Position numbers and translations under genes: made by a program. Under the pieces are notes generated by a model, which worked only from the letters and a program-made list of their open reading frames with translations, made no database searches and was not told the origin of the DNA. Shown one piece after another: positions 1 to 64,000 of a stretch of 64,000 bases of DNA; positions within the stretch are counted from its first letter, which is position 1; each line of letters begins with the position of its first letter. Source of the DNA: Solwaraspora sp. WMMD791 (GTDB lineage: Bacteria; Actinomycetota; Actinomycetes; Mycobacteriales; Micromonosporaceae); contig NZ_CP120737.1 of assembly GCF_029581195.1 (NCBI RefSeq), positions 3,635,001 to 3,699,000 on the forward strand, given 5' to 3'.

Positions 1-149
1 CTGCGGTGGGGGCAACGGAGCGTGCTGGGAACACAAGCCGTGGCGGGCAGGTCGCGGTACGGGCACAGCCGACCGGCGTACCGCCGAAAAACCCGCCGGT
101 GCTGCCCAGGGTGCCCGCCATCACCCACCCGAAACGGTACGGTTCGCCC

Positions 150-851
150 ATGCGTCATCTCTGGAGCTTCCTCAGCGGCATCGCCGTCGCGCCGCTCTGT
201 TGGCTGCTCGTCGCGGTGGGCCAGACGACGTCGACCAGGACCATCGGTGACTGGGTGTCCGACGGCGAGTACCACACCGCGACCCTGCTCGGGCCGGCGG
301 CGCTGCTGTTCGCGGCCGGGCTGCTGCTCGGCCTGCTGGGTACGCTGCGGTTCTCCCCGCTCGGCCCGCTCGCCGCCGGGCTGGCCCTGGCCGCCCCGTA
401 CGTGGCGACGTTCATCGACCCGTTCGGCACCCGTGACCTCCTCGGCGTCGACGCGGTGGTGTTCGGTGAGCCGATCGTGCTGCTGACCCCGGTCGACAAC
501 GGCACCCTGGCCCTGCTCGGGGTGCTGTTGAGCACGGCCGTGCTGAGCCGGCGGCGCTGGTCGGCCGACCGCCGTACGGGCGACCCGACCCCCGCCGAGC
601 CGGCGGCACCGGCGGCGGAGCCGTTGCCGGTCCGGCCGCTCGGCGAGTTCGACCCGTCGCTGTGGTCGCTGCCCGGTGGCCCGACCGAGCCGGCGCCGGC
701 GGCGACCCCCACTGCGCCCACGGCGGCCGATCCGACGACCGGAGGCCGGACCGGCACCACCACCACGTTGACGGCCACAGCGGCCGACACCGACGCCGAC
801 CGGTTGCGGCCGGCCCGCCCGATCCCCCGGTCGGCCCGACGGAGCCGCTGA
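150..851 (+). CDS. Small polytopic membrane protein with Pro/Ala/Thr-rich tail
   Basis: I do not recognise a named family. From the ATG at 150 the product is 233 aa. About four hydrophobic segments fill residues 3-25, 40-65, 70-90 and 110-130, and a low-complexity cytosolic-type tail rich in Pro, Ala and Thr follows. An upstream in-frame ATG at 6 would add 48 polar, Pro/Arg-rich residues in front of the first membrane segment. I prefer 150 because the protein then begins with MRH followed by a hydrophobic segment, exactly like the next gene, which is evidently a paralogue. No clear ribosome binding site precedes 150. Function unknown. Confidence 0.7.
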   Translation: MRHLWSFLSGIAVAPLCWLLVAVGQTTSTRTIGDWVSDGEYHTATLLGPAALLFAAGLLLGLLGTLRFSPLGPLAAGLALAAPYVATFIDPFGTRDLLGVDAVVFGEPIVLLTPVDNGTLALLGVLLSTAVLSRRRWSADRRTGDPTPAEPAAPAAEPLPVRPLGEFDPSLWSLPGGPTEPAPAATPTAPTAADPTTGGRTGTTTTLTATAADTDADRLRPARPIPRSARRSR

Positions 852-882
852 CCCACGCGTCGGCCGCTGACCCACGCGTCGG
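845..882. repeat. Perfect 19-bp tandem duplication at a gene end
   Basis: Positions 845-863 and 864-882 are identical 19-bp copies placed head to tail. The first copy contains the last codons and the TGA stop (849-851) of the preceding gene, so the duplication has copied the gene's 3' end into the intergenic space. It looks like a replication-slippage duplication. Confidence 0.9.
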
Positions 883-963
883 CGGGGACTCCGCCGGTCA
901 CCTGCGGCCGCCATCGTCCCGGCGGGTACCGTGCGATGAGGTGTCGACGCGTGAGGAGTCCGG

Positions 964-2046
964 ATGAGGCACGTGGGCTCGTTGGTGCTGTCGCTGGTCC
1001 TCGCCCCGGTCATCTGGTTCCTCGCCGGCCTCGGGCTCAGCGAGTACGCGGCGGCCCGTCGGGAGGCGTACGACCAGCCGCCGACCGAGGTGTTCGTCGG
1101 GCTGGCCGCGCTGGCGGTCTGCGGCATCGTGTACGCGGTGCTGCTGCTGCCCCGGCTGTCACCGATCGGACCGGTCGTCGCCGGCCTGTCGTTCCTGGGT
1201 CTCGCCGCCTGGTCGGCCGCCGACATGACCAGCTTCTACCAGAACATGCCGGGCCGGCTGTTCGGCACCGACGACACGTTCACCGCCCCGGCCGAAGGAC
1301 TGGCCGTCGTGCTGGCGGTGCCGCTGCTGGCCACGGTGGTCAGCCCGCGACGGTGGCGCGGCGAGCGGATGGTCGCCCTGTACGCCGGTCAGCCGGACCC
1401 TCCGCAGGTGGCCAGGACGGCGCCGCTGCCCGGCCACGGCCAGGGCGGCGGGTACGGCGGCGGGTACGGCGAGCCCCGGGCGTACGGCGGGTACGGCGGC
1501 CCGGCCCAGACCATGGCGTTTCCGGCCGCCGCCGGGCCGCTGCCGCGCCCCGCCCATCCGGCGGGGATCCCGGATTCCGAGCAGGACACGATGCGGTTGA
1601 CGCCACCGGGGCACCGCCGGGACGACCCGACGATCGCCCTGCCGCCGGTGCCGGGGGCAACGCCCCGGATCCCGGCCGGCCCGCCGCCGGTCGACCAGAC
1701 GGTCCCGCTGCGCACCGGCGCCGGCACCGGATCGGCCGACGAGACGACCCGGATCCAGCTACCGGCCGCCGCCGACACCGGCAGCGACGAGACCACCCGA
1801 ATCCAGCTACCGGCCGCCGCCGACACCGGCCAGACCACCCGCGTGCCGCCGACGGACGAGACGGTGCGGATGCGGACGCCACCGGCGGCCGACGCCACCG
1901 TGCGGATCACACCGGCGGCCGACGCGCCGGACACCGGGGGCGACGAGCAGACCACGGCCGTGGTCGCCCCCGCCGCCGACCCGGACGCCACCACGGCGCT
2001 GCCCCCGGCCGACCCGGACGCCACCCCGCGCAGGTCGTCCGACTGA
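964..2046 (+). CDS. Membrane protein with Thr-repeat cytosolic tail
   Basis: 360 aa; a paralogue of the gene at 150, with the same MRH start and four membrane segments in roughly the first 130 residues. A GAGGAG ribosome binding site lies 5 nt upstream. The rest is a long Gly/Tyr then Pro/Thr-rich tail. From about residue 200 the tail repeats short acidic-Thr units such as QDTMRL, DDPTIAL, DQTVPL, DETTRI (twice), QTTRV, DETVRM and DATVRI, about a dozen in all. Such T-x-[R/V]-hydrophobic units after acidic residues resemble Ser/Thr kinase or FHA-docking sites, which is inference only. No enzyme motif is visible and no family is recognised with confidence. Confidence 0.75.
   Translation: MRHVGSLVLSLVLAPVIWFLAGLGLSEYAAARREAYDQPPTEVFVGLAALAVCGIVYAVLLLPRLSPIGPVVAGLSFLGLAAWSAADMTSFYQNMPGRLFGTDDTFTAPAEGLAVVLAVPLLATVVSPRRWRGERMVALYAGQPDPPQVARTAPLPGHGQGGGYGGGYGEPRAYGGYGGPAQTMAFPAAAGPLPRPAHPAGIPDSEQDTMRLTPPGHRRDDPTIALPPVPGATPRIPAGPPPVDQTVPLRTGAGTGSADETTRIQLPAAADTGSDETTRIQLPAAADTGQTTRVPPTDETVRMRTPPAADATVRITPAADAPDTGGDEQTTAVVAPAADPDATTALPPADPDATPRRSSD
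1738..1830 (+). repeat. In-frame 45-bp tandem repeat in the Thr-rich tail
   Basis: Two nearly identical 45-bp copies, 1738-1782 and 1786-1830, are separated by one Ser codon (48-bp period). Each encodes DETTRIQLPAAADTG. Only synonymous differences separate them, so the peptide rather than just the DNA seems to be maintained. Confidence 0.85.
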
Positions 2047-2079
2047 CCGACGGTCGCCGGGTCAGTCGGACGTCACCGC

Positions 2080-3243
2080 TCAGGACGACAGCAGCTGGCG
2101 GGCCATCACGATGCGCTGCACCTGGTTGGTGCCCTCGTAGATCTGAGTGATCTTGGCGTCCCGCATCATCCGCTCCACCGGGAAGTCCCGGGTGTAGCCG
2201 TAGCCGCCGAGCAGCTGCACCGCGTCCGTGGTGATCTCCATCGCGACGTCGGAGGCGAAACACTTCGCCGCCGCGCCGAAGAAGGTCAGGTCGGCGTCGC
2301 CCCGCTCGGACCGGGCCGCCGCCGCGTAGGTCACCTGACGCGCGGCCTCCAGCTTCATGCCCATCTCGGCGATCATGAACTGGACGCCCTGGAACTCGGC
2401 GATCGGCTTGCCGAACTGCTGGCGCTCCCGCACGTACCCCCGGGCGTAGTCGAGCGCGCCCTGCGCGATCCCGACCGCCTGGGCGGCGATGGTCACCCGG
2501 GTGTGGTCCAGGGTGCGCATCGCGGTGGCGAACCCGGTGCCGGGCTCGCCGATCATCCGGTCCGCCGGAATCCGTACGTTGTCCAGGTAGACCTCGCAGG
2601 TCGGGCTGCCCTTGATGCCCAGCTTCTTCTCCGGCGCGCCGAAGCTCACCCCGGGATCGGACTTCTCCACCACGAAGGCCGAGATCCCCCGGGACCGGGC
2701 ACCGGGCTCGGTCACCGCGAAGACGGTGTAGTACTGCGAGACACCGGCGTTGGTGATCCACCGCTTGACGCCGTCGAGCACCCAGTGGTCGCCGTCACGT
2801 ACCGCCCGGGTGGTCATCGACGCCGCGTCGCTACCGGCGTCCGGCTCCGACAGGCAGTACGAGAACATCGCCTCCCCGGCCGCGACCGGAGTCAGGTACC
2901 GCTGCTTGAGCTGCTCCGATCCGGCCAACAGCAGCGGCAGGCTGCCCAGCTTGTTGACCGCCGGGATCAGCGACGACGACGCGCAGGCCCGGGCCACCTC
3001 CTCGATCACGATCGCGGTGGCCAACGCGTCGGCCCCGGCGCCGCCGTACTGCTCGGGGATGTGCGGGGCGTGGAAGTCCGCCGCCCGCAGCGCGTCGTAG
3101 GAGGCGCTAGGAAACTGCGCGGTCTCGTCCGCCTCAGCGGCGTTGGGGGCGACCTTCGCGTCGCACACCTCCCGTACCGCCTGCCGGACCGCTTCGTGCT
3201 CCTCCGGTAGCTGATAGACATCGAACGCTGGCCCGGACGTCAT
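2080..3243 (-). CDS. Acyl-CoA dehydrogenase (FadE25-like)
   Basis: 387 aa, the usual length for the family. It should catalyse FAD-dependent alpha,beta-dehydrogenation of an acyl-CoA, passing electrons to electron-transfer flavoprotein. Visible family marks are the LSEPDAGSD flavin/substrate segment in the middle, the ITNAG segment, and the C-terminal IYEGTNQVQR block, whose Glu370 is the position of the catalytic base in short- and medium-chain enzymes. In M. tuberculosis the comparable gene fadE25 (Rv3274c) lies beside purE and purK, which are 7 kb away here, so an orthologous neighbourhood is likely. The chain-length or branched-chain substrate cannot be told from sequence alone. It is transcribed divergently from the UDP-sugar dehydrogenase; the 265 bp between them should hold both promoters. 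Confidence 0.93.
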   Translation of the reverse strand: MTSGPAFDVYQLPEEHEAVRQAVREVCDAKVAPNAAEADETAQFPSASYDALRAADFHAPHIPEQYGGAGADALATAIVIEEVARACASSSLIPAVNKLGSLPLLLAGSEQLKQRYLTPVAAGEAMFSYCLSEPDAGSDAASMTTRAVRDGDHWVLDGVKRWITNAGVSQYYTVFAVTEPGARSRGISAFVVEKSDPGVSFGAPEKKLGIKGSPTCEVYLDNVRIPADRMIGEPGTGFATAMRTLDHTRVTIAAQAVGIAQGALDYARGYVRERQQFGKPIAEFQGVQFMIAEMGMKLEAARQVTYAAAARSERGDADLTFFGAAAKCFASDVAMEITTDAVQLLGGYGYTRDFPVERMMRDAKITQIYEGTNQVQRIVMARQLLSS

Positions 3244-3508
3244 CGCGCCCCTCCCTCACCTGGGGGTCACTACTCGCATCGTGCTCGAATGCGAGGATAC
3301 CGGCGAGTAACGGCGGTGCCAGTCGCCCCTACCCCGCCGAACGGACTATCGTCTGCCGGGCAGCCGGCCGGCACCGCGTCCGGGTCGGGCCATGAGAAGC
3401 GGTCTGCCGCACACATCAGAACAACGATGATTGGTGTCGAGCCCCCGGCACCGGACCACCGAGCGCGACGCAACCACGGCGCCGCCAGCGCGAGCGGAGA
3501 ACACAGGC

Positions 3509-4936
3509 GTGACCATCCCGTACCCGAACACCCAGCCAATGCCAGCCATCGCGGCGGTCACGCCGCCGTCCGGTGCCTCCCGTCCGCGGCTGACCTTCCT
3601 CGGTACCGGCTACCTGGGCGCGACCTACGCCATCTGCTTCGCCGAACTGGGCTACGAGGTGATCGGCTACGACGTCGACGCCGACAAGATCGCCAAGCTG
3701 AGCGCCGGTGAGGTGCCGTTCCACGAGCCGGGCCTCGACGAGCTGCTCAAACGAAGCCTGGCCGCCGGGCGGCTGCGGTTCACCACCGACATGGCGGAGA
3801 CCGCCGAGTTCGGCGACGTGCACTTCATCTGCGTCGGCACCCCGCAGCGGGCCGACGGGATGGGCGCGGACCTGTCCTACGTCGAGGCGTCGGTGACCAG
3901 CCTGGCACAGCACCTGTCCCGCAAGGCGTTGATCGTCGGTAAGTCCACCGTGCCGGTCGGCACCGCCGAGTGGATCGAGCAGCTGGTCGGCAAGCACGCC
4001 CCGGGCGACCTCGGCGTCGAGGTGGCCTGGAGCCCCGAGTTCCTGCAGGAGGGCTTCGCCGTCGAGGACGTGCTGCGACCGAACCGGATCGTCGTCGGGG
4101 TGCGCAGCGAGTGGGCCAACGGCATGCTGTACGCCGCCCACAAGGGCGTGTTCGACCTGGCCGCCACCGAGGACCGGGAGGTGCCGTTGGTGGTGACCGA
4201 CTTCGCCACCGCCGAGCTGGTGAAGGTCGCCGCGAACGCCTTCCTGGCCACCAAGATCTCGTTCATCAACGCGATGGCCGAGGTGTGCGAGGTCGCCGGC
4301 GGCGACGTCACCCAGCTGGCCCGCGCGATCGGCTACGACCCCCGGATCGGCAACCGGTTCCTGCAGGCCGGCGTCGGCTTCGGCGGCGGCTGCCTGCCCA
4401 AGGACATCCGCGCCTTCCAGGCCCGCGCCCAGGAGCTGGGTGCCGGTGAGGCGCTGCGGTTCCTGCACGAGGTCGACCTGATCAACCAGCGGCGGCGTAC
4501 CCGGGTGGTGCAGCTCGCCGCCGAGCTGCTGGGCCGGCGGGCCGGACCGGCCGGACCGGACCTGTCCGGCACCACGATCGCCGTGCTCGGCGCCACCTTC
4601 AAGCCGAACTCCGACGACGTCCGCGACGCGCCGTCGCTGGCGGTGGCCGCCATGCTGGCCAAGACCGGCGCGCAGGTGCGGGTCTTCGACCCCGAGGGTA
4701 CGGAGAACGCCCGCCGCGCCCAGCCGGACCTCAACTACGTACCGTCGATGGTCGACGCGGTCCGCGACGCGGACCTGGTCTGCGTACTGACCGAATGGGC
4801 CGACTTCCGCAACGCCGACCCGGTCGCGCTGGGTGAGCTGGCCGCCGGACGGCGGGTGATCGACGGCCGGAACTGCCTCGACTCCGTCCTGTGGACCAGC
4901 GCCGGCTGGGAGTACCGCGGCATGGGTCGCCCCTGA
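3509..4936 (+). CDS. ugd: UDP-glucose 6-dehydrogenase family protein
   Basis: 475 aa from a GTG at 3509, chosen because GGAGA sits 8 nt upstream; an ATG at 3431 and one at 3539 in the same frame lack such a site. The enzyme oxidises a UDP-hexose (normally UDP-glucose to UDP-glucuronate) with two NAD+. Marks: the NAD-binding GTGYLG motif just after a short polar N-terminus, the VPVGTAE segment, and GGGCLPKD with the probable catalytic Cys295. The C-terminal UDP-binding domain has GATFKPNSDD. GDP-mannose dehydrogenases look similar, but the GGGCLPKDIRAF form is common in actinobacterial UDP-glucose dehydrogenases. It supplies uronic acids for cell-surface or secondary-metabolite sugars. A strong terminator follows directly. 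Confidence 0.9.
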   Translation: MTIPYPNTQPMPAIAAVTPPSGASRPRLTFLGTGYLGATYAICFAELGYEVIGYDVDADKIAKLSAGEVPFHEPGLDELLKRSLAAGRLRFTTDMAETAEFGDVHFICVGTPQRADGMGADLSYVEASVTSLAQHLSRKALIVGKSTVPVGTAEWIEQLVGKHAPGDLGVEVAWSPEFLQEGFAVEDVLRPNRIVVGVRSEWANGMLYAAHKGVFDLAATEDREVPLVVTDFATAELVKVAANAFLATKISFINAMAEVCEVAGGDVTQLARAIGYDPRIGNRFLQAGVGFGGGCLPKDIRAFQARAQELGAGEALRFLHEVDLINQRRRTRVVQLAAELLGRRAGPAGPDLSGTTIAVLGATFKPNSDDVRDAPSLAVAAMLAKTGAQVRVFDPEGTENARRAQPDLNYVPSMVDAVRDADLVCVLTEWADFRNADPVALGELAAGRRVIDGRNCLDSVLWTSAGWEYRGMGRP

Positions 4937-4942
4937 CCCACG

Positions 4943-4983
4943 AGCCGACCGCGGCCGGTCCGCCGACCGTGGTCGGCTTTTTT
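4943..4983 (+). terminator. Rho-independent terminator after ugd
   Basis: A 12-bp stem (left arm 4943-4954, right arm 4967-4978, one G-U pair) is followed by six T residues ending at 4983. It starts 7 nt after the ugd stop codon. Confidence 0.9.
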
Positions 4984-5085
4984 CTCCGATCTCCACGCCG
5001 TCAGGGACTGTTCAACAGTTGCCTGGTTTAGGCATGCTTCGTTAGAAGCGGTCCACAGTGTTGGCCAGGCGTGGAGGAGGTGCCG

Positions 5086-8000
5086 ATGAGTACGGCGTAC
5101 CGCTGCACCTCGTGCGGACGGACGGTCCCGGCCGCGGCGACCTGTTCCCGTTGCGGCGCCGCGCAGCCGCAGTTCGCCGAGGACCTGGCCCGGATCGAGC
5201 GCTCGATCGCCGAGATGAAGGCGCGCGAGGTCGCACTGGCCAAGGAGCAGAAGCAGATGGCCGCCGACCTGCAGGCGGCGATCTTCCAACGGGACATCCT
5301 GTCCACCGGCGGAGCCGCCGGTCGTCGGGGTCCGGCCCCACGGATATCGGTACGCCGCCGCGCCGGCCGCCGGCCACCGACCGCCGAGGCCGGTGCCGCC
5401 CCGCCCCGGTTCCCCCGTCAGACACCGCACCGCTCCGGCGACGCCGGCACCGACGGCGGGCCGCCACCCGGCAGCGACGAACCCGGCTATCCCCCGGCGT
5501 CCGCCGACGACGATCCGACCCGGGTGCTGTCGGCCGACGGCACCCGACCCGAGGCGTCCCCACAGTCGATCCAGAACGTTCTGCTCGGTCTCGGCGCGCT
5601 GATGGCCATGGTGGTCTTCGCCGCCGTCGCCAACAGCACCCTGCCCGACGCCACCCGGCTGCTGATCCTGCTCACCGGCACGGTGCTGCTGCTCGTGGCA
5701 CCGCCGGTCGTCGCGGCCCGGGGGCTGCGCTCCACCGCCGAGACGATCGCCGCCGTCGCGTTGATTCTCGTGCCGATCGACGGGTACGCGCTGTGGGTCA
5801 CCGACGCGGTCCGGTCCGGCCCGGTCAGCCCGGCCGTCTTCGCCGGGCTGACCTTCGTGGTCACCGCCCTGGTGGCCGGCGGGTACGCCGCCACCACCGG
5901 GCTCCAGCTGCCCCGGTACGCGATGGTGCTCGCCGTCCAGCCGATCGTGCCGCTGCTCTGCTACGACCTGATCCTGGGGCCGGCCGGCTGGGCGCTGGCG
6001 CTCGCCGCCGTCGCCGTGGTCGATCTGCTGCTGGTCCGGCTGCTCACCGGCTCCGGGCGGTTCACCAGCGGGGCCTGGCTGACCGGCCGGGCCGGGCGGG
6101 CGACAGCCGACGGGGCCGCCGCACCGGCCAGCCCGGCCGGGTTGGTCGCCCCACCGCAGCGACGCTCCACAGACCCGGCCGCACCACCCGGTGGGCCGAC
6201 CGCGCCGACCGACGACCCGGCCACGACGGCCGACGGGCCAGCCGACCCGGGCACGGCCGCGGGCAGCGGTGCCAGCCGGCCGGAGGGCGCCCCCGAGGAG
6301 GCCGACGCCGTCGTCGGCGCGGACCTGCCGGGCGACGCCGGACCGGACCGGCGGGCCGGGCGGCGCGGGCCAGGGTGGACGCCGCCGGCTCCCAGCGCCG
6401 CGATGCTCTGGCTCCGCGATCTGATCTGGACCCTGCACGGGCTCGCGGTCGCGGTGGCGCTCGCCTACGCCGTGGCAGCCGTGCTGAGCGCCGACACGGT
6501 GCCGGCCGCGGTCCGCGCCGGCGCGGTCCTGGTGATCGCCGCCGGAGTCGGGCTGATCGGCGGCTTCACCCTGGGGTACAAGCCGGTGCCGGACATCGCC
6601 GCCGGGGTGTTCACCCTGGCGGTCATCGGTGCCGCCAGCCGCATCGTGGCCGTCGGTCTACCCGGCCGGGCGCTGCTGCTGATCGCCGCCGTGGTCGCGA
6701 TCGCCGGAATCGGCGTCCGGGCCCTGCCGGAAACCCTGCGGCGCGGTCCACAGCTCGCCGCCACCGCCACGCTCGGCGTACTCGGTGTCCTCGTCGCCGG
6801 CAGCGCACTACGGGCCGCGCTGGCCCCGGTCCGCGCCGCGCTGCCCGCCTGGCAGACCGAACTGTCCGACTACCAGCAGCGGCTGGACGCCTATGCCGGC
6901 CCGGCCGACTGGCAACTCGCGCTGGCCGCGCTGCTGATCACCGTCGCCGCGGCGGTCGCCGTACCGGTCGAGTGGCGCCGGGAGGCGACCGTCACCGGTG
7001 TCACGCTGACCGCGCTCGCCGTACCGGCGTCGTTCGACCTGCCCTGGTACGCCGCCTGCTGGCCACCGGTGCTGGCGGCCGTCGTGGTCGCCGGCGCCGG
7101 CCTGTTCGCCGGCTCCGAACGGTCCGCCCGGGTGCACGTCGGCTGCGCCGCCGTGCTGGGTGCCGCCGGAGCCGGTGCCGCCCTGGCCCGCCCCGGTGCG
7201 ACCGCCGCCGTCCTGCTCGTGCTCGCCGCCGCCGGGGTGCTGATCGCGGTGGCCGGCAGCCTGCCGGAGATCCGCCGCCGACCCGCTGCCGACCCGGTCG
7301 CCGGTTGGGCCGCCGGTGGCGCGGCGTTCGCCCTGCCCGGCGGCGTCGCCGCGTTCGTCGCCGCGATGGTGCCGGCACCCGGGCCGACCGGGCCGGCGCT
7401 GCAGCAGACGACCGCGCCGATCCTCGCTGCCGCGTTCCTGGCCGTCTGCGGCGCCCTCTGCTACGCCGCGCTGGCGCAGGTCGCCGAACGGCAGATCCCC
7501 CGGCCGTTGACGATCGGCACCGGGCTCGGCGCGCTGGCCGTCACCGCCGCCACCTTCGGCTCCCCGGGTGCCACGGTCGCCGACGTCTGGGTCGCGGTCG
7601 CGCTGCTGCTCGGTGGCGTCCTGTTGTTCATGACGCCGAGCATCGACGCCAACCGGCGCGCCGACCGGCTGCTCGACGGCACCGACTACGCCGCCGCCGC
7701 CGCGATCGCCGTACTGGTCGGCACCCTGGCCAGGATCAGCGCCATCGTGGCCCCCGGCATCGAACTGGTCGCCAGCGCGGCGCTCGCGCTGCTGGTGGCG
7801 GTCGCCATCCGGGCCATGCCGCAGCACTGGCAGCGCGGGCCGGTGCTGGGGGTGGCGGCCAGTGGTGCCGTCATCGCGGTACTCGCCGGCTACACGGCGG
7901 TCGCTGGCGGCATCCGGGCGCTGGCCACCCCCGGGCAGCTGTGGCAGGCGGATCTGACCGCCTGGTCGGTCGAGACCACCGCGAACGCCTGGCAGGTGCC

Positions 8001-10299
8001 ATTGGCGCTGGTGCTGCTGGCGATGGCCGCCGCGGTGGCGCTGCCCCGGCCCTGGTCGTTCCATGCCGCCGGGGTGCTGGTGGCGCTCGCCACCGTCGGT
8101 ACCCCGGCAGCGCTGGGCCTGCCCTGGTGGTCACCGATCGCGGTCGGCTGCCTGGTCGCGATCGGGTACGGCATCGCTTCCGTGGCCGCCACCGACCCGC
8201 AGGCGGCGACCGCCCGGGCCACCGTCGCCGCCGCCGTGGCCCTGTACGCCGCCGGCGCGAGTCTCGTCCGGCCGTGGACCACCGCAGCGGCGCTCGGCGT
8301 GATCGTGCTGACCTGCGTCGTCGTGGCCGTGCTCGGCCGGGTGATGGCGGCCGACATGCCGCCGGACGCGGCGGACGGCCCGGACGACGACGCCGACGAC
8401 GACACGGACCTCGAACTCGACCCGGCGGTGCGTCAGCGCCCGACGTGGGCGGCGGACGACCCCGCCACGATGCCCCGGCACCTGGCCACGGTCGGCGGTG
8501 CCGCCACCGGCGCCGCGTTGCTGGCGCTGCCCGGCGCGCTCGCCGCGTTCGCCGCCACCCTCGGCTGGACCACCGAGGTGGTGCTGACCAGTGCGTTGGC
8601 CGCGTCGGCGCTGGGCGTCGCCGTGCTGGCCGCGGTCCGCCGTCAGGTGCCGCACTACCTGCCGTACGCCACGGTCGGGGTCGCCGGCGGGGCCACCGTG
8701 ACGGCGCTTGCCTCGCTCCCGACCGACCTGCCCACCGGGATGTACGCCGCCGGCGCGGCGCTGCTCGCCGTCCTCGCCGAACTGCTCCGGGCCGCCACCC
8801 CGCCGCCGACGGAGCTGTCCCGGCTGAGTCGGCGGTGGAGCGGACTCGGCGAACGGCTGGGCCGACCCGGGCCGCTGGAGATCGGCCAGGAGTGGGCGAT
8901 CAGTCCGGTCAAGGGTGCCCTGGCCGCTGCCGCGCTGCCGACGGCGCTGGCTGTGGCGGCCGTGGCGCCGACGTTGACCACCGCGTTGGTCGAGCCGTAC
9001 CGGACGTTGGCCGCGATCTGGCAGGGGCCGCCGGCGGTGCTGCTCGATCCGCCGGCCGCCGCCGTCGGCCCGACCAACGTTCTCGCGGCGCTGCTGCTCA
9101 CCGTCGCCGCCGCGCTCGCCGCGACCGCGTTCAACAGCGGCCAGCCCGGGCAGATCGTTCCGGTGGTGCTGCCCGGCGTGGCGCTGACCCTGCTGATCAC
9201 GCCGCTGTCGTTCGGCATCGGCTGGCCGACGAGCACCACGGCCGCGTTGCTGGTCTTCGCGGTCGCGATGATCGGCCTGGCGTTGACCGCGCCGCCGCCG
9301 GACACCGAACGGCACCGGCCGCTGCGGATCGCCCGTCGGGTGCTGTTCATCATCGGCCTGGCCGCCGGCGGGGCCGGGCTCGCCGGTGCCCTCGCCAACG
9401 ACCAGCTGACCGTGTTCACCCTCGGCAGCGCGGTCGCCGTCGGCGCGGTCGCCGCGTACGGCGGGCGCAGCCAACCGGCCCGGATTCTCGGCTGGCTGTT
9501 CGCCTCGGTGATGGCGCAATTGTTCGTGCTGACCCTCGGACTGGTCGCCGGGTTGCCGCCGACCTGGTCGGCCTTCGGGGTGCTGGCCGTCGGGGCGGCG
9601 CTGCTGCTGTCGGCGACCCGGCTGCCCCGGCTCGACCATCCGGAGGCGGTCCGGGAACGGTCCGTCGTCGAATGGAGCAGCTACGCCGCGGCGCTGCTGG
9701 CCCTGGCGCTGGCCTACAGCTCCACGCCGCACCTGGCCGGGCTGCTGGCCGCCTGGGGTGCCGTTCTCGGGGTGACCGCCACCCGGCCTGGCCGGCGGGC
9801 GTTGGAGCGCCGGATCCTGTTCTGGACCGCCGTCGGCTGTGAGATCACCGCCTGGTGGATGCTGATGCGCATCGCCGACGTCGCGCTCATCGAGGCCTAC
9901 ACGCTGCCGTTCGCCGCGCTCGCCCTGCTCGTCGGGGTGCTGGAGCTACGCCACCGGCCGGACCTGAGCAGCTGGACCGCGTACGGGCCGGCGCTGGTCG
10001 CGACGTTCCTGCCGACCCTGGTGATCGTGATCAGCGACGGGGACAACAGTTTCCGGCACGTTCTGCTGCTGCTCGGCGCGGTCGGCACCCTGCTGCTCGG
10101 CGCGATGAGCCAGCAGCAGGCCCCGGTGGTCGTCGGTACGGTGGTCAGCGCGGTCACCGCGCTGCACGCGCTGACCTTCTTCGGCCCGTGGCTGGTGCTG
10201 ATCCCGGTCGGCCTGGTGCTGCTGGCCCTCGGGGCGAGCAGCGAATGGCGACGCCAGACCCAGGAGCGGGTCCGGGGTGCACTGCGCGGGATGCGCTGA
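5086..10299 (+). CDS. Giant polytopic membrane protein with N-terminal zinc ribbon
   Basis: 1737 aa from the ATG at 5086, which has GGAGGAGG 5 nt upstream (an in-frame GTG at 5071 is less well placed). Residues 7, 10, 20 and 23 are Cys in a CxxC-CxxC zinc ribbon. A short charged helix/coiled-coil (about 30-75) and a disordered Pro/Gly/Arg-rich stretch follow. From about residue 165 to the end there are dozens of hydrophobic segments of Ala/Val/Leu, interrupted by long disordered loops near 330-440 and 1090-1130. It resembles the very large actinobacterial membrane proteins annotated as SCO7613-like (DUF2157-type repeats), but I cannot place it firmly and no catalytic motif is visible. It is probably monocistronic: a terminator precedes it, and a palindromic element and convergent purE follow it. 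Confidence 0.88.
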   Translation: MSTAYRCTSCGRTVPAAATCSRCGAAQPQFAEDLARIERSIAEMKAREVALAKEQKQMAADLQAAIFQRDILSTGGAAGRRGPAPRISVRRRAGRRPPTAEAGAAPPRFPRQTPHRSGDAGTDGGPPPGSDEPGYPPASADDDPTRVLSADGTRPEASPQSIQNVLLGLGALMAMVVFAAVANSTLPDATRLLILLTGTVLLLVAPPVVAARGLRSTAETIAAVALILVPIDGYALWVTDAVRSGPVSPAVFAGLTFVVTALVAGGYAATTGLQLPRYAMVLAVQPIVPLLCYDLILGPAGWALALAAVAVVDLLLVRLLTGSGRFTSGAWLTGRAGRATADGAAAPASPAGLVAPPQRRSTDPAAPPGGPTAPTDDPATTADGPADPGTAAGSGASRPEGAPEEADAVVGADLPGDAGPDRRAGRRGPGWTPPAPSAAMLWLRDLIWTLHGLAVAVALAYAVAAVLSADTVPAAVRAGAVLVIAAGVGLIGGFTLGYKPVPDIAAGVFTLAVIGAASRIVAVGLPGRALLLIAAVVAIAGIGVRALPETLRRGPQLAATATLGVLGVLVAGSALRAALAPVRAALPAWQTELSDYQQRLDAYAGPADWQLALAALLITVAAAVAVPVEWRREATVTGVTLTALAVPASFDLPWYAACWPPVLAAVVVAGAGLFAGSERSARVHVGCAAVLGAAGAGAALARPGATAAVLLVLAAAGVLIAVAGSLPEIRRRPAADPVAGWAAGGAAFALPGGVAAFVAAMVPAPGPTGPALQQTTAPILAAAFLAVCGALCYAALAQVAERQIPRPLTIGTGLGALAVTAATFGSPGATVADVWVAVALLLGGVLLFMTPSIDANRRADRLLDGTDYAAAAAIAVLVGTLARISAIVAPGIELVASAALALLVAVAIRAMPQHWQRGPVLGVAASGAVIAVLAGYTAVAGGIRALATPGQLWQADLTAWSVETTANAWQVPLALVLLAMAAAVALPRPWSFHAAGVLVALATVGTPAALGLPWWSPIAVGCLVAIGYGIASVAATDPQAATARATVAAAVALYAAGASLVRPWTTAAALGVIVLTCVVVAVLGRVMAADMPPDAADGPDDDADDDTDLELDPAVRQRPTWAADDPATMPRHLATVGGAATGAALLALPGALAAFAATLGWTTEVVLTSALAASALGVAVLAAVRRQVPHYLPYATVGVAGGATVTALASLPTDLPTGMYAAGAALLAVLAELLRAATPPPTELSRLSRRWSGLGERLGRPGPLEIGQEWAISPVKGALAAAALPTALAVAAVAPTLTTALVEPYRTLAAIWQGPPAVLLDPPAAAVGPTNVLAALLLTVAAALAATAFNSGQPGQIVPVVLPGVALTLLITPLSFGIGWPTSTTAALLVFAVAMIGLALTAPPPDTERHRPLRIARRVLFIIGLAAGGAGLAGALANDQLTVFTLGSAVAVGAVAAYGGRSQPARILGWLFASVMAQLFVLTLGLVAGLPPTWSAFGVLAVGAALLLSATRLPRLDHPEAVRERSVVEWSSYAAALLALALAYSSTPHLAGLLAAWGAVLGVTATRPGRRALERRILFWTAVGCEITAWWMLMRIADVALIEAYTLPFAALALLVGVLELRHRPDLSSWTAYGPALVATFLPTLVIVISDGDNSFRHVLLLLGAVGTLLLGAMSQQQAPVVVGTVVSAVTALHALTFFGPWLVLIPVGLVLLALGASSEWRRQTQERVRGALRGMR

Positions 10300-10309
10300 C
10301 CCCCGTTAC

Positions 10310-10384
10310 CGCCAAGATCCCGGCGATCTTGCAATTATTGACGGACAAATCCGACAAAAGTTCTCGATAACTGCAAGATCGACG
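10310..10384. repeat. 75-nt dispersed palindromic element, copy A
   Basis: This 75-bp segment matches the reverse complement of 44788-44862 without gaps (61 of 75 bases by hand alignment). It holds nested inverted repeats: AAGATC-5 nt-GATCTT at 10314-10330, and CGATCTTGCA.TTAT.GA at 10324-10341 pairing with TCGATAACTGCAAGATCG at 10364-10381. GATCTT can pair with either flanking AAGATC, so two exclusive hairpins are possible. It lies between two convergent gene ends and is more AT-rich than its surroundings. Confidence 0.85.
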
Positions 10385-10387
10385 CGG

Positions 10388-10891
10388 TCAGGTGGGGGTG
10401 GGGGTGGGGGTACGGGAGGCGCGCAGCGCGGCGTCCTTGGCGGCGACCAGCTCGACCAGCTCCTGCTGGTAGGCGGCCATCCGGGCGCGCAGCACCGGGT
10501 CGGCCGCCGCGAGGATCCGGACGGCCAGCAGGCCCGCGTTGCGGGCCCCGCCGATGGAGACCGTCGCCACCGGTACGCCGGCCGGCATCTGCACGATCGA
10601 CAGCAGCGAGTCCATCCCGTCCAGGTGCTTCAACGGCACCGGCACCCCGATCACCGGCAGCGGGGTCATCGAGGCGACCATGCCGGGCAGGTGCGCGGCC
10701 CCGCCGGCCCCCGCGATGATCACCTGCAGGCCACGGTCGGCGGCGGAGCCGGCGTAGTCGAGCATGCCGCGTGGCGTGCGGTGCGCCGAGACGACCCGCA
10801 CCTCGTAGGCGACGTCGAACTCGTCGAGCGCCTCGGTGGCCGCGCGCATCGTCGGCCAGTCCGAGTCGCTCCCCATGATGACGCCGATCAT
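10388..10891 (-). CDS. purE: N5-carboxyaminoimidazole ribonucleotide mutase PurE
   Basis: 167 aa, the usual class I PurE length. It moves the carboxylate of N5-CAIR to C4 to give CAIR in purine synthesis. Residues 7-12 are GSDSDW and 35-40 are SAHRTP, both active-site blocks with the catalytic His37; [11 protein letters not shown] follows. The start ATG overlaps the purK stop as ATGA (10888-10891), implying translational coupling, and GGAGGG lies just upstream. The C-terminus ends in a Thr-Pro repeat. Translation in other frames through this locus gives a longer open frame that is only a shadow. Confidence 0.97.
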
Positions 10892-12048
10892 CGACCCTCC
10901 TGCAGCCAGCGGGCGGCGCGGGCCGCCCGGCCCCGTACGTCGGACAGCTCGGCACCCAGGACCGTGACGTGGCCGATCTTGCGGCCGGGCCGGACCTGTT
11001 TGCCGTACAGGTGGACCTTGGCGCCGGGGTCGGTGGCGAACAGGTGGTGCAGCCGTTCGTCGATGCCGATGCCGCCGTCGGCACCGCCCAGCACGTTCGC
11101 CATCACCACGGCGGGCGCGGTCAGTGCGGTCTCCCCCATCGGGTAGTCCAGCACGGCTCGCAGGTGCTGCTCGAACTGCGAGGTCCGGGCACCCTCGATC
11201 GTCCAGTGCCCGGAGTTGTGCGGCCGCATCGCCAGCTCGTTGACGACCAGCTCGCCATCGACCTCGAACAGCTCGACCGCGAGCAGCCCCACCACGTCCA
11301 ACGCGGTCGCCAGGTCGATGGCCAGCTGCTGGGCCGCCACCGCGAGCCGCTGCGGCAGATCCGGCGCGGGGGCCAGCACCTCGACGCAGATGCCGTCGCG
11401 CTGCACGGTCTCCACCACCGGGTAGACCGCGATCTGCCCGAACGGCGAGCGGGCGACCTGCACCGCCAGCTCCCGACGCAGCGCCACCCGTTCCTCGGCG
11501 ATCAGCTCCAGCTCGGGCCGGTCGGCCGGGTCCAGCCCGGCGGCGGCCAGCCCGGCCGGGCCGTCGATCACCCAGACGCCGCGACCGTCGTAGCCGCCAC
11601 GTGCGGTCTTGACCACCACCGGCCAGCCGACCTGCGCGCCGAACGCGGCCAGCTCGTCGACCGTGGCGACGCGGCGCCACCGGGGCACCGGGGCACCCAG
11701 GTCGGTCAGCCGCTGGCGCATCAGCGCCTTGTCCTGGGCGTAGCGCAACGCGTCCGCCCCCGGGTGCAGCCGCACGCCCTCGGCGGCCAGCGCCCGGATG
11801 TGCTCCCCGGGCACGTGCTCGTGATCGAAGGTGACCACGTCGCAGCTCTTCGCGAAGGTACGCAGCGCGGCCAGGTCGGTGTGCTCGCCGTACTGCACGT
11901 CGGCGGCGACCAGCGCGGCACCGTCCTCCGGCGTCCGGGCGAGCACGCGCAGCGACTGGCCGAGGGCGATGGCGGCCTGGTGGGTCATCCGGGCGAGCTG
12001 CCCGCCGCCCACCATGCCGACGATGGGCAGACCGGTACGGGTATCCAT
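10888..12048 (-). CDS. purK: N5-carboxyaminoimidazole ribonucleotide synthase PurK
   Basis: 386 aa. This ATP-grasp enzyme carboxylates AIR with bicarbonate and ATP, feeding PurE, its immediate downstream partner with a 4-nt overlap. The N-terminal [11 protein letters not shown] nucleotide-type loop (residues 11-21), the central [14 protein letters not shown]-grasp glycine loop, and the C-terminal [13 protein letters not shown] block near residue 270-285 are all intact. Upstream, 12 bp away, ends the DUF255 gene on the same strand, so purK may be read from that promoter or its own. The ATG start leaves the usual short N-terminus. Confidence 0.97.
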
Positions 12049-12060
12049 GGCGGCGCCAGC

Positions 12061-14088
<2,028 letters not shown>

Positions 14089-14122
14089 GCGGGCTGCTCC
14101 TCGGGTCGTCGTACAGCCGACC

Positions 14123-14731
14123 TTAGTCAGTGACCCGGCCCGGTGCCGGCAGCTGTGGATAGCACAGCGCGGTGAGGCCGGCGGCCGCTGCGGCCGCGAC
14201 GTTCTCCGGTCGGTCGTCGACGAAGGTGACCTGCCCGGCCGGAGCGGCCAGCTGGCGCAGCAGGACCTGAAAGATCGCCGGGTCCGGTTTGGTCAGGGCG
14301 ATGCGGCAGCTGAACAGCAGGTGGTGGAACGCCTGCGCCCAGGGTGCCGCCTCGATCGCGACCGCCAGCGACGCCGGGGCGTTGGACAGCAACGCGAGAC
14401 CGTGGCCGGCGGCGGCGCAATCGGCGACGAACTCGACCGTGTCCGGATTGAGCCGTGACCAGCTGGCCACGTCGGCCCGGTCCAGCTCGACCACCAACGG
14501 GTCGTCGTCGTCCAGCGGCCGGCCGACGACCTGGCTCCAGTACCGGCCGGCCGGACAGCCCCCGTCGTAGGCGTCCCGGTACTGCCAGTACCGTCGCTCG
14601 AAGGTGGCCGCCGGCAACCCGGCGACGGCGGCCATGGCGGCCACCGCGTCCGGCGCCTGCGGCAACGAGATCACCTTGCCGTAGTCGAACACCAGCCAGC
14701 TGTCGGGGGCCGTGCCCGGGTGGGTGGTCAC
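14123..14731 (-). CDS. HAD-superfamily hydrolase, DxG variant
   Basis: 202 aa from a GTG whose GTGA overlaps the stop of the upstream GGDEF-EAL gene. Motif I is LVFDYGKV with nucleophile Asp16 followed by Tyr-Gly, as in YihX-like or epoxide-hydrolase-N-like HADs, so the usual second Asp (general acid) is absent. Motif II is LLSNAP, motif III is the Lys in LTKPDP, and motif IV is FVDDRPENV. The small cap is helical (type IA). Probably a sugar- or small-molecule phosphatase, with no closer assignment possible. Translational coupling to a cyclic-di-GMP protein is conspicuous but its meaning is unknown. Confidence 0.88.
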   Translation of the reverse strand: MTTHPGTAPDSWLVFDYGKVISLPQAPDAVAAMAAVAGLPAATFERRYWQYRDAYDGGCPAGRYWSQVVGRPLDDDDPLVVELDRADVASWSRLNPDTVEFVADCAAAGHGLALLSNAPASLAVAIEAAPWAQAFHHLLFSCRIALTKPDPAIFQVLLRQLAAPAGQVTFVDDRPENVAAAAAAGLTALCYPQLPAPGRVTD

Positions 14732-17292
14732 GAGGCGCCGTCCGCCCGCAGCGGGTAGATCTGGGCCTGGGCGGAGTCGAGCAACGACCGCAGTACGGTG
14801 ACGATCTTGTCCGCCGGCATCGGCTTGAAGAAGTGGTAGCCCTGCGCGGCGGCGCAGCCGAGCGCGGCGAGCGTCGCCCGCTGGTCGGCCGTCTCGACCC
14901 CTTCGGCGACCACCCGCAGCCCCATGTCCCGGCCGAGATGGACGGTGTGCCGGACGATCGCGGCGTCCGCCGGCGAATCGATCATGTTCATCACGAACGA
15001 CCGGTCGACCTTGAGTTCGTCCACCGGGACCCGGGTCAGGAAGGCCAGCGACGAGAATCCGGTGCCGAAGTCGTCGACCGCCAGTTGCACGCCCATCTCC
15101 CGCAGCGTGCCCAGCACCTCGTCGATGATCTCCAGCTCGCTCATCACCACCGTCTCGGTGATCTCCAGCACCAGCCGCCGGGCCGGCACCTGATGCCGGC
15201 GCAGCAGCTCGCCGATCTCGGCCGGCAGTTGCGGGTCGAGCAGGCTGCGGGCCGAGATGTTGACCGAGATCGGCACGTCGATGTCCTGCGCCGCCCACTG
15301 CGCCGCCACCGACAGGGCACGGTCGACGACGTACCGGGTGAAGGGGGCGAGCAGTTCGCTGCCCTCCACCGCCCGGACGAAGTCGACCGGGGTGAGCCGG
15401 CCGCGTCGCGGGTGCCGCCACCGGATCAGCGCCTCGACCCCGGTGGGCGCGCCGGTGGCGAGGTCCACCGCCGGCTGCAAAGCGAGTTCGAGCTGGTCGT
15501 CGGTGTCGAGCGCGGCGCGCAGCTCGGCCAGCAGCGCCAGCTGGTCGGTGCTGGCGGCGTCCTTGGCGCTGTCGTAGCCGGCGACGCTGCCGCCGATCTC
15601 CTTCGCCTGGCTCATCGCGATGTTGGCCCGGCGCAGCAGCTCGTTCATGTCGGCGGTGCCGGCTCCGGCGACCACCACGCCGAGGGCGCTCTCGACCGAC
15701 ATCCGCACCCCGGCGACCTCGGTCGGCTCCGCCAGCGCGGTGATCATCTCGCGGGCCCGCCGCATCGCCGTCCCGGTGGGCGAGCTCCGGTCGCCGGTGG
15801 CCCCCGACGGCGGTGCCAGCGACGTCAGCAGTACGGCGAACTCGTCGTTGCCGAGCCGGCCGAGCAGCTCACCGGAGCCGGTCCGGGCCCGCAACCGACG
15901 TGCCGCGGCCTGCAGCAGCTCGTCCCCGGCGGCGTTGCCGAGGGTGTCGTTGACCTCTTTGAAGCCCTTGATGTCCAGCATCAGCAGGGCTACCTGATGG
16001 TCGTTGCCGAGTTCCTGCAGGGCGGCGTCCCCGCCGGTCAGCAGCGCCGACCGGTTGAGCAGCCCGGTCACCGGGTCGTGCGTCGACTCGTGGGCGGCCC
16101 GGGCGCTGAGGCTGGCGAGCTCGCGGTGGGTGGTGGCGTCGTGCAGCGCGGCGGCCAGCGCGTGGCCGAAGGCGGAGAGCGCGTTGCGGTCCCGGGCACC
16201 CGGCAGCGCACCGACCGGAAGGTGGACCCGGAGCACGCCGACCGTGGTCGCACCGACGGTGAGCGGATGCACCAGGACCCGGTCGTTGGGTTCGACGTCG
16301 GCGTACGGAGCGGATCCGGCGTCGTGCCCCGGCACCCGTACCGCAGCTGTTCGCGCCTCGGCGGGTGCCTGCGCGCCGTGCAGTTGGCCGCTGTCGTCTC
16401 CGACGTAACGCCACAGCCGGCCGTCGGCGCGCCGGACATCCACCTCGACCCGCTCGGCACCGAACAGCGCCAGGCCGCCGACCACGCCGGCACCGGCCAC
16501 GCTCGGCTCGTCCAGCTGGTTCAGCGCGTGGGTCGCCTGGGCGAACTCCTGCCAGGCCCGCCGCTCGTCCTCGACCCGCAGCCAGTGCCCGTAGGTCTGC
16601 TGCAGCAGCCACAGCACCGGTGGCAGCAGCAGCAGCCAGCGCGGATCGTGGTCCAGAACGGTCACCGTGCCGAGGCCGACCAGCACGTTGCCGACGAACA
16701 TCAGCACCTTGTTGCGCAGCGCGTGCAGCAGGGTGGCGCCGAAGGGTCGGCCGTGGCGCAGGGCGATCGTCACCGCGGCCAGGCCTGCGGTGACGAGCAG
16801 ATAGGTGACCGCGCCCAGCGCCAGGGCACCGGCCAGTGGCGGAGTCAGCGGCTGGCCGTACGGATCGGACACGACCCGGGTGAGCAGCCCCGCCGCGGCG
16901 ACCGCGACGGTCAGCGAGGCGGTGACCCGGGCGATCTCCGGCACCGTCCGCGGCTCGGCGAACATCGACAACAGCGTCCAGGCCGCACTCACGCCGACTG
17001 CGGTTGCCACTGGCAGCCAGCCCGCTGGCACCAGGTACAGCCCGACGATGAGGGCTGCCTCGCCCCAGGTGAAGCTGACCGTGCCGGTGCCGATACGGAA
17101 CCGCAGACGGGCGAGCTGGGCGACCCCGAGCAGCAGGACGACGACGGCGAACCGCGCCGGGGCGGGCCACGCCGTACCGCCGGGGTCGTCGTTGGTGACC
17201 AGGCCGATCGCGGCGGTGGCCAGCGCACCGAACAGGAGCGTGGCGGTGAAGACCGCCAACTGCCACTGCCCAGCGGGCCGGTCGGGCGTCAT
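14728..17292 (-). CDS. Membrane GGDEF-EAL protein, probable c-di-GMP phosphodiesterase
   Basis: 854 aa from the ATG at 17292, which has GGGAG 6 nt upstream; a GTG at 17352 in frame has no such site. Order: a membrane domain with about seven helices (1-235), a GAF-like sensor (about 255-395), GGDEF (about 405-560) and EAL (about 590-840). The GGDEF signature reads RLGNDEF, so the diguanylate cyclase is probably inactive or regulatory. The EAL domain keeps EALIRW (near 620), NIS, EITET, DDFGTGFSS, KVDRSF and AEGVET with QGY, so phosphodiesterase activity is expected. The product should lower c-di-GMP in response to a membrane or GAF signal. It is coupled to the HAD gene downstream. Confidence 0.93.
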   Translation of the reverse strand: MTPDRPAGQWQLAVFTATLLFGALATAAIGLVTNDDPGGTAWPAPARFAVVVLLLGVAQLARLRFRIGTGTVSFTWGEAALIVGLYLVPAGWLPVATAVGVSAAWTLLSMFAEPRTVPEIARVTASLTVAVAAAGLLTRVVSDPYGQPLTPPLAGALALGAVTYLLVTAGLAAVTIALRHGRPFGATLLHALRNKVLMFVGNVLVGLGTVTVLDHDPRWLLLLPPVLWLLQQTYGHWLRVEDERRAWQEFAQATHALNQLDEPSVAGAGVVGGLALFGAERVEVDVRRADGRLWRYVGDDSGQLHGAQAPAEARTAAVRVPGHDAGSAPYADVEPNDRVLVHPLTVGATTVGVLRVHLPVGALPGARDRNALSAFGHALAAALHDATTHRELASLSARAAHESTHDPVTGLLNRSALLTGGDAALQELGNDHQVALLMLDIKGFKEVNDTLGNAAGDELLQAAARRLRARTGSGELLGRLGNDEFAVLLTSLAPPSGATGDRSSPTGTAMRRAREMITALAEPTEVAGVRMSVESALGVVVAGAGTADMNELLRRANIAMSQAKEIGGSVAGYDSAKDAASTDQLALLAELRAALDTDDQLELALQPAVDLATGAPTGVEALIRWRHPRRGRLTPVDFVRAVEGSELLAPFTRYVVDRALSVAAQWAAQDIDVPISVNISARSLLDPQLPAEIGELLRRHQVPARRLVLEITETVVMSELEIIDEVLGTLREMGVQLAVDDFGTGFSSLAFLTRVPVDELKVDRSFVMNMIDSPADAAIVRHTVHLGRDMGLRVVAEGVETADQRATLAALGCAAAQGYHFFKPMPADKIVTVLRSLLDSAQAQIYPLRADGAS

Positions 17293-17499
17293 GGGCCGCT
17301 CCCGGTGCGGGCGACCGATCCGAGCGTCACTCGCGTCCGTGACGCCCCGCACGAGGCGACTGCAGTGCCGTCCATGGTCGCCCCTTTCCGCGCGCGGTCG
17401 GAGGAACTCAAGGCCCCCCGGCGGAAGGCTAAGCCAAAGCCGATTGCGGCAACAGGGGCCACAGGGCCGGTTTAGGAGCGGACGTCCACTCAGTGGGAG

Positions 17500-17521
17500 A
17501 AAAGTCCCTGACAGCAGGGGA
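17500..17521 (-). terminator. Short terminator after the mca-linked small membrane gene
   Basis: Read on the minus strand, TCCCCTG-CTGT-CAGGGA folds into a short stem with one bulge and is followed by CTTTTC. It begins about 10 nt after the stop of the 17531-17788 gene. Confidence 0.6.
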
Positions 17522-17535
17522 TGTAAGCGGTTACA
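17522..17535. promoter_or_regulatory. LacI-type operator-like palindrome
   Basis: TGTAAGCGGTTACA is an inverted repeat of TGTAA around a 4-nt centre, the form seen in LacI/GalR-family operators of actinomycetes. It overlaps the stop codon of the small membrane gene and lies 230 bp upstream of the GGDEF-EAL start on the same strand, so it could regulate that gene. This could also be chance; no LacI-type regulator is present in the window. Confidence 0.35.
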
Positions 17536-17788
17536 AAGGCGATCCGGGGCGCGACTCCCGATCTGTCAGATCAAGGACATTAGCCTCGGCGGTCGCCGGC
17601 GTGTCGTCCGAGGATCGACTCTCGAACCGCTCGGGCAACCGCCGCAGCCGGGCGTTCATGTTCCGGACCAGCAGGACCGTCACCGCAGCGAGCAGCAGGA
17701 GCAGGAACAGACCCATCGGGCCGGCCAGCCCGCCGCTGCGGGTGTCCCCGAAGTTGTTGGCCGCGACGACCTGCACCAGGTCGAGCAT
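17531..17788 (-). CDS. Small single-pass membrane protein next to mca
   Basis: 85 aa. Residues about 25-43 form one hydrophobic helix, followed by a basic stretch (RNMNARLRRLPERF) and an acidic/polar tail. It starts 53 bp downstream of mca on the same strand and probably shares its transcript. M. tuberculosis has a small membrane protein gene (Rv1083) in the same place beside mca, so this is a conserved partner of unknown role. Confidence 0.8.
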   Translation of the reverse strand: MLDLVQVVAANNFGDTRSGGLAGPMGLFLLLLLAAVTVLLVRNMNARLRRLPERFESRSSDDTPATAEANVLDLTDRESRPGSPL

Positions 17789-17841
17789 GTCGGACTCCTC
17801 GCAAGCGCTGACGACGACAGGTACACGCTACGCCGCCCTGT

Positions 17842-18723
17842 TCAGGCCCGGTCCAACCACTCCCGTACTCCGGCGAAAAGGTCGGATTCCGGCATCGGGC
17901 TGGTCACCGACGACCGCACCAGTTCGTAGTCCTCCGTCGGCCAGGCCTGCCGCTGCACCTCCATCGGCACCTGGAACCAGAATCCGTCCGGATCGACCTG
18001 CGTCGCGTGGGCACGCAGCGCGTCGTCGCGGACCGGGAAGTAGTCGGCGCACTCGACCCGGGTGGTGATCCGGTCGCCCTTGTCCGGGCGGTCCTCCCAC
18101 CGGTCCATCCACTCCACGTACGGCGACTCCAGGCCGGCGGCGATCATCCCCTCGTGCAGGGCGAGGATCCGGGCCCGGGTGAAGCCCATGCAGTAGTACA
18201 GCTTCAACGGCTGCCACGGCTCACCGAGCTGCGGGTACCGCGACGCGTCCCCGGCGGCGTCGAACGCGGCCAGGCTGACCCGGTTGCACATGATGTGGTC
18301 CGGATGCGGATAGCCGCCGTCCTCGTCGTAGGTGGTCACCACGTGCGGACGGAACTCCCGGATCAACCGCACCAGCGGCGCGGCGGCCTGCTCGACCGGC
18401 TCCAGGGCGAAGCAGCCCGCCGGCAGCGGCGGCAGTGGGTCGCCCTCGGGCAGGCCCGAGTCGACGAACCCCAGCCAGGCCTGCTCGACGCCGAGGATCG
18501 CCCGCGCGGCGTCCATCTCCGCCCGCCGGATCTCGGCGATGTTCTCCCACACGTCCGGCCGGTCCAGCTTCGGATTGAGCACACTGCCCCGCTCGCCTCC
18601 GGTGCAGGTGACCACCAGCACCTGGGCGCCTTCGGCGACGTAACGCGCCATCGTCGCCGCACCTTTGCTGGACTCGTCGTCCGGATGCGCGTGAACCGCC
18701 ATCAGACGCAGTTGCTCAGCCAA
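17842..18723 (-). CDS. mca: Mycothiol S-conjugate amidase Mca
   Basis: 293 aa. It cleaves mycothiol S-conjugates of toxins or antibiotics to GlcN-inositol and a mercapturic acid that is exported. I chose the TTG at 18723: it has GAGGGA 8 nt upstream and gives the start [21 protein letters not shown], matching the known mycobacterial N-terminus; an upstream frame extension to 18747 is not family-like. Zinc ligands are in HAHPDDE (His13, Asp16) and in the later HPDHIMC block. The length fits Mca (about 290 aa) and the [10 protein letters not shown] block favours Mca over MshB. Divergent to DUF4307, as in M. tuberculosis. Confidence 0.95.
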
Positions 18724-18870
18724 CGAACCGCTCCCTCGTAACACCACCGACGCCCCTGCCGACGTCTCTCCGGCCCGGCTTGCGACAATAGGGCCCGACG
18801 ACCATTCTCACCGATGGCCCCGATCCGACCCGTTGGCACCGATCCGCCCCGCCGAGGAGATGCGTCCCGG

Positions 18871-19305
18871 GTGACCGACCCGTCCGCCACAACAGCACCG
18901 ACCGCCGACATGTTCCCACCCGGGCGGTACGGCCGACGCCGCGCGTCCCGCCGTCGCCGGCCCTGGCTGGTCGCGGTGCTGGTCGCCCTGGCGGTGCTGG
19001 CCGGGCTGGTGGTCACGGTCCGGCTCTACACGCTCTACGGCGATCCGACGTACGACCCGAAGGTGATCACGTACACCGGGGCGACCGAGGAGGCGATCCT
19101 GATCGACTTCGCGGTGACGGTGCCGCCCGGTGGCGCCGCCACCTGCCTGGTCCGGGCGCGCTCGCGCGACGGCGCGGAGGTCGGCCGGGACGAGGTGACG
19201 GTCCGGGCCGCACCGGGCGAACGGCAGATCCGGACCACCCACCGACTGTCCACCGAGCGGCAGGCGTTTCTCGGCGAGGTCACCCGCTGCCGGCCGGCCG
19301 ACTGA
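18871..19305 (+). CDS. DUF4307 single-pass membrane protein
   Basis: 144 aa from the GTG at 18871 (GGAGA about 11 nt upstream). An N-terminal polar, Arg-rich cytosolic part is followed by one transmembrane helix (about residues 32-53). The extracytoplasmic domain carries the family features YGDPTYDPKVITY and a single Cys pair (ATCLVRAR and TRCRPAD) that could form a disulfide. DUF4307 genes sit between mca and greA in many actinobacteria (Rv1081c in M. tuberculosis). Function unknown. An ATG at 18814 would add 19 residues and is less likely. Confidence 0.88.
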   Translation: MTDPSATTAPTADMFPPGRYGRRRASRRRRPWLVAVLVALAVLAGLVVTVRLYTLYGDPTYDPKVITYTGATEEAILIDFAVTVPPGGAATCLVRARSRDGAEVGRDEVTVRAAPGERQIRTTHRLSTERQAFLGEVTRCRPAD

Positions 19306-19400
19306 AACTCCGCCGGCCCGCAACCACGGCACCACCATGCCGATCACTGGTACGTTGGTAGTTCGACCTCGTCCGCCCGCAAGCCCCAAGGAGATCGTCT

Positions 19401-19901
19401 GTGTCCACGACCGACCGCGAGGCGCCCGCCACCTGGCTGTCCCAGGACGCTTACGACCGGCTCAAGGCCGAGCTTGACGAGTTGATCGCCGGTCGCACGG
19501 TGATCGCCGCCGAGATCAACGCCCGGCGTGAGGAAGGCGACCTACGGGAGAACGGCGGATACCACGCCGCCCGGGAGGAGCAGGGCAAGCAGGAGGCGCG
19601 TATCCGCTACCTGCAGGAGCTGCTGCGTACCGCGCAGGTGGGCGAGGCCCCGAACGCCGACGCCGTGGCACCCGGGACGGTCGTCACGATCCACTTCGAC
19701 GACGATCCGGCCGACACCGAGACCTTCCTGCTCGGCTCGCGGGAGATCTCCTCGACGACCGAGCTGACCGTCTACAGCCCGGAGTCGGCGCTCGGTAAGG
19801 CGATCCTCGGGGCACGCAAGGGGCAGACGGTGACCTACACCGCGCCCAGCGGCGCGGACATCAAGGTCACCGTCGACACCTTCGAGCCCTTCGCCGGCTG
19901 A
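19401..19901 (+). CDS. greA: Transcription elongation factor GreA
   Basis: 166 aa from a GTG with AAGGAG 8 nt upstream. It rescues backtracked RNA polymerase by stimulating transcript cleavage. The N-terminal coiled coil (about 10-80) contains [20 protein letters not shown], whose Asp and Glu residues at the tip coordinate the catalytic magnesium. The C-terminal FKBP-like domain ends in [14 protein letters not shown]. Normal length and complete. It is followed by a repeat-rich 160 bp and a palindromic terminator shared with convergent ilvA. Confidence 0.97.
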
Positions 19902-19944
19902 GCCGCTGTCGCTGGCCGCCGCTCCCGACTGACGCCGACGTTGA

Positions 19945-20000
19945 CCGACGCTGACGGAGACCGACGACGCCGCCGCCGACGCTGACGGAGACCGACGACG
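19945..20000. repeat. 25-bp direct repeat after greA
   Basis: Positions 19945-19969 and 19976-20000 are identical 25-bp copies separated by 6 bp. They lie in the non-coding gap between greA and ilvA, just before the terminator hairpin. Confidence 0.9.
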
Positions 20001-20001
20001 A

Positions 20002-20050
20002 CGGACACCGATGACCACCGACGCCACCGGCCGTCGGCCGTCGGTGTCCG
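20002..20050. terminator. Hairpin between convergent greA and ilvA
   Basis: CGGACACCGA at 20002-20011 pairs perfectly with TCGGTGTCCG at 20041-20050 around a 29-nt loop that can itself fold. There is no U-tract, so it would be an actinomycete-type hairpin terminator serving either strand. Confidence 0.65.
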
Positions 20051-20059
20051 GCCCGTTGG

Positions 20060-21286
20060 TCAGCCGGTTTCGGTCGCGGCGAAGCTGACCTGGTAACCCC
20101 GGCCGCGCAGCGCACCGACCAGGGCTTCCGAATGCTCCGGCCCCCGGGTCTCCACGGACAGCCCGACCTCCACCTCACCGAGTCGCAACCGGGGGCTGCG
20201 GCGCTGGTGTTCGACGTCGACCACGTTGGCCCGCTGCTCGGCGATCAGCGACAGCACCGCGGCCAGCTCGCCGGGGCGGTCGCCGCACCGGATCGTCAAC
20301 CGCAGGTAGCGCCCGGCGGCGGCGAGCCCGTACTCGATCACCCGCAACAGCAGCAACGGGTCGATGTTGCCACCGGAGAGCACCGCGACGGTCGGCGTGG
20401 CCGGCCGTACGGCACCGGACAGCAACGCGGCGACGGCGGCCGACCCGGCCGGTTCGACCACCTGCTTGCCACGTTCCAGCAGCATCAGCAGGGCCTGGGA
20501 GATCTCCTCCTCCGACACCGTCACGATCTCGTCCACCAGCTTGCTGACGTGGGCGAAGGTGAGCTCGCCGGGCCGCCCGACGGCGATGCCGTCGGCGATC
20601 GTGCGCATGGAGTCCAGTCGCACCGGCGCACCGGCCGACAGCGACGGCGGGAACGCCGCCGCGTTGTCGGCCTGTACGCCGATCACCCGCACGTCCGGCC
20701 GCAGCGCCTTGACCGCGACCGCGATCCCGGAGACCAGCCCGCCGCCACCTACCGCCGTGACGATCGTGGTGACCTGCGGACACTGCTCCAGGATCTCCAG
20801 CGCCACGGTGCCCTGGCCGGCGATGACGTCCGGATGGTCGAACGGGTGGATCAGCACCGCCCCGGTCCGCTCGGCGTGCTCCCGGGCGGCGTCCAGCGCC
20901 TCGTCCACGGTGGCCCCGGCGAACTCGACCTGGGCGCCGTACCGTTTGGTGGCGGCGACCTTCGGCAGCGGCGCGCCCACCGGCATGAACACCGTGGCGG
21001 CGATGTCCAGCAGGCCGGCGGCGAGAGCGACCCCCTGGGCGTGGTTGCCGGCGCTGGCGGCGACGACGCCGCGCTGCCGTTGCTGCGCGGTCAGCCGGGA
21101 GATCCGCAGATAGGCGCCACGGACCTTGTAGGAGCCGGCGCGTTGCAGGTGCTCGCACTTGAGCCACACCGGACCGCCGAGCAGCTCGGTCAACGGCCGG
21201 GACGGCTCCAGCGGGGTGACCCGTACCACGTCGGCGAGAGCCGTACGGGCGGCGACGACGTCCGCGAGGGTGACCAGGTCCGGCAT
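20060..21286 (-). CDS. ilvA: Threonine ammonia-lyase IlvA with ACT domain
   Basis: 408 aa. This PLP enzyme deaminates threonine to 2-oxobutanoate, the first step to isoleucine. The PLP lysine lies in GSYKVRGA near residue 55; SAGNHAQG and the phosphate-binding GGGGL loop follow. The last ~80 residues are a single ACT domain (LRLTIRCGDRPGELAAVL), typical of the medium-length form that may be feedback-regulated. The ATG overlaps the stop of the DUF4328 gene as TGATG, so ilvA is probably translationally coupled to that gene, which itself carries a TTA codon (see findings). Confidence 0.94.
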   Translation of the reverse strand: MPDLVTLADVVAARTALADVVRVTPLEPSRPLTELLGGPVWLKCEHLQRAGSYKVRGAYLRISRLTAQQRQRGVVAASAGNHAQGVALAAGLLDIAATVFMPVGAPLPKVAATKRYGAQVEFAGATVDEALDAAREHAERTGAVLIHPFDHPDVIAGQGTVALEILEQCPQVTTIVTAVGGGGLVSGIAVAVKALRPDVRVIGVQADNAAAFPPSLSAGAPVRLDSMRTIADGIAVGRPGELTFAHVSKLVDEIVTVSEEEISQALLMLLERGKQVVEPAGSAAVAALLSGAVRPATPTVAVLSGGNIDPLLLLRVIEYGLAAAGRYLRLTIRCGDRPGELAAVLSLIAEQRANVVDVEHQRRSPRLRLGEVEVGLSVETRGPEHSEALVGALRGRGYQVSFAATETG

Positions 21287-22155
21287 CAGACCCGCGCTCC
21301 GTCGTACACCTGGGGCCAGGCTCGGGCGAGCCGTTCCTCCTGGGCCCGACTGACCTGCCGGATGACGATCACGATCGACGCGGCGGCGACGCCACTGGCC
21401 GTCGCGGCGAGCACCCGCCCGGGCACCAGCGAGACGAACTCGGCGCGGAACGCGGTCAGGCTCACCGGGAACGCCGAATCCACGACCTCGGTGAACACCC
21501 GGTCGCCCTGCCGGCTCGCCACCCTGTTCAGCAGCTGGTAGCCGAGGAAGGCCGCCCACCAGACCCGGACCACCACCGGGGTGGCGGCCTGCCACAGGCT
21601 GTCCCGGGCCGCGTTGGCCACCACCCGGTACGGCACGAATAAGTTGGCGACCGGCACCAGCCAACCGGCGATCGCCCAGCCCCGGCTCATCGTCGCGCCT
21701 GCGCCGGGGAAAGCGTCCAAGTTGGACCGGACCCGGTAGGTCCACATGATCATCGGTACGCAGGCGGCCACGATCAGCGCGGCGGTCAGCAGCCCGAACG
21801 CGAGATCGACGGTGAGCGCCGCGAGGACCAGCAGGTCGCCGTCGCCGACCACACCGGCCTCGGCGAGCAGCGCGACGGCCAACGGCCAGCTGGCGTACCC
21901 GACCTCGGCGGCCACCACGGCGCCGATCGCCACGCAGGTCACGGTCCCGAGGGTGTGGGTACGGTACGTACGCACCCCGGGCCGCACCGCCGGCTCGCCG
22001 ACCGGGGTGTTGCACCGCAGGCAGTACCGTCGCCCGGAACCGACCTGCCCGCCGCAGGTCGCGCACGGCACACTGGCCGCCTGATCGTCCACGTCGTCCT
22101 CCTCCACGCCCGCGACAGCATGTCGGGCGGCGGTGGCCGGGTCAACCTGGATCAT
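21286..22155 (-). CDS. DUF4328-type membrane protein with zinc ribbon and a TTA codon
   Basis: 289 aa. A CxxC-CxxC zinc ribbon (CATCGG and CLRCN, about residues 31-48) is followed by a membrane domain with five or six helices containing the DUF4328-like blocks WTYRVRSNLDAF, SRGWAIAGWLVPVANLFVPYRV and LLNRVASRQ. Leu172, in ANLFVPY, is coded by TTA (21640-21642), the only in-frame TTA I found in the window. The gene sits in a chain amidase, DUF4328, ilvA with 4-nt and 1-nt overlaps. Biochemical role unknown. A partly overlapping shorter start is possible. Confidence 0.85.
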   Translation of the reverse strand: MIQVDPATAARHAVAGVEEDDVDDQAASVPCATCGGQVGSGRRYCLRCNTPVGEPAVRPGVRTYRTHTLGTVTCVAIGAVVAAEVGYASWPLAVALLAEAGVVGDGDLLVLAALTVDLAFGLLTAALIVAACVPMIMWTYRVRSNLDAFPGAGATMSRGWAIAGWLVPVANLFVPYRVVANAARDSLWQAATPVVVRVWWAAFLGYQLLNRVASRQGDRVFTEVVDSAFPVSLTAFRAEFVSLVPGRVLAATASGVAAASIVIVIRQVSRAQEERLARAWPQVYDGARV

Positions 22156-23549
22156 CGGCCGACCGGGCTGCCCGGCCGCGGCCAGGAGGGGGCGTGCCGG
22201 GGCCAGGGTGCCATCAACTCCAGTTGGCCGGCGACGGCCAGCAGCAGCAACTCGGAACCGGGCGGGCCGACCAGCTGTACTCCGACCGGTAGCCCTTCAG
22301 GCCGCTGCCCGGCCGGCACCACCAGCGCCGGCAGACCGGCCATGTTCCATGGCGCAGCGTACGGGGCGTAGCGCACGCAGCTCCACATGTTCGCTGCCCA
22401 GGAGCGGCGCGCCCAACTGCTGGCCAGTGGCGGCACGCTGGCCAACGCAGGGGTCAGCAGTACGTCGACCCGGTGGTCGGTGAAGAGCCCGACCATCCGC
22501 TCCCGCCAGGCGGTCCGGTCGGCTTCCCGGACGTACCCCCGGCGTTGCACCCACCGACCCAGCGCGACGTGCCGGCGGGTCCGCGGCTGCAGGTCCCGCC
22601 CGCCGGCCCGGCCGACGGCGGCGTCCTCGGCGGCCCCGGCGAACCAGGTCGCCACTCCGCGCAGCCCGAGCGAGACCGGGTACGTCAGCTCGTGGCCGAC
22701 CACGTCGTGCCCGGCCTCGGTGAGCCGGCGCGACGTCGCCGCGACGGCGTCGCGGTTGGCCGCGTCCGCGCGTACCCCGGCCAACGGAGAGGTCAGCGAC
22801 ACCGCGACCCGCAGCCGGGCCGGTTGCACCAGCTTCTCCGGCCGCCGGCCGGCGAGCACCGCGAACCCGGTGGCCGCGTCGGCCACGCAGCTGGCCAGGA
22901 TGCCGTGTTCGGTGAGCCCGAACCAGTCCTCGGCTCCGAGTTGGCGTGGCACCACGTCGCGGCCGGGTTTGAGCCCGAGCAGACCGCAGCAGGCCGCCGG
23001 GATCCGGATCGAGCCGAACCCGTCGTTGCCGTGTGCGATCGGCACCATCCCGCTGGCGACCGCCGCCGCCGCGCCGCCGGAGGAGCCGCCGGGTGTGCGC
23101 GTCGGCTGCCACGGGTTGCGGCTGGTCCCTGAGGTGTCGTCGGTGGTCGCCCAGAGGCCGAGCTCCGGCATCCGGGTCACGCCGACGACGACCGCACCGG
23201 CTCCCCGCAACCGGCGGACGACCTCGTGATCGTCCTCGGCCACCTCGGTGCGCACCGCCGCCGAGCCGCGCCAGGTGGCCAACCCGGCGACCGGGGTGTT
23301 CTCCTTGACCGCCACCGGCACCCCGGCCAGTGGCAGGTTCGCCAGGTCCTCCTGCTCGTCGACCTTCTCCGCCTCGACGATCGCCTCCCCGCCCCGGACC
23401 GCGCGGAACGCGGAGAGCTCGCCGTCGACCCGGGCGATGTGGTCGAGGTGGTCGGCGACGACCTGGGTGGCCGAGGCGTCGCCCCGGCGCACGGCACGGG
23501 CGATCTGCCGGGCGGTGGTTCCCACCCAGGTCGGGACGATGTCGTGCAC
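22152..23549 (-). CDS. Amidase signature family protein
   Basis: 465 aa. The Ser-cisSer-Lys triad of the family is visible: Lys in VAVKEN (near 80), Ser in GGSSGG (near 154) and Ser in GFGSIRIPAA (near 179). It should hydrolyse a carboxamide or related bond; the substrate is not apparent, and GatA-like function is unlikely because no gatB or gatC is nearby. The stop overlaps the DUF4328 start as ATGA. It begins 44 bp downstream of metB on the same strand, so all four genes may share a transcript. Confidence 0.92.
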   Translation of the reverse strand: MHDIVPTWVGTTARQIARAVRRGDASATQVVADHLDHIARVDGELSAFRAVRGGEAIVEAEKVDEQEDLANLPLAGVPVAVKENTPVAGLATWRGSAAVRTEVAEDDHEVVRRLRGAGAVVVGVTRMPELGLWATTDDTSGTSRNPWQPTRTPGGSSGGAAAAVASGMVPIAHGNDGFGSIRIPAACCGLLGLKPGRDVVPRQLGAEDWFGLTEHGILASCVADAATGFAVLAGRRPEKLVQPARLRVAVSLTSPLAGVRADAANRDAVAATSRRLTEAGHDVVGHELTYPVSLGLRGVATWFAGAAEDAAVGRAGGRDLQPRTRRHVALGRWVQRRGYVREADRTAWRERMVGLFTDHRVDVLLTPALASVPPLASSWARRSWAANMWSCVRYAPYAAPWNMAGLPALVVPAGQRPEGLPVGVQLVGPPGSELLLLAVAGQLELMAPWPRHAPSWPRPGSPVGR

Positions 23550-23593
23550 GGCACCTCCAGGCAGCCGGTACTAGGTGGGGGCTTTGCGACGTC

Positions 23594-24736
23594 TCAGCCG
23601 AGGGCCTGGTCGAGGTCGGCCAGCAGGTCGTCGACGGTTTCGATGCCGACAGACAGTCGCACGAGATCACCGGGGACTTCAAGAGGTGACCCGGCGGCGC
23701 TCGCGTGCGTCATCTGTCCAGGATGTTCGATCAGCGATTCGACGCCGCCGAGCGACTCGGCGAGCACGAAGAGTCGGGCCCGGTTGCAGATCTCGATGGC
23801 GCGGGCGGGCCCACCGGCGGCCCGGAACGACACCATGCCGCCGAACCGACGCATCTGCTTGGCCGCCGTCTCGTGACCGGGGTGCTCGGCGAGCCCCGGG
23901 TAGAGCACCTGGTGGACCGCCGGGTGGTGGACCAGGAACTCGACGATCCGCTCGGCGTTGTCGCAGTGCCGTTCCATCCGTACGCCGAGGGTCTTGACCC
24001 CGCGCAGGGTGAGCCAGGCGTCGAACGGTCCGTTGACGGCACCCATCGCGTTCTGGTGGAAGGCCAGCTCGGCGGCGAGCTCCGGGTCGTCGACGACGAG
24101 TGCCCCGCCGACCACGTCGGAGTGTCCACCCAGGTACTTGGTGGTGGAGTGGACGACGACGTCGGCGCCGAGGGCGAGCGGCTGCTGCAGGTACGGCGAG
24201 GCGAAGGTGTTGTCGACCACGAGCAGCGCGCCGGTGTCGCGGGCGAGGGCACCCAGGGCGGCGATGTCGGCGATGCCGAGCAGCGGGTTGGTCGGGGTTT
24301 CCGCCCAGATCATCCTGGTACGTCCGGGTTGTACCGCTGCCCGGACCGCGTCGACGTCGGAGATCCGCGCCGCGCTCCAGGTCAGCCCCCACCGCTGCGC
24401 GACCTTGGCGAACAGCCGGAACGTGCCGCCGTACGCGTCGTCCGGGATGATGACGTGGTCACCCGGCCGGCAGACGGTCCGCAGCAGCGTGTCCTCGGCG
24501 GCGAGCCCACTGGCGAAGGCGAGCGCGGTCCGGCCGCCCTCGATCGCCGCCAGGCATTCCTGCAGGGCGTCGCGGGTCGGGTTGGCCGAACGGCTGTACT
24601 CGTACCCCGACCGGGGGGCACCGACCTCGTCCTGGGCGTACGTGCTCGTCTGGTAGATCGGTGGCACGACCGCCCCGGTCCGGGCCTCCGGCTCCTGCCC
24701 GGCGTGGATGGCGACCGTGTCGAACCCGTATGTCAT
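23594..24736 (-). CDS. metB: Cystathionine gamma-synthase MetB
   Basis: 380 aa. This PLP enzyme of the Cys/Met family condenses an activated homoserine with cysteine to cystathionine. Marks are YSRSANPT, the PLP Lys200 in STTKYLGGHSD, and EHPG/RFGGMVSF near the C-terminus with ESLGGVESLIEHP. M. tuberculosis has metB (Rv1079) beside greA, as here. A TAGCCT box lies 7 nt before the ATG and no ribosome binding site is visible, so the message may be leaderless. A cystathionine gamma-lyase activity cannot be excluded from sequence. Confidence 0.93.
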   Translation of the reverse strand: MTYGFDTVAIHAGQEPEARTGAVVPPIYQTSTYAQDEVGAPRSGYEYSRSANPTRDALQECLAAIEGGRTALAFASGLAAEDTLLRTVCRPGDHVIIPDDAYGGTFRLFAKVAQRWGLTWSAARISDVDAVRAAVQPGRTRMIWAETPTNPLLGIADIAALGALARDTGALLVVDNTFASPYLQQPLALGADVVVHSTTKYLGGHSDVVGGALVVDDPELAAELAFHQNAMGAVNGPFDAWLTLRGVKTLGVRMERHCDNAERIVEFLVHHPAVHQVLYPGLAEHPGHETAAKQMRRFGGMVSFRAAGGPARAIEICNRARLFVLAESLGGVESLIEHPGQMTHASAAGSPLEVPGDLVRLSVGIETVDDLLADLDQALG

Positions 24737-24936
24737 GGGTCGAGGCTAGGCCATCGTCGGGGAGCCGCCCCCGGTCGGGACGGATGCGGCGCTTCCGGAT
24801 GGGTACGCCCTGACAGCGAGCCGGGAACGGCACACCGGGGCACCGGGGCACCGACGGGAACGACCCCGGGTACGCCGGCGGGAACGACCCGGCCGCCGAC
24901 GGTGTTACCCCGGTGGCAACGACGAGAGGAGTCGCG

Positions 24937-25590
24937 GTGTTCCTACGACCGATGAAAGCGAACCTGCCCGCGCCGGGTCAGGCGCTGCCCGGCCGGGACC
25001 GGCCGATGCCGGTCGCCGACCGGCACCTGGTGCTCGGTACGCCGCTGGTCGGCCCCTGGCCGGCCGGTACCCGGGTGGCGATCTTCGGCATGGGCTGTTT
25101 CTGGGGGGCCGAGCGACTGTTCTGGAGCCTTCCCGGGGTCTACTCGACCTCGGTCGGCTACGCGGGTGGCGAGACCGCCAACCCGACGTACGAGGAGGTG
25201 TGTTCGGGGGCGACCGGGCACGCCGAGGTCGTCCAGGTGGTCTACGACCCGTCCGTGATCAGCTACGCCGACCTGCTCAAGGTGTTCTGGGAGAACCACG
25301 ATCCGACGCAGGGCATGCGGCAGGGCAACGACGTCGGCACCCAGTACCGGTCGACGATCTACACCACCGACGCCGAGCAGGCGGCCGAGGCCGCCGCGTC
25401 CCGGGAGGCGTTCGCGCCGGTCGTGGCGGCGGCCGGGCGGGACGGGATCACCACCGAGATCCGGCCGGCGGGTGCCTACTACTACGCGGAGGACCACCAC
25501 CAGCAGTACCTGCACAAGAACCCCGGTGGCTACTGCAACCACGGGCCGAACGGGATGACCTGCCCGGTCGGCGTCGCCCGTACCGCCTGA
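24937..25590 (+). CDS. msrA: Peptide methionine sulfoxide reductase MsrA
   Basis: 217 aa from the GTG at 24937, which has GAGAGGAG 5 nt upstream; a start at 24913 would add 8 residues without such a site. It reduces methionine-S-sulfoxide in proteins. The nucleophile is Cys54 in GMGCFWGAE; resolving cysteines are probably in the C-terminal [32 protein letters not shown] and FWENHDPTQ are intact. The N-terminal extension of about 45 residues ([19 protein letters not shown]) is typical of actinobacterial MsrA. Divergent to metB across 200 bp containing short GCACCGGG repeats. Confidence 0.95.
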
Positions 25591-25647
25591 CGGCACGGCT
25601 GTCCCTGAAGATCGGCAGGTCGGCAGGTCGGCGCTTGCGCCCCGGCG

Positions 25648-26715
25648 TCAGGCGGCGGCCTGCTCGACCTCCCGCAGCATCAGCCGCAGGGACTGGCTGT
25701 GTTTGACCGACGGCAGCCGGGCCAGTGCCGACCGGGCGTACCGCACGCCCTCGGTCCGGTCGCCCGACTTGACCAGCATGAGGCCACGGTGCAGCTCGAT
25801 GTGGGTGGCGAACCGGGTCAGGCTCGCCGGCCGGGTCCGGTCCGCCCACTCCTGAGCCCCGATCGCGGCCGGGTCACCCAACCGGGCCAACAGCATGCTG
25901 GTGAAGGTGGCCATCCGCCACTGCGGCACCGCGAAGTCGGAGATCTGGTCGGCCGAGTCGACCGCGTCGAAGACCCGCCGGGCCGCGTCGAGATGGGCCA
26001 GAGCGGCGGTACGGTCGCCGCGTACCCCGGCGACCTGGGCCTTCGCCATCAGCGCGTTCAGCCGGCCGAGCGAGGGTCGCTCGCTCAGCGTGAGCGCCTG
26101 GTCGGCGAGGTCCTGCGCGACACCGAGCGCGGCACCTTCGTACCCGAGGGCCAGCGCGGCCCGGCCACGGACCCACACCCGTACGGCGGTGTCCCCGCTG
26201 CGATCGGCGGCGACGGCGGCGAGCCGGTACCACCGGACAGCCTCCTGTGCCTGCCCGGTGGTCTTGCCGTACACGCTGAGGAAGCGTGCGGCCAGCCCCC
26301 ACATCGGCGGCGAACCGAGCTGCTGCTGCAGCACCACGAGGTCGCTGGCGAGCCGCTCCTGCAGCTCCCCGGCGCCGACGGACATGTAGTCGCGGCCGAG
26401 ATTGTCGGCGCGCTCGCGCCACTGCTCCTCGGCCGCCGGGTCGCCGAGCGCGGCGGTGAAGCCACGGTGGATCAGTTCGGAGATGGCACCCGGTGCCACC
26501 ACCCCGGCGGCCAGCCCGGTGATCAGACCCCGACGTTGCATCTGGTCCCCCAACACCTGTTCATACGCGGTCACCACGTCTGCTGTCGCGGTCCGCCGCC
26601 CGGCCTCGACGTTCGACAGATGGCCCTTGCTGAAGTGGCTGAGTGCCGCCATTCGGGCCAGACTGATGCCGGCGGATTCCCGGGCCACCCTCAGCTTCTC
26701 ACCCGTTTCACTCAT
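25648..26715 (-). CDS. XRE-family regulator with TPR-like domain
   Basis: 355 aa from the ATG at 26715 (a GTG at 26730 adds five residues). Residues about 5-60 form a helix-turn-helix: LRVARESAGISLARMAALSHFSKGHLSNVE. The rest is helical and repeats in TPR fashion, with blocks such as WYRLAAVAADRSGDTAVRVWVRGRAALALGYEGA and LAHLDAARRVFDAVD. Such proteins are frequent in Micromonosporaceae and Streptomyces as pathway-specific or developmental regulators; no target is indicated. A long AT-rich, gene-free region lies upstream and probably contains its promoter. Confidence 0.87.
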   Translation of the reverse strand: MSETGEKLRVARESAGISLARMAALSHFSKGHLSNVEAGRRTATADVVTAYEQVLGDQMQRRGLITGLAAGVVAPGAISELIHRGFTAALGDPAAEEQWRERADNLGRDYMSVGAGELQERLASDLVVLQQQLGSPPMWGLAARFLSVYGKTTGQAQEAVRWYRLAAVAADRSGDTAVRVWVRGRAALALGYEGAALGVAQDLADQALTLSERPSLGRLNALMAKAQVAGVRGDRTAALAHLDAARRVFDAVDSADQISDFAVPQWRMATFTSMLLARLGDPAAIGAQEWADRTRPASLTRFATHIELHRGLMLVKSGDRTEGVRYARSALARLPSVKHSQSLRLMLREVEQAAA

Positions 26716-27296
26716 ATTCTGCCCGCCCACCCCTATTGAAACCTGCTGAAAACCCGCCCGCCCTATTCATGGTCGACAGCGACGCACGACGCTATCGACC
26801 AGGGCTGCGGGGATGGCGCGAGGACGCGTTCGACGAGCCTCCACCGACTTGGCGTAACGACCCGTCGACCTCGCGGCCCGTCCACAGCTGCCGCCCCGGA
26901 ACGTAGCCTTTGATCGACTTGTCCCCTCGATCACACACGCTGCGACTGATCGACTGTGTGTGGGTATTCGCACCGACCACGCCTGTCCGATCGTCGCGAT
27001 GGAGCGAATCACCCGGAAAGACGATGGCAGATACAACGACCAACGGACAAGTCGCCATCGTATCGTTTCAGTCAATATTGATCACTCCACAGGTTTCCCC
27101 ACTTCATAAGGCGAACATCAATACACCAGCCATTGCATACTTTATGCACACAGTTGACTACATTTAGTAACCACGCGGAGATCGACAGTCACCCCGACCG
27201 GTGCCACCCGGACGGTCGGAGCGGCGCACCGCCGGCCGTCGTGGTGGTCGGCAAAAACCGTTGCCGACGGCCAGCGCGCCCGGTTAGCGTTGCCGT
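26716..27296. other. AT-rich gene-free region upstream of the XRE gene
   Basis: About 580 bp without a convincing gene. Roughly 27040-27170 is close to half AT, far below the GC of the surroundings, and holds TTGACT and several TTTA/ATAC-type boxes. This composition suits a divergent regulatory region or binding by an AT-selective nucleoid protein such as Lsr2. Two open frames inside (26767-27075 minus and 26910-27167 plus) lack ribosome binding sites and look spurious. Confidence 0.6.
27261..27290 (+). promoter_or_regulatory. Probable housekeeping promoter of the leader RNA
   Basis: TTGCCG at 27261-27266 and TAGCGT at 27285-27290, spaced 18 nt, form a good actinomycete SigA-type promoter. 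Transcription would begin about 27297, only a few nt before the GAAAGGAGG block. Confidence 0.65.
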
Positions 27297-27321
27297 ACAC
27301 GGGAAAGGAGGTGGTCCGACG

Positions 27322-27360
27322 TTGGATAGCAATGGGACTCGTGAGGTGACTGTCCGCTAG
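27322..27360 (+). CDS. Putative 12-aa leader peptide
   Basis: A TTG at 27322 opens MDSNGTREVTVR and stops at TAG 27358-27360. GGAGG (27307-27311) lies 10 nt upstream as part of an exceptionally long Shine-Dalgarno match. A second tiny frame (ATG 27332, MGLVR) overlaps it. The peptide is not rich in one amino acid, so classical amino-acid attenuation is not obvious. Coding status is inferred only from the ribosome binding site and position within the leader RNA. Confidence 0.4.
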   Translation: MDSNGTREVTVR

Positions 27361-27429
27361 CCGCTGTCCTCGACAGCTCCGATCGTCGAGACCGTGTGGC
27401 AGCGGTGCGGCGAAACCACGACAGCCACC

Positions 27430-27499
27430 CGACCCCCGGGGTGCCGGCCCAGTCCAGCCGGCCCACGTCACCGACGTGGAAACCCCGGGGGTCGTTTTT
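27430..27499 (+). terminator. Three-way-junction intrinsic terminator
   Basis: A perfect 13-bp outer stem (27430-27442 with 27482-27494) encloses two adjacent hairpins: GCCGGC/GCCGGC at 27443-27462 and CCACGTC-acc-GACGTGG at 27463-27479. Five T residues follow at 27495-27499. The compact junction leaves almost no unpaired bases, which is unusual for a plain terminator. Confidence 0.85.
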
Positions 27500-27518
27500 C
27501 TCTCGGTACGCTCACCAG

Positions 27519-28043
27519 GTGGCGCTCATCCTCCGCCCGGCCCGGCTCGACGACGTCAGCGCGGTCGGCCACCTGCACCACCTCTCCCGGCGCAGCGCCT
27601 ACCGGGGCATCGTCGCGGACGCCGCGCTGGACGCCGTACCCGGTCCGGCGCTGGCCGCCTGGTGGACCGAACGGCTGACCTACGAACGCGACACCCACCG
27701 GCTCACCGTCGCCGAACGCGACAGTGAGCTGGCCGGCTTCACCTACGTCGGCCCGCACAGCGACGGCGACCCCGACACCGGCGAGCTGTACGCCATCCAC
27801 GTCGCCCCGCCGCACCAGGGCACCGGCATCGGCGCCGCGTTGCTGCGCGACGCGCTCGACACGATGCGCGGCCACCGCTACGACCGCGCGGTGCTCTGGG
27901 TGCTCGCCGAGAACCGGCCGGCCCGACGCTTCTACGAACACAGTGGCTGGCGGCCGGACGGGCAACGCCGGGACAGTTGGATCGGGCCGGTGCTCACCCC
28001 ACAGCTGCGCTACACCCGCGCGCTGCCCACGACCGACGTGTGA
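27519..28043 (+). CDS. GNAT-family N-acetyltransferase
   Basis: 174 aa from the GTG at 27519. The acetyl-CoA fold is clear: an N-terminal IRPARLDDV start, the middle LYAIHVAPPHQGTGIGAALLRDAL block with the Q/RxxGxG/A pyrophosphate loop, and the C-terminal WVLAENRPARRFYEHSGW. The acceptor substrate is unknown. No good ribosome binding site precedes the GTG, which lies 20 nt downstream of the terminator U-tract, so expression may depend on read-through of the leader RNA or start very close to the GTG. The open frame extends upstream to 27396 but that part is leader RNA. Confidence 0.88.
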   Translation: MALILRPARLDDVSAVGHLHHLSRRSAYRGIVADAALDAVPGPALAAWWTERLTYERDTHRLTVAERDSELAGFTYVGPHSDGDPDTGELYAIHVAPPHQGTGIGAALLRDALDTMRGHRYDRAVLWVLAENRPARRFYEHSGWRPDGQRRDSWIGPVLTPQLRYTRALPTTDV

Positions 28044-28046
28044 CGG

Positions 28047-28107
28047 CCGGGCGAGAGTACGGAGCCGCTGCTGCGGGGGTTCCGTCCAGCCCCGTACTCT
28101 CGCCCGG
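28047..28107. terminator. 16-bp stem hairpin between GNAT and cbs
   Basis: CCGGGCGAGAGTACGG at 28047-28062 pairs perfectly with CCGTACTCTCGCCCGG at 28092-28107. There is no U-tract. It starts 3 nt after the GNAT stop codon, and cbs converges from the right, so it can serve both. Beyond it, 28108-28345 shows no further gene or clear signal. Confidence 0.8.
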
Positions 28108-28345
28108 CACTGCCCGCCCTAACCGGGGGAAAACGCCTGGCCGAAGGCGCTCAACCGGCGGAGGCGTGCCGGTTGATCGGCGTGGGCGGGCAACAATGCG
28201 GGACACCGGGATGCTGGCGGGCGCCCGGGTCACCGCAGAGTGAAGCACCATGGTCGTCCGCCCCGGCAGCGGACAGTGCCGGGGCGGAACTTCCATAGCC
28301 CTAGTCAACATCAGCTCACGGCATCCAACCGGACACCCTGTGCGA

Positions 28346-29722
28346 TTATTCGCCGCTGTTTCCGAGATGCGCCAACAGGTCCTGACGAGTGATCACGCCA
28401 CGCGGCTTGCCGTCGACCAGCACCAGCGCCGCATCCGTACCGGCCAGCAGCGCCACCGCCTCGCGGACCGGCTGCCCGCCACCGATCATCGGCAGTGGTG
28501 CGCCCATGTGCCGCTCGATCGTGTCGTGCAGCTGCGCCTTGCCGCTGAACAGCGCGTCGAGCAGATCCCGTTCGGCGATCGACCCGGCCACCTCACCGGT
28601 CACCACCGGCGGCTCCGCCTTCAGCACCGGCAGCTGGGAGATGCCGTACTCGCGCATGTAGTCGACCGCGTCGCGGACCGTCTCGGTCGGATGGACGTGC
28701 ACCAGCTCCGGCAGGCCACCCGGCTTGGCCGCCAGTACGTCACCGACGGTCGGCTCGGCACCGTTGGTGTCCAGGAATCCGTACCGGGCCATCCAGTCGT
28801 CGTTGAAGATCTTCGACAGGTAGCCGCGACCGCCGTCGGGCAGCAGCACCACCACCACGTCGTCCGGGCCGGCCCGGCGGGCCACCCGCAACGCGGCGGC
28901 GACCGCCATCCCGCACGAGCCGCCCACCAGCAGCCCCTCCTCGCGGGCCAGCCGCCGGGTGAGCACGAACGACTCCTGGTCGGAGACCTCCACGATCTCG
29001 TCGCAGACGGACCGGTCGTAGGTCTGCGGCCAGAAGTCCTCGCCCACCCCCTCCACAAGGTACGGTCGACCCGACCCACCGGAGTAGACCGAGCCCTCCG
29101 GATCCGCACCGATCACCCGGACCGCACCACCGGAGGCCTCCTTCAGGTAGCGGCCCACCCCGGAGATCGTCCCGCCGGTGCCCACCCCGGCCACGAAGTG
29201 GGTGATCCGGCCGTCGGTCTGCGTCCACAGCTCCGGCCCGGTGCCCTCGTAGTGCGACTGCGGGTTGGCCGGGTTCGCGTACTGGTCGGGTTTCCAGGCC
29301 CCCGGGATCTCCGCCGCCAGCCGGTCGGAGACCTGGTAGTAGGAGCGGGGGTCCTCCGGCGCCACCGCAGTGGGGCAGACCACCACCTCGGCGCCGTACG
29401 CCCGCAGCACGTTCTGCTTGTCCTCGCTGACCTTGTCCGGGCAGACGAAGACGCAGTGGTAGCCCTTGAGCTGCGCGACCAGCGCCAGGCCGACGCCGGT
29501 GTTTCCGCTGGTCGGCTCCACGATCGTGCCGCCGGGCCGGAGTTGACCGGACCGCTCGGCGGCTTCCACCATGCGCAGCGCGATCCGGTCCTTCACCGAA
29601 CCGCCGGGGTTGAAGTACTCGACCTTGGCCAGCACCGTCGCGGAGATTCCGGCGGTGACCTTCCGTAGGCGGACCAGCGGGGTGTTGCCGATGAGATCAA
29701 CGACGTTGTCGTGGTAACGCAC
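28346..29722 (-). CDS. cbs: Cystathionine beta-synthase
   Basis: 458 aa from the GTG at 29722, chosen because it aligns exactly with the start of mycobacterial Cbs before LIGNTPLVRL and has AAGGG 9 nt upstream; the ATG at 29758 would add 12 residues. It condenses serine with homocysteine to cystathionine (reverse transsulfuration). PLP Lys44 lies in NPGGSVKDRI; EPTSGNTG and GTGGTISG are the substrate and phosphate loops. The C-terminal ~120 residues hold two CBS domains (VHPTETVRDAVDYM and LVDGKPRGVITRQDLL), the possible nucleotide/AdoMet sensor. No haem-binding N-terminus. With metB it forms a two-way transsulfuration set as in the Rv1077-Rv1079 region. Confidence 0.93.
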   Translation of the reverse strand: MRYHDNVVDLIGNTPLVRLRKVTAGISATVLAKVEYFNPGGSVKDRIALRMVEAAERSGQLRPGGTIVEPTSGNTGVGLALVAQLKGYHCVFVCPDKVSEDKQNVLRAYGAEVVVCPTAVAPEDPRSYYQVSDRLAAEIPGAWKPDQYANPANPQSHYEGTGPELWTQTDGRITHFVAGVGTGGTISGVGRYLKEASGGAVRVIGADPEGSVYSGGSGRPYLVEGVGEDFWPQTYDRSVCDEIVEVSDQESFVLTRRLAREEGLLVGGSCGMAVAAALRVARRAGPDDVVVVLLPDGGRGYLSKIFNDDWMARYGFLDTNGAEPTVGDVLAAKPGGLPELVHVHPTETVRDAVDYMREYGISQLPVLKAEPPVVTGEVAGSIAERDLLDALFSGKAQLHDTIERHMGAPLPMIGGGQPVREAVALLAGTDAALVLVDGKPRGVITRQDLLAHLGNSGE

Positions 29723-29818
29723 CTCGTTGTGCCCTTCTGCTGACGCCGGCACCGTCATCGTCGGGGTCGAGGTCGTCAGCCGACAACAGCCCGCTGCCGG
29801 CGGTGGAGTATGTCGCGG

Positions 29819-30175
29819 TCAGCCTACGACCTGACCGGGCACCACCGACTCGCGACGCGTCTCCCAGTCCAGGAAGCGCTCGGTCTCGGCGAGCACGCTG
29901 CCCGCCAGCCAGGTGACCACCAGGGCGTCGTCGACGATGCCGAGCAGCATCAGGAACGCCTCCGGCACCAGGTCGACCGGGGAGGCGACGTACGCCACCG
30001 CAGCCGTCATCAACGCCAGCCGCAGGCCACCGTCGTAGTCGCCACGCATCGTGGCCCGGATCATCCGCGGCACCGCCGCCAGCCGACGCCCCAGCGACGG
30101 TCCGGAACGGGTCCCCGCCGTCAGCGCCCGGCCGAGCGCCGCGAACGCCGCCGCCCGCTTGAGTGTCCTGGCCAT
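29819..30175 (-). CDS. DUF1232 (YkvA-like) small membrane protein
   Basis: 118 aa from the ATG at 30175, which has GAGGAGGAG close upstream; the frame extends further upstream but that part is low-complexity shadow. The family block AYVASPVDLVPEAFLMLLGIVDDALV is visible at about residues 58-83, with two short hydrophobic helices. Function unknown. Divergent from the SGNH hydrolase gene. Confidence 0.88.
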   Translation of the reverse strand: MARTLKRAAAFAALGRALTAGTRSGPSLGRRLAAVPRMIRATMRGDYDGGLRLALMTAAVAYVASPVDLVPEAFLMLLGIVDDALVVTWLAGSVLAETERFLDWETRRESVVPGQVVG

Positions 30176-30265
30176 CGGCTCCTCCTCGTCACACCCGCCG
30201 GGCACGCACCGCCGCCCTTGCTCTCCATGATGCCCCCGATCGGCAAACTTCGCCGCGCGCGGATC

Positions 30266-30295
30266 CTCGCCGCGCGGAACCTCGCCGCGCGGAAC
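30266..30295. repeat. 15-bp tandem repeat
   Basis: CTCGCCGCGCGGAAC occurs twice without a gap (30266-30280, 30281-30295), preceded by a degenerate third copy. It lies in the 273-bp gap between the divergent DUF1232 and SGNH genes. Confidence 0.8.
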
Positions 30296-30380
30296 CACCG
30301 CGTCCGTGCCGCGCCCGCACCGCGTCCGCGCCGTGCCCGCGCCGTCGCGTCCCGCCGGGACGGGACGGCGCGGCGGTTAC

Positions 30381-30393
30381 CGAGATAATCTCG
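30381..30393. promoter_or_regulatory. Palindrome over a possible -10 box
   Basis: CGAGATAATCTCG is an inverted repeat of CGAGA/TCTCG and contains GATAAT (30384-30389), a good -10 box, 55 bp before the SGNH hydrolase start. No convincing -35 is seen. It could be a regulated promoter. Confidence 0.4.
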
Positions 30394-30448
30394 AACGGAC
30401 GCAGCACGACGGCACGACGGCAGCAGCGGATCGCAGTCGGGGGGCGCG

Positions 30449-31570
30449 ATGGGCACGGTTGACGCGGGGACACACCCGACCGGCCGGACGTGGGCGGTCC
30501 GTGCGGCCCGGCTCGCCGCGTTCGGGGCCGGCACCGCCGCCGCCGCCGCGGTGGTCGCCGCCGGCACCCTCTACGGTCAGGCCAGGCAGGCCCGGCGGAT
30601 CATCCCGCTGGCGGAGGCACCCCCACCGCGCGGCGACGGGCTGTACGGTGCCCGGCTGCCCGGTCCACCACTGACCCTGGCGGTGCTGGGTGACTCGTCG
30701 GCGGCCGGCTACGGCGTGCACCGTCCCCGCGAGACCCTCGGCGCGCTGCTGGCCACCGGGATCTCGCGCCGGCTGCGACGGCCCGTACGGCTGCACCGGC
30801 TCGCGGTGGTCGGGGCCCGCTCGTCCGGTCTCGTCCCGCAGGTCGAGGCCGCCCTCGAGATCCGTCCCGACCTGGCCGTCATCCTGATCGGCGGCAACGA
30901 CGTCACACACCGGACCCCGCTGGAGGTCGCCGTCGGGCACCTGGTCGACGCGGTACGCCAACTGCGCGCCGTCGGCGCGCAGGTCGTCGTCGGCACCTGC
31001 CCGGACCTGGGCGCGATCGAGCCGATCAAGCCCCCGCTGCGGTGGCTGGCCCGCCGCTGGAGCCGACAACTCGCCGCCGCGCAGACCGTAGCGGTGGTCG
31101 AGGCCGGCGGCTGGACGGTCTCCCTCGGCGACCTGCTCGGCCCACGGTTCGCCGCCGAGCCGACCCGGCTGTTCTCCTGGGACCGGTTCCACCCGTCCGC
31201 CGAGGGGTACGCGATGGCGGCCGCCGTACTGCTGCCGGCCGCGCTCGGCGCGCTCGGCGCCAGCACCGCGTCGCGGACCGGCGTCGCCGGTCGCGAGAAG
31301 GTCCGGACCCTGCCGCAGGCCGCCCACGAGGCGGCGCGTCACGCGGGCACCGAGGTACGCGGCACCCAGGTGGGCGGGCGCGAGCGCGGGCCGGACGGAC
31401 GGTGGGCCCGGCTGCGCCGTCGCCCCCGGCTGCCCGGCCGCTCCTGGCAGAACGCAGCGCTGAGCTGGTTGTTCGGTCCGCCGGGGACGGATCGGGACGC
31501 CGACCACCGCCGATCGGCCGTATCCTCCGGTCAGCACCTGGGGCTGTCCCCAGCGGGTCCGGAAAGCTGA
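30449..31570 (+). CDS. Membrane-anchored SGNH/GDSL hydrolase (first of two)
   Basis: 373 aa. A basic N-terminus and one hydrophobic segment (about 20-42) should anchor or export it. The SGNH blocks are LAVLGDSSAAGYG (nucleophile Ser), Gly in GARSSGL, IGGNDVTHR (Asn) and DRFHPSAEGY (Asp/His). It is therefore a probable extracytoplasmic esterase, lipase or acyl-ester hydrolase. The last ~100 residues are Arg/Gly-rich and not part of the catalytic fold. M. tuberculosis Rv1075c, beside cbs, is a similar exported SGNH protein. A paralogue follows 42 bp downstream. Confidence 0.9.
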   Translation: MGTVDAGTHPTGRTWAVRAARLAAFGAGTAAAAAVVAAGTLYGQARQARRIIPLAEAPPPRGDGLYGARLPGPPLTLAVLGDSSAAGYGVHRPRETLGALLATGISRRLRRPVRLHRLAVVGARSSGLVPQVEAALEIRPDLAVILIGGNDVTHRTPLEVAVGHLVDAVRQLRAVGAQVVVGTCPDLGAIEPIKPPLRWLARRWSRQLAAAQTVAVVEAGGWTVSLGDLLGPRFAAEPTRLFSWDRFHPSAEGYAMAAAVLLPAALGALGASTASRTGVAGREKVRTLPQAAHEAARHAGTEVRGTQVGGRERGPDGRWARLRRRPRLPGRSWQNAALSWLFGPPGTDRDADHRRSAVSSGQHLGLSPAGPES

Positions 31571-31612
31571 GCCGGTGCGCACCCGCCACCGCCGCAACGG
31601 AAGGCGACCGCT

Positions 31613-32419
31613 GTGACCACGAGGAGTCTCGCCGTACGGGTCGGTCAGGTCACCGCAGCGGCGGTCGTCGCCGGTACCGTCGGCAGCGCCGCGCTACTGG
31701 TCAGCGAGGCGCTACTGGCCCGCAACCGCCGGTACGCCCAGCCCGAGCTGGGACTGGCCGTACGGGCCGCCCTCGGGCCGGCCGGCGGGGAGCCACTGCG
31801 GCTCGTGCTGCTGGGCGACTCGGTGACCCTCGGGGTCGGGGTGAGCCGGGTCGCCGACACCGTCGGCGGACAACTGGCCCGGCTGCTGACCCAGCACGAC
31901 GGCGACCCGGCTGCCGGCGAGCGCCGGGTGCTGCTGTCCAGTGTCGGGGTGGCCGGGTCCCGGTCCAGTGACCTCTCCACCCAGGTCGCCCGCGCCCTGC
32001 TGGGGCAACGGCCGGACGTCGCGGTGATCCTGATCGGGATCAACGACGCGACCTCCCTGCGTCGGCCGGGCGAGTCCGCCGTGCACCTCGCCGCCGCGGT
32101 ACGCCGGCTACGCGGGGCGGGCAGCGAAGTCGTCGTCGGCACCTGCCCCGACCTCGGGGCGGCCCGCGCGATCGCGCCACCGTTGCGCCAGGTCGCCGGG
32201 CTGCTGGGGCGACGTACGGCCCGGGCACAGGCCCGGGCGGCACGCGACGCGGGTGCCCGGGTGGTCGACCTGGCGAACGAGACCGGTGCGGTGTTCCGCG
32301 CCGACCCGGGGACCTACTGTCACGACGGCTACCATCCATCGGCGGACGGCTACCGGATCTGGGCGCACGCTCTGCTGCCGGCGGTCCGGGGTGCCGCGAC
32401 CTCGGCCTCCCACAGCTGA
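31613..32419 (+). CDS. SGNH/GDSL hydrolase (second of two)
   Basis: 268 aa from a GTG. N-terminal hydrophobic segment (about 8-30) followed by SGNH blocks LLGDSVTLGVG, GVAGSRSSDL, IGINDATSL and HDGYHPSADGY, all catalytic residues present. It is a paralogue of the preceding gene, but lacks the long C-terminal tail. The two probably form a transcriptional unit after local duplication. Substrate unknown. Confidence 0.9.
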   Translation: MTTRSLAVRVGQVTAAAVVAGTVGSAALLVSEALLARNRRYAQPELGLAVRAALGPAGGEPLRLVLLGDSVTLGVGVSRVADTVGGQLARLLTQHDGDPAAGERRVLLSSVGVAGSRSSDLSTQVARALLGQRPDVAVILIGINDATSLRRPGESAVHLAAAVRRLRGAGSEVVVGTCPDLGAARAIAPPLRQVAGLLGRRTARAQARAARDAGARVVDLANETGAVFRADPGTYCHDGYHPSADGYRIWAHALLPAVRGAATSASHS

Positions 32420-32437
32420 AGCCTGGGATCGCCGCCG

Positions 32438-32767
32438 TCAGAGCTGGTCGCGCAGTCGCCGTACGGCCGCCGCCGCAGGCTCCAGCGTCGCCGGTTCCGG
32501 CGACGCCCGGACCAGGTCCGCCGCCACCACCCGCAGCTGGTCCGGCAGGGCGGTGTCGAGCCGCAGCCGCGGCACCGGCCGGACCGGACGACCTTCGGCG
32601 GCGGCGCCCAGATCGGCGACGTACTGCACGAGTTGGTGGAACTCGCTGGCCCGCCGGCCGCCGCCGGCCGCCCAGCGGGGGTTCTCCCAGTGGCCCACCT
32701 GCCGGACCAGCAGCTGGACCTGCCGGGTCAGAGGGTCCGTCTGGTCTCCGGGCTGTCGCGTTCCCAC
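32438..32767 (-). CDS. Hypothetical helical protein
   Basis: 109 aa. No family recognised. The sequence is soluble and mostly helical with LTRQVQLLVRQVGHWENPRWA near the start and a C-terminal ALPDQLRVVAADLVRA block. Its codon pattern, with G/C in third positions and no shadow gene opposite, supports coding. It ends 18 bp from the convergent SGNH gene. Confidence 0.65.
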   Translation of the reverse strand: MGTRQPGDQTDPLTRQVQLLVRQVGHWENPRWAAGGGRRASEFHQLVQYVADLGAAAEGRPVRPVPRLRLDTALPDQLRVVAADLVRASPEPATLEPAAAAVRRLRDQL

Positions 32768-32801
32768 CGACGCAGTCTAGTCAGCGGCGACCGGCAGCCA
32801 C

Positions 32802-32844
32802 GGCCGGCGAACACCCGCACGTCAGGGCCGGCGAACACCCGCAC
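32802..32844. repeat. 19-bp direct repeat
   Basis: GGCCGGCGAACACCCGCAC is present at 32802-32820 and 32826-32844, identical, with 5 bp between. It is intergenic, just before the terminator of the Bax-inhibitor gene. Confidence 0.85.
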
Positions 32845-32871
32845 CGCTACGGCCCGCCGACGGGGAAACGG

Positions 32872-32914
32872 CGCGATGCCCGGCCGCCGGGAACACCGGT
32901 GGCCGGGCATCGCG
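32872..32914 (-). terminator. Hairpin terminator after the Bax-inhibitor-1 gene
   Basis: CGCGATGCCCGGCC (32872-32885) pairs perfectly over 14 bp with GGCCGGGCATCGCG (32901-32914). It lies 55 bp downstream of the gene ending at 32969 and has no U-tract. Confidence 0.75.
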
Positions 32915-32968
32915 CGTACGCAGACCCGTCGGACCTGCGGGGTCGGACTCGCCCAGAGGGGCGCTGGA

Positions 32969-33790
32969 TCAGTCGTCGCCCTGGAAGAAACTGAGCAGCC
33001 GCAGGATCTCGATGTAGAGCCAGATCAGGCTGACCAGGATGCCGAAGGCGGCGACCCAGGAGTACCGCTGCGGCAGGCCGAGCCGGACGCCCTCCTCCAC
33101 CTCGTGGAAGCTCAGCACGAAGCTGAGCGAGGCGACCACGATGCAGATGAGGCTGAAGATGATCGCGATCGGGCCGCCGCTGCGCAGGCCGGTGTCGACG
33201 CCGAACAGCGACAGCACCAGGTTGATCATCATGACGGCGAAGACGCCGACCATCGCCGCGATCAACCCACGGGTGAACTTCGGGGTGGCCCGGATCACCT
33301 TCATCTTGTAGAGCGCGGCCATCAGGAAGAACACACCGAAGGTGGCGACCACCGCCTGCAGGACGATGCCCTGGTAGCCGGCGATCTCCTGGAAGAACTT
33401 GCTCACCATCCCGACGAAGACGCCCTCGACGACGGCGTAGGTGACCACCAGGGCCGGGTTCGCCATCCGGGAGAACGAGATGATCAGGCCCAGCACCAGA
33501 CCGACGATCGCCGCGCCGATCCAGGCCACCCCGAGCAGTGCGTCGGGCACCAGGATCCAGGCGGCGACCGCCGACAGGCCGGTGATACCGAGCAGGGTCA
33601 CGGTCTTGACGACGACGTCGTCGATGGTCATCGGCGCCACGGTGGGCGGCGCGGCAGGCGCACTGCCCGCGCCCGGGTACGGCTGCCCGTAGCCGGGCTG
33701 CCCGTACGGGCCGGCGGGGGCGTACCCGGCCGCCCGTTCCCGCTCGGCCGCCTGGCCGAGCCGGGCCAGGACCGGGTTGGATGTCTTCAC
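32969..33790 (-). CDS. Bax inhibitor-1/YccA family membrane protein
   Basis: 273 aa from a GTG with GAGGGA about 9 nt upstream. A cytosolic Gly/Pro/Tyr-rich N-terminus (about 1-55) precedes seven hydrophobic helices. SRMANPALVVTYAVVEGVFVG and the final WVAAFGILVSLIWLYIEILRLLSFF match actinobacterial BI-1-like proteins. Family members are pH-sensitive calcium-leak channels or FtsH modulators elsewhere; the role here is inferred only. A perfect 18-bp palindrome overlaps the probable promoter. Confidence 0.9.
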   Translation of the reverse strand: MKTSNPVLARLGQAAERERAAGYAPAGPYGQPGYGQPYPGAGSAPAAPPTVAPMTIDDVVVKTVTLLGITGLSAVAAWILVPDALLGVAWIGAAIVGLVLGLIISFSRMANPALVVTYAVVEGVFVGMVSKFFQEIAGYQGIVLQAVVATFGVFFLMAALYKMKVIRATPKFTRGLIAAMVGVFAVMMINLVLSLFGVDTGLRSGGPIAIIFSLICIVVASLSFVLSFHEVEEGVRLGLPQRYSWVAAFGILVSLIWLYIEILRLLSFFQGDD

Positions 33791-33814
33791 TGTCCAGCCT
33801 CCCTCAGGGGGGTT

Positions 33815-33832
33815 GTCACACGATCGTGTGAC
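33815..33832. promoter_or_regulatory. Perfect 18-bp palindromic operator
   Basis: GTCACACGATCGTGTGAC is a perfect palindrome 25 bp upstream of the Bax-inhibitor-1 start. On the gene's strand it directly follows TTGAGT, a plausible -35 box, so a bound dimeric regulator (TetR- or GntR-like size) would block the promoter. The regulator is not identifiable here. Confidence 0.7.
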
Positions 33833-33923
33833 TCAAGGGTAGACGCACCGATCGAGGGTGGGGAGGACGTGTGCGTCACGGGCCTGCATCGACGGGGTCG
33901 CGGTGACCAGGGACGGACCGCCG

Positions 33924-34004
33924 TGCCCGGGGCGGGACTCGAACCCGCACGCCTTTCGGCAGCCGCTTTTAAGGCAGCCGTGTCTGCCGTTCCACCACCC
34001 GGGC
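33924..34004 (-). tRNA. tRNA-Leu (UAA anticodon), bldA-like
   Basis: An 81-nt class II tRNA on the minus strand: acceptor GCCCGGG paired with CCCGGGC, discriminator A, D-arm TGGTGGAAC..GCAGAC, anticodon stem GCTGC/GCGGC around loop CTTAAAA (anticodon TAA), long variable arm, and T-arm GCGGGTTCGAGTCCCGC. CCA is not encoded. It decodes UUA, the codon read in Streptomyces by bldA, which controls expression of rare TTA-containing genes. Confidence 0.95.
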
Positions 34005-34142
34005 CCGTCCCGGCCGGGCTGGCGACGTCGGGCCGCCGACCGGCCCGCCGTCGGGTAGGTTGCCCGACCGCAGACTGTCACGTTAGCGGGTCGCACCCAG
34101 CCGGGCGCATCCCGGCCGGCGCGCGGCACTAGGGTTCGGTTC

Positions 34143-36005
34143 GTGACCCGCTCAGCCACCGCAGCGCAGGACACCGGCCCCGGTCCGGATGTTCCGGACG
34201 AATCCCCGCGGCGCGGCTCCCGACGGTCCCGGATCGCGGCAGCCGCTCGCCGACACGCGCCGGACATCGCGGTGAGCCTGTTCTTCGTCGCGGTCTCGGC
34301 CTGGTTGACCTACCACCTCTGGCCCTCGCCCGGTGGCCGGCTGCTGGCGCTCAACCCCGAGGACCAGACCCTGTACGAGTGGTTCCTGGCCAGCGACGCG
34401 CGGCTGCTGCTCGGCGACTTCAGCCTGCTCAGTGACCGACTGAACGCCCCGGACGGGGTCAACCTGATGACGAACACCACCGTCATCGCCCTCGGCTTCC
34501 TGATGGCCCCGGTCACCCTGGCGTTCGGCGCCCCGGTCACCTTCGCGCTGCTCGTCGCCGGCAACCTGGCGGCCAGCGCGATCGCCTTCTACCTGATGTT
34601 CGTCCGGCTCGTCGGCGCCCACCGGTTCGCCGCCGCCGTTGGTGGCGCGTTCTGCGGCTTCGCCCCCGGGATGGTGTCGCAGAGCAACAGCCACCTGCAC
34701 ATGACCGCGATCTGGCTGATCCCGGTGATGGTCTGGCTGCTGGCCCGGCTGATGCAGGCCGCCGACCCGACCGGGTCGACCCCGAACGGTCGCATCACCG
34801 GCCCGGCCGGCCGGGCCGACCGCCGCCGTACCGTCACCTCCGGGGCATGGCTCGGCGTGGTCGTCGCGGTCCAGGTCTTCGTCGGCGAGGAGGTGCTCTT
34901 CCTCACCGCCGTCACGTTGATCGTCATGGCCGCCGCGTTCGCGGCCGCCGCCCCCCGGTACGTGCGGCGGATCCTGCCCACCTTCGTGGTCGGCATGGCC
35001 GTCGCCGTCGCGGTCGGCGTGGTACTGCTGGCGTACCCGCTGTGGTTCCAGTTCGCCGGCCCGCAGGGCGTCTCCGACGGCGTGTTCGACCCCGACTACT
35101 TCTCCGCCGACCTGGCCAGTTGGCCGGCGGTGTCCGAGCTTTCGGTCGCCGGCTCGGCCAGCGCCGCAGACCTCACCACCGGCCCCGCCGAGTACAACAC
35201 CTTCCTCGGCTGGCCGCTGCTGATCGTCACCGCCGGCTGCGCCGGCTGGTTGATCCGCCGGCCGATGGTGGTCGCCTGCACCGTGGGGACCGTGCTGATG
35301 GCCGGGCTCTCGCTCGGGCCACGGGTCGTCGTCGACGGTACGCGCACCGACGTTCCCGGGCCGTACGCGTTGCTCAACGGATTGCCGGTGGTCGACGGCG
35401 CGTTGCCGATGCGCTTCGCCCTCGCGGTGATCCCACTGATCGCCACCATCCTGGTCCTCGCGATCGACCGGGCGCTACGGCTCGGGTGGCGACCCGGCCG
35501 GGTGCTGGTGCCGGCGGTGCTCACCGCCGCGCTGCTGCCGGTCGTGCCGGCACCGCTGCCCGGCATGGACCGCGAGCCGTTGCCGGAGTTCATCACCGCC
35601 GGACACTGGCGCGAGTGCGTGTCGACCGGCGGCGTCCTGGTGCCGGTGCCGCCCGCCACCCCGAAGGAGCCGTGGCCGATGGCCTGGGCGACGGCCGCGA
35701 ACGTCGCGTTCGGTATGCCGGAGGGCTTCTTCATCGGCCCCTACGCGCCCGGCGGGGAAGCCTCGATGGGCACGTTCAAGCAGCCGACCTCGAAGATCTG
35801 GGCCGAGGTGGCCCGCACCGGCGAGGTGCCGGAGATCACCGACGACGAGCGGGCCCGGGCCCGGCGGGACCTGGCGCGCTGGGGCGCCGACTGTGTGGTG
35901 GTCGCGGACGGCACGGTGCACGCCGACCCGCTGCGGCGCACCACCGAGGAGCTGATCGGCCCGGGTGAGCGGATCGCCGACGCCTGGGTCTGGCGGGTCG
36001 GCTGA
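34143..36005 (+). CDS. Polytopic membrane protein, GT-C-like
   Basis: 620 aa from a GTG. An N-terminal disordered basic region (1-38) is followed by 10-12 transmembrane helices. After the first helix an extracytoplasmic loop carries LNPEDQTLYEWFL; acidic residues in this first loop and the architecture resemble GT-C lipid-linked sugar transferases of actinobacteria. The last ~170 residues form a soluble domain (RECVSTGGVLVPVPPATPKEPWPM...). I infer a membrane glycosyltransferase or related protein; substrate unknown. Confidence 0.8.
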   Translation: MTRSATAAQDTGPGPDVPDESPRRGSRRSRIAAAARRHAPDIAVSLFFVAVSAWLTYHLWPSPGGRLLALNPEDQTLYEWFLASDARLLLGDFSLLSDRLNAPDGVNLMTNTTVIALGFLMAPVTLAFGAPVTFALLVAGNLAASAIAFYLMFVRLVGAHRFAAAVGGAFCGFAPGMVSQSNSHLHMTAIWLIPVMVWLLARLMQAADPTGSTPNGRITGPAGRADRRRTVTSGAWLGVVVAVQVFVGEEVLFLTAVTLIVMAAAFAAAAPRYVRRILPTFVVGMAVAVAVGVVLLAYPLWFQFAGPQGVSDGVFDPDYFSADLASWPAVSELSVAGSASAADLTTGPAEYNTFLGWPLLIVTAGCAGWLIRRPMVVACTVGTVLMAGLSLGPRVVVDGTRTDVPGPYALLNGLPVVDGALPMRFALAVIPLIATILVLAIDRALRLGWRPGRVLVPAVLTAALLPVVPAPLPGMDREPLPEFITAGHWRECVSTGGVLVPVPPATPKEPWPMAWATAANVAFGMPEGFFIGPYAPGGEASMGTFKQPTSKIWAEVARTGEVPEITDDERARARRDLARWGADCVVVADGTVHADPLRRTTEELIGPGERIADAWVWRVG

Positions 36006-36072
36006 CCGCAGCCGGTACGGCCGAGCCGGCCGACCGGCGGTACCGGACCCACTTCGGTGCCGCCGTGGCGGC

Positions 36073-37419
36073 CTACCGCAGGTTGGCCGGCTCCGGTGCG
36101 GTGGTGACCGGCGGTGTCGCACCGAGGAAGTCCTCCCGCGGGTCGTGCAACTGGCCGAGCGCCACCACCTCACGCTTGAGGAACAGCGCGAGCGTCCAGT
36201 CGACGATGACCCGTACCTTGCGGTTGAGCGACGGAATCCGGCTCATGTGGTACGTACGGTGCATGAACCAGGCGGGCAGCCCGGTCATCTTGATGCCGTA
36301 CACCTGGGCGACGCCCTTGTGCAGGCCGAGGCTGGCGACACTGCCGGCATGCTTGTGCCGGTACTCCACCGGCTGCTGGCCACGGATCACCGCCAGGATG
36401 TTGTCGGCCATGGTCCGGGCCTGGCGGACCGCGTGCTGGGCGCTGGGCGAGCAGTACGCCCCGGGCGGCCCGGTCAGGTCCGGCACCGCCGCGCAGTCCC
36501 CGGCGCTCCAGGCTCCCTCGATCGCCCGCCCGTCCTCGGCGACCTGCAGGGTGGCCAGGCAGTTGACCCGACGCCGCTCGTCACGGGGCAGGTCGGTGGC
36601 GTCGAGCATCGGTGACGGCTTGACCCCGGCGGTCCAGACGATCGTGTCGGCGCGGAAGCTGTCGCCGTCGGAGAGCCGCACCAGCCCGTCGACGCAGGAT
36701 TCCAGCCGGGTGTCCAGCCGGATGTCCATGCCGCGCTTGACCAACTGCTGCACCGTGTACGCGCCCATGTCCCGGTCGACCTCGGGCAGCACCCGCTGGG
36801 TCGCCTCGACCAGCACCCAACGCATGTCGGCCGGCTTCAGCTCCGGGTAGTACCGCAGCGCGTCGCGGGCCATGTCCTCCATCTCGGCGAGCGCCTCGAT
36901 CCCGGCGTACCCGCCGCCGACGAAGACGAACGTCAACGCGGTACGGCGTACCTCGCCGTCGACGGTCGCCGCCGCCACGTCGAGCCGCTCCAGCACGTGG
37001 TTGCGCAGGTAGATGGCCTCACCGATGGTCTTGAAGCCGATGCCGTGCTCACGCAGACCGGGGATGGGCAGCGTCCGGGACACCGAACCGGGGGCGACGA
37101 TCACGTGGTCGTAGGCGATCTCCCGGGGCGGGCCGACGATCGGCTGCACGCTGGCGACCTTGCGGGCGTGCTCGATGCGGGTGACCGCCCCGGCGATGAC
37201 GTGGCAGCGGCGCAGTTCACGGCGCAGCGGCACCACCGAGTGCCGCGGGGAGATGTTGCCCGCCGCGGCCTCGGGCAGGAACGGCTGGTAGGTCATGTGG
37301 GGCTGCGGGTCGACCACGATCACCTCGGCCTCGCCCCGTCGCATCTTCCGGGACAGGCGCAGGGCGGCGTAGAGACCGACGTGCCCGGCACCGACGACAA
37401 GGATCCGTTGCCTATTCAC
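36073..37419 (-). CDS. ndh: Type II NADH dehydrogenase-like FAD oxidoreductase
   Basis: 448 aa from the GTG at 37419, with GGAGGAAG about 9-11 nt upstream; the open frame further upstream (to 37599) is not family-like. It should transfer electrons from NADH to menaquinone without proton pumping. Two dinucleotide folds are visible: FAD-binding VVGAGHVGLYAAL at residues 7-19, and NAD-binding FVGGGYAGIEALAEM near 170. The FAD-contact WSAGDCAAVPD lies near 310. QPHMTYQPFLPEAAAGNI is a family block. A C-terminal amphipathic part with WTLALFLKREVV suits membrane association. Monotopic membrane location expected. Confidence 0.9.
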   Translation of the reverse strand: MNRQRILVVGAGHVGLYAALRLSRKMRRGEAEVIVVDPQPHMTYQPFLPEAAAGNISPRHSVVPLRRELRRCHVIAGAVTRIEHARKVASVQPIVGPPREIAYDHVIVAPGSVSRTLPIPGLREHGIGFKTIGEAIYLRNHVLERLDVAAATVDGEVRRTALTFVFVGGGYAGIEALAEMEDMARDALRYYPELKPADMRWVLVEATQRVLPEVDRDMGAYTVQQLVKRGMDIRLDTRLESCVDGLVRLSDGDSFRADTIVWTAGVKPSPMLDATDLPRDERRRVNCLATLQVAEDGRAIEGAWSAGDCAAVPDLTGPPGAYCSPSAQHAVRQARTMADNILAVIRGQQPVEYRHKHAGSVASLGLHKGVAQVYGIKMTGLPAWFMHRTYHMSRIPSLNRKVRVIVDWTLALFLKREVVALGQLHDPREDFLGATPPVTTAPEPANLR

Positions 37420-37558
37420 ATCGCCATCTTCCTCCCGTCCGCCTCTTGACGCAGCCTCGAAAGCCAGATATGTGACCCAGCACGCGGGTGTGACGTCGCA
37501 CGCAGTGACCCCCGACACCACCGCCGGTGCGGGCAGCGGGTCAGCGGCACCGGGTCGG

Positions 37559-38122
37559 TCAGCGGCGCCGGACCAGGGCGGCGAGCAGGGCGACGGCACC
37601 GACGGCGACCGCCAGCCCGGCCAGCGCCGCCAGCAGGAACGGCGGCCCGGCCGCCTGCCCGGCGACGGCGAGCATCAGCACCACCAGCACCGCCGACGCC
37701 AGCAGCACCCCGCCCGCCCGGGTCGACCAGCGGAGCACGACGTCCGGCGCGAGTACCACGTCGTACGGCAGCGCGGCGGCCAGCGCGGCCAGCGAATGCG
37801 TCAGGTAGAGCAGCGAGCCGACCGCGAGCAGCCGCCACAGCTGCACCGGTACGCCGTACACCGTGGTCGACAGCGCCCAGCCGACCAGCCCGACCAGGAT
37901 CGCCACCGTCGGCGCGTGGCCGCGCGGCGCGAGCGCCGGCAGCACCGCGACGGCCAGCAGCGCCAGGCCGAGCCGGTCGAGCAGCAGCTCGGCCGGGTAC
38001 GCCAGACCGAGGCCCAGCAGCGTCACCACGGCCACCGCGACGCGCAGCAGCACCGGGGCCAGGGTCGCCCGGTGCAGCACGGTGCGCACGGCCGCCACCC
38101 GGTCCCGTACGGCGGTGATCAT
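37559..38122 (-). CDS. Membrane protein, last gene of the MoxR operon
   Basis: 187 aa with about six hydrophobic helices and little else. The ATG overlaps the DUF58 stop as ATGA. No family recognised; similar unnamed membrane proteins follow DUF58 genes in other actinobacteria. Its place suggests it belongs to the MoxR/DUF58 membrane complex or process. Confidence 0.82.
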   Translation of the reverse strand: MITAVRDRVAAVRTVLHRATLAPVLLRVAVAVVTLLGLGLAYPAELLLDRLGLALLAVAVLPALAPRGHAPTVAILVGLVGWALSTTVYGVPVQLWRLLAVGSLLYLTHSLAALAAALPYDVVLAPDVVLRWSTRAGGVLLASAVLVVLMLAVAGQAAGPPFLLAALAGLAVAVGAVALLAALVRRR

Positions 38123-39606
38123 CGCAGCACCGCCTTCGGTGCCGACGCCAACCGGGCCACGTCACGCAGCACCTGGTCGAGGCTGCCGGCGCCGGCCCAG
38201 GCCACCACCGGTACGCCGTGTTCCCGCAACTGCCCGATGGTGTTGTCGCGTTCCAGCCGCCACAGTCGGTACGCCACCTCCGACCAGCCGCCGGAACGGG
38301 CCGGCGGAGCCAGTGTGGCGGGCAACGTGTCGACGGCGACCACGATCCGCCCGGACCGGGCCATCCGGGCCAGCATCTCCGCGGACCGTGGGTCGACCAG
38401 CGGGGTCAGCACCACCACCAGCGCGTCGGAGGAGAGCAGCTGCGGGCCGAACACCTGGTCGTAGGGCTCGTACGGGGTGGGCCGGGCGGTGACGTCCAAC
38501 AGCCATTCGAGCACGGTCAGGTACTGCCGCCGGCCGGTGGCCGGACGTAGCCGGCGGGCCAGTGGCCCGTACTCCAGCATCGCGACCCGGTCCCCCCGGT
38601 GCAGGTAGTGCTCGGCGACGGCGGCCGCCGCCCGGACCGTCGTGTCCAGCACCGACGCACCACCGGACACCCCGCCGGAGCGGCCGACCTCGGTGAGCAC
38701 GTCCAGCAGCAGCACCACTTCGGCGTCCCGGTCGGACAGCGTCGCCGCCACGTGCAGCTGCCGGGCCCGCAGCGACACCCGCCAGTCGATCCGGCGCAGC
38801 CGGTCACCGGGGCCGAAGATCCGTACCCCGGCGAGTTCGCCGCCCTCCCCCGGCCGGCGGGACCGGTGCCCGCCGACCAGGCCGGCGGCCCGGGGCATCG
38901 CCTCGTCGGCGTCGAACGGCTCGATCACCGGGTAGACCGGCACCCGGACCGGTTCGGCGACGAGCGGCCGGCAGGCCAGCAGCCCGTCGCAGGCCACCGC
39001 GCGGGCGGCGACCGGGCCGATCGGCTGACGCCCCCAGCGCAGCGCCACCCCACCCAGTTCGAAGCCGGCGGCGGTGCCGCTCGGCACCGCCAGGGCGAAC
39101 GGTCGGTCCGGCACCCCACCGGACGGCGTCGGCCGCGCCGGCGGGCCCAGTTGCTCGAGCACCTGCACCGACCCGGCATCGGCCGGCGGATCGGCGGCCC
39201 CGGTGCCGGCCGCCGGGTCGGCTCCGGCCACGGTCGCCGGGTCGGCGCCGACGCCGGTCGGGTCGATCGTCACGGCCGGCAGCATCCCGATCTCGTCGAT
39301 GCGCAGCCACGGTGACACCTTCGCCCGGACCACCACCAGGTCGTAGTCGGCGTCCGCCGGGTTGGCGGCGGCCGCCCGGGCACCCACCTGACCGCCTTCG
39401 ACGATCTCCCCGTCGACGGCGCCGACGTCGAGCAGCGGCGCGCCGGTCGGCCGGCGGCGCAACCCGTACGCCGCCCCGAGTGCGAACGGTGCCGCCAACG
39501 CGACCAGGTCGACCCGGCCCAGGAGCACTCCGGCGATCAGCAGCAGGCCGGTGACCACCACCGCCCGCCCGAGCGCCCGGGTGGGCAGCCACTCCCCGCC
39601 GGTCAC
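38119..39606 (-). CDS. DUF58 domain protein
   Basis: 495 aa from the GTG at 39606, overlapping the moxR stop as GTGA. Two N-terminal transmembrane helices (about 8-45) are followed by an all-beta region with a disordered Ala/Pro/Asp insert. The DUF58 core begins GDRLRRIDWRVSLRARQLHV (near residue 260-280) and a vWA-like fold follows with VVLLLDVLTEVG, the MIDAS-like start. DUF58 proteins act with MoxR ATPases, perhaps in assembly of surface or redox complexes. Open reading in this frame continues upstream of 39606 but overlaps moxR and is shadow. Confidence 0.9.
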   Translation of the reverse strand: MTGGEWLPTRALGRAVVVTGLLLIAGVLLGRVDLVALAAPFALGAAYGLRRRPTGAPLLDVGAVDGEIVEGGQVGARAAAANPADADYDLVVVRAKVSPWLRIDEIGMLPAVTIDPTGVGADPATVAGADPAAGTGAADPPADAGSVQVLEQLGPPARPTPSGGVPDRPFALAVPSGTAAGFELGGVALRWGRQPIGPVAARAVACDGLLACRPLVAEPVRVPVYPVIEPFDADEAMPRAAGLVGGHRSRRPGEGGELAGVRIFGPGDRLRRIDWRVSLRARQLHVAATLSDRDAEVVLLLDVLTEVGRSGGVSGGASVLDTTVRAAAAVAEHYLHRGDRVAMLEYGPLARRLRPATGRRQYLTVLEWLLDVTARPTPYEPYDQVFGPQLLSSDALVVVLTPLVDPRSAEMLARMARSGRIVVAVDTLPATLAPPARSGGWSEVAYRLWRLERDNTIGQLREHGVPVVAWAGAGSLDQVLRDVARLASAPKAVLR

Positions 39607-40643
39607 TGCACCGGGCGGCGGCCGCCGGCCGCCACGCCACCGGCCGGGCCGAAGCCGCCCGCGTAGCTGGGCAGCGCGCCGCTGGCCGGTGCCGGCGTCT
39701 GCGCCAGCACCTCGGCGACGACGAACGACGGGTCGACCCGGCGCAGCCACATCTCCGGCCGCAGAGTGATCCGGTGCGCCAGCACCGGCGCGGCGACCTC
39801 CTTGACGTCCTCCGGGACGACGAAGTCCCGGCCGGCGAGTACCGCCTTGGCTCGGGCCAGCAGCAGCAGCGCCAACGACCCCCGGGGCGAGGCCCCGACC
39901 AGTACCGACGGGTGTTCCCGGGTGGCCTGGGTCAACGACACGATGTAGCGGCCGATGGAGTCCTCGACGACGACGTTCTCCAACGCGGCCTGCATGGCGC
40001 GCAGCCCGGCCGCGTCGACCACCGCCGACAGTTCGGCCTCCTCCTGCCGCCGGGCGATCCGCCGACGCAGCACCTCCCACTCCTCGTCGTGGGTCGGGTA
40101 GCCGAACGACACCCGCAGCAGGAACCGGTCCAGTTGGGCCTCGGGCAGCGGATAGGTGCCTTCGTACTCGATCGGGTTGGCGGTAGCCAGCACGTGGAAC
40201 GGCGCCTCCAGCCGGTAGGTCACGCCCTCCACCGACACCTGCTTCTCCTGCATCGCCTCCAGCAGCGCCGCCTGGGTCTTCGGCGGCGTCCGGTTGATCT
40301 CGTCGGCGAGCAGCAGGTTGGTGAAGACCGGGCCGGCCCGGAAGGTGAAGTCGGCGCTGCGCTGGTCGTACAGGAACGACCCGGTGACGTCGGCGGGCAG
40401 CAGGTCCGGGGTGAACTGCAGGCGACGGAAGTCCAGCCCCAGCGCCTGCGCGAACGACCGGGCGGTCAGGGTCTTGCCGAGACCCGGCAGGTCCTCCAGC
40501 AGCACGTGCCCGCCGGCCAGGATGCCCGCCAGCACCAGCTCCAGCGCGTCCCGCTTGCCGACCAGGATGGTGCCGACCGAGTCCAGTACGGCGTGCGCCA
40601 GCCGGCTCGCCTCGGCGGTCGGGGCGGCCACCACGTCGTTCAT
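39603..40643 (-). CDS. MoxR-family AAA+ ATPase
   Basis: 346 aa from the ATG at 40643, overlapping the upstream stop as ATGA. Walker A is EDLPGLGKTLTARS (near 50), Walker B is LLLADEINR, sensor 1 is ATANPIEYEGTYPLPEAQLDRF, and the lid domain ends in ASPRGSLALLLLARAKAV with the family arginine. MoxR ATPases act as chaperone-like partners of DUF58/vWA proteins, encoded just downstream. Central member of a five-gene operon from 42002 to 37559. Confidence 0.95.
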   Translation of the reverse strand: MNDVVAAPTAEASRLAHAVLDSVGTILVGKRDALELVLAGILAGGHVLLEDLPGLGKTLTARSFAQALGLDFRRLQFTPDLLPADVTGSFLYDQRSADFTFRAGPVFTNLLLADEINRTPPKTQAALLEAMQEKQVSVEGVTYRLEAPFHVLATANPIEYEGTYPLPEAQLDRFLLRVSFGYPTHDEEWEVLRRRIARRQEEAELSAVVDAAGLRAMQAALENVVVEDSIGRYIVSLTQATREHPSVLVGASPRGSLALLLLARAKAVLAGRDFVVPEDVKEVAAPVLAHRITLRPEMWLRRVDPSFVVAEVLAQTPAPASGALPSYAGGFGPAGGVAAGGRRPVQ

Positions 40644-41230
40644 ATCTTCTCCAATTGGCTGATGAGCAGCGCGTAGTCCTTTGCCGACGGCGCGCGCCGG
40701 ACGGGGGCGTCGAGGAGCCGCCACAGTTCGTCGCCGCAGATCGCCCGGGCCCGCTGCGGGTCGCTGGCCCGGGTGAACCCGTGCCGTTGCCGCAGCCGCT
40801 CGTCGACGAGGTCGGCGAGCACCGGCATCATCACCTCGGTGAACCGGGCAGCGTCGCGGTGCCCGGAACGCAGCCGGCTCTCCCACCGACGGACCGCCTC
40901 CCGCAGGCCGTCCTCGCCGCCGAAGACGTAACTGCCGTCCTCCGGGTCGACGCCGACCCGACGCAGCTTCACCCGCGGCGGGGCGGCGACCGAGCGTACG
41001 GTGCGTCGCAACGCCACCAACGCCAGGCAGCCACCGAAGACCGCCACCACCGGCACGGCGAGACCGAACGCCCGCAGCCCGAACACGACGACCGCCGTAC
41101 CGGCGGCGGCGATCAGCAGTGCGCTGAACCAGCGACGGATCCGCCCGCGTGGGCGGGCGGCCGGCTCGGGGGCGGGCCGCTCCTCCTCGTGGCCGAGCAG
41201 GTCGTCGATGCTGGTCTGCTGGTCACGCAT
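40640..41230 (-). CDS. Membrane protein of the MoxR operon
   Basis: 196 aa from the ATG at 41230 (four codons earlier, a GTG at 41242 is possible). Two hydrophobic helices (about 35-75) lie between a polar N-terminus and a soluble domain with LREAVRRWESRLRSGHRDAARFTEVMMPVLADLVDERLRQRHG. The C-terminal LLDAPVRRAPSAKDYALLISQLEKI is characteristic of a protein found in this position in other actinobacteria. Overlaps the DUF4129 gene by 8 nt and moxR by 4 nt. Unnamed function. Confidence 0.82.
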   Translation of the reverse strand: MRDQQTSIDDLLGHEEERPAPEPAARPRGRIRRWFSALLIAAAGTAVVVFGLRAFGLAVPVVAVFGGCLALVALRRTVRSVAAPPRVKLRRVGVDPEDGSYVFGGEDGLREAVRRWESRLRSGHRDAARFTEVMMPVLADLVDERLRQRHGFTRASDPQRARAICGDELWRLLDAPVRRAPSAKDYALLISQLEKI

Positions 41231-42002
41231 CGACCGGCTCACTTCCGGTGGCCGGGCCGGCTCCGGTGGCCGGGCCGTTGCCGGTGGCGCCGACGCCGGC
41301 GGTCAGCTCGCCGCGCAGCCGGCGCAGCGCCGACTGGGCCTGGGCGCGGGTACGTTCGTCGACCGCGTGCCGCGCGTAGCGGGCCTGGCGGTAGACGGCG
41401 GCGAACGCGGAGAGCACCTGCGCGCTGATCGCGTGCCCGGCCAGCAGCCGGGTCACCAGGTCGGTGGAGGTGTCGCCGACCTGTCGTGGGGTGCCGGCCG
41501 CGGCGGCGGCCTGCTCCAGCCGTACCCAGCAGGCGATCACGGCCCGGCGGGGGTCGGTGTCGGCGTCGGAGAGTTCGACCAGGCCGGCGTCGACGGCGGC
41601 GACCACCTCCGCCGCGCTGCCCGGCTCGTCCGGCAGGCGGGTACGTCGGCGGATGCCGCCGGTCGCCCGCCGGGGACGGCGACGGACCAGGTCACGTAGC
41701 AGCGTCCAGATCAGCAGGCCGGCGACCACCAGCACGGCCGTCCCGCAGAGGGCACCGGCGGCCAGCGGAATCCAGGACGGGATCTGCTGCTGATCGGCGG
41801 CGGCGAAGTCCTCCTGCGGCGGCTCGAACGTCGGCGCGGTCTGTGGTTGCTGGTAGTCCGGCAGGGCCGGGAGTTCCCGCTCGACGGTGGCGTCGGTCCG
41901 GCCGACCGGCAGGGTGGAGTTCGCTGCCGCGACGGCGGTCAGCGCGAGCAGGACGGCGACGGCAGCGAGTGGCCACAGTCGACGGAAGGCCGCATAATCC
42001 AT
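41223..42002 (-). CDS. DUF4129 domain membrane protein
   Basis: 259 aa. An N-terminal helix (about 10-28), an extracytoplasmic Pro/Gln-rich linker, a second helix (about 75-98), and a C-terminal cytosolic domain containing ACWVRLEQAAAAAGTPRQVGDTSTDL, the DUF4129 signature usually joined to or next to transglutaminase-like proteins. First gene of the MoxR operon. The transglutaminase partner seen elsewhere is absent here. Confidence 0.87.
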   Translation of the reverse strand: MDYAAFRRLWPLAAVAVLLALTAVAAANSTLPVGRTDATVERELPALPDYQQPQTAPTFEPPQEDFAAADQQQIPSWIPLAAGALCGTAVLVVAGLLIWTLLRDLVRRRPRRATGGIRRRTRLPDEPGSAAEVVAAVDAGLVELSDADTDPRRAVIACWVRLEQAAAAAGTPRQVGDTSTDLVTRLLAGHAISAQVLSAFAAVYRQARYARHAVDERTRAQAQSALRRLRGELTAGVGATGNGPATGAGPATGSEPVDA

Positions 42003-42048
42003 TGGCGACGTGATGCCCCTCGAATCCTCCAGCGTGGGATGGCCCGCC

Positions 42049-42786
42049 TCAGCTGCCCAGCGCCCGGCGTTTCGCCTCGGCGAACACCTCGTCGAGCATG
42101 ACCGGGGTGAGCCGGCCGGTGAACGTGTTCTGCTGGCTGACGTGGTAACAGCCCAGCAGGTCGGGCGCCCCCGCGCCACCCGACCAGTGTGCCCCATGGC
42201 CGAACGCCGGTCGGGGCGTGGGCGGGCGTCGGCCGTACACCCGGGTCAGCGTCGGCCACCACGCCGCCCAGGCGAACGCGCCGAGCGCGACCACCACCCG
42301 CAGCGAGGCCCGCAGCAGGTCGAACTCACGGTGCAGCCAGGGCGCGCAGGTGTCCCGCTCGGTCGGGGTCGGCTTGTTCGCCGGTGGCGCACAGCGCACG
42401 GCGGCCACCACCCGGGTGTCGATCAGGCGCAGTCCGTCGTCGGCTGCGACGCTGGTCGGCTGGTTGGCCAGGCCGGCCCGGTGCAGCGCGGCGAAGAGCA
42501 CGTCGCCGGAGCGGTCGCCGGTGAAGACCCGCCCGGTCCGGTTACCGCCATGTGCCGCCGGGGCGAGGCCGAGCACGGCGATCCGGGCGTGGAGTGCCCC
42601 GAACCCCGGCACCGGCCGGCCCCAGTAGGTCTGGTCGCGAAACGCCGCCCGCTTCGTCGCGGCGACCTCCTCCCGCCAGGCGACCAGGCCGGGACAGGCC
42701 CGGCAGTGGGCGACCGCCGCGTCCAGCGCGGGCAGGTCCGACACCTGGGCCGCCGCCGTGGTCACCTCGTCGGCGGTACGGGTCAC
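42049..42786 (-). CDS. udgB: Family 5 uracil-DNA glycosylase (UdgB-like)
   Basis: 245 aa from the second of two adjacent GTG codons (42786), placed 6 nt after GGAGGA. It should remove uracil and related deaminated bases from DNA. Cys residues of the iron-sulfur cluster appear in [15 protein letters not shown] and RDTCAPW. The catalytic-site blocks are [24 protein letters not shown] (an Ala in place of the family 4 Glu, as in family 5) and the C-terminal [12 protein letters not shown] with the DNA-intercalation region. Confidence 0.9.
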
Positions 42787-42860
42787 CACGGCTCCTCCCG
42801 GCGTCGCAACGGCGCAGCGGGCGGCGGCCACCGCACCGCCGCCCCCGACACCCGCCGCGC

Positions 42861-43556
42861 TCAGCCGAGTCGGGTCCGGAACAGTTCCAGGGTCCGCGCC
42901 CAGGCCCGCGTCGACGCGTCGGGGTCGTACGACTCCGGACGGTCGTCGTTGAAGAACGCGTGCCGGGTGCCAGGGTAGTCGTAGACGGCGCAGTCCCCGC
43001 CAGCTGCCTCGATGTAGCCCCTGGCCTGCTGAATGCCCTCGGCGGCGGAGGTGCCGTCCTGCTCCGAGCAGTGGATCGTCGCCGCCTTGCCGGCGTAGCC
43101 GGACCAGTCGGGGCGCATCCGCTCCCACGGCACCGCCGGGTAGAACCCTGCGGTGGCGACGATCCGGTCGGTGAGCGTGGCCGACCACAACGCCAAGCTG
43201 CCGCCGGCGCAGAAGCCGACCGTACCGACGGTGTCGCCGGCGGTCTCGGCCCGGCCGGCGAGGTAGTCGGCGGCCCCGGCGATGTCCTTCGCCGCCTGGT
43301 CCATCGCCAACCCCATCAGCAGCCGACGCGCCTGGTCCGGCTCGGTGGCCTGCACTCCGTGGTAGAGGTCCGGGGCGAGGGCGACGAAGCCGGCTTCGGC
43401 GAGCCGGTCTGCGACCGCGGTGATGTGCGGTACCAGCCCCCACCATTCCTGGATGACGATGACCGCCGGGGCACCGGTGTCGCCCGGTGTCGGCGGCAGG
43501 GCCAGGTATCCCTCGCTGGTCCCGCCGTTGCTGCGGTAGCTCACCATCTCGCCCAT
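42861..43556 (-). CDS. Dienelactone hydrolase family protein
   Basis: 231 aa, normal length. Alpha/beta-hydrolase with the DLH triad: Cys in GFCAGG (near 118), Asp in EQDGTSA (near 170) and His in GTRHAFFND (near 200). IQEWWGL near the N-terminus is the oxyanion-side block. The enzyme opens dienelactones or related esters; a catabolic operon is not present, so the physiological substrate is uncertain. Confidence 0.93.
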
Positions 43557-43802
43557 GGGGGGTCCTCCTGTCGGTCAGTCATCGTTGGCTGGCGCACAGT
43601 GGGTCACGTGTCCGGGTAGCCTGACACGCGCCGTGAGGCCGGGGAAGGCGCGCGGAGGGTGGCGTACGCCTCTTGGTGAGCTGCCGTACGCCCAATGGTC
43701 ACCGGGGTCCGGCAGCCCCGGGGCCGCAACGACCACCGCCCGAGGTCTGCCGGTGGCCGCGACGGACCACCGCCCGGGGGCCTGCCCCGGAGCCACGACG
43801 GG

Positions 43803-44765
43803 TCAGCGCAGGCTCAGGCAGATCCCGTCGAGGATGTCGTGCTCGCTGGCGACGACGGCGGGCACCCCGGCCCGCTCCATGATGATCCGCAGCACCATCG
43901 CGCCGGCGGCGATCACGTCGGCCCGGCCCGGATGCATCACCGGGATCCGCAATCGCCCGGCGACCGGCATGGCGAGCAGGTCGGCCGTGACCGCGGCGAC
44001 CTGCTGGTAGCTGACCGTGGCATGGTGCAGCCGCTCGGGCCGGTAGGCGTCCAGCCCCAGCGCGATCCCGGCGACGGTGGTCACCGAACCGGCCAGGCCG
44101 ACCAGGGTCGGCGTACCGTCGGTCGACCCGGCGGCGCTGGCGCCGGTCGCCCGGCCGGCCAGGCCGACCGCCGCCAGTGCCCGGTCGACCGCCTCGGTGA
44201 CGTCCCGCTGCGCGGCGTCGATCTGCGCCGGGGTCGGCGGGTCGGCCCGCAGGTGCCGTTCGGTCATCCGGACGCAGCCGATGTCGACCGAGACCGCCCG
44301 GTCCACGGCGTCGGCACCGACGACGAACTCGGTGGAGCCGCCGCCGATGTCGACGACCAGGTAGGGCGCGGCGGCGGTCGTGGCCAACCCGCCGACCGCA
44401 CCGGCGAAGGTGAGCCGGGCCTCCTCGTCGCCGGTGACCACCTCGGGGGTCACCCCGAGGGTGGCCTGCACCATCGCCACGAACTCGGCGGCGTTGTCGG
44501 CGTCGCGGCTGGCCGAGGTGGCACACATGCGGACCCGCTCGGCGCCGTGCGCGGTGATCTCGGCCGCGTACCCGGTCAGGGCCCGGCGGGTCCGTTCGAT
44601 GGCCTCGGGCGCGAGCCGGCGGGTCCGGTCGACGCCCTCGCCGAGCCGGACGATCTCCATCCGGCGGACCACGTCGGTCAGCGGCGGGTCGGCTCCCGGC
44701 GCGCCCAGGTCGGCGATCAGCAGCCGGACCGAGTTGGTGCCGCAGTCGATGCCCGCCACCCGCAT
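43803..44765 (-). CDS. ppx: Exopolyphosphatase / pppGpp phosphohydrolase Ppx/GppA
   Basis: 320 aa from the ATG at 44765; alternatives at 44768 (GTG) and 44777 (ATG) would add one to four residues. The actin-like ATPase fold has MRVAGIDCGTNSVRLLIAD at the start, the phosphate loop VVDIGGGSTEFVVG near 140, and the adenosine-side LVGLAGSVTTVAGIALGL. The short, two-domain form is like M. tuberculosis Rv1026, which lies in the same order with DUF501, an FtsB/DivIC-like gene and eno. It may degrade polyphosphate or pppGpp. Confidence 0.92.
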   Translation of the reverse strand: MRVAGIDCGTNSVRLLIADLGAPGADPPLTDVVRRMEIVRLGEGVDRTRRLAPEAIERTRRALTGYAAEITAHGAERVRMCATSASRDADNAAEFVAMVQATLGVTPEVVTGDEEARLTFAGAVGGLATTAAAPYLVVDIGGGSTEFVVGADAVDRAVSVDIGCVRMTERHLRADPPTPAQIDAAQRDVTEAVDRALAAVGLAGRATGASAAGSTDGTPTLVGLAGSVTTVAGIALGLDAYRPERLHHATVSYQQVAAVTADLLAMPVAGRLRIPVMHPGRADVIAAGAMVLRIIMERAGVPAVVASEHDILDGICLSLR

Positions 44766-44787
44766 CACGCCACCCATTCCCTCTCCC

Positions 44788-44862
44788 CGATGATCTTGCA
44801 CTCATCGAGAGCTTTTGTCCAGAATATCCGTCGATAGTTGCAAGATCGTCGGGATCTTGGCG
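44788..44862. repeat. 75-nt dispersed palindromic element, copy B
   Basis: Inverted relative to copy A (10310-10384) and equal in length with no gaps. Arms TGATCTTGCA (44791-44800) and TGCAAGATCG (44839-44848) pair, and GATC..GATCTTGG at the right edge gives the second, alternative pairing. It lies between the argA 3' end and the ppx start on the minus strand. Confidence 0.85.
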
Positions 44863-44873
44863 GGTCGGGGTGC

Positions 44874-45404
44874 TCAGCGCAGGTGCAGCAGCATCCGGGT
44901 GTTGCCGAGGGTGTTGGGCTTGACCCGCTCCAGCCCGAGGAACTCGGCGACGCCCTCGTCGTAGGAGCGCAGCAGCTGCTCGTACACCTGGCCCGGCACC
45001 GGCGCGCCGTCGATCTCGACGAAGCCGAAGCTGGCGAAGAACCGGGTCTCGAAGGTGAGTACGAAGACCCGGGCGACGCCGAGCTCGCGGGCGGCGGCGA
45101 CCAGCTCCGCGACGATCCGGTGCCCGATCTTGCGGCCGCGACACAGCGGGTCGACCGCGACGGTACGGATCTCCGCCAGGTCCTCCCACATCACGTGCAG
45201 CGCGCCGCAGCCGACGATGGCACCGTCGGCGGGGCGTTGCGCGACCCAGAACTCCTGCACGTCCTCGTAGAGGGTGACGGTGGCCTTGCTGAGCAGGCGG
45301 CGGTCCGGGCTGTACAGGTCGATCAGTCGACGGATCCCCCGTACGTCGGGGGTGCGCGCCCGGCGGATCACCACCTCGGCGTCGTCGGTGTCAGGCGTCG
45401 ACAC
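44874..45404 (-). CDS. argA: Glutamate N-acetyltransferase ArgA (GNAT type)
   Basis: 176 aa from a GTG overlapping the DUF501 stop by 14 nt. It closely resembles the M. tuberculosis ArgA (Rv2747) as I remember it: an N-terminal VIRRARTPDVRGI, the central VTLYEDVQEFWVA and VGCGALHVMWEDLAEIRTVAV, then VFVLTFETRFFASFGF and VKPNTLGNTRMLL. It makes N-acetylglutamate, the first step of arginine synthesis, with a single GNAT domain and no kinase-like domain. No other arg gene is nearby. Confidence 0.9.
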   Translation of the reverse strand: MSTPDTDDAEVVIRRARTPDVRGIRRLIDLYSPDRRLLSKATVTLYEDVQEFWVAQRPADGAIVGCGALHVMWEDLAEIRTVAVDPLCRGRKIGHRIVAELVAAARELGVARVFVLTFETRFFASFGFVEIDGAPVPGQVYEQLLRSYDEGVAEFLGLERVKPNTLGNTRMLLHLR

Positions 45405-45960
45405 GGTCGCCGTCCTGCGCGGGCTGCGCGGACCGCTCCGGCGACGCGGACCCGGCCGGCTCCACCGGTGGTACGCAGGGCCCGCCCTCCCACCACGGCC
45501 CGACCAGCTCCCGGACCCGGTCGCCGATCGGGTTGACGCCGGGGCCGACGGCGAGCGCGTGCCCCAGGTGCACGTGCAGGCACTTGACCCGGCCGGGCAT
45601 GCCGCCGGCCGACACCCCGTCGATCTCCGGTACGTGGCCGATCGCCTCGCGCCGGGTCAGGTAGTCGTCGTGCGCCGCCCGGTACGCGGCGGCGAACTGC
45701 GGATCCTCGGCCAGCTGGTCGGCGAACTCGCGCATCAGGCCGGCGGATTCCAGCCGGCTGCACGCGGCGGTCGCCCGGGGGCAGGTCAGGTAGAACAGCG
45801 TCGGGAACGGGGTGCCGTCGGCCAGTCGGGGCACCGTCTCGACCACGTCGGGCAGCTGGCACGGGCAGCGGTGGGCGACCGCCCGGGTGCCGCGCGGTGG
45901 GCGACCGAGCTGCGCGGCCACCGCCGCCAGGTCCTGTTCGTCGGCGGGTCGGCTGGTCAC
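45391..45960 (-). CDS. DUF501 protein
   Basis: 189 aa from a GTG overlapping the upstream stop as GTGA. DUF501 core: CPCQLPDVVETVPRLADGTPFPTLFYLTCPRA near residues 33-64, and GMPGRVKCLHVHLGHALAVGPGVNPIGDRV near 120-150, with conserved Cys and His residues that could bind a metal. The C-terminal ~30 residues are variable. It lies between the FtsB-like gene and ppx, as in M. tuberculosis (Rv1025), hinting at cell-division or polyphosphate linkage, but the function is unknown. Confidence 0.92.
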   Translation of the reverse strand: MTSRPADEQDLAAVAAQLGRPPRGTRAVAHRCPCQLPDVVETVPRLADGTPFPTLFYLTCPRATAACSRLESAGLMREFADQLAEDPQFAAAYRAAHDDYLTRREAIGHVPEIDGVSAGGMPGRVKCLHVHLGHALAVGPGVNPIGDRVRELVGPWWEGGPCVPPVEPAGSASPERSAQPAQDGDRVDA

Positions 45961-46604
45961 GGCGAGGTCCCTTCGGTGGCGTCGGCGGCCTGGACGCTGG
46001 ACCACAGGGTGTCGTACCACGGGTCGGCCGGTGTCGACTCGCCCTGCGGCGCGTCGAGCGGGTCGCCGGCGTCGCGGGCGGCCCCGGCCGGGTCGTGCAG
46101 CACCAGCAGCGGCACCTCCCCCGGGTACACCATGTAGAAGCGCCGTTTGGCCTCGATCCGGATGTAGTCCGGGTCCTGCCAGCGCTCGGCCTGCGCGGTC
46201 AGCTCCGCGATCCGCTCCCGCTGCTCCTGCTGGGCCTGCTCCATCCGGGCGATGTCGGACTGCTGGCTGAGGTACACGCGGACCGGATAGGTGTAGGCCA
46301 GGGCGAGCGCCACCAGCACCACCAGCAGGACGGTGGCCCGGCCGGTGACGCGGTTGGGCTGTGCCGCTGTGGTCCGCTTGACCGGCCCGGCGGGCGCCCG
46401 CCGGGCCGCCGCCGGCCGACTCGCCGGGCGCCCCGCGTCGCTGCCACGGCCGCCGTCGCGGGCGGTGTCGCGACCGACGCCGCGGGGAGCGTCGCGGCCG
46501 GTGTCCCGGCCGGCGGTACGCACCGGCCCCCGGGCGCCGGAGCGTCCGGTCTGGCCGGTTCGCCGGGCCGGGCCCTGCCCACTCGGTGTGCGCCGTTGCG
46601 TCAC
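45957..46604 (-). CDS. Septum formation initiator, FtsB/DivIC-like
   Basis: 215 aa from the GTG at 46604 (three codons earlier, a GTG at 46613 is possible but lies too near its ribosome binding site). A 75-residue Arg/Gly/Thr-rich disordered N-terminus is followed by one transmembrane helix (about 90-108), then a coiled coil (QQSDIARMEQAQQEQRERIA) and the conserved WQDPDYIRIEAKRRFYMVYPGE. It should act in the FtsQ-FtsL-FtsB division complex. The gene lies downstream of eno, as ftsB/divIC usually does. Confidence 0.92.
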   Translation of the reverse strand: MTQRRTPSGQGPARRTGQTGRSGARGPVRTAGRDTGRDAPRGVGRDTARDGGRGSDAGRPASRPAAARRAPAGPVKRTTAAQPNRVTGRATVLLVVLVALALAYTYPVRVYLSQQSDIARMEQAQQEQRERIAELTAQAERWQDPDYIRIEAKRRFYMVYPGEVPLLVLHDPAGAARDAGDPLDAPQGESTPADPWYDTLWSSVQAADATEGTSP

Positions 46605-46728
46605 CGTCGTCACACCCCTCCCGGTCAGTTGGCGGTACGGAACCCGGCGGTGCGCGCCGGTCCGGGTGGCTCTGTCCAGCCGCCGGCCGGGCGCGCACCG
46701 CCGTCCGTGTGTCAGGTACGCCGTGCGG

Positions 46729-48168
<1,440 letters not shown>

Positions 48169-48228
48169 TTATGGACATTGATGACAACGAGTTTGCAGGG
48201 AGTGGACAGCATCGGCCACCCTGTCCCC

Positions 48229-48939
48229 ATGCGTGCACCGGGCAAGCTCGTCCGTCGGCTGACGACGGCCACCCTCGCCGGCACGCTGCTGCTGACCGCC
48301 GGTTGCCAGAACATCGCCGACGCGGGCCAGACCATCCAGCCGGCCGACCTGGTCAACGAACTGGCCACCCGGCTCGGCGGCGCCGACGACCTGACCTACT
48401 CCGCCGAATACCAGCTCGTCGGCGGGGCCAGCGCCAGCATCGTGCAGGCGCAGAACCCGCAGCGCACCGCGTACGTCTATCCCGGCGGCAAGCTCATCGT
48501 CACCTCGGCGGCGACCACGGAGTGCGACACCACCAGCGACCGCCCGGTCTGCACGCTGACCGCCGGGCCGTCGCCGTCGGCCCCGCCCCAGCCCGAGCTG
48601 TTCAGCGACGCCAACGCGGGCGGACTGGTCACCCCGCCGGTGGTGATCGCCCTGTTGAACGCCACCGCTGTCGACCCGGCGGCGGTGGTGACGCAGAACG
48701 ACACCACGATCGCCGGGCGGCACGCCACCTGCGTCACGGTCCGGCAGGTGCAGGGCGCGGCGGCTCCCCGGTTCGACGTCTGCGTCACCACCGAGGGTGC
48801 CCTCGGCAGCTTCACCGGGGTGGTCGATGGACAAGCCGTCGAAATCGCGATAAGCCGGTACAGTGACACCGTCGACGACACCGCCTTCGAGCTGCCCGAC
48901 GGTGCCCGCTCCGTCGACCGGCGACCCGGCCCGGCGTAG
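48229..48939 (+). CDS. Lipoprotein
   Basis: 236 aa from the ATG at 48229, giving a basic n-region (MRAPGKLVRRL), a hydrophobic core and lipobox LLTAGC with Cys26. An open frame extends 17 codons upstream without a signal sequence. The mature part is a small all-beta/alpha domain with two Cys pairs, in TTECDTTSDRPVCTL and RHATCVTVR..VCVTT. The family is not recognised; the fold may be LppX/LolA-like. It is surface-exposed by inference. The 3' end overlaps nudC by 38 nt. Confidence 0.85.
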   Translation: MRAPGKLVRRLTTATLAGTLLLTAGCQNIADAGQTIQPADLVNELATRLGGADDLTYSAEYQLVGGASASIVQAQNPQRTAYVYPGGKLIVTSAATTECDTTSDRPVCTLTAGPSPSAPPQPELFSDANAGGLVTPPVVIALLNATAVDPAAVVTQNDTTIAGRHATCVTVRQVQGAAAPRFDVCVTTEGALGSFTGVVDGQAVEIAISRYSDTVDDTAFELPDGARSVDRRPGPA

Positions 48940-49765
48940 CCGCAGGTTCGTGCCGGACGCCGGCACCGGGGGCACCGCCGACCCGGCCGACCTCTGCCTG
49001 GTGGTCGCCGGCCGTCGGCTTCTCGGCGGCGCCCACGGCCCGCTGCCCTCGGTGGCCGACCTGCCGGCGGAGACCGAGTGGGTGCCGCTGGGCAGCCTCG
49101 ACGGCGCCCGGGTCTGGGCCACCGGGCTACCCAGCGTCGACGAGCGGCTCGGCGACTGGCACAGCTGGCCGGCGCTGGCCGGCCGGCTCGGCGAGCCCCT
49201 CGCCGCCCTGGCCGGACGGGCGATGCAGGTGATCACCTGGCGGCGTACCCACCGGTTCTGCGGCGCCTGCGCCACCGAGCTGGCCGACGTCCCCGGCGAG
49301 CACGCCCGCCGCTGCCCGGCCTGCGAACTGTACGTACCGATGCAGCTCTCCCCCGCCGTGCTGACCGCGATCACCCGCACCTCGACCGCCGGCCGTCCGC
49401 AGCTGCTCCTGGTCCGGCACACCTACGGGCCGACCGCGATCTGGGCGCTGGTCGCCGGCTTCGTCGAGGCCGGCGAGACCCTGGAGGACGCGGTGCACCG
49501 GGAGGTCGCCGAGGAGGTCGGCCTCGACGTGCACGACGTCGTCTACTTCGGCAGCCAGCCGTGGGCGATGTCCGGCCCCGGCGTGGTGCTCGCCGGCTTC
49601 ACCGCCCGGGCGGCGACACAGGCCGAACCGGTCGTCGACGGCCGGGAGATCGCCGAAGCCCGCTGGTTCGACCTCGACGACCTGCCGGCCGAGCTGCCGG
49701 CGGCGTACTCGATCTCCCGCTGGCTGATCGAACACCAGCGGACCGGACGCTCAGATCCGCAGTAG
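48902..49765 (+). CDS. nudC: NAD+ diphosphatase / RNA deNADding NudC
   Basis: 287 aa from a GTG at 48902; other starts (48863 in frame) are possible. It hydrolyses NAD(H) to NMN and AMP and may remove NAD caps from RNA. A zinc ribbon (CGAC and CPAC) precedes the Nudix box, residues 186-208, with GFVEAGETLEDAVHRE and VAEEVGL. The NudC-specific motif downstream reads SQPWAMSGP, a slight variant of SQPWPFP. It overlaps the tail of the convergent DUF885 gene by 15 bp. Confidence 0.9.
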   Translation: MPAPSTGDPARRSRRFVPDAGTGGTADPADLCLVVAGRRLLGGAHGPLPSVADLPAETEWVPLGSLDGARVWATGLPSVDERLGDWHSWPALAGRLGEPLAALAGRAMQVITWRRTHRFCGACATELADVPGEHARRCPACELYVPMQLSPAVLTAITRTSTAGRPQLLLVRHTYGPTAIWALVAGFVEAGETLEDAVHREVAEEVGLDVHDVVYFGSQPWAMSGPGVVLAGFTARAATQAEPVVDGREIAEARWFDLDDLPAELPAAYSISRWLIEHQRTGRSDPQ

Positions 49766-51367
49766 CGCCGGCAGGTGCCGCGGCGGCGGGGAGCCGTGCG
49801 CCAGCATCGCGTCGTGCCACTGCCGCACCGGGGTGTCCGCCGGCCGCTCGGCCGCGATCCGCGCCACCTCGGTGTAGCCCACGAAGTACGTGGACAGTTG
49901 CGTGGAGGTCAGCAGCGCCCGACGCCACTTGCCGGCCGCTTCGCCCTCCTCCTGGAACCCCCGGCCGGTCAGCAGCGCCATCGCCTGGGCCTGCGGCAGC
50001 TGCTCGCAGTGGGTCAACTGGTCCAGGATCGCGTTGAGGGTCATCCGCAGCTGCATCTTCAGCTGCTGCAGCCGCACCGCAAGACCGCCGAAGCCGGCGT
50101 CGACCATCAGCTCCTCGGCGTACACCGCCCAGCCCTCGACGAACGACCCGGACCGGCCGATCGCCCGGACCCGGGTGGTGCCGAGGAACCGGCGGGCGTG
50201 CGCCAGCTGCAGGAAATGCCCCGGCATCGCCTCGTGCACGGTCAGGTTGCGCACCATGTGGTCGTTGTACTCACGGTAGAACGACTCGACCCGCTCCGCC
50301 GGCCAGTCCGCCGGGGTCGGCGCGATGCAGTAGAACGTCGGCACGTCGGCGCGCTCCAGCACCCCGGGCGGGTCGCAGTAGGCGACCGCGACCCCCCGGG
50401 CGAACTCCGGCATCTCCTGGATCACGCACCGGTCGTCGACCAGCGACACCAGGTCGTGCGCGGCGACGAACGCGGTCGTCTCCCGCATCGCCGTCTGCGC
50501 CAACGTCACGATCGACGCATCGTCGGGGTGCGCGGCCGCCAACTGGCCCAACGCCGTACGGACCGTGTCGTCGTCGGCCGGCCCGCCGGTCAGCTCGGCC
50601 GCCGCCGCCCGGATCTCCCCGGTCACCCGCTCCAGGTTGGCCCAGGCCCGGTCCAGGACGTCGGCGGCGGTCAGCTCGGTGTCCAGGGTGTGCCACAGCT
50701 GCGCCTCCCACAGCCGCCGGCCCAGCCGGGGATCGCGCCGGTCGACGTCGCGCTCCAGACCGGCGCGCAGCCAGCCGGCGAACTCGTCGAGCGCGGCCGC
50801 CGCCTCGGTTGCCAGCGGCTCGACGGTGCCGCGCAACCCCGGCTCGGCGGCGAGCAGCGCCGGGACCTGGTCGCGGACCAGCGCGGCGGTGCCGGCGAAC
50901 TGCCCGGCGGCGGTCTCGGCGTGGACGGCCGGCACGCCGCGCAGCGTTTCGCGCGCGGTGGCCAGCACGTCCGGTACGGCGCCGAGCCGCCCGGCCAGGC
51001 TGGTCAGCCGCTGCGCGGCCGGGGCGAACGGGCGGGCGATCAGGCCGTGCAGCAGCGGCCCCGGGTTGTAGACCAGCGGGTTCCACTCCCGGGCGCGTAC
51101 CTCGGTCAGCTCGAACAGCCGCCGGTCGACGATCGCCGACAGGATCGCGTGGTCCACCCGTTCCTGGGCGGGCAGTGCGTCCGCGTCGACCTCGGCGAGC
51201 GCGTTGGTGGCGTCCAGCAGCATCGTCGCGGTGGCGGCGACCGTGTCGGCGGACAGGTCCGGCAACCGGTCGTCGTAGCGGTGGTCACCGGCCAGCGCCG
51301 CCAGTGCGGGGTCACTGGCCAGCAGCGCGTCGACGATACGTTCAGCCAACGGTACGAACGGCACCAT
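49751..51367 (-). CDS. DUF885 family protein
   Basis: 538 aa from the ATG at 51367. DUF885 proteins are predicted metallo-peptidase-like, marked by HEAMPGHFLQLAHARR (near residue 376-391), which is present. SFVEGWAVYAEELMVDAG follows, supplying the third ligand-type Glu. The C-terminus ends TSTQLSTYFVGYTEVARI. Upstream, 404 bp without a gene separate it from the accessory operon. Substrate unknown; probably cytosolic, as no signal sequence is seen. Confidence 0.9.
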   Translation of the reverse strand: MVPFVPLAERIVDALLASDPALAALAGDHRYDDRLPDLSADTVAATATMLLDATNALAEVDADALPAQERVDHAILSAIVDRRLFELTEVRAREWNPLVYNPGPLLHGLIARPFAPAAQRLTSLAGRLGAVPDVLATARETLRGVPAVHAETAAGQFAGTAALVRDQVPALLAAEPGLRGTVEPLATEAAAALDEFAGWLRAGLERDVDRRDPRLGRRLWEAQLWHTLDTELTAADVLDRAWANLERVTGEIRAAAAELTGGPADDDTVRTALGQLAAAHPDDASIVTLAQTAMRETTAFVAAHDLVSLVDDRCVIQEMPEFARGVAVAYCDPPGVLERADVPTFYCIAPTPADWPAERVESFYREYNDHMVRNLTVHEAMPGHFLQLAHARRFLGTTRVRAIGRSGSFVEGWAVYAEELMVDAGFGGLAVRLQQLKMQLRMTLNAILDQLTHCEQLPQAQAMALLTGRGFQEEGEAAGKWRRALLTSTQLSTYFVGYTEVARIAAERPADTPVRQWHDAMLAHGSPPPRHLPALLRI

Positions 51368-51771
51368 GGCACCGACCATAGGCCATCCCACCGACGCCGG
51401 CCTCCGGCCGACCGGCGGGTCGGGTGGGCTGGTCGACCTGCCGGTCGGTCGGCTCGCCGGGTCGGCGTCTGCCGGCAGCCGGACGGGGTGATTCCCCGAT
51501 AGAAACACCAATGCCACGAGGCGGCACTACCGGGCAAATCGACGAGGCGTTGCCGAACAAAAATCGACATCGACCTGCCAGAAACCTGCCGAACAGCCAG
51601 TGATGAAGATCACATGTATTGATGACGATCTTAGTTACTCTTTAGGATCTCCACGGCAGCGAGATAAGCACAATTGATCGGCACGTCGCCACATGCCCAC
51701 CAGATCAATATCAGTCATGGACGCCCGTTCATCTCGATGCGATTTGATGCACAGGAGGGACAACTCCGCCG
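51368..51771. other. Divergent promoter region of the amino-acid operon
   Basis: About 400 bp between the DUF885 start and the operon start. GC content drops clearly from 51540 to 51700. The only signal I see is the promoter at 51619-51648; no palindrome or gene is convincing. The 124 nt between the promoter and the first start codon form a long 5' leader that could be regulatory. Confidence 0.55.
51619..51648 (+). promoter_or_regulatory. Probable promoter of the amino-acid operon
   Basis: TTGATG (51619-51624) and TAGGAT (51643-51648) are spaced 18 nt, fitting an actinomycete SigA-type promoter on the operon's strand. Confidence 0.55.
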
Positions 51772-52314
51772 ATGCCGCTTCTCGCCACAAAATCGCTGCG
51801 CGTTCACACACTCGGACCGTCGGGCACCAATTGCGAGGCAGCCGCTCACCACTGGCTCCAGCAGCGGGGCCTGCCGAATGGAGCTGTCGTGCTGCATCCC
51901 ACGCTGGAACGCGCGGTGCAGGACGTGCTGGCCGAACCCGAGTCGAGCGCGCTGCTCGCCTGCGTGGTCTATCCACACCTGCACGAAATCGTGTTCAAGA
52001 ATCTGACAATGCTGACCATGCGGGACTGCTTCGTCTTCCCGACCCACAACATGGTGTACGCAGGGCGACCCGACACCGACTGGCGAACTGTCGCCAGCCA
52101 CCCCGCTCCAGTCAACCTCCTCGACGGTCGCGACGTCGAGATCATCCTCGTCAACAGTAATTCGGCGGCCGCCGCGACCTGCTCGGCCGGAAACACCGAT
52201 GCCTGCATAACCACACTACCCGCAGCCCAACGCCACCAGTTGGACATACGAGCCGACTTCGGGCCGGTCCCGATGGGGTTCAGCCTGCACGCCCCGCGAG
52301 AATGCGATGTCTGA
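51772..52314 (+). CDS. Prephenate decarboxylase-like protein (BacA/SalX type)
   Basis: 180 aa, a single PDT-like domain. LGPSGT (residues 14-19) is the prephenate dehydratase opening motif. SHPAPVNLL (108-116), LVNSNS (126-131) and PMGFSL (167-172) match BacA of bacilysin synthesis as I remember it, which removes prephenate's carboxylate without aromatisation; SalX and AerD are relatives. The dehydratase TRF motif is absent, and PM.FSL stands in its place, supporting decarboxylase rather than dehydratase. First gene of the operon; it overlaps the aminotransferase by 8 nt (ATGTCTGA). The true substrate is inferred. Confidence 0.8.
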   Translation: MPLLATKSLRVHTLGPSGTNCEAAAHHWLQQRGLPNGAVVLHPTLERAVQDVLAEPESSALLACVVYPHLHEIVFKNLTMLTMRDCFVFPTHNMVYAGRPDTDWRTVASHPAPVNLLDGRDVEIILVNSNSAAAATCSAGNTDACITTLPAAQRHQLDIRADFGPVPMGFSLHAPRECDV

Positions 52315-53215
52315 ATCGACCAGAATCGTGTGGCTCGACGGTCGGCTATGGGACGCCTCCAAAGTCGGTTTGTCGTTGTGGAACCACTCCCTGCACTACG
52401 GGTTCGGTGTCTTCGAAGGGCTACGGGTCTACGCCCGCCCCGACGGGCCACACGTGTTCCGGCTCGCCGACCACGTACGGCGGCTCTACCGCTCGGCCGA
52501 GCACATCGGGCTGGAGATCCCCTTCGACCCGGAAACGGTCACCGCCGCGCACGCACAGGTCCTGGCGGCCAACGGCATCACCGAGGGGTACCTGCGCCCG
52601 ATCGCGTACCTCGGTGACGGGCTGGCCGGGCTCACCGACACCGGCGTCCCGGTCCACCTGGCCGTCCTGGCCTGGCCGTGGCGTCCGCCAGCGACCCAGC
52701 CGACCGGCATCAGCCTCACCGTCTCACCCATCCGCAAGCCCTCCGGCGAGGCGTTTCCGCTCCAGGCCAAGGCGACCGGCTCCTACCTGGCTTCGAAGAT
52801 CGCCTATCTCCGGGCCCGGCGTCTGGGGTTCGACGACGCGGTGCTGCTCGACGCGCACGGCATGGTCTCGGAGACCACCGCGCAGAACCTGTTCGCGGTG
52901 GTCGACGGCCGCTTGCTCACCCCGCCAGCCGAGAGCTGCCTGCCCGGGATCACCCGCGCCACCGTGATCGACCTGGCGCGACACGCCGGCATCACCGTCG
53001 CGGCAGAGGAACTGCCGCCCGGTCGACTCGGCGACGCCGACGAGGTCTTCCTCACCAGCACCGCCGGCGAGGTACGACCGGTCGGCCGGATCGACGACCA
53101 CGTACTCGGCGACGAGGGCCGGCCAGGGCCGGTCACCCGGCTGCTCGCCACGGCGTACCGCGAACTGGTGACCGGCAGTCACGCCCGACCGACGGAGGAA
53201 CCGATCCATGTCTGA
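52307..53215 (+). CDS. Class IV (branched-chain type) aminotransferase
   Basis: 302 aa, fold-type IV PLP enzyme like IlvE/D-amino-acid aminotransferase. SLHYGFGVFEGLRVY is the conserved N-terminal block; PLP Lys155 lies in QAKATGSYL; TTAQNLF and LPGITRATVI are the phosphate and substrate loops, and EVFLTSTAGEVRPVG the C-terminal block. It is shorter and separate from housekeeping IlvE, and in this operon should transaminate the pathway's 2-oxo acid. It overlaps both neighbours by 8 nt with the same ATGTCTGA sequence. Confidence 0.9.
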   Translation: MSESTRIVWLDGRLWDASKVGLSLWNHSLHYGFGVFEGLRVYARPDGPHVFRLADHVRRLYRSAEHIGLEIPFDPETVTAAHAQVLAANGITEGYLRPIAYLGDGLAGLTDTGVPVHLAVLAWPWRPPATQPTGISLTVSPIRKPSGEAFPLQAKATGSYLASKIAYLRARRLGFDDAVLLDAHGMVSETTAQNLFAVVDGRLLTPPAESCLPGITRATVIDLARHAGITVAAEELPPGRLGDADEVFLTSTAGEVRPVGRIDDHVLGDEGRPGPVTRLLATAYRELVTGSHARPTEEPIHV

Positions 53216-53924
53216 TGACGCTGTCGTCGACCAGCACCGTACGGTCGACCGGATCGTCAAGGCCGCGGGCATCACCACCTGCACCGTCTCCGACGTCCTC
53301 GACGGGCTCGGCATCGCGAACGCGGTCCTCGACGTCGACATCCGCCGGGTGGCCGGAGCACCCGGGCTGTTCCACGGCGCGGCGTACCCGGTCGAATGGG
53401 TGCCCAACCGCAAAGGCCCCCGGATCACCGCCGCCGGCCCGAGCACCTGGAGCCAGGTACGCGACTTCCTCGTGCCCGAGGTGACCGACGGCTCCGGCCG
53501 GGTCTACGTGGCCGGCTCCGGTGACCTGATCCGCGACGCGGCTCTCGCCGGCGGCCTGTCCTGCACGTACCTCGCCGAGCAGTTGCGGTTCGAGGGGATC
53601 GTGCTGGGCGGGGCGGTCCGGGACCGGGACGTCGTGGGCCGGTTGACCACGCCGGTGCTGGCGACCGGCTACGTGCCGGTCGACACCCAGGGCAGCTACC
53701 GGGTCGCCTCGACCGGCGGCGACTGCCTGGTGGCGAACGTGGTGGTCCGCCACGGCGACTGGGTGTTCGCCGACGACAACGGGGTCGTGGTCGTGCCGGC
53801 CGACCGGCTGGCCGAGGTCCTGGCCGTCGCCGGCGAGATCGAATCGACGGAGCGGGGCATCCTCGACCGGATCGCGGCGGGTGAGCGCCTGCCGGACATC
53901 GTCGACTCGCTCGGGCGGATCTGA
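53208..53924 (+). CDS. RraA-family protein, HMG/CHA aldolase-like
   Basis: 238 aa. The RraA fold is clear: TTCTVSDVLDGLG at the N-terminus, GDLIRDAALAGGLSCTYLAEQLRFEGIVLGGAVRDRDVV in the middle with the Arg-Asp pair of the metal/pyruvate site, and DCLVANVVVRHGDWVFADDNGVVVVP after it. Family enzymes are 4-hydroxy-4-methyl-2-oxoglutarate/oxaloacetate aldolases or decarboxylases, or regulators of RNase E. In this setting a carbon-carbon lyase or a decarboxylase acting on a 2-oxo acid is more likely than a ribonuclease inhibitor. Followed by an 84-bp gap. Confidence 0.88.
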   Translation: MSDDAVVDQHRTVDRIVKAAGITTCTVSDVLDGLGIANAVLDVDIRRVAGAPGLFHGAAYPVEWVPNRKGPRITAAGPSTWSQVRDFLVPEVTDGSGRVYVAGSGDLIRDAALAGGLSCTYLAEQLRFEGIVLGGAVRDRDVVGRLTTPVLATGYVPVDTQGSYRVASTGGDCLVANVVVRHGDWVFADDNGVVVVPADRLAEVLAVAGEIESTERGILDRIAAGERLPDIVDSLGRI

Positions 53925-54008
53925 CCGCGCCGGCAAGCCCACGGCGCACCAACACCCTGACCCAGCGACACGCTCACCGCACCAGCGAGCTCACCAAGGA
54001 GATGGCGG

Positions 54009-54704
54009 ATGGAAAAGACGACGACGCGCCTGGTCGAGATAACCAGGCCCGACGTGGACCTGGCCGAACTGCAACGGACCTTCGACGGCATTCCGCGCGA
54101 CCCGTACCTGAAGGTCGGCGTCCGACACCGCACCCAGTCCCGCTTCCGGTACGAACCCGACCGGCTCGTGCTGCTCGACCGGGTCGACCTCTACCAGAGT
54201 TCCGACATCAACCCTCTGGAGCAGTACGGCGGCATCGTCCGGACGTACCCGGACATGCCGGCGTGGGTACAGACGAGCCCGGCCTTCCGCGCCTTCATCG
54301 ACCACTGGCTGTCGCTGGTACCGGTACCGGTGACCGAGTTCTCCGCGCACCAGATCCGTACGGTGGGCGACGGGTCGCCGGTGCCGGAGGGCCGCCACCG
54401 CGACGGCTACGAGTACGTGGCCGTGTTCGTGGCGAAGCGGCACGGCATCACCGACGACTGCGCCCGCACGACCGTATGGGACGCGGCCACCGAGGAGCGG
54501 ATCGTCGACGAGGTGGTCCTCCGCGACGGTGAGATGGTCACCTTCGACGACCGGCTCGTGCTGCACGACGTTTCCCCGCTGGTGCCGTCCGGCGAGGTCA
54601 CCGACGCCTACCGGGACGTGATCATCCTGACCTTCCCGGACCACAGCAAGACGCTGGAGCACGGCAAGGTCGTCGCGGAATCGCAGAAGGGTGGGTCGTC
54701 GTGA
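54009..54704 (+). CDS. 2OG-Fe dioxygenase, isoleucine-dioxygenase type
   Basis: 231 aa, PF10014-like. Fe ligands: His130 and Asp132 in PEGRHRDG, distal His186 in LVLHDVSP; Arg202 in AYRDVIILTF should hold 2-oxoglutarate. Family members include the Bacillus L-isoleucine 4-hydroxylase, which hydroxylates free amino acids and lies beside an exporter gene. Here it probably tailors the amino acid made by the operon. AAGGAG sits 7 nt before the ATG. The GTGA overlap with the cupin suggests coupled synthesis. Confidence 0.9.
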   Translation: MEKTTTRLVEITRPDVDLAELQRTFDGIPRDPYLKVGVRHRTQSRFRYEPDRLVLLDRVDLYQSSDINPLEQYGGIVRTYPDMPAWVQTSPAFRAFIDHWLSLVPVPVTEFSAHQIRTVGDGSPVPEGRHRDGYEYVAVFVAKRHGITDDCARTTVWDAATEERIVDEVVLRDGEMVTFDDRLVLHDVSPLVPSGEVTDAYRDVIILTFPDHSKTLEHGKVVAESQKGGSS

Positions 54705-55039
54705 CCACGGTCCACGAATGGTTCGCGCCGGCCTCGGCCGGCCCCGGCAGCGAAGTCATCCCCGGCTACCACGGCCGGTTCGTGCACGGCGAGCACCTGA
54801 CCGTGGCGCACTGGACGGCGGTCGCCGGCGCCGAGGTCCCGCTGCACGACCACCCGCACGAGCAGATGGTCAACTGCATCCGGGGCAGCTTCGAGATGCG
54901 CGTCGGCGACCAGACCTTCATGATGGGCCCGGGAGACACCGTCGTCATTCCCGGCGGCGTTCCACATTCGGCGCTCGCACACACCGATGTGTACTGCATC
55001 GACGTGTTCCATCCGGTCCGCGAGGACTACCGGCTCTAG
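54701..55039 (+). CDS. Small single-domain cupin
   Basis: 112 aa from a GTG overlapping the oxygenase stop. Metal motifs HDHPHEQ (near residues 49-55) and a second motif PGGVPHS are present, so a metal-binding cupin is expected. In bacilysin synthesis the cupin BacB isomerises the decarboxylation product; that protein is a double cupin, so this one may isomerise, bind or dioxygenate a pathway intermediate. Eleven bp separate it from the exporter. Confidence 0.85.
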   Translation: MTTVHEWFAPASAGPGSEVIPGYHGRFVHGEHLTVAHWTAVAGAEVPLHDHPHEQMVNCIRGSFEMRVGDQTFMMGPGDTVVIPGGVPHSALAHTDVYCIDVFHPVREDYRL

Positions 55040-55049
55040 GCTGACCCAG

Positions 55050-55766
55050 ATGACCGCCGCCATCCTCGCGTTCCTGGTGTTCGCCGTCTCCGCATCCCTG
55101 TCGCCGGGGCCGAACAACCTGCTCATGGCGGCGTCCGGGTCCAGCCGGGGCTTCGTCCGCTCCGTACCGGCCATTCTCGGCGTCTCGGTCGGCTTCCTTG
55201 TCCTGCTGCTCATCAGCGCGACCGGGGCGGCCGCCGTACTGACCGGCAACGACCGACTGGTCCTCGCCCTCAAACTGGTCGGTGGCGCCTACCTGCTGTA
55301 CCTCGCATGGAAACTCGCGACCGCCCCGGGCGTTCTCGTCGTGCCGTCCGACGACGACGGCCGGGGCGACCGGGTGCCAGCGGCAGGGCAGGAGGCCGCA
55401 CCGGACCACCCTGCGGCGCCGACCGGCGACACCGGCCCCGCCCGCACCGTCAGCCGGCGGGCGGCCACCGCCGCCCCCGGCTGGCAGGTCGGGTTCCTGC
55501 ACATGCTGGTGCTGCAGTTCGCCAACCCCAAGGCCTGGGCGATGGCGCTGTCCACCGTCGTGACCTTCCAGCCGTCGTTTCCCGGTTGGGCCGGCTTCGT
55601 CCTGCTCTGCCTGCTGTTCACGATCGTCAACCTGTTCGCGAACAGCGCCTGGGCACTGCTCGGCCAGGGCATCGGATCGTTCCTGGACCGACCACAGCGG
55701 ATCCGGGCGTTCAACGTCGCGGCCGGCGTGCTGCTCGCCGCCTCGGTCCTGACCATCATGCTCTGA
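55050..55766 (+). CDS. LysE/RhtB-family amino-acid exporter
   Basis: 238 aa from the ATG at 55050. Six helices: about 1-25, 40-65, 70-92, 160-180, 185-205 and 215-238. SLSPGPNNL and GFVRSVPAILGV are the N-terminal family block, and NPKAW the central one. Between helices 3 and 4 lies an unusual hydrophilic insert of about 50 residues (Asp/Gly/Ala/Pro/Thr-rich). Its place at the end of the operon suggests export of the product. Intrinsic-type hairpin follows at 55785-55819. Confidence 0.9.
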   Translation: MTAAILAFLVFAVSASLSPGPNNLLMAASGSSRGFVRSVPAILGVSVGFLVLLLISATGAAAVLTGNDRLVLALKLVGGAYLLYLAWKLATAPGVLVVPSDDDGRGDRVPAAGQEAAPDHPAAPTGDTGPARTVSRRAATAAPGWQVGFLHMLVLQFANPKAWAMALSTVVTFQPSFPGWAGFVLLCLLFTIVNLFANSAWALLGQGIGSFLDRPQRIRAFNVAAGVLLAASVLTIML

Positions 55767-55784
55767 CTAAGGCGGCGGTCCTTG

Positions 55785-55819
55785 CCGCCCCAGGCCCGGT
55801 CGTGCTCTGACTGGGGCGG
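55785..55819. terminator. Hairpin between lysE-like gene and the Ig-protein gene
   Basis: CCGCCCCAG (55785-55793) pairs perfectly with CTGGGGCGG (55811-55819) around a 17-nt loop; no U-tract. It separates the two convergent genes. The sequence TGCTCTGACT..GGCGGCGGTC occurs twice nearby (55759-55780 and 55803-55824, two mismatches), the first copy carrying the exporter's stop codon. Confidence 0.6.
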
Positions 55820-55822
55820 CGG

Positions 55823-56818
55823 TCACGGCTGTTGGCGGCTGGTGGTGATCGAGAGGGTCCGGGTCGCGGTGATCCCGTTCGCGTCGATCACCTTGACGGT
55901 GAAGGTGAAGGTCCTGGCCCGGCTCGGGTGCCCGACGATCGCACCGGTCCTGCCGTTGAGGGTCAACCCGGGCGGCAACGGGCCCGCGCCCGCCACCATC
56001 CGCCAGCGGTACGGCCCCTCGCCACCGGTCGCGGACAGCTCCGACTTGTACCAGCGGCCGACCCGGCCGGGTTCGAGCGACTCGGTGGTGACGGCCAGCG
56101 GTGCGGCGGGCGTGGTGAAGCTCGACCGTGCGCCGGTCGTGGTGCCGGTGCCGTCGGTGATGCGCAGCCGGAAATGGTACGTCGTCAGCGGGGTCAGCCC
56201 GGTCAACTCGGCCCGGACCAGTTGCACCCCGGTGCCGGTGACCGGACCGACCGGTGACGTCTGGCCGTACCCGGGGGTCGGACCCCACTCGAAGGTGGCG
56301 GTGGTCGCCGGGCCGACGGCGGTGACCACGCCGTTGAGTACGGCCGTCGTGCCGGTCACGTCGCTGGCCGGCGCGGTCAGCCCGGCCGCGCAGCGCGGCG
56401 AGTCGAGAGTCGCGACCGCCTCCTGCCCGTCGACGGACCAGGCCACCGCGGGGAAGGCATTGGCGTTGAAGACCGCCGCGAACACCCGGGGGTAGTGGCC
56501 GACGTTGAAGACGCTCGGCTGACCCTGGTATCCGAGACCCGGATACACCTGGTTCGCGTCGCCGAACTCCAGCAACTGCTGGGCGCCCGCCTCGTATCCG
56601 AAGTAGATGGTGTAGACGCCGGTACCGTCGGGCCGCTCCTGGATGCAGTCCACGAACGGCCGGACCTGACCTGGTGCGGCGAACGCCTGTGGCACCGCCA
56701 GGCCGCCGGCCAGCAGGGTCGCCGTTGTCACCGCGAGCACGGAGAACAGCCGGCGTCGTCGTCGGGCCGGCCGGAGCCTGCGGGTGGAAAGTCGGTGGTG
56801 GCGGGTGGCCGGAGCCAT
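55823..56818 (-). CDS. Secreted Ig/FnIII-like domain protein
   Basis: 331 aa from the ATG at 56818, with GGAGGAACC just upstream. A Sec signal peptide with an Arg-rich n-region is cleaved after about residue 48 (AFA/APG). The mature protein has a unique N-terminal domain with a Cys pair (VDCIQERPDGTGVY and DSPRCAAG), an FnIII-like domain (about 140-230: ATTATFEWGPTPGYGQTSPVGP, LTPLTTYHFRLRI) and a putative Ig domain (about 230-331: GGEGPYRWRMVAGAGPLPPGLTLNGRTG). The latter resembles He_PIG/putative cell-surface Ig repeats. Extracellular adhesin-type role possible; no enzyme motif. Confidence 0.85.
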   Translation of the reverse strand: MAPATRHHRLSTRRLRPARRRRRLFSVLAVTTATLLAGGLAVPQAFAAPGQVRPFVDCIQERPDGTGVYTIYFGYEAGAQQLLEFGDANQVYPGLGYQGQPSVFNVGHYPRVFAAVFNANAFPAVAWSVDGQEAVATLDSPRCAAGLTAPASDVTGTTAVLNGVVTAVGPATTATFEWGPTPGYGQTSPVGPVTGTGVQLVRAELTGLTPLTTYHFRLRITDGTGTTTGARSSFTTPAAPLAVTTESLEPGRVGRWYKSELSATGGEGPYRWRMVAGAGPLPPGLTLNGRTGAIVGHPSRARTFTFTVKVIDANGITATRTLSITTSRQQP

Positions 56819-56925
56819 GGTTCCTCCATAAGCGGTGTCTGTACCTCGGACTATGACGAGACGTAGCGCCCGGAACCATGAAGTAACACCGGCAGTTTCA
56901 CCGGCACGACCCGACCGCTGCCGGC

Positions 56926-59441
56926 TCAGCCGAGCTTGCGGTCCAGCTCGGCTGCCTCGGGAAGACCCAGTTCGGCGAAGATCCGCCGCGCCGTCGTCCA
57001 ATGCTCCTCGGCATCGCCGGGAGCGCCGCCAGCGGCGGCGATGTCGCCGAGCAGGGCCGCCGTCCGGGCCCGCCAGACCGGCACTCCGGCCGCCGCGTAC
57101 CGGCGCAGCGCCGCCTCGGCCCGCGCAGCGGCTGCCGCCAGCTCGCCCTCGGCCAGCAGCAGCATCCCGAGGGTGTAGTCGACGAACGCCAGGCCGTCCG
57201 GCAGGTCCATCTCGGTGAACATGACCTCGGCCTCGGTCAGCAGCTGCCGGGCCGCGCCCAGCTCACCCTGTTTCAGCCGCAGGTCCCCCAGCGTGGCCAG
57301 CACCTGTGCCCGCAACCGCCGATCATCGGTACGCCCGGCGGCCGTCGACGCCTCGGCAAGCGCCTCGGCCGCCGCGTCCAACGTACCGGCGGCCAGATGG
57401 GTGAGCCCGGCACCCAGCAGTGCCTGGGCCGTGCCCCGCTGGTCGCCGCTTCTCCGGAAGATCGCCAGGGCCCGACCGAACCGCTGCACCGCACCAGCCA
57501 GCTCACCCCGGGTCCGATCGCGACCGCCGCCTGCACCAGCGCGTGTCCCGTACCGGTGGGCATGCCGGCGGCGGCGAACAGCTCGGCTGCGGTGGCCAGC
57601 CGAGCGCTGGCGTCGGCGAGCCGTCCGGCGCTGCGGTCGTTCGCGCCGAGCAGCAGCAACGCGTTCGCCTGGCCGGCCGGGTCGCCGATCTCCGCAGCCA
57701 GCGTCAACGCCCGGGCCAGCAGGACATCGGCCCGGTCGAACTGTTGGCGTACGACGTGCCACTCGGCCAGCCGGTGCGCCATCCGGGCGGTGCCGGCGGC
57801 GTCGCCAAGGGCCTCGCAGCGCCGCAGCGTCCGCTCGGCCACGTCCCGCCACTCGTCGAAGAGCCCTCGGGTTGCCCAGTAGTCGACCATCGCGTCGGCG
57901 ATGGCAACCGCTGCCAGGGTGTCATCCGTCGCCAGGCCTTGACCGATCGCGGCAAGCAGCGCCGGCCGCTGCACATCGAACCAGCCCAGCGGGTCGGCCG
58001 CCAGTGCCGGATCCGCGTCGTCGTCGACCGGTGTGGTCGACATCGGCCGGGGCGCGCGCAGCGTGTCGCCGGGCAGGTGCCTGCTGGCCGTGTCGGCCAT
58101 CGCCGCGTACGCCCGGATGCCCCGGCGGACGGCGGCGGTCCGCACCCCGGCGTCCAGCTCGGCCGCCGCCGTCTCCCGCCCGTACGCCCGGATCAGGTCA
58201 TGGAACCGGTAGCCGGCCCGGCCACCGCCGACCTCGCTCTCAGCCGGCACCGCGTCGAGCAGGCTGGCCCGCACCAGCGCGTCGAGCGCCTCGGACGGGT
58301 CGGTGTCCAGCACCGCTGCCGCCGCCCAACCGGTCAGCGTCGGCGCGTCGAGCAGGCTGAGCAGCGGCAACGCCCGGCGGGCGGGCGCCGCAAGCAGGTC
58401 GACGCTGAGCGAGATGCTCGCCCGTACCCCGAGGTCGCCGGCGGTCAACCCGTCGAGCCGCTGCGACTCGACCGCCAACTGGTCACGCAACACGCCGATC
58501 GGTACGCCGGGCGCGACCGCCAGCCGGGCACCCACCACCCGTACCGCGAGCGGCAGGTGTCCACAGTGCCGCGTCACGTCACCGGCCGCGTCCACGTCGG
58601 CTGACACCCGCCGCGCCCCGGTGATCGTGCCCAGCAGCGCCAGCGACTCCGCCGGGGTCAGCACCCCGACGGCGACGAACCGCGCCCCGGCCAGCCCCGC
58701 CAGCGGATGCCGGCTGGTGACCAGCAGCGCGCCGCCAGCGGTGCCGGGCAGCACCGCGCGGACCTGTTCCTCGGCCGCCGCGTCGTCGAGGACCAGCAGC
58801 GCCCGCCGGTCGGCCAGAACGGAGCGGAGCAGGCCGACCCGCTCTGCCGTCTCGTCGGGCAACTCCCGGCCGGTGACCCCGAACGCGCGCAGTACGGCAG
58901 CGGTCAGCGCGCCGGCGGTCACCGGACCGGTGGCGGCGACGCCGCCAAGGTCGGCGAAGATCTGCCCGTCCGGGAAGTGCTCCCGCACCCGGTGGGCAAC
59001 GTGGACGGCGAGCGTGCTCTTGCCGACGCCCGGCGGGCCGGAGAAGGCGTACACGACCGGACTGCCCGACCTGCCCGCTGTGGCCAGTTCGGCGCTGATC
59101 TCGTCGACGAGGGTGGACCGGCCGACGAAGTCCGGGATGTCCATCGGCAACTGCGCCGGCCGCAGCGACAGCGGCCGCCGTACCTCGGGTTGCGGGCCGG
59201 GCCGGGCGGCGGACCGGAACCGCTGCAGCTCTTCCTCGCTGAGACCGAACGCGGCGGCCAGTCGGGTGATCGTCGCCCGGCGGGGCCGGGCTACGCGGTT
59301 GCGCTCCAGGTCACTGACGGCCCGTACGCTGAGCCCGGTCCGCTCGGCCAGCTCCTCCTGGGTCAGGCCGGCGGCGACCCGCAGCGAGCTGACGAGCTGC
59401 CCGAACCCGCCCCGATCGTGCTCCGCCGACACCCGGCACAT
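56926..59441 (-). pseudogene. XRE-NB-ARC-TPR (STAND) regulator broken by a -1 frameshift
   Basis: A regulator of about 838 aa if repaired. Residues 15-70 are a helix-turn-helix (LRVAAGLTQEELAERTGLSVRAVSDLERN). An NB-ARC ATPase follows with Walker A FSGPPGVGKSTLA, LLVLDDAAA and GHLPLAVRVVG. TPR repeats fill the second half. The frame is lost inside the TPR region at the C-run 57506-57509 (G-run on the coding strand). One extra G gives the smooth junction AVAIGPGGELAGAVQRFGRAL, and the other frame then continues the TPRs to 56926. Either a real mutation or an assembly homopolymer error. A TAGCAT box lies 6 nt before GTG 59432, so the message may be leaderless from there. Confidence 0.85.
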
Positions 59442-59693
59442 GCTAGACCAACAGCTCACCGCCGCCCGCCGCCGAGGCAGACCCGCCGAGGCAGAGCCCT
59501 CCAGTCACCGGGGTGCCCGATGACTCGATCCACATCGGTCCTGCGACGCGACACGCGGCAGTGCTGTCCGCTGTCGCGAAGTGGATCAGGACCGCCCACC
59601 GGCATCACGTCCAGGTAGAGTCCGGCAGCGTGGCGGCAGGGGTACGACCAGCCTGGGCCAACGGCCGCCAGGGTGGTCAGGAGGTGAGGCGCG

Positions 59694-60473
59694 ATGCCGT
59701 TCACGGGTAGCCACGTCGCGGCGGTACTGCCGCTGACCCGGACGGCGTGGCTGGTCCCCTCGGCCCTGGTGATCGGGAGCATGGTCCCCGACCTTCCCTA
59801 CTTCCTGCCGCTGCCGGTGGACGCGACACTGACCCACTCGCTCGTCGGTGTCCTCACCGTCGACGTGATCCTGGGTCTGCTGGCGGTGGCCGTGTGGCAC
59901 GGGCTGCTGGTCCGCTTCCTGACTGCCATCTCGCCGGCTCCGCTACGCAAGCGCCTGCCACCGCCCGCGGCCCGGCGGCCGAGGTCGGCGCACCGGGTGG
60001 CGATGCTGGTTGCCTCGCTCGTGCTCGGGGCGTCGACCCATGTGCTGTGGGACTCGTTCACCCACGACGGCATGTGGGGCGCCACGCACATCGACTGGCT
60101 GGCCGAACCACACTTCGGCACGGCCGGCTATCGCTGGGCGCAGCGGGTGAGCAGCGTCGTCGGCGCGGCCGTCGTCACGGTCTGGCTGGTCCGATGGTGG
60201 CGTACGCGGCCGCCTGCGGCCAGACCCGCAGCCACGCAACCGCCACCGGCCGGTCGGCTGCTCATCGTGTCCGCGTGGACGACCATCGGGCTCGCCGCCG
60301 CCGGTGGTCTCGCTCTGGCCGCCGCTGGTGCCCCGACGCCCCAGCGCATGGTGTTCCTGGCCGTCACCTATGCCGGCGGCGCCGGTCTGGCGACCGTGAC
60401 CGTCCTCGCTGCCGCCGCCGCGCTGCCTCGCGCCGTACGGCTCCTCCGCCACCGGGACGCGCCGTCGACGTGA
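59694..60473 (+). CDS. DUF4184 membrane protein
   Basis: 259 aa. Starts MPFTGSHVAAVLPL, the DUF4184 opening block, with CAGGAGGTG 6 nt upstream. Six or so helices; IGSMVPDLPYFLPL and LVLGASTHVLWDSFTHD are conserved blocks with Asp and His residues that look like a metal-binding or catalytic centre, as in membrane-bound metal-dependent hydrolases (YdjM-like). The exact function is unknown. Divergent from the STAND regulator. Confidence 0.88.
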   Translation: MPFTGSHVAAVLPLTRTAWLVPSALVIGSMVPDLPYFLPLPVDATLTHSLVGVLTVDVILGLLAVAVWHGLLVRFLTAISPAPLRKRLPPPAARRPRSAHRVAMLVASLVLGASTHVLWDSFTHDGMWGATHIDWLAEPHFGTAGYRWAQRVSSVVGAAVVTVWLVRWWRTRPPAARPAATQPPPAGRLLIVSAWTTIGLAAAGGLALAAAGAPTPQRMVFLAVTYAGGAGLATVTVLAAAAALPRAVRLLRHRDAPST

Positions 60474-60581
60474 GGCTCCCGGCAGCCTCGCCCGCCGGAG
60501 ACGACGTCAGTCCGGATCGTCGCCGGCCGCCGTCTACGCCAAGCTTGGGCTCCGCCACTACACCGCGCCCTGATCAGACAC

Positions 60582-60619
60582 CCGGCAGGCACCGGTCACC
60601 CCGGCAGGCACCGGTCACC
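60582..60619. repeat. Perfect 19-bp tandem duplication
   Basis: CCGGCAGGCACCGGTCACC occurs at 60582-60600 and directly again at 60601-60619. Same length and head-to-tail form as the duplication at 845-882 but of different sequence. Intergenic, 53 bp before lspA. Confidence 0.9.
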
Positions 60620-60672
60620 CGGCGGTCGACGCGGCTGTGGGCTGCCGGGCGGCGGTGGGAGAATCACCGATC

Positions 60673-61326
60673 ATGAGCGAGCAGGCCGGCACCGACGAGA
60701 CCATCCACGAACCGACCGACGGCGGTACGGCGGCACGCGCGCCCCGCCAGCAGCGGTGGACCCGCCGGGCCCCGTGGCTCGCCTTCGGCATCGCCGCCAC
60801 CGTGCTCGTCGTCGACCAGCTGACGAAGATGTGGGCGGAGGCGACGCTGACCCGGGGCGAACGGACCCCGCTGATCGGCGACGCCCTCGGCATCCAGTTG
60901 ATCTACAACCCGGGCGCGGCGTTCTCGATGGGCGAGAACACCACCTGGGTGTTCACGATCGCCGCCGCGATCGGGGTCGGTGTCACGGCCTGGTTCGCCG
61001 CGCGGGCCCGCTCCCGAGGCTGGGCGGTGGCCCTCGGTCTGGTGCTCGGCGGGGCGTTCACCCACCTGCTGGACCGGCTGTTCCGCGAGCCGTCGTTCGG
61101 GCAGGGCCACGTCGTCGACTTCATCGCGTACTTCGACTGGTTCATCGGCAACGTCGCCGACATCGCGCTCTTCTTCGGGGTCGTCACGTTCCTGACCCTG
61201 GAGCTGCGCGGCATCCGGCTGCGCCCCGACGCCGCCGAGAAGTCAGAGTCGTCGGAGTCGTCGGAGTCGTCAGCCGGTGGTGGTGGCGCGGACGGCGTCG
61301 ACGTACGCGAGGGCGGCGCGGCGTAA
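60673..61326 (+). CDS. lspA: Lipoprotein signal peptidase LspA
   Basis: 217 aa from the ATG at 60673 (an upstream in-frame ATG at 60637 is poorly placed). Cleaves diacylglyceryl-modified prolipoproteins in the membrane. Four helices; VVDQLTKMW, YNPGAAFSMG, the first catalytic Asp in HLLDRLF (near 133) and the second in GNVADIALFFG (near 160). The C-terminal cytosolic tail has a Ser-Glu repeat (SESSESSESS) coded by a 9-bp microsatellite. Its last 57 bp overlap the end of mazG on the other strand. Confidence 0.95.
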   Translation: MSEQAGTDETIHEPTDGGTAARAPRQQRWTRRAPWLAFGIAATVLVVDQLTKMWAEATLTRGERTPLIGDALGIQLIYNPGAAFSMGENTTWVFTIAAAIGVGVTAWFAARARSRGWAVALGLVLGGAFTHLLDRLFREPSFGQGHVVDFIAYFDWFIGNVADIALFFGVVTFLTLELRGIRLRPDAAEKSESSESSESSAGGGGADGVDVREGGAA

Positions 61327-62277
61327 CGCCCCTTCGGCGTCCAGGCCGTCGGCCCGGGCCTGCGCGACCAGCGCGAGCAGGTGCGCGCCGAGCCGCGTCG
61401 ACGGGTCCGGGGCCGCGTCCGGCTCCGGCAGCGGTACGTCGACCCCGGCCCGCCCGGCCCGCTGCAGCACCTTGTCGGCCAGCGACAACGCCGGCTGGGC
61501 GAGCACGATCCCGTCCATCGGTGACGGCGTCCCGCCCACGCCAGCGGCGGCACCCGACTCGGCCCGCTCGGCGGCCTTGATCTGCTCCCAGTTGTCGATT
61601 ATTTCTTCCACACCGTCGACCCGCACACCGGCGAAGACGTGCGGGTTGCGGCGGATCATCTTCGCCACCAGCCCGCCGGCCACGTCGTCGACGTCCCAAC
61701 GTTCGTCCTCGGGCAGCTCCTGGGCGAGCCGGGCGTGCAGCACCACCTGCAGCAGCACGTCCCCCAACTCGTCGCGCAGCGCCGGCAGGTCACCGGCGGC
61801 GATGGCGTCGTACGCCTCGTAGCTCTCCTCTAGCAGATACCGCGCCAAGGAGTCGTGAGTCTGCTGCCGCTTCCACGGATCCCCGCCGGGCGAGACGAGA
61901 CGGTCCATCACCTCGACGGCGTCGAGCAGCCGGGCCCCGGGCGGATCCCAGGAGCCGTACATCAGCTCCAGCTCGGCCAGGCCGGGCTCGCGGGCCAGGC
62001 GCAGCCCCAGCCGGCGGGCCAGGTCCTCGTCACCGGTCGGACCGGCCAGCCAGACCGCGGTGCCGTGCGCGGCGGCCGCCGCCAGCAGCGTCTCCTCTGC
62101 GGGCTCCGGTGCCGGCGCGGTCACCGGCGAGCCGCCGGCCACGCTGATTGCCGTGGTCAACTCGCTCTCCGCGCCGGCGAAGACCGGAAACCGGCGTACG
62201 GTGTCCCACGCTTGCGCCGTGAGCAGCCCGGCCGGCAGCCGGGGCGAGGTGACCAGCAGGACGACCCGGGCGGTCAC
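61270..62277 (-). CDS. mazG: Nucleoside triphosphate pyrophosphohydrolase MazG
   Basis: 335 aa from a GTG overlapping the upstream stop as GTGA. It hydrolyses damaged or surplus NTPs and dNTPs to monophosphates. The MazG fold has LARYLLEESYEAYDAI with the metal-binding Glu residues, and LRDELGDVLLQVVLHARLA, about residues 140-180. The N-terminal ~110 residues form a Rossmann-like domain found in actinobacterial MazG. M. tuberculosis places mazG (Rv1021) beside mfd and lipoprotein genes, as here. Confidence 0.93.
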   Translation of the reverse strand: MTARVVLLVTSPRLPAGLLTAQAWDTVRRFPVFAGAESELTTAISVAGGSPVTAPAPEPAEETLLAAAAAHGTAVWLAGPTGDEDLARRLGLRLAREPGLAELELMYGSWDPPGARLLDAVEVMDRLVSPGGDPWKRQQTHDSLARYLLEESYEAYDAIAAGDLPALRDELGDVLLQVVLHARLAQELPEDERWDVDDVAGGLVAKMIRRNPHVFAGVRVDGVEEIIDNWEQIKAAERAESGAAAGVGGTPSPMDGIVLAQPALSLADKVLQRAGRAGVDVPLPEPDAAPDPSTRLGAHLLALVAQARADGLDAEGALRRAALAYVDAVRATTTG

Positions 62278-62963
62278 TGCCGTTCGCTGACCGTACCCGA
62301 GTCGGTGTCGCCCAGCGGAATGCCGACCGCGATCACGTTGCTCTGGAAGCTGAGCACCGGAAACTCCAGCGGGCGGTAGCGCGGGTTCACCGACACGTCC
62401 TGCTCGGCGGCCGCCTCGGCGATCGTGTTCCGGGTGGCCAGGGCCGACCGCAGCTGCTCGCCGTCGAGCTGGCTGGCGGCCTCCTCGTCGGTGACCTCGG
62501 CCGGGATCACCCCGGCGGCGCGGCCCCGGTCGACCAGGTCCTGCAACTCCTCCTGGGTCGGCTCGACCAGCTCGCCGCCCTGCAGCCCGGAGATGCAGGT
62601 CCACGCCTGCGCCGCCGCCTGCACGTACGCCGAGTCGGCCGGCAGGCCGAACTGCTGACCGTACTGCTCCGGAGTGATCTGCTGGCCGCCGGCCGGCACG
62701 TCCAACTGCTCGCAGACGTCAGCCAGGACCAGGGCGCTGACGACCTGCTGGCGGGTCGGCGCAGCGGGGGCACCCTCCGGGGCGGCACCGTCGGCGCCGA
62801 GCTGCTCGGTGAGCTCGTCGACGAGGCGGGTCACCTGCTCCTCGGTGTACTGCTCGTCGCCGACATAGGCGGCGACCCCGGGCTGCGACCGGCAGGCGGA
62901 CAGTGCGGCGACCCCGACCAGGGCAATGACGGTGATCGACGCCAGGCGACGGACACGCTGCAT
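62274..62963 (-). CDS. SurA-N-type lipoprotein
   Basis: 229 aa from the ATG at 62963. Lipobox VAALSAC with Cys24 after a basic n-region. The mature part begins AAYVGDEQYTEEQVTRLVDELTEQLG, like the SurA/PrsA N-terminal chaperone domain of trigger-factor-type foldases; no parvulin catalytic domain is visible. It should act outside the membrane as a chaperone-like lipoprotein. Between mfd and mazG and coupled to the latter. Confidence 0.87.
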   Translation of the reverse strand: MQRVRRLASITVIALVGVAALSACRSQPGVAAYVGDEQYTEEQVTRLVDELTEQLGADGAAPEGAPAAPTRQQVVSALVLADVCEQLDVPAGGQQITPEQYGQQFGLPADSAYVQAAAQAWTCISGLQGGELVEPTQEELQDLVDRGRAAGVIPAEVTDEEAASQLDGEQLRSALATRNTIAEAAAEQDVSVNPRYRPLEFPVLSFQSNVIAVGIPLGDTDSGTVSERQ

Positions 62964-62976
62964 GGACGACACTCTC

Positions 62977-64000
62977 TCACGCACCCTTGCCGGCCGGTGC
63001 ACCGACCCGGGCACTGTCCGTCGACGTCGACGCTGCGCTGCTCGGCGGGTCGCCGAGCAGGTCACGCAGCAGCTGGCCGCACCAGTCGAGCAACGCCTGG
63101 TCACGCAGCGGGTCCCCGCCGATCCGCCGGGTCGTCGGCCGGGGCACGCTGACCTGGTCGACGGCCGACTTGTAGACCGCGTCCGGGTGGTAGCGCTTGA
63201 GCCGCAACTGCTTCGAGTCGGGCAGCACCAGCGGGGCGAACCGGACATGCTTGCCCTGCATCGACACGTCGGTCAGCCCGTACGCCTTCGCCAGCAGCCG
63301 GAACCGCGCCACCGCAACCAGGTTGCCGACCTGCTCCGGTGGTTCACCGTACCGGTCGGTCATCTCGGCGACGATCTCCTGCAACGCGGCGGCGTCGCGG
63401 GCCCCGGCCAGTTTGCGGTACATCTCCAGGCGCAGCCGTTCCACCCCGATGTAGTCGTGCGGCAGGTGCGCGTCCACCGGCAGGTCGACCTTCACCTCGG
63501 CGGCCTCGGCGTCGTCGGGCGTCTCGCCCTTGAAGTTCTGCACCGCCTCGCCGACCATCCGCACGTACAGGTCGAAGCCGACACCCTCGATGTGGCCGGA
63601 CTGTTCGCCGCCGAGCAGGTTGCCGGCACCCCGGATCTCCAGGTCCTTCATCGCCACGTACATGCCGGCGCCCAGCTCGGTGTGCTGGGCGATGGTGGCC
63701 AGCCGCTCATGGGCGTGCTCGGTGAGCGGCTTCTCCCGCGGGTAGAGGAAGTAGGCGTACGCCCGCTCCCGGCCCCGGCCGACCCGGCCCCGGATCTGGT
63801 GCAGCTGGGCCAGGCCGAGCAGGTCGGCCCGCTCCACGATCAGCGTGTTCGCGTTCGGGATGTCGATGCCGGATTCGACGATCGTGGTGCAGACCAGGAC
63901 GTCGAACTCCTTCTCCCAGAAGCCGACCATCACCTTCTCCAGGGCGTCCTCACCCATCTGGCCGTGCGCCACCGCGACCCGCGCCTCCGGCACCAGCTCG
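62977..64000 (-). CDS. mfd: Transcription-repair coupling factor Mfd, C-terminal part
   Basis: At least 340 aa, running past the window's right edge; the 5' part lies beyond 64000. It displaces stalled RNA polymerase and recruits UvrA. Seen here are helicase motifs IV-VI ([34 protein letters not shown] and [12 protein letters not shown]), the translocase-in-recombination block ([20 protein letters not shown]) and the C-terminal TRCF regulatory domain. A final Ser/Thr-rich tail of about 20 residues ends at 62977. Complete reading frame within the window. Confidence 0.96.

Follow-up and report, generated by a model that had tools for sequence, protein, structure and literature searches.

A six-gene operon of Solwaraspora sp. 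WMMD791 that may convert prephenate into an exported non-proteinogenic amino acid, and the three-gene core it shares with distant bacteria

Our analysis of a 64,000-nucleotide stretch of Solwaraspora sp. WMMD791 DNA (hereafter, the window) points to a six-gene operon, A to F, that we read, with a probability of roughly 55%, as a small self-contained route from prephenate to a free, non-proteinogenic amino acid that is then exported. An ORF check placed the six genes on the same (forward) strand, exactly where a first-pass annotation had put them, and Pfam bore out the families it had named: A (51772–52314), a 180-aa PDT-like protein (PF00800, 23.6 bits); B (52307–53215), a 302-aa class IV (IlvE-type) aminotransferase (PF01063); C (53208–53924), a 238-aa RraA-like, HMG-aldolase-fold protein (PF03737); D (54009–54704), a 231-aa member of the PF10014 Fe/2-oxoglutarate dioxygenase family (127.2 bits); E (54701–55039), a 112-aa single-domain cupin (PF07883); and F (55050–55766), a 238-aa LysE-type exporter (PF01810). 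Genes A and B overlap by 8 bases (ATGTCTGA), B and C overlap by the identical 8 bases, C and D are separated by an 84-base gap with AAGGAG preceding the D start, and D and E overlap by GTGA. Proteins B, C, D, E, and F exceeded their curated Pfam cut-offs, while A fell marginally below its own (25.2 bits).

In the proposed pathway, A would remove CO2 from prephenate without aromatizing the ring, yielding a dihydro-4-hydroxyphenylpyruvate, and E, as a BacB-like metal cupin, would move one of the ring double bonds so that it is conjugated with the pyruvyl side chain. C, a metal-dependent enzyme of the RraA/HMG-aldolase fold, would next act on this side chain via an enolate bound to its metal; isomerization or hydration, with the 2-oxo acid left intact, would be its likeliest reaction. 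This acid would then be transaminated by B, and the amino acid hydroxylated or otherwise oxidized by D and exported by F. We infer each of these reactions from the gene content, neighborhoods, tree positions, and residue patterns described below, that of C with the least certainty.

Housekeeping prephenate dehydratase (PheA) is characterized by a TRF motif and a C-terminal ACT domain. PF00800 was the sole Pfam match in A, which thus lacks an ACT domain, and TRF or SRF was present in 6/6 PheA rows of our alignment but in 0/29 other rows, A itself displaying PMGF. In a 35-row tree, the PheA rows separated from all others at 100/100. Together these features rule out A as a PheA, in agreement with the first-pass annotation, and they favor the proposed pathway. 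The same annotation had called A BacA/SalX-type, which held only in so far as A is PDT-like and lacks TRF: six BacA/SalX-type rows formed a clade (95/99, subject to a long-branch warning) that excluded A and so rules it out of that clade proper, and A grouped separately, with TdaC and DUF6421-linked proteins. A predefined seven-row BacA/SalX label that included locus L037 reached only 62/89, L037 having grouped with L009; AerD and Bacillus BacA lay outside the sampled BacA/SalX rows, TdaC was represented by two of many Phaeobacter and Tritonibacter records, and the tree leaves both the inner order of A's group and a single origin of the triad described below unsettled. In alignment A2, the L004 row starts seven codons upstream of its ATG. 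Sequence identity between A and its triad, DUF6421-linked, and TdaC relatives was 42–56%, and on these grounds A is probably a prephenate decarboxylase-type enzyme of the TdaC/DUF6421-linked group. Its position outside the BacA/SalX clade counts against the proposed pathway, as does the fact that our literature search found no member of A's own group with a reported enzyme activity. With A alone as query, solved structures returned only a chance thioesterase match (E 0.2), and the AlphaFold model of A was poor (mean pLDDT 46.7).

It is doubtful that A is instead an ACT-less prephenate dehydratase that supplies B with phenylpyruvate, in which case the product would be a modified aromatic amino acid. 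Prephenate dehydratase is the annotation carried by the related TdaC genes, and a review proposed that TdaC could make phenylpyruvate (PMC7497051). Against this stand the TRF/SRF distribution, a PheA-type gene already encoded in the same genome, and the BacB-like isomerase, for which phenylpyruvate would offer no obvious task. A was 42–46% identical to TdaC, of tropodithietic acid biosynthesis, which is above its identity to BacA- or SalX-type rows, and both proteins display [ST]HPAP and PMGF. In contrast to the window, the stretches examined around tdaC contained genes for a GST, a thioesterase, and an acyl-CoA dehydrogenase, and no RraA, cupin, or aminotransferase gene. The same review describes the role of TdaC as one that "remains obscure" (PMC7497051), and the features that set both A and TdaC apart from prephenate dehydratases bear on that role.

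The first-pass annotation had tied its reading to the co-occurrence of all six genes in other genomes, and on this point the survey went nearly against it, since only one of the 299 further family genomes searched had the complete set, its A being 5′-truncated. In this sister genome (G1030), all six genes were collinear at 93–98% identity per gene except at the 5′ end of A, where the region before the gene and codons 1–21, including an LGPxGTN motif, were missing. What did recur was a triad of A, C, and E, found together in nine loci: the window, the sister genome, one more family genome, and six Gammaproteobacteria. The three genes were adjacent in seven loci (L002–L006, L021, and L039) besides the window and sister genome, and this adjacency, along with the sister-genome collinearity, argues that the operon did not arise by chance. 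C-type RraA proteins were encoded in 3 of 300 family genomes, exactly the three with the triad. The RraA-like protein therefore belongs to the core, and this distribution favors the proposed pathway.

A class-II DAHP synthase gene adjoined the triad in five of the six gammaproteobacterial loci (Buttiauxella, Aeromonas, Yersinia, Serratia, and Proteus), and such a gene also occurred in the SalX-type loci L018 and L019. This neighbor points to a connection with the shikimate pathway, in line with the prephenate link initially suggested. A separate, strong PF00800 match (192–223 bits) was present in 5/5 gammaproteobacterial genomes examined, Proteus being left out, which likewise favors the proposed pathway. 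On the other hand, the gammaproteobacterial gene runs consisted of RraA, PDT-like, cupin, and usually DAHP synthase genes with no aminotransferase, and a transporter gene (MFS) lay directly downstream in Serratia only. The triad product in these bacteria thus need not be an amino acid, which counts against the proposed pathway. The cassette is rare, since among 369 sampled genomes of Buttiauxella's class, Buttiauxella alone matched at 1e-12; blastn of the Buttiauxella cassette DNA against an E. coli collection gave no match. Searches of plasmid records gave 76 and 82 with a match, and the neighborhoods of 10 were examined.

Prephenate decarboxylase pathways supply building blocks such as anticapsin and cyclohexenylalanine, and the presence in distant bacteria of a shared three-gene core with an added RraA-type enzyme suggests that there is another. 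We consider it about an even chance that the triad represents an undescribed prephenate branch carried as a compact travelling cassette, in which the RraA-fold protein has a dedicated biosynthetic function, working with the decarboxylase and cupin on the pyruvyl side chain, the products being an unknown family of non-aromatic shikimate metabolites. In such a cassette, DAHP synthase would be the partner in Gammaproteobacteria, and the aminotransferase, 2-oxoglutarate oxygenase, and exporter the partners in the actinomycete. We know of no established product of either the six-gene operon or the three-gene core. A literature search that covered few subscription papers returned no combination of RraA, cupin, DAHP synthase, and prephenate, nor any of at least four of the terms RraA, prephenate, cupin, aminotransferase, and biosynthetic gene cluster; neither was a biosynthetic role for the RraA fold found described.

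Within the triad, the cupin and RraA-like proteins each have invariant residues. H49, H51, H53, E54, and H89 of E were invariant in 9/9 triad cupins, and the E profile matched BacB (3h7j) at 1.6e-14, which favors the proposed pathway and sustains the earlier BacB-like assignment. This match ranked third of 26 solved sequences, behind 4e2g and 9bwf in what is a broad family, and that ranking counts against the pathway. C was 42–52% identical to its triad relatives (sister copy excluded) and was the sole RraA-like match in its own genome. Its profile matched 10 solved sequences, including the HMG/CHA aldolase 3noj (E 1.1e-4), while its AlphaFold model was poor (mean pLDDT 61.5). R138, D139, and E215 of C were invariant in 9/9 triad rows and appear to correspond to Arg-123, Asp-124, and Glu-199 of that aldolase, the positions being transferred with the range offset given for 3noj rather than read from a printed alignment. 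In the aldolase study, these Arg, Asp, and Glu positions are catalytic and metal residues (PMC5065237), and their retention in C favors the proposed pathway, whereas Ile-211 at the position of aldolase Arg-195 counts against it.

These residues also bear on whether the triad instead cleaves the side chain, with C, after the action of A and E and a hydration, performing a retro-aldol reaction to give pyruvate and a C6 4-hydroxycyclohexenone, and B, D, and F serving a different or downstream step. We regard this as unlikely, even though the characterized aldolase of this fold performs such cleavage, converting 4-hydroxy-4-methyl-2-oxoglutarate and 4-carboxy-4-hydroxy-2-oxoadipate to pyruvate plus pyruvate or oxaloacetate according to the same study (PMC5065237), the Arg, Asp, and Glu positions are conserved in C by range offset, and the gammaproteobacterial runs lack an aminotransferase. 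A retained 2-oxo acid is better suited by the aminotransferase of the PDT-linked group that lies between A and C in the window, and by the downstream oxygenase and exporter of amino-acid-handling families, and the replacement of Arg-195 by Ile likewise speaks against cleavage.

The three remaining proteins would serve the later steps of the proposed pathway, from prephenate to an exported amino acid. B scored 177.8 bits against PF01063 (cut-off 28.5) and 280.7 against PRK06606 (cut-off 279), and was 46% identical to the aminotransferase adjoining the PDT-like gene in genome G616, 37% to that of the SalX-type locus L019, and 30–32% to the other IlvE-like gene in its own genome. In a second aminotransferase tree, B and nine other PDT-linked aminotransferases formed a ten-row group at 91/91, these ten rows having been chosen after the first tree was seen. 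This grouping favors the proposed pathway and upholds the aminotransferase role assigned to B at the outset. Ten other PDT-linked rows (L039, L041, L042, and L044), three of which directly adjoin a PDT-like gene, grouped with the genome's other IlvE-like gene, which counts against the pathway; the PDT-adjacent rows of L041, L042, and L044 had been prelabelled with B in the first tree, fell elsewhere, and were unlabelled in the second. The first tree excluded matches of <220 aligned residues as well as L007, L011–L015, L027–L033, and L049, and the second excluded L052, L057, and L058.

D exceeded its PF10014 cut-off of 23.1 bits and aligned to 9dq0 with an H130-x-D132, H186, and R202 pattern, which we take to be the H-x-D, H, and R pattern of PF10014 dioxygenases. 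Relatives of D were found in 12 of 72,556 plasmid records at 1e-8 (26–34% identity) and in 4 of 249 order genomes at 1e-10, its own genome counted. F scored 62.9 bits against PF01810 (cut-off 25.6), so that both the oxygenase and exporter assignments stood, and was 34% identical to a Serpentinimonas LysE encoded in a gene run with PDT-like and DUF6421 genes. Exporters also occurred in other PDT-like gene runs, namely LysE in Serpentinimonas and Pantoea MT58 (a BacA/SalX-type locus), EamA in Pantoea SS70, and DMT in Staphylococcus xylosus, and their presence there favors the proposed pathway.

The operon lies within a variable segment (51399–60520) delineated by blastn of the site against six other genomes of the genus; of the seven genomes searched, two carried this ~9-kb segment and five lacked it. 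The segment also encodes, on the reverse strand, an HTH + NB-ARC + TPR protein (57273–59459) that may be a regulator, conceivably of the operon. The variability of the site is consistent with a decaying acquisition that yields no product in this strain, as are the absence from the sister copy of the sequence preceding A, its loss of the first 21 codons of A, which itself counts against the proposed pathway, and the G+C content of A (0.639, compared with 0.730 for the window). Decay is nevertheless quite improbable, because all six window frames are open and neatly overlapping and their conserved residues are kept.

With respect to known systems, the bacilysin/anticapsin genes (BacA, BacB, BacG, BacF, and BacC) share with the operon a PDT-like decarboxylase, a BacB-related cupin, and an aminotransferase. 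BacB has two cupin domains, and E (112 aa) is half as long as the BacB chain (243 aa). A was 31% identical to BacA of Streptomyces locus L034, where the annotations are BacA, a cupin, two dehydrogenases, an MFS protein, and an aminotransferase, and fell outside its clade. Unlike the bacilysin set, the ten window genes scanned with Pfam included no SDR reductase or amino acid ligase, and the operon has RraA, PF10014, and class IV aminotransferase genes. BacA performs a non-aromatizing decarboxylation of prephenate (PMC9147277).

In L019, which was similarly compared, the PDT-like gene adjoins a class IV aminotransferase gene, with the class-II DAHP synthase nearby, and its aminotransferase belongs to the same wider group as B. 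We take this locus to be the salinosporamide SalX/SalW cyclohexenylalanine branch, and presume two of its genes to be PaaK-like and ornithine-cyclodeaminase-like, in which L017 resembles it. The window differs in having RraA, cupin, PF10014, and LysE genes, and in that A lies outside the SalX-containing clade.

Closer in its PDT-like protein is a cluster type, for which we know of no name, that combines a PDT-like protein of A's group with DUF6421, usually alongside an ATP-grasp ligase and an aminotransferase; B-group aminotransferases were found in four such loci (L016, L040, L043, and L022). In place of the RraA, cupin, and PF10014 genes of the window, these clusters have DUF6421 and, in 9/10 loci, ATP-grasp, while a likely iron-dependent amino-acid oxidase is common to both. 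PolE, a DUF6421 protein, desaturates L-isoleucine in an Fe- and pterin-dependent reaction (PMC12614342).

Lastly, HMG/CHA aldolase and RraA share PF03737 and, by range offset, the Arg, Asp, and Glu positions with C, which differs in scoring far under the NCBIfam cut-offs for both and in its biosynthetic context. The 4-hydroxy-4-methyl-2-oxoglutarate route raised by the first-pass annotation, in which C would perform pyruvate/oxalate chemistry toward a branched glutamate-like amino acid, consequently found no support and is highly improbable: the 3noj match speaks for it, but the sub-threshold aldolase score and the DAHP synthase and PDT-like genes beside C-type RraA, which point to shikimate metabolism, speak against it.

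All six genes (A–F) that the first-pass annotation had placed in one operon were found as described at 51772..55766 on the forward strand, with 8-base overlaps at A/B and at B/C, a gap of 84 bases at C/D, a 4-base overlap at D/E and a gap of 10 bases at E/F. Their Pfam families agreed as well: A is PDT-like (scoring slightly under the cut-off), B a class IV aminotransferase, C RraA-like, D a PF10014 oxygenase, E a cupin and F a LysE exporter. Within the 6.93-Mb single contig that contains the window, the closest flanking genes lie on the opposite strand, namely a DUF885 gene upstream and, downstream, a gene for an Ig-like protein and one for an HTH-NB-ARC-TPR protein. The latter (57273-59459, minus strand) could be a regulator of the operon.

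A PheA-type gene is present elsewhere in this genome, and A was expected not to group with such housekeeping genes. In an alignment of 35 proteins, TRF or SRF occurred in all six PheA rows and in none of the other 29, A included, which show PMGF, PM[AVIC]F, PMTW, RM[VL]W or similar at this position, and the corresponding tree split PheA from the rest at 100/100. The assignment of A to the BacA/SalX type fared less well: a clade supported at 95/99, holding BacA-annotated proteins of Streptomyces and Pantoea, the SalX-type protein and those of loci L008, L017 and L018, excludes A, which thus appears to represent a distinct branch. Judged from sequence, the core idea of an operon that makes, tailors and exports an unusual amino acid nevertheless seems to hold overall. 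A locus in the same family (G604) carries a gene set that we take to be the cyclohexenylalanine branch of salinosporamide. On a plasmid of Pantoea sp. MT58, a SalX-type set (L035, 3663-9731) has its own LysE exporter together with Dabb, PaaK-like, aminotransferase, BacA-annotated and ornithine cyclodeaminase family members.

The group containing A comprised nine proteins from triads (relatives of A, C and E side by side), ten from DUF6421 loci and two TdaC proteins, with no clear branching order among its members. Among the rows listed by tblastn, A was 42-46% identical to TdaC versus 30-32% to BacA-annotated proteins. TdaC, encoded in tropodithietic acid clusters (L026, 6923-7528; L036, 2140-2772), is annotated as a prephenate dehydratase, and its role is called obscure in a 2020 review (PMC7497051). 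Since both TdaC proteins, like A, lack the prephenate dehydratase motif TRF and group with A, not PheA, their sequences suggest that TdaC is not a prephenate dehydratase.

Scanning genome contigs with A yielded five relatives (50-53%), all gammaproteobacterial, each lying between a relative of C (RraA-like, 46-50%) and one of E (cupin, 37-42%). Each of the five genomes also scores strongly against PF00800 at another place (192-223 bits), and the same search weakly caught the cassette gene itself in four. A sixth triad was read from one of two Proteus records in the plasmid collection, a chromosome-sized Proteus mirabilis record. A class-II DAHP synthase gene came next in five of the six loci and was absent at that of Acinetobacter rudis. 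The place of the cassette varies among genomes: the Buttiauxella cassette lies between what we take, from translations, to be pepN-like and pncB-like genes, and that of Proteus between presumed plsY-like and tsaD-like genes. The RraA-like protein, first considered for a possible alternative route, is thus part of a conserved core.

At the positions of HMG/CHA aldolase Arg-123, Asp-124 and Glu-199, C keeps Arg, Asp and Glu, whereas Arg-195 is replaced by Ile (positions by offset of reported ranges; residue roles as given in PMC5065237). C is the sole RraA-like match in its genome. The H-x-D, H and R positions of D align with solved PF10014 proteins, and the E profile matches 26 solved sequences, among which BacB ranks third. 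The aminotransferase adjoining the PDT-like gene of G616 shares 46% identity with B, those in the G1116 and G1111 loci 41-42%, and the other IlvE-like gene of B's own genome 30-32%. With five gammaproteobacterial IlvE-type genes added to the tree, ten PDT-linked aminotransferases, including B, grouped at 91/91. However, ten other aminotransferase rows, from PDT-like loci L039, L041, L042 and L044, fell on the opposite side of the tree together with the genome's other IlvE-like gene; among them are three that lie immediately beside the PDT-like gene and that had been assigned to B's group beforehand.

An iron-dependent amino-acid oxidase often accompanies A-group genes. DUF6421 occurs in ten such loci (L016, L022, L023/L073, L024, L025 and L040-L044), which span Actinomycetes, Gamma- and Betaproteobacteria and one Staphylococcus xylosus plasmid; nine encode an ATP-grasp protein, the exception being Serpentinimonas (L024), seven an aminotransferase and several a transporter. 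PolE, of the DUF6421 family, is described in PMC12614342 as an L-isoleucine desaturase that depends on Fe and pterin. These clusters have DUF6421 as oxidase, whereas the window has PF10014 in that role. Given this recurrent pairing, an oxidised non-aromatic amino acid would be the most natural end product.

The cassette is rare. At 1e-15, an A-group gene was found in 9 of the 300 genomes of the window's family, its own counted: besides G1030, of the same genus, which has the whole operon, and G1185, where cupin, PDT-like and RraA genes adjoin within a larger cluster, the remaining six carry DUF6421/ATP-grasp loci. The C profile at 1e-20 matched only the window's genome, G1030 and G1185 among these 300; at the same threshold, C found only the two Proteus records among 72,556 plasmid records. 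In the phylum, A had matches at 1e-3 in 4 of 396 genomes, strong only in its own; its profile matched 5 of the 249 genomes of the order at 1e-8 and, at 1e-12, a single genome, that of Buttiauxella, among 369 from the Buttiauxella class. The G1185 cluster (L039) also holds HMGL-like, FAA hydrolase, SDR, condensation domain, KAS III, 3-hydroxyacyl-CoA dehydrogenase, thioesterase and aminotransferase genes, and the zinc dehydrogenase after its RraA has an MbtH-like stretch at its end. The combination of operon enzymes was not found described in the literature searched, which is no proof that it is undescribed.

Co-occurrence of the six genes elsewhere was borne out in part. The set in G1030 is collinear, but about 225 bases are missing (L038, around 8530), covering the stretch ahead of A plus the first 21 codons of the gene and hence the LGPxGTN motif; decay, a different start or an error of assembly would account for this. 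The genomes searched thus yield a single full set of six, that of the window, and the G1030 set with its shortened A. G1030 also lacks the stretch corresponding to 55.9-57.9 kb of the window (L038, around 4540), and the HTH-NB-ARC-TPR gene is matched there over part of its length only. The remaining five genomes of the genus show, 0.4 to 3.7 kb beyond the DUF885 flank, sequence that matches the window from 60.5-60.6 kb onward. No match is listed between these two points, and the 51.4-60.5 kb segment, within which the HTH-NB-ARC-TPR gene lies, is accordingly missing from them. The G+C content of the operon is 0.694 versus 0.730 for the window, a value as low being reached in 34 of 1201 operon-sized windows taken at 50-base steps.
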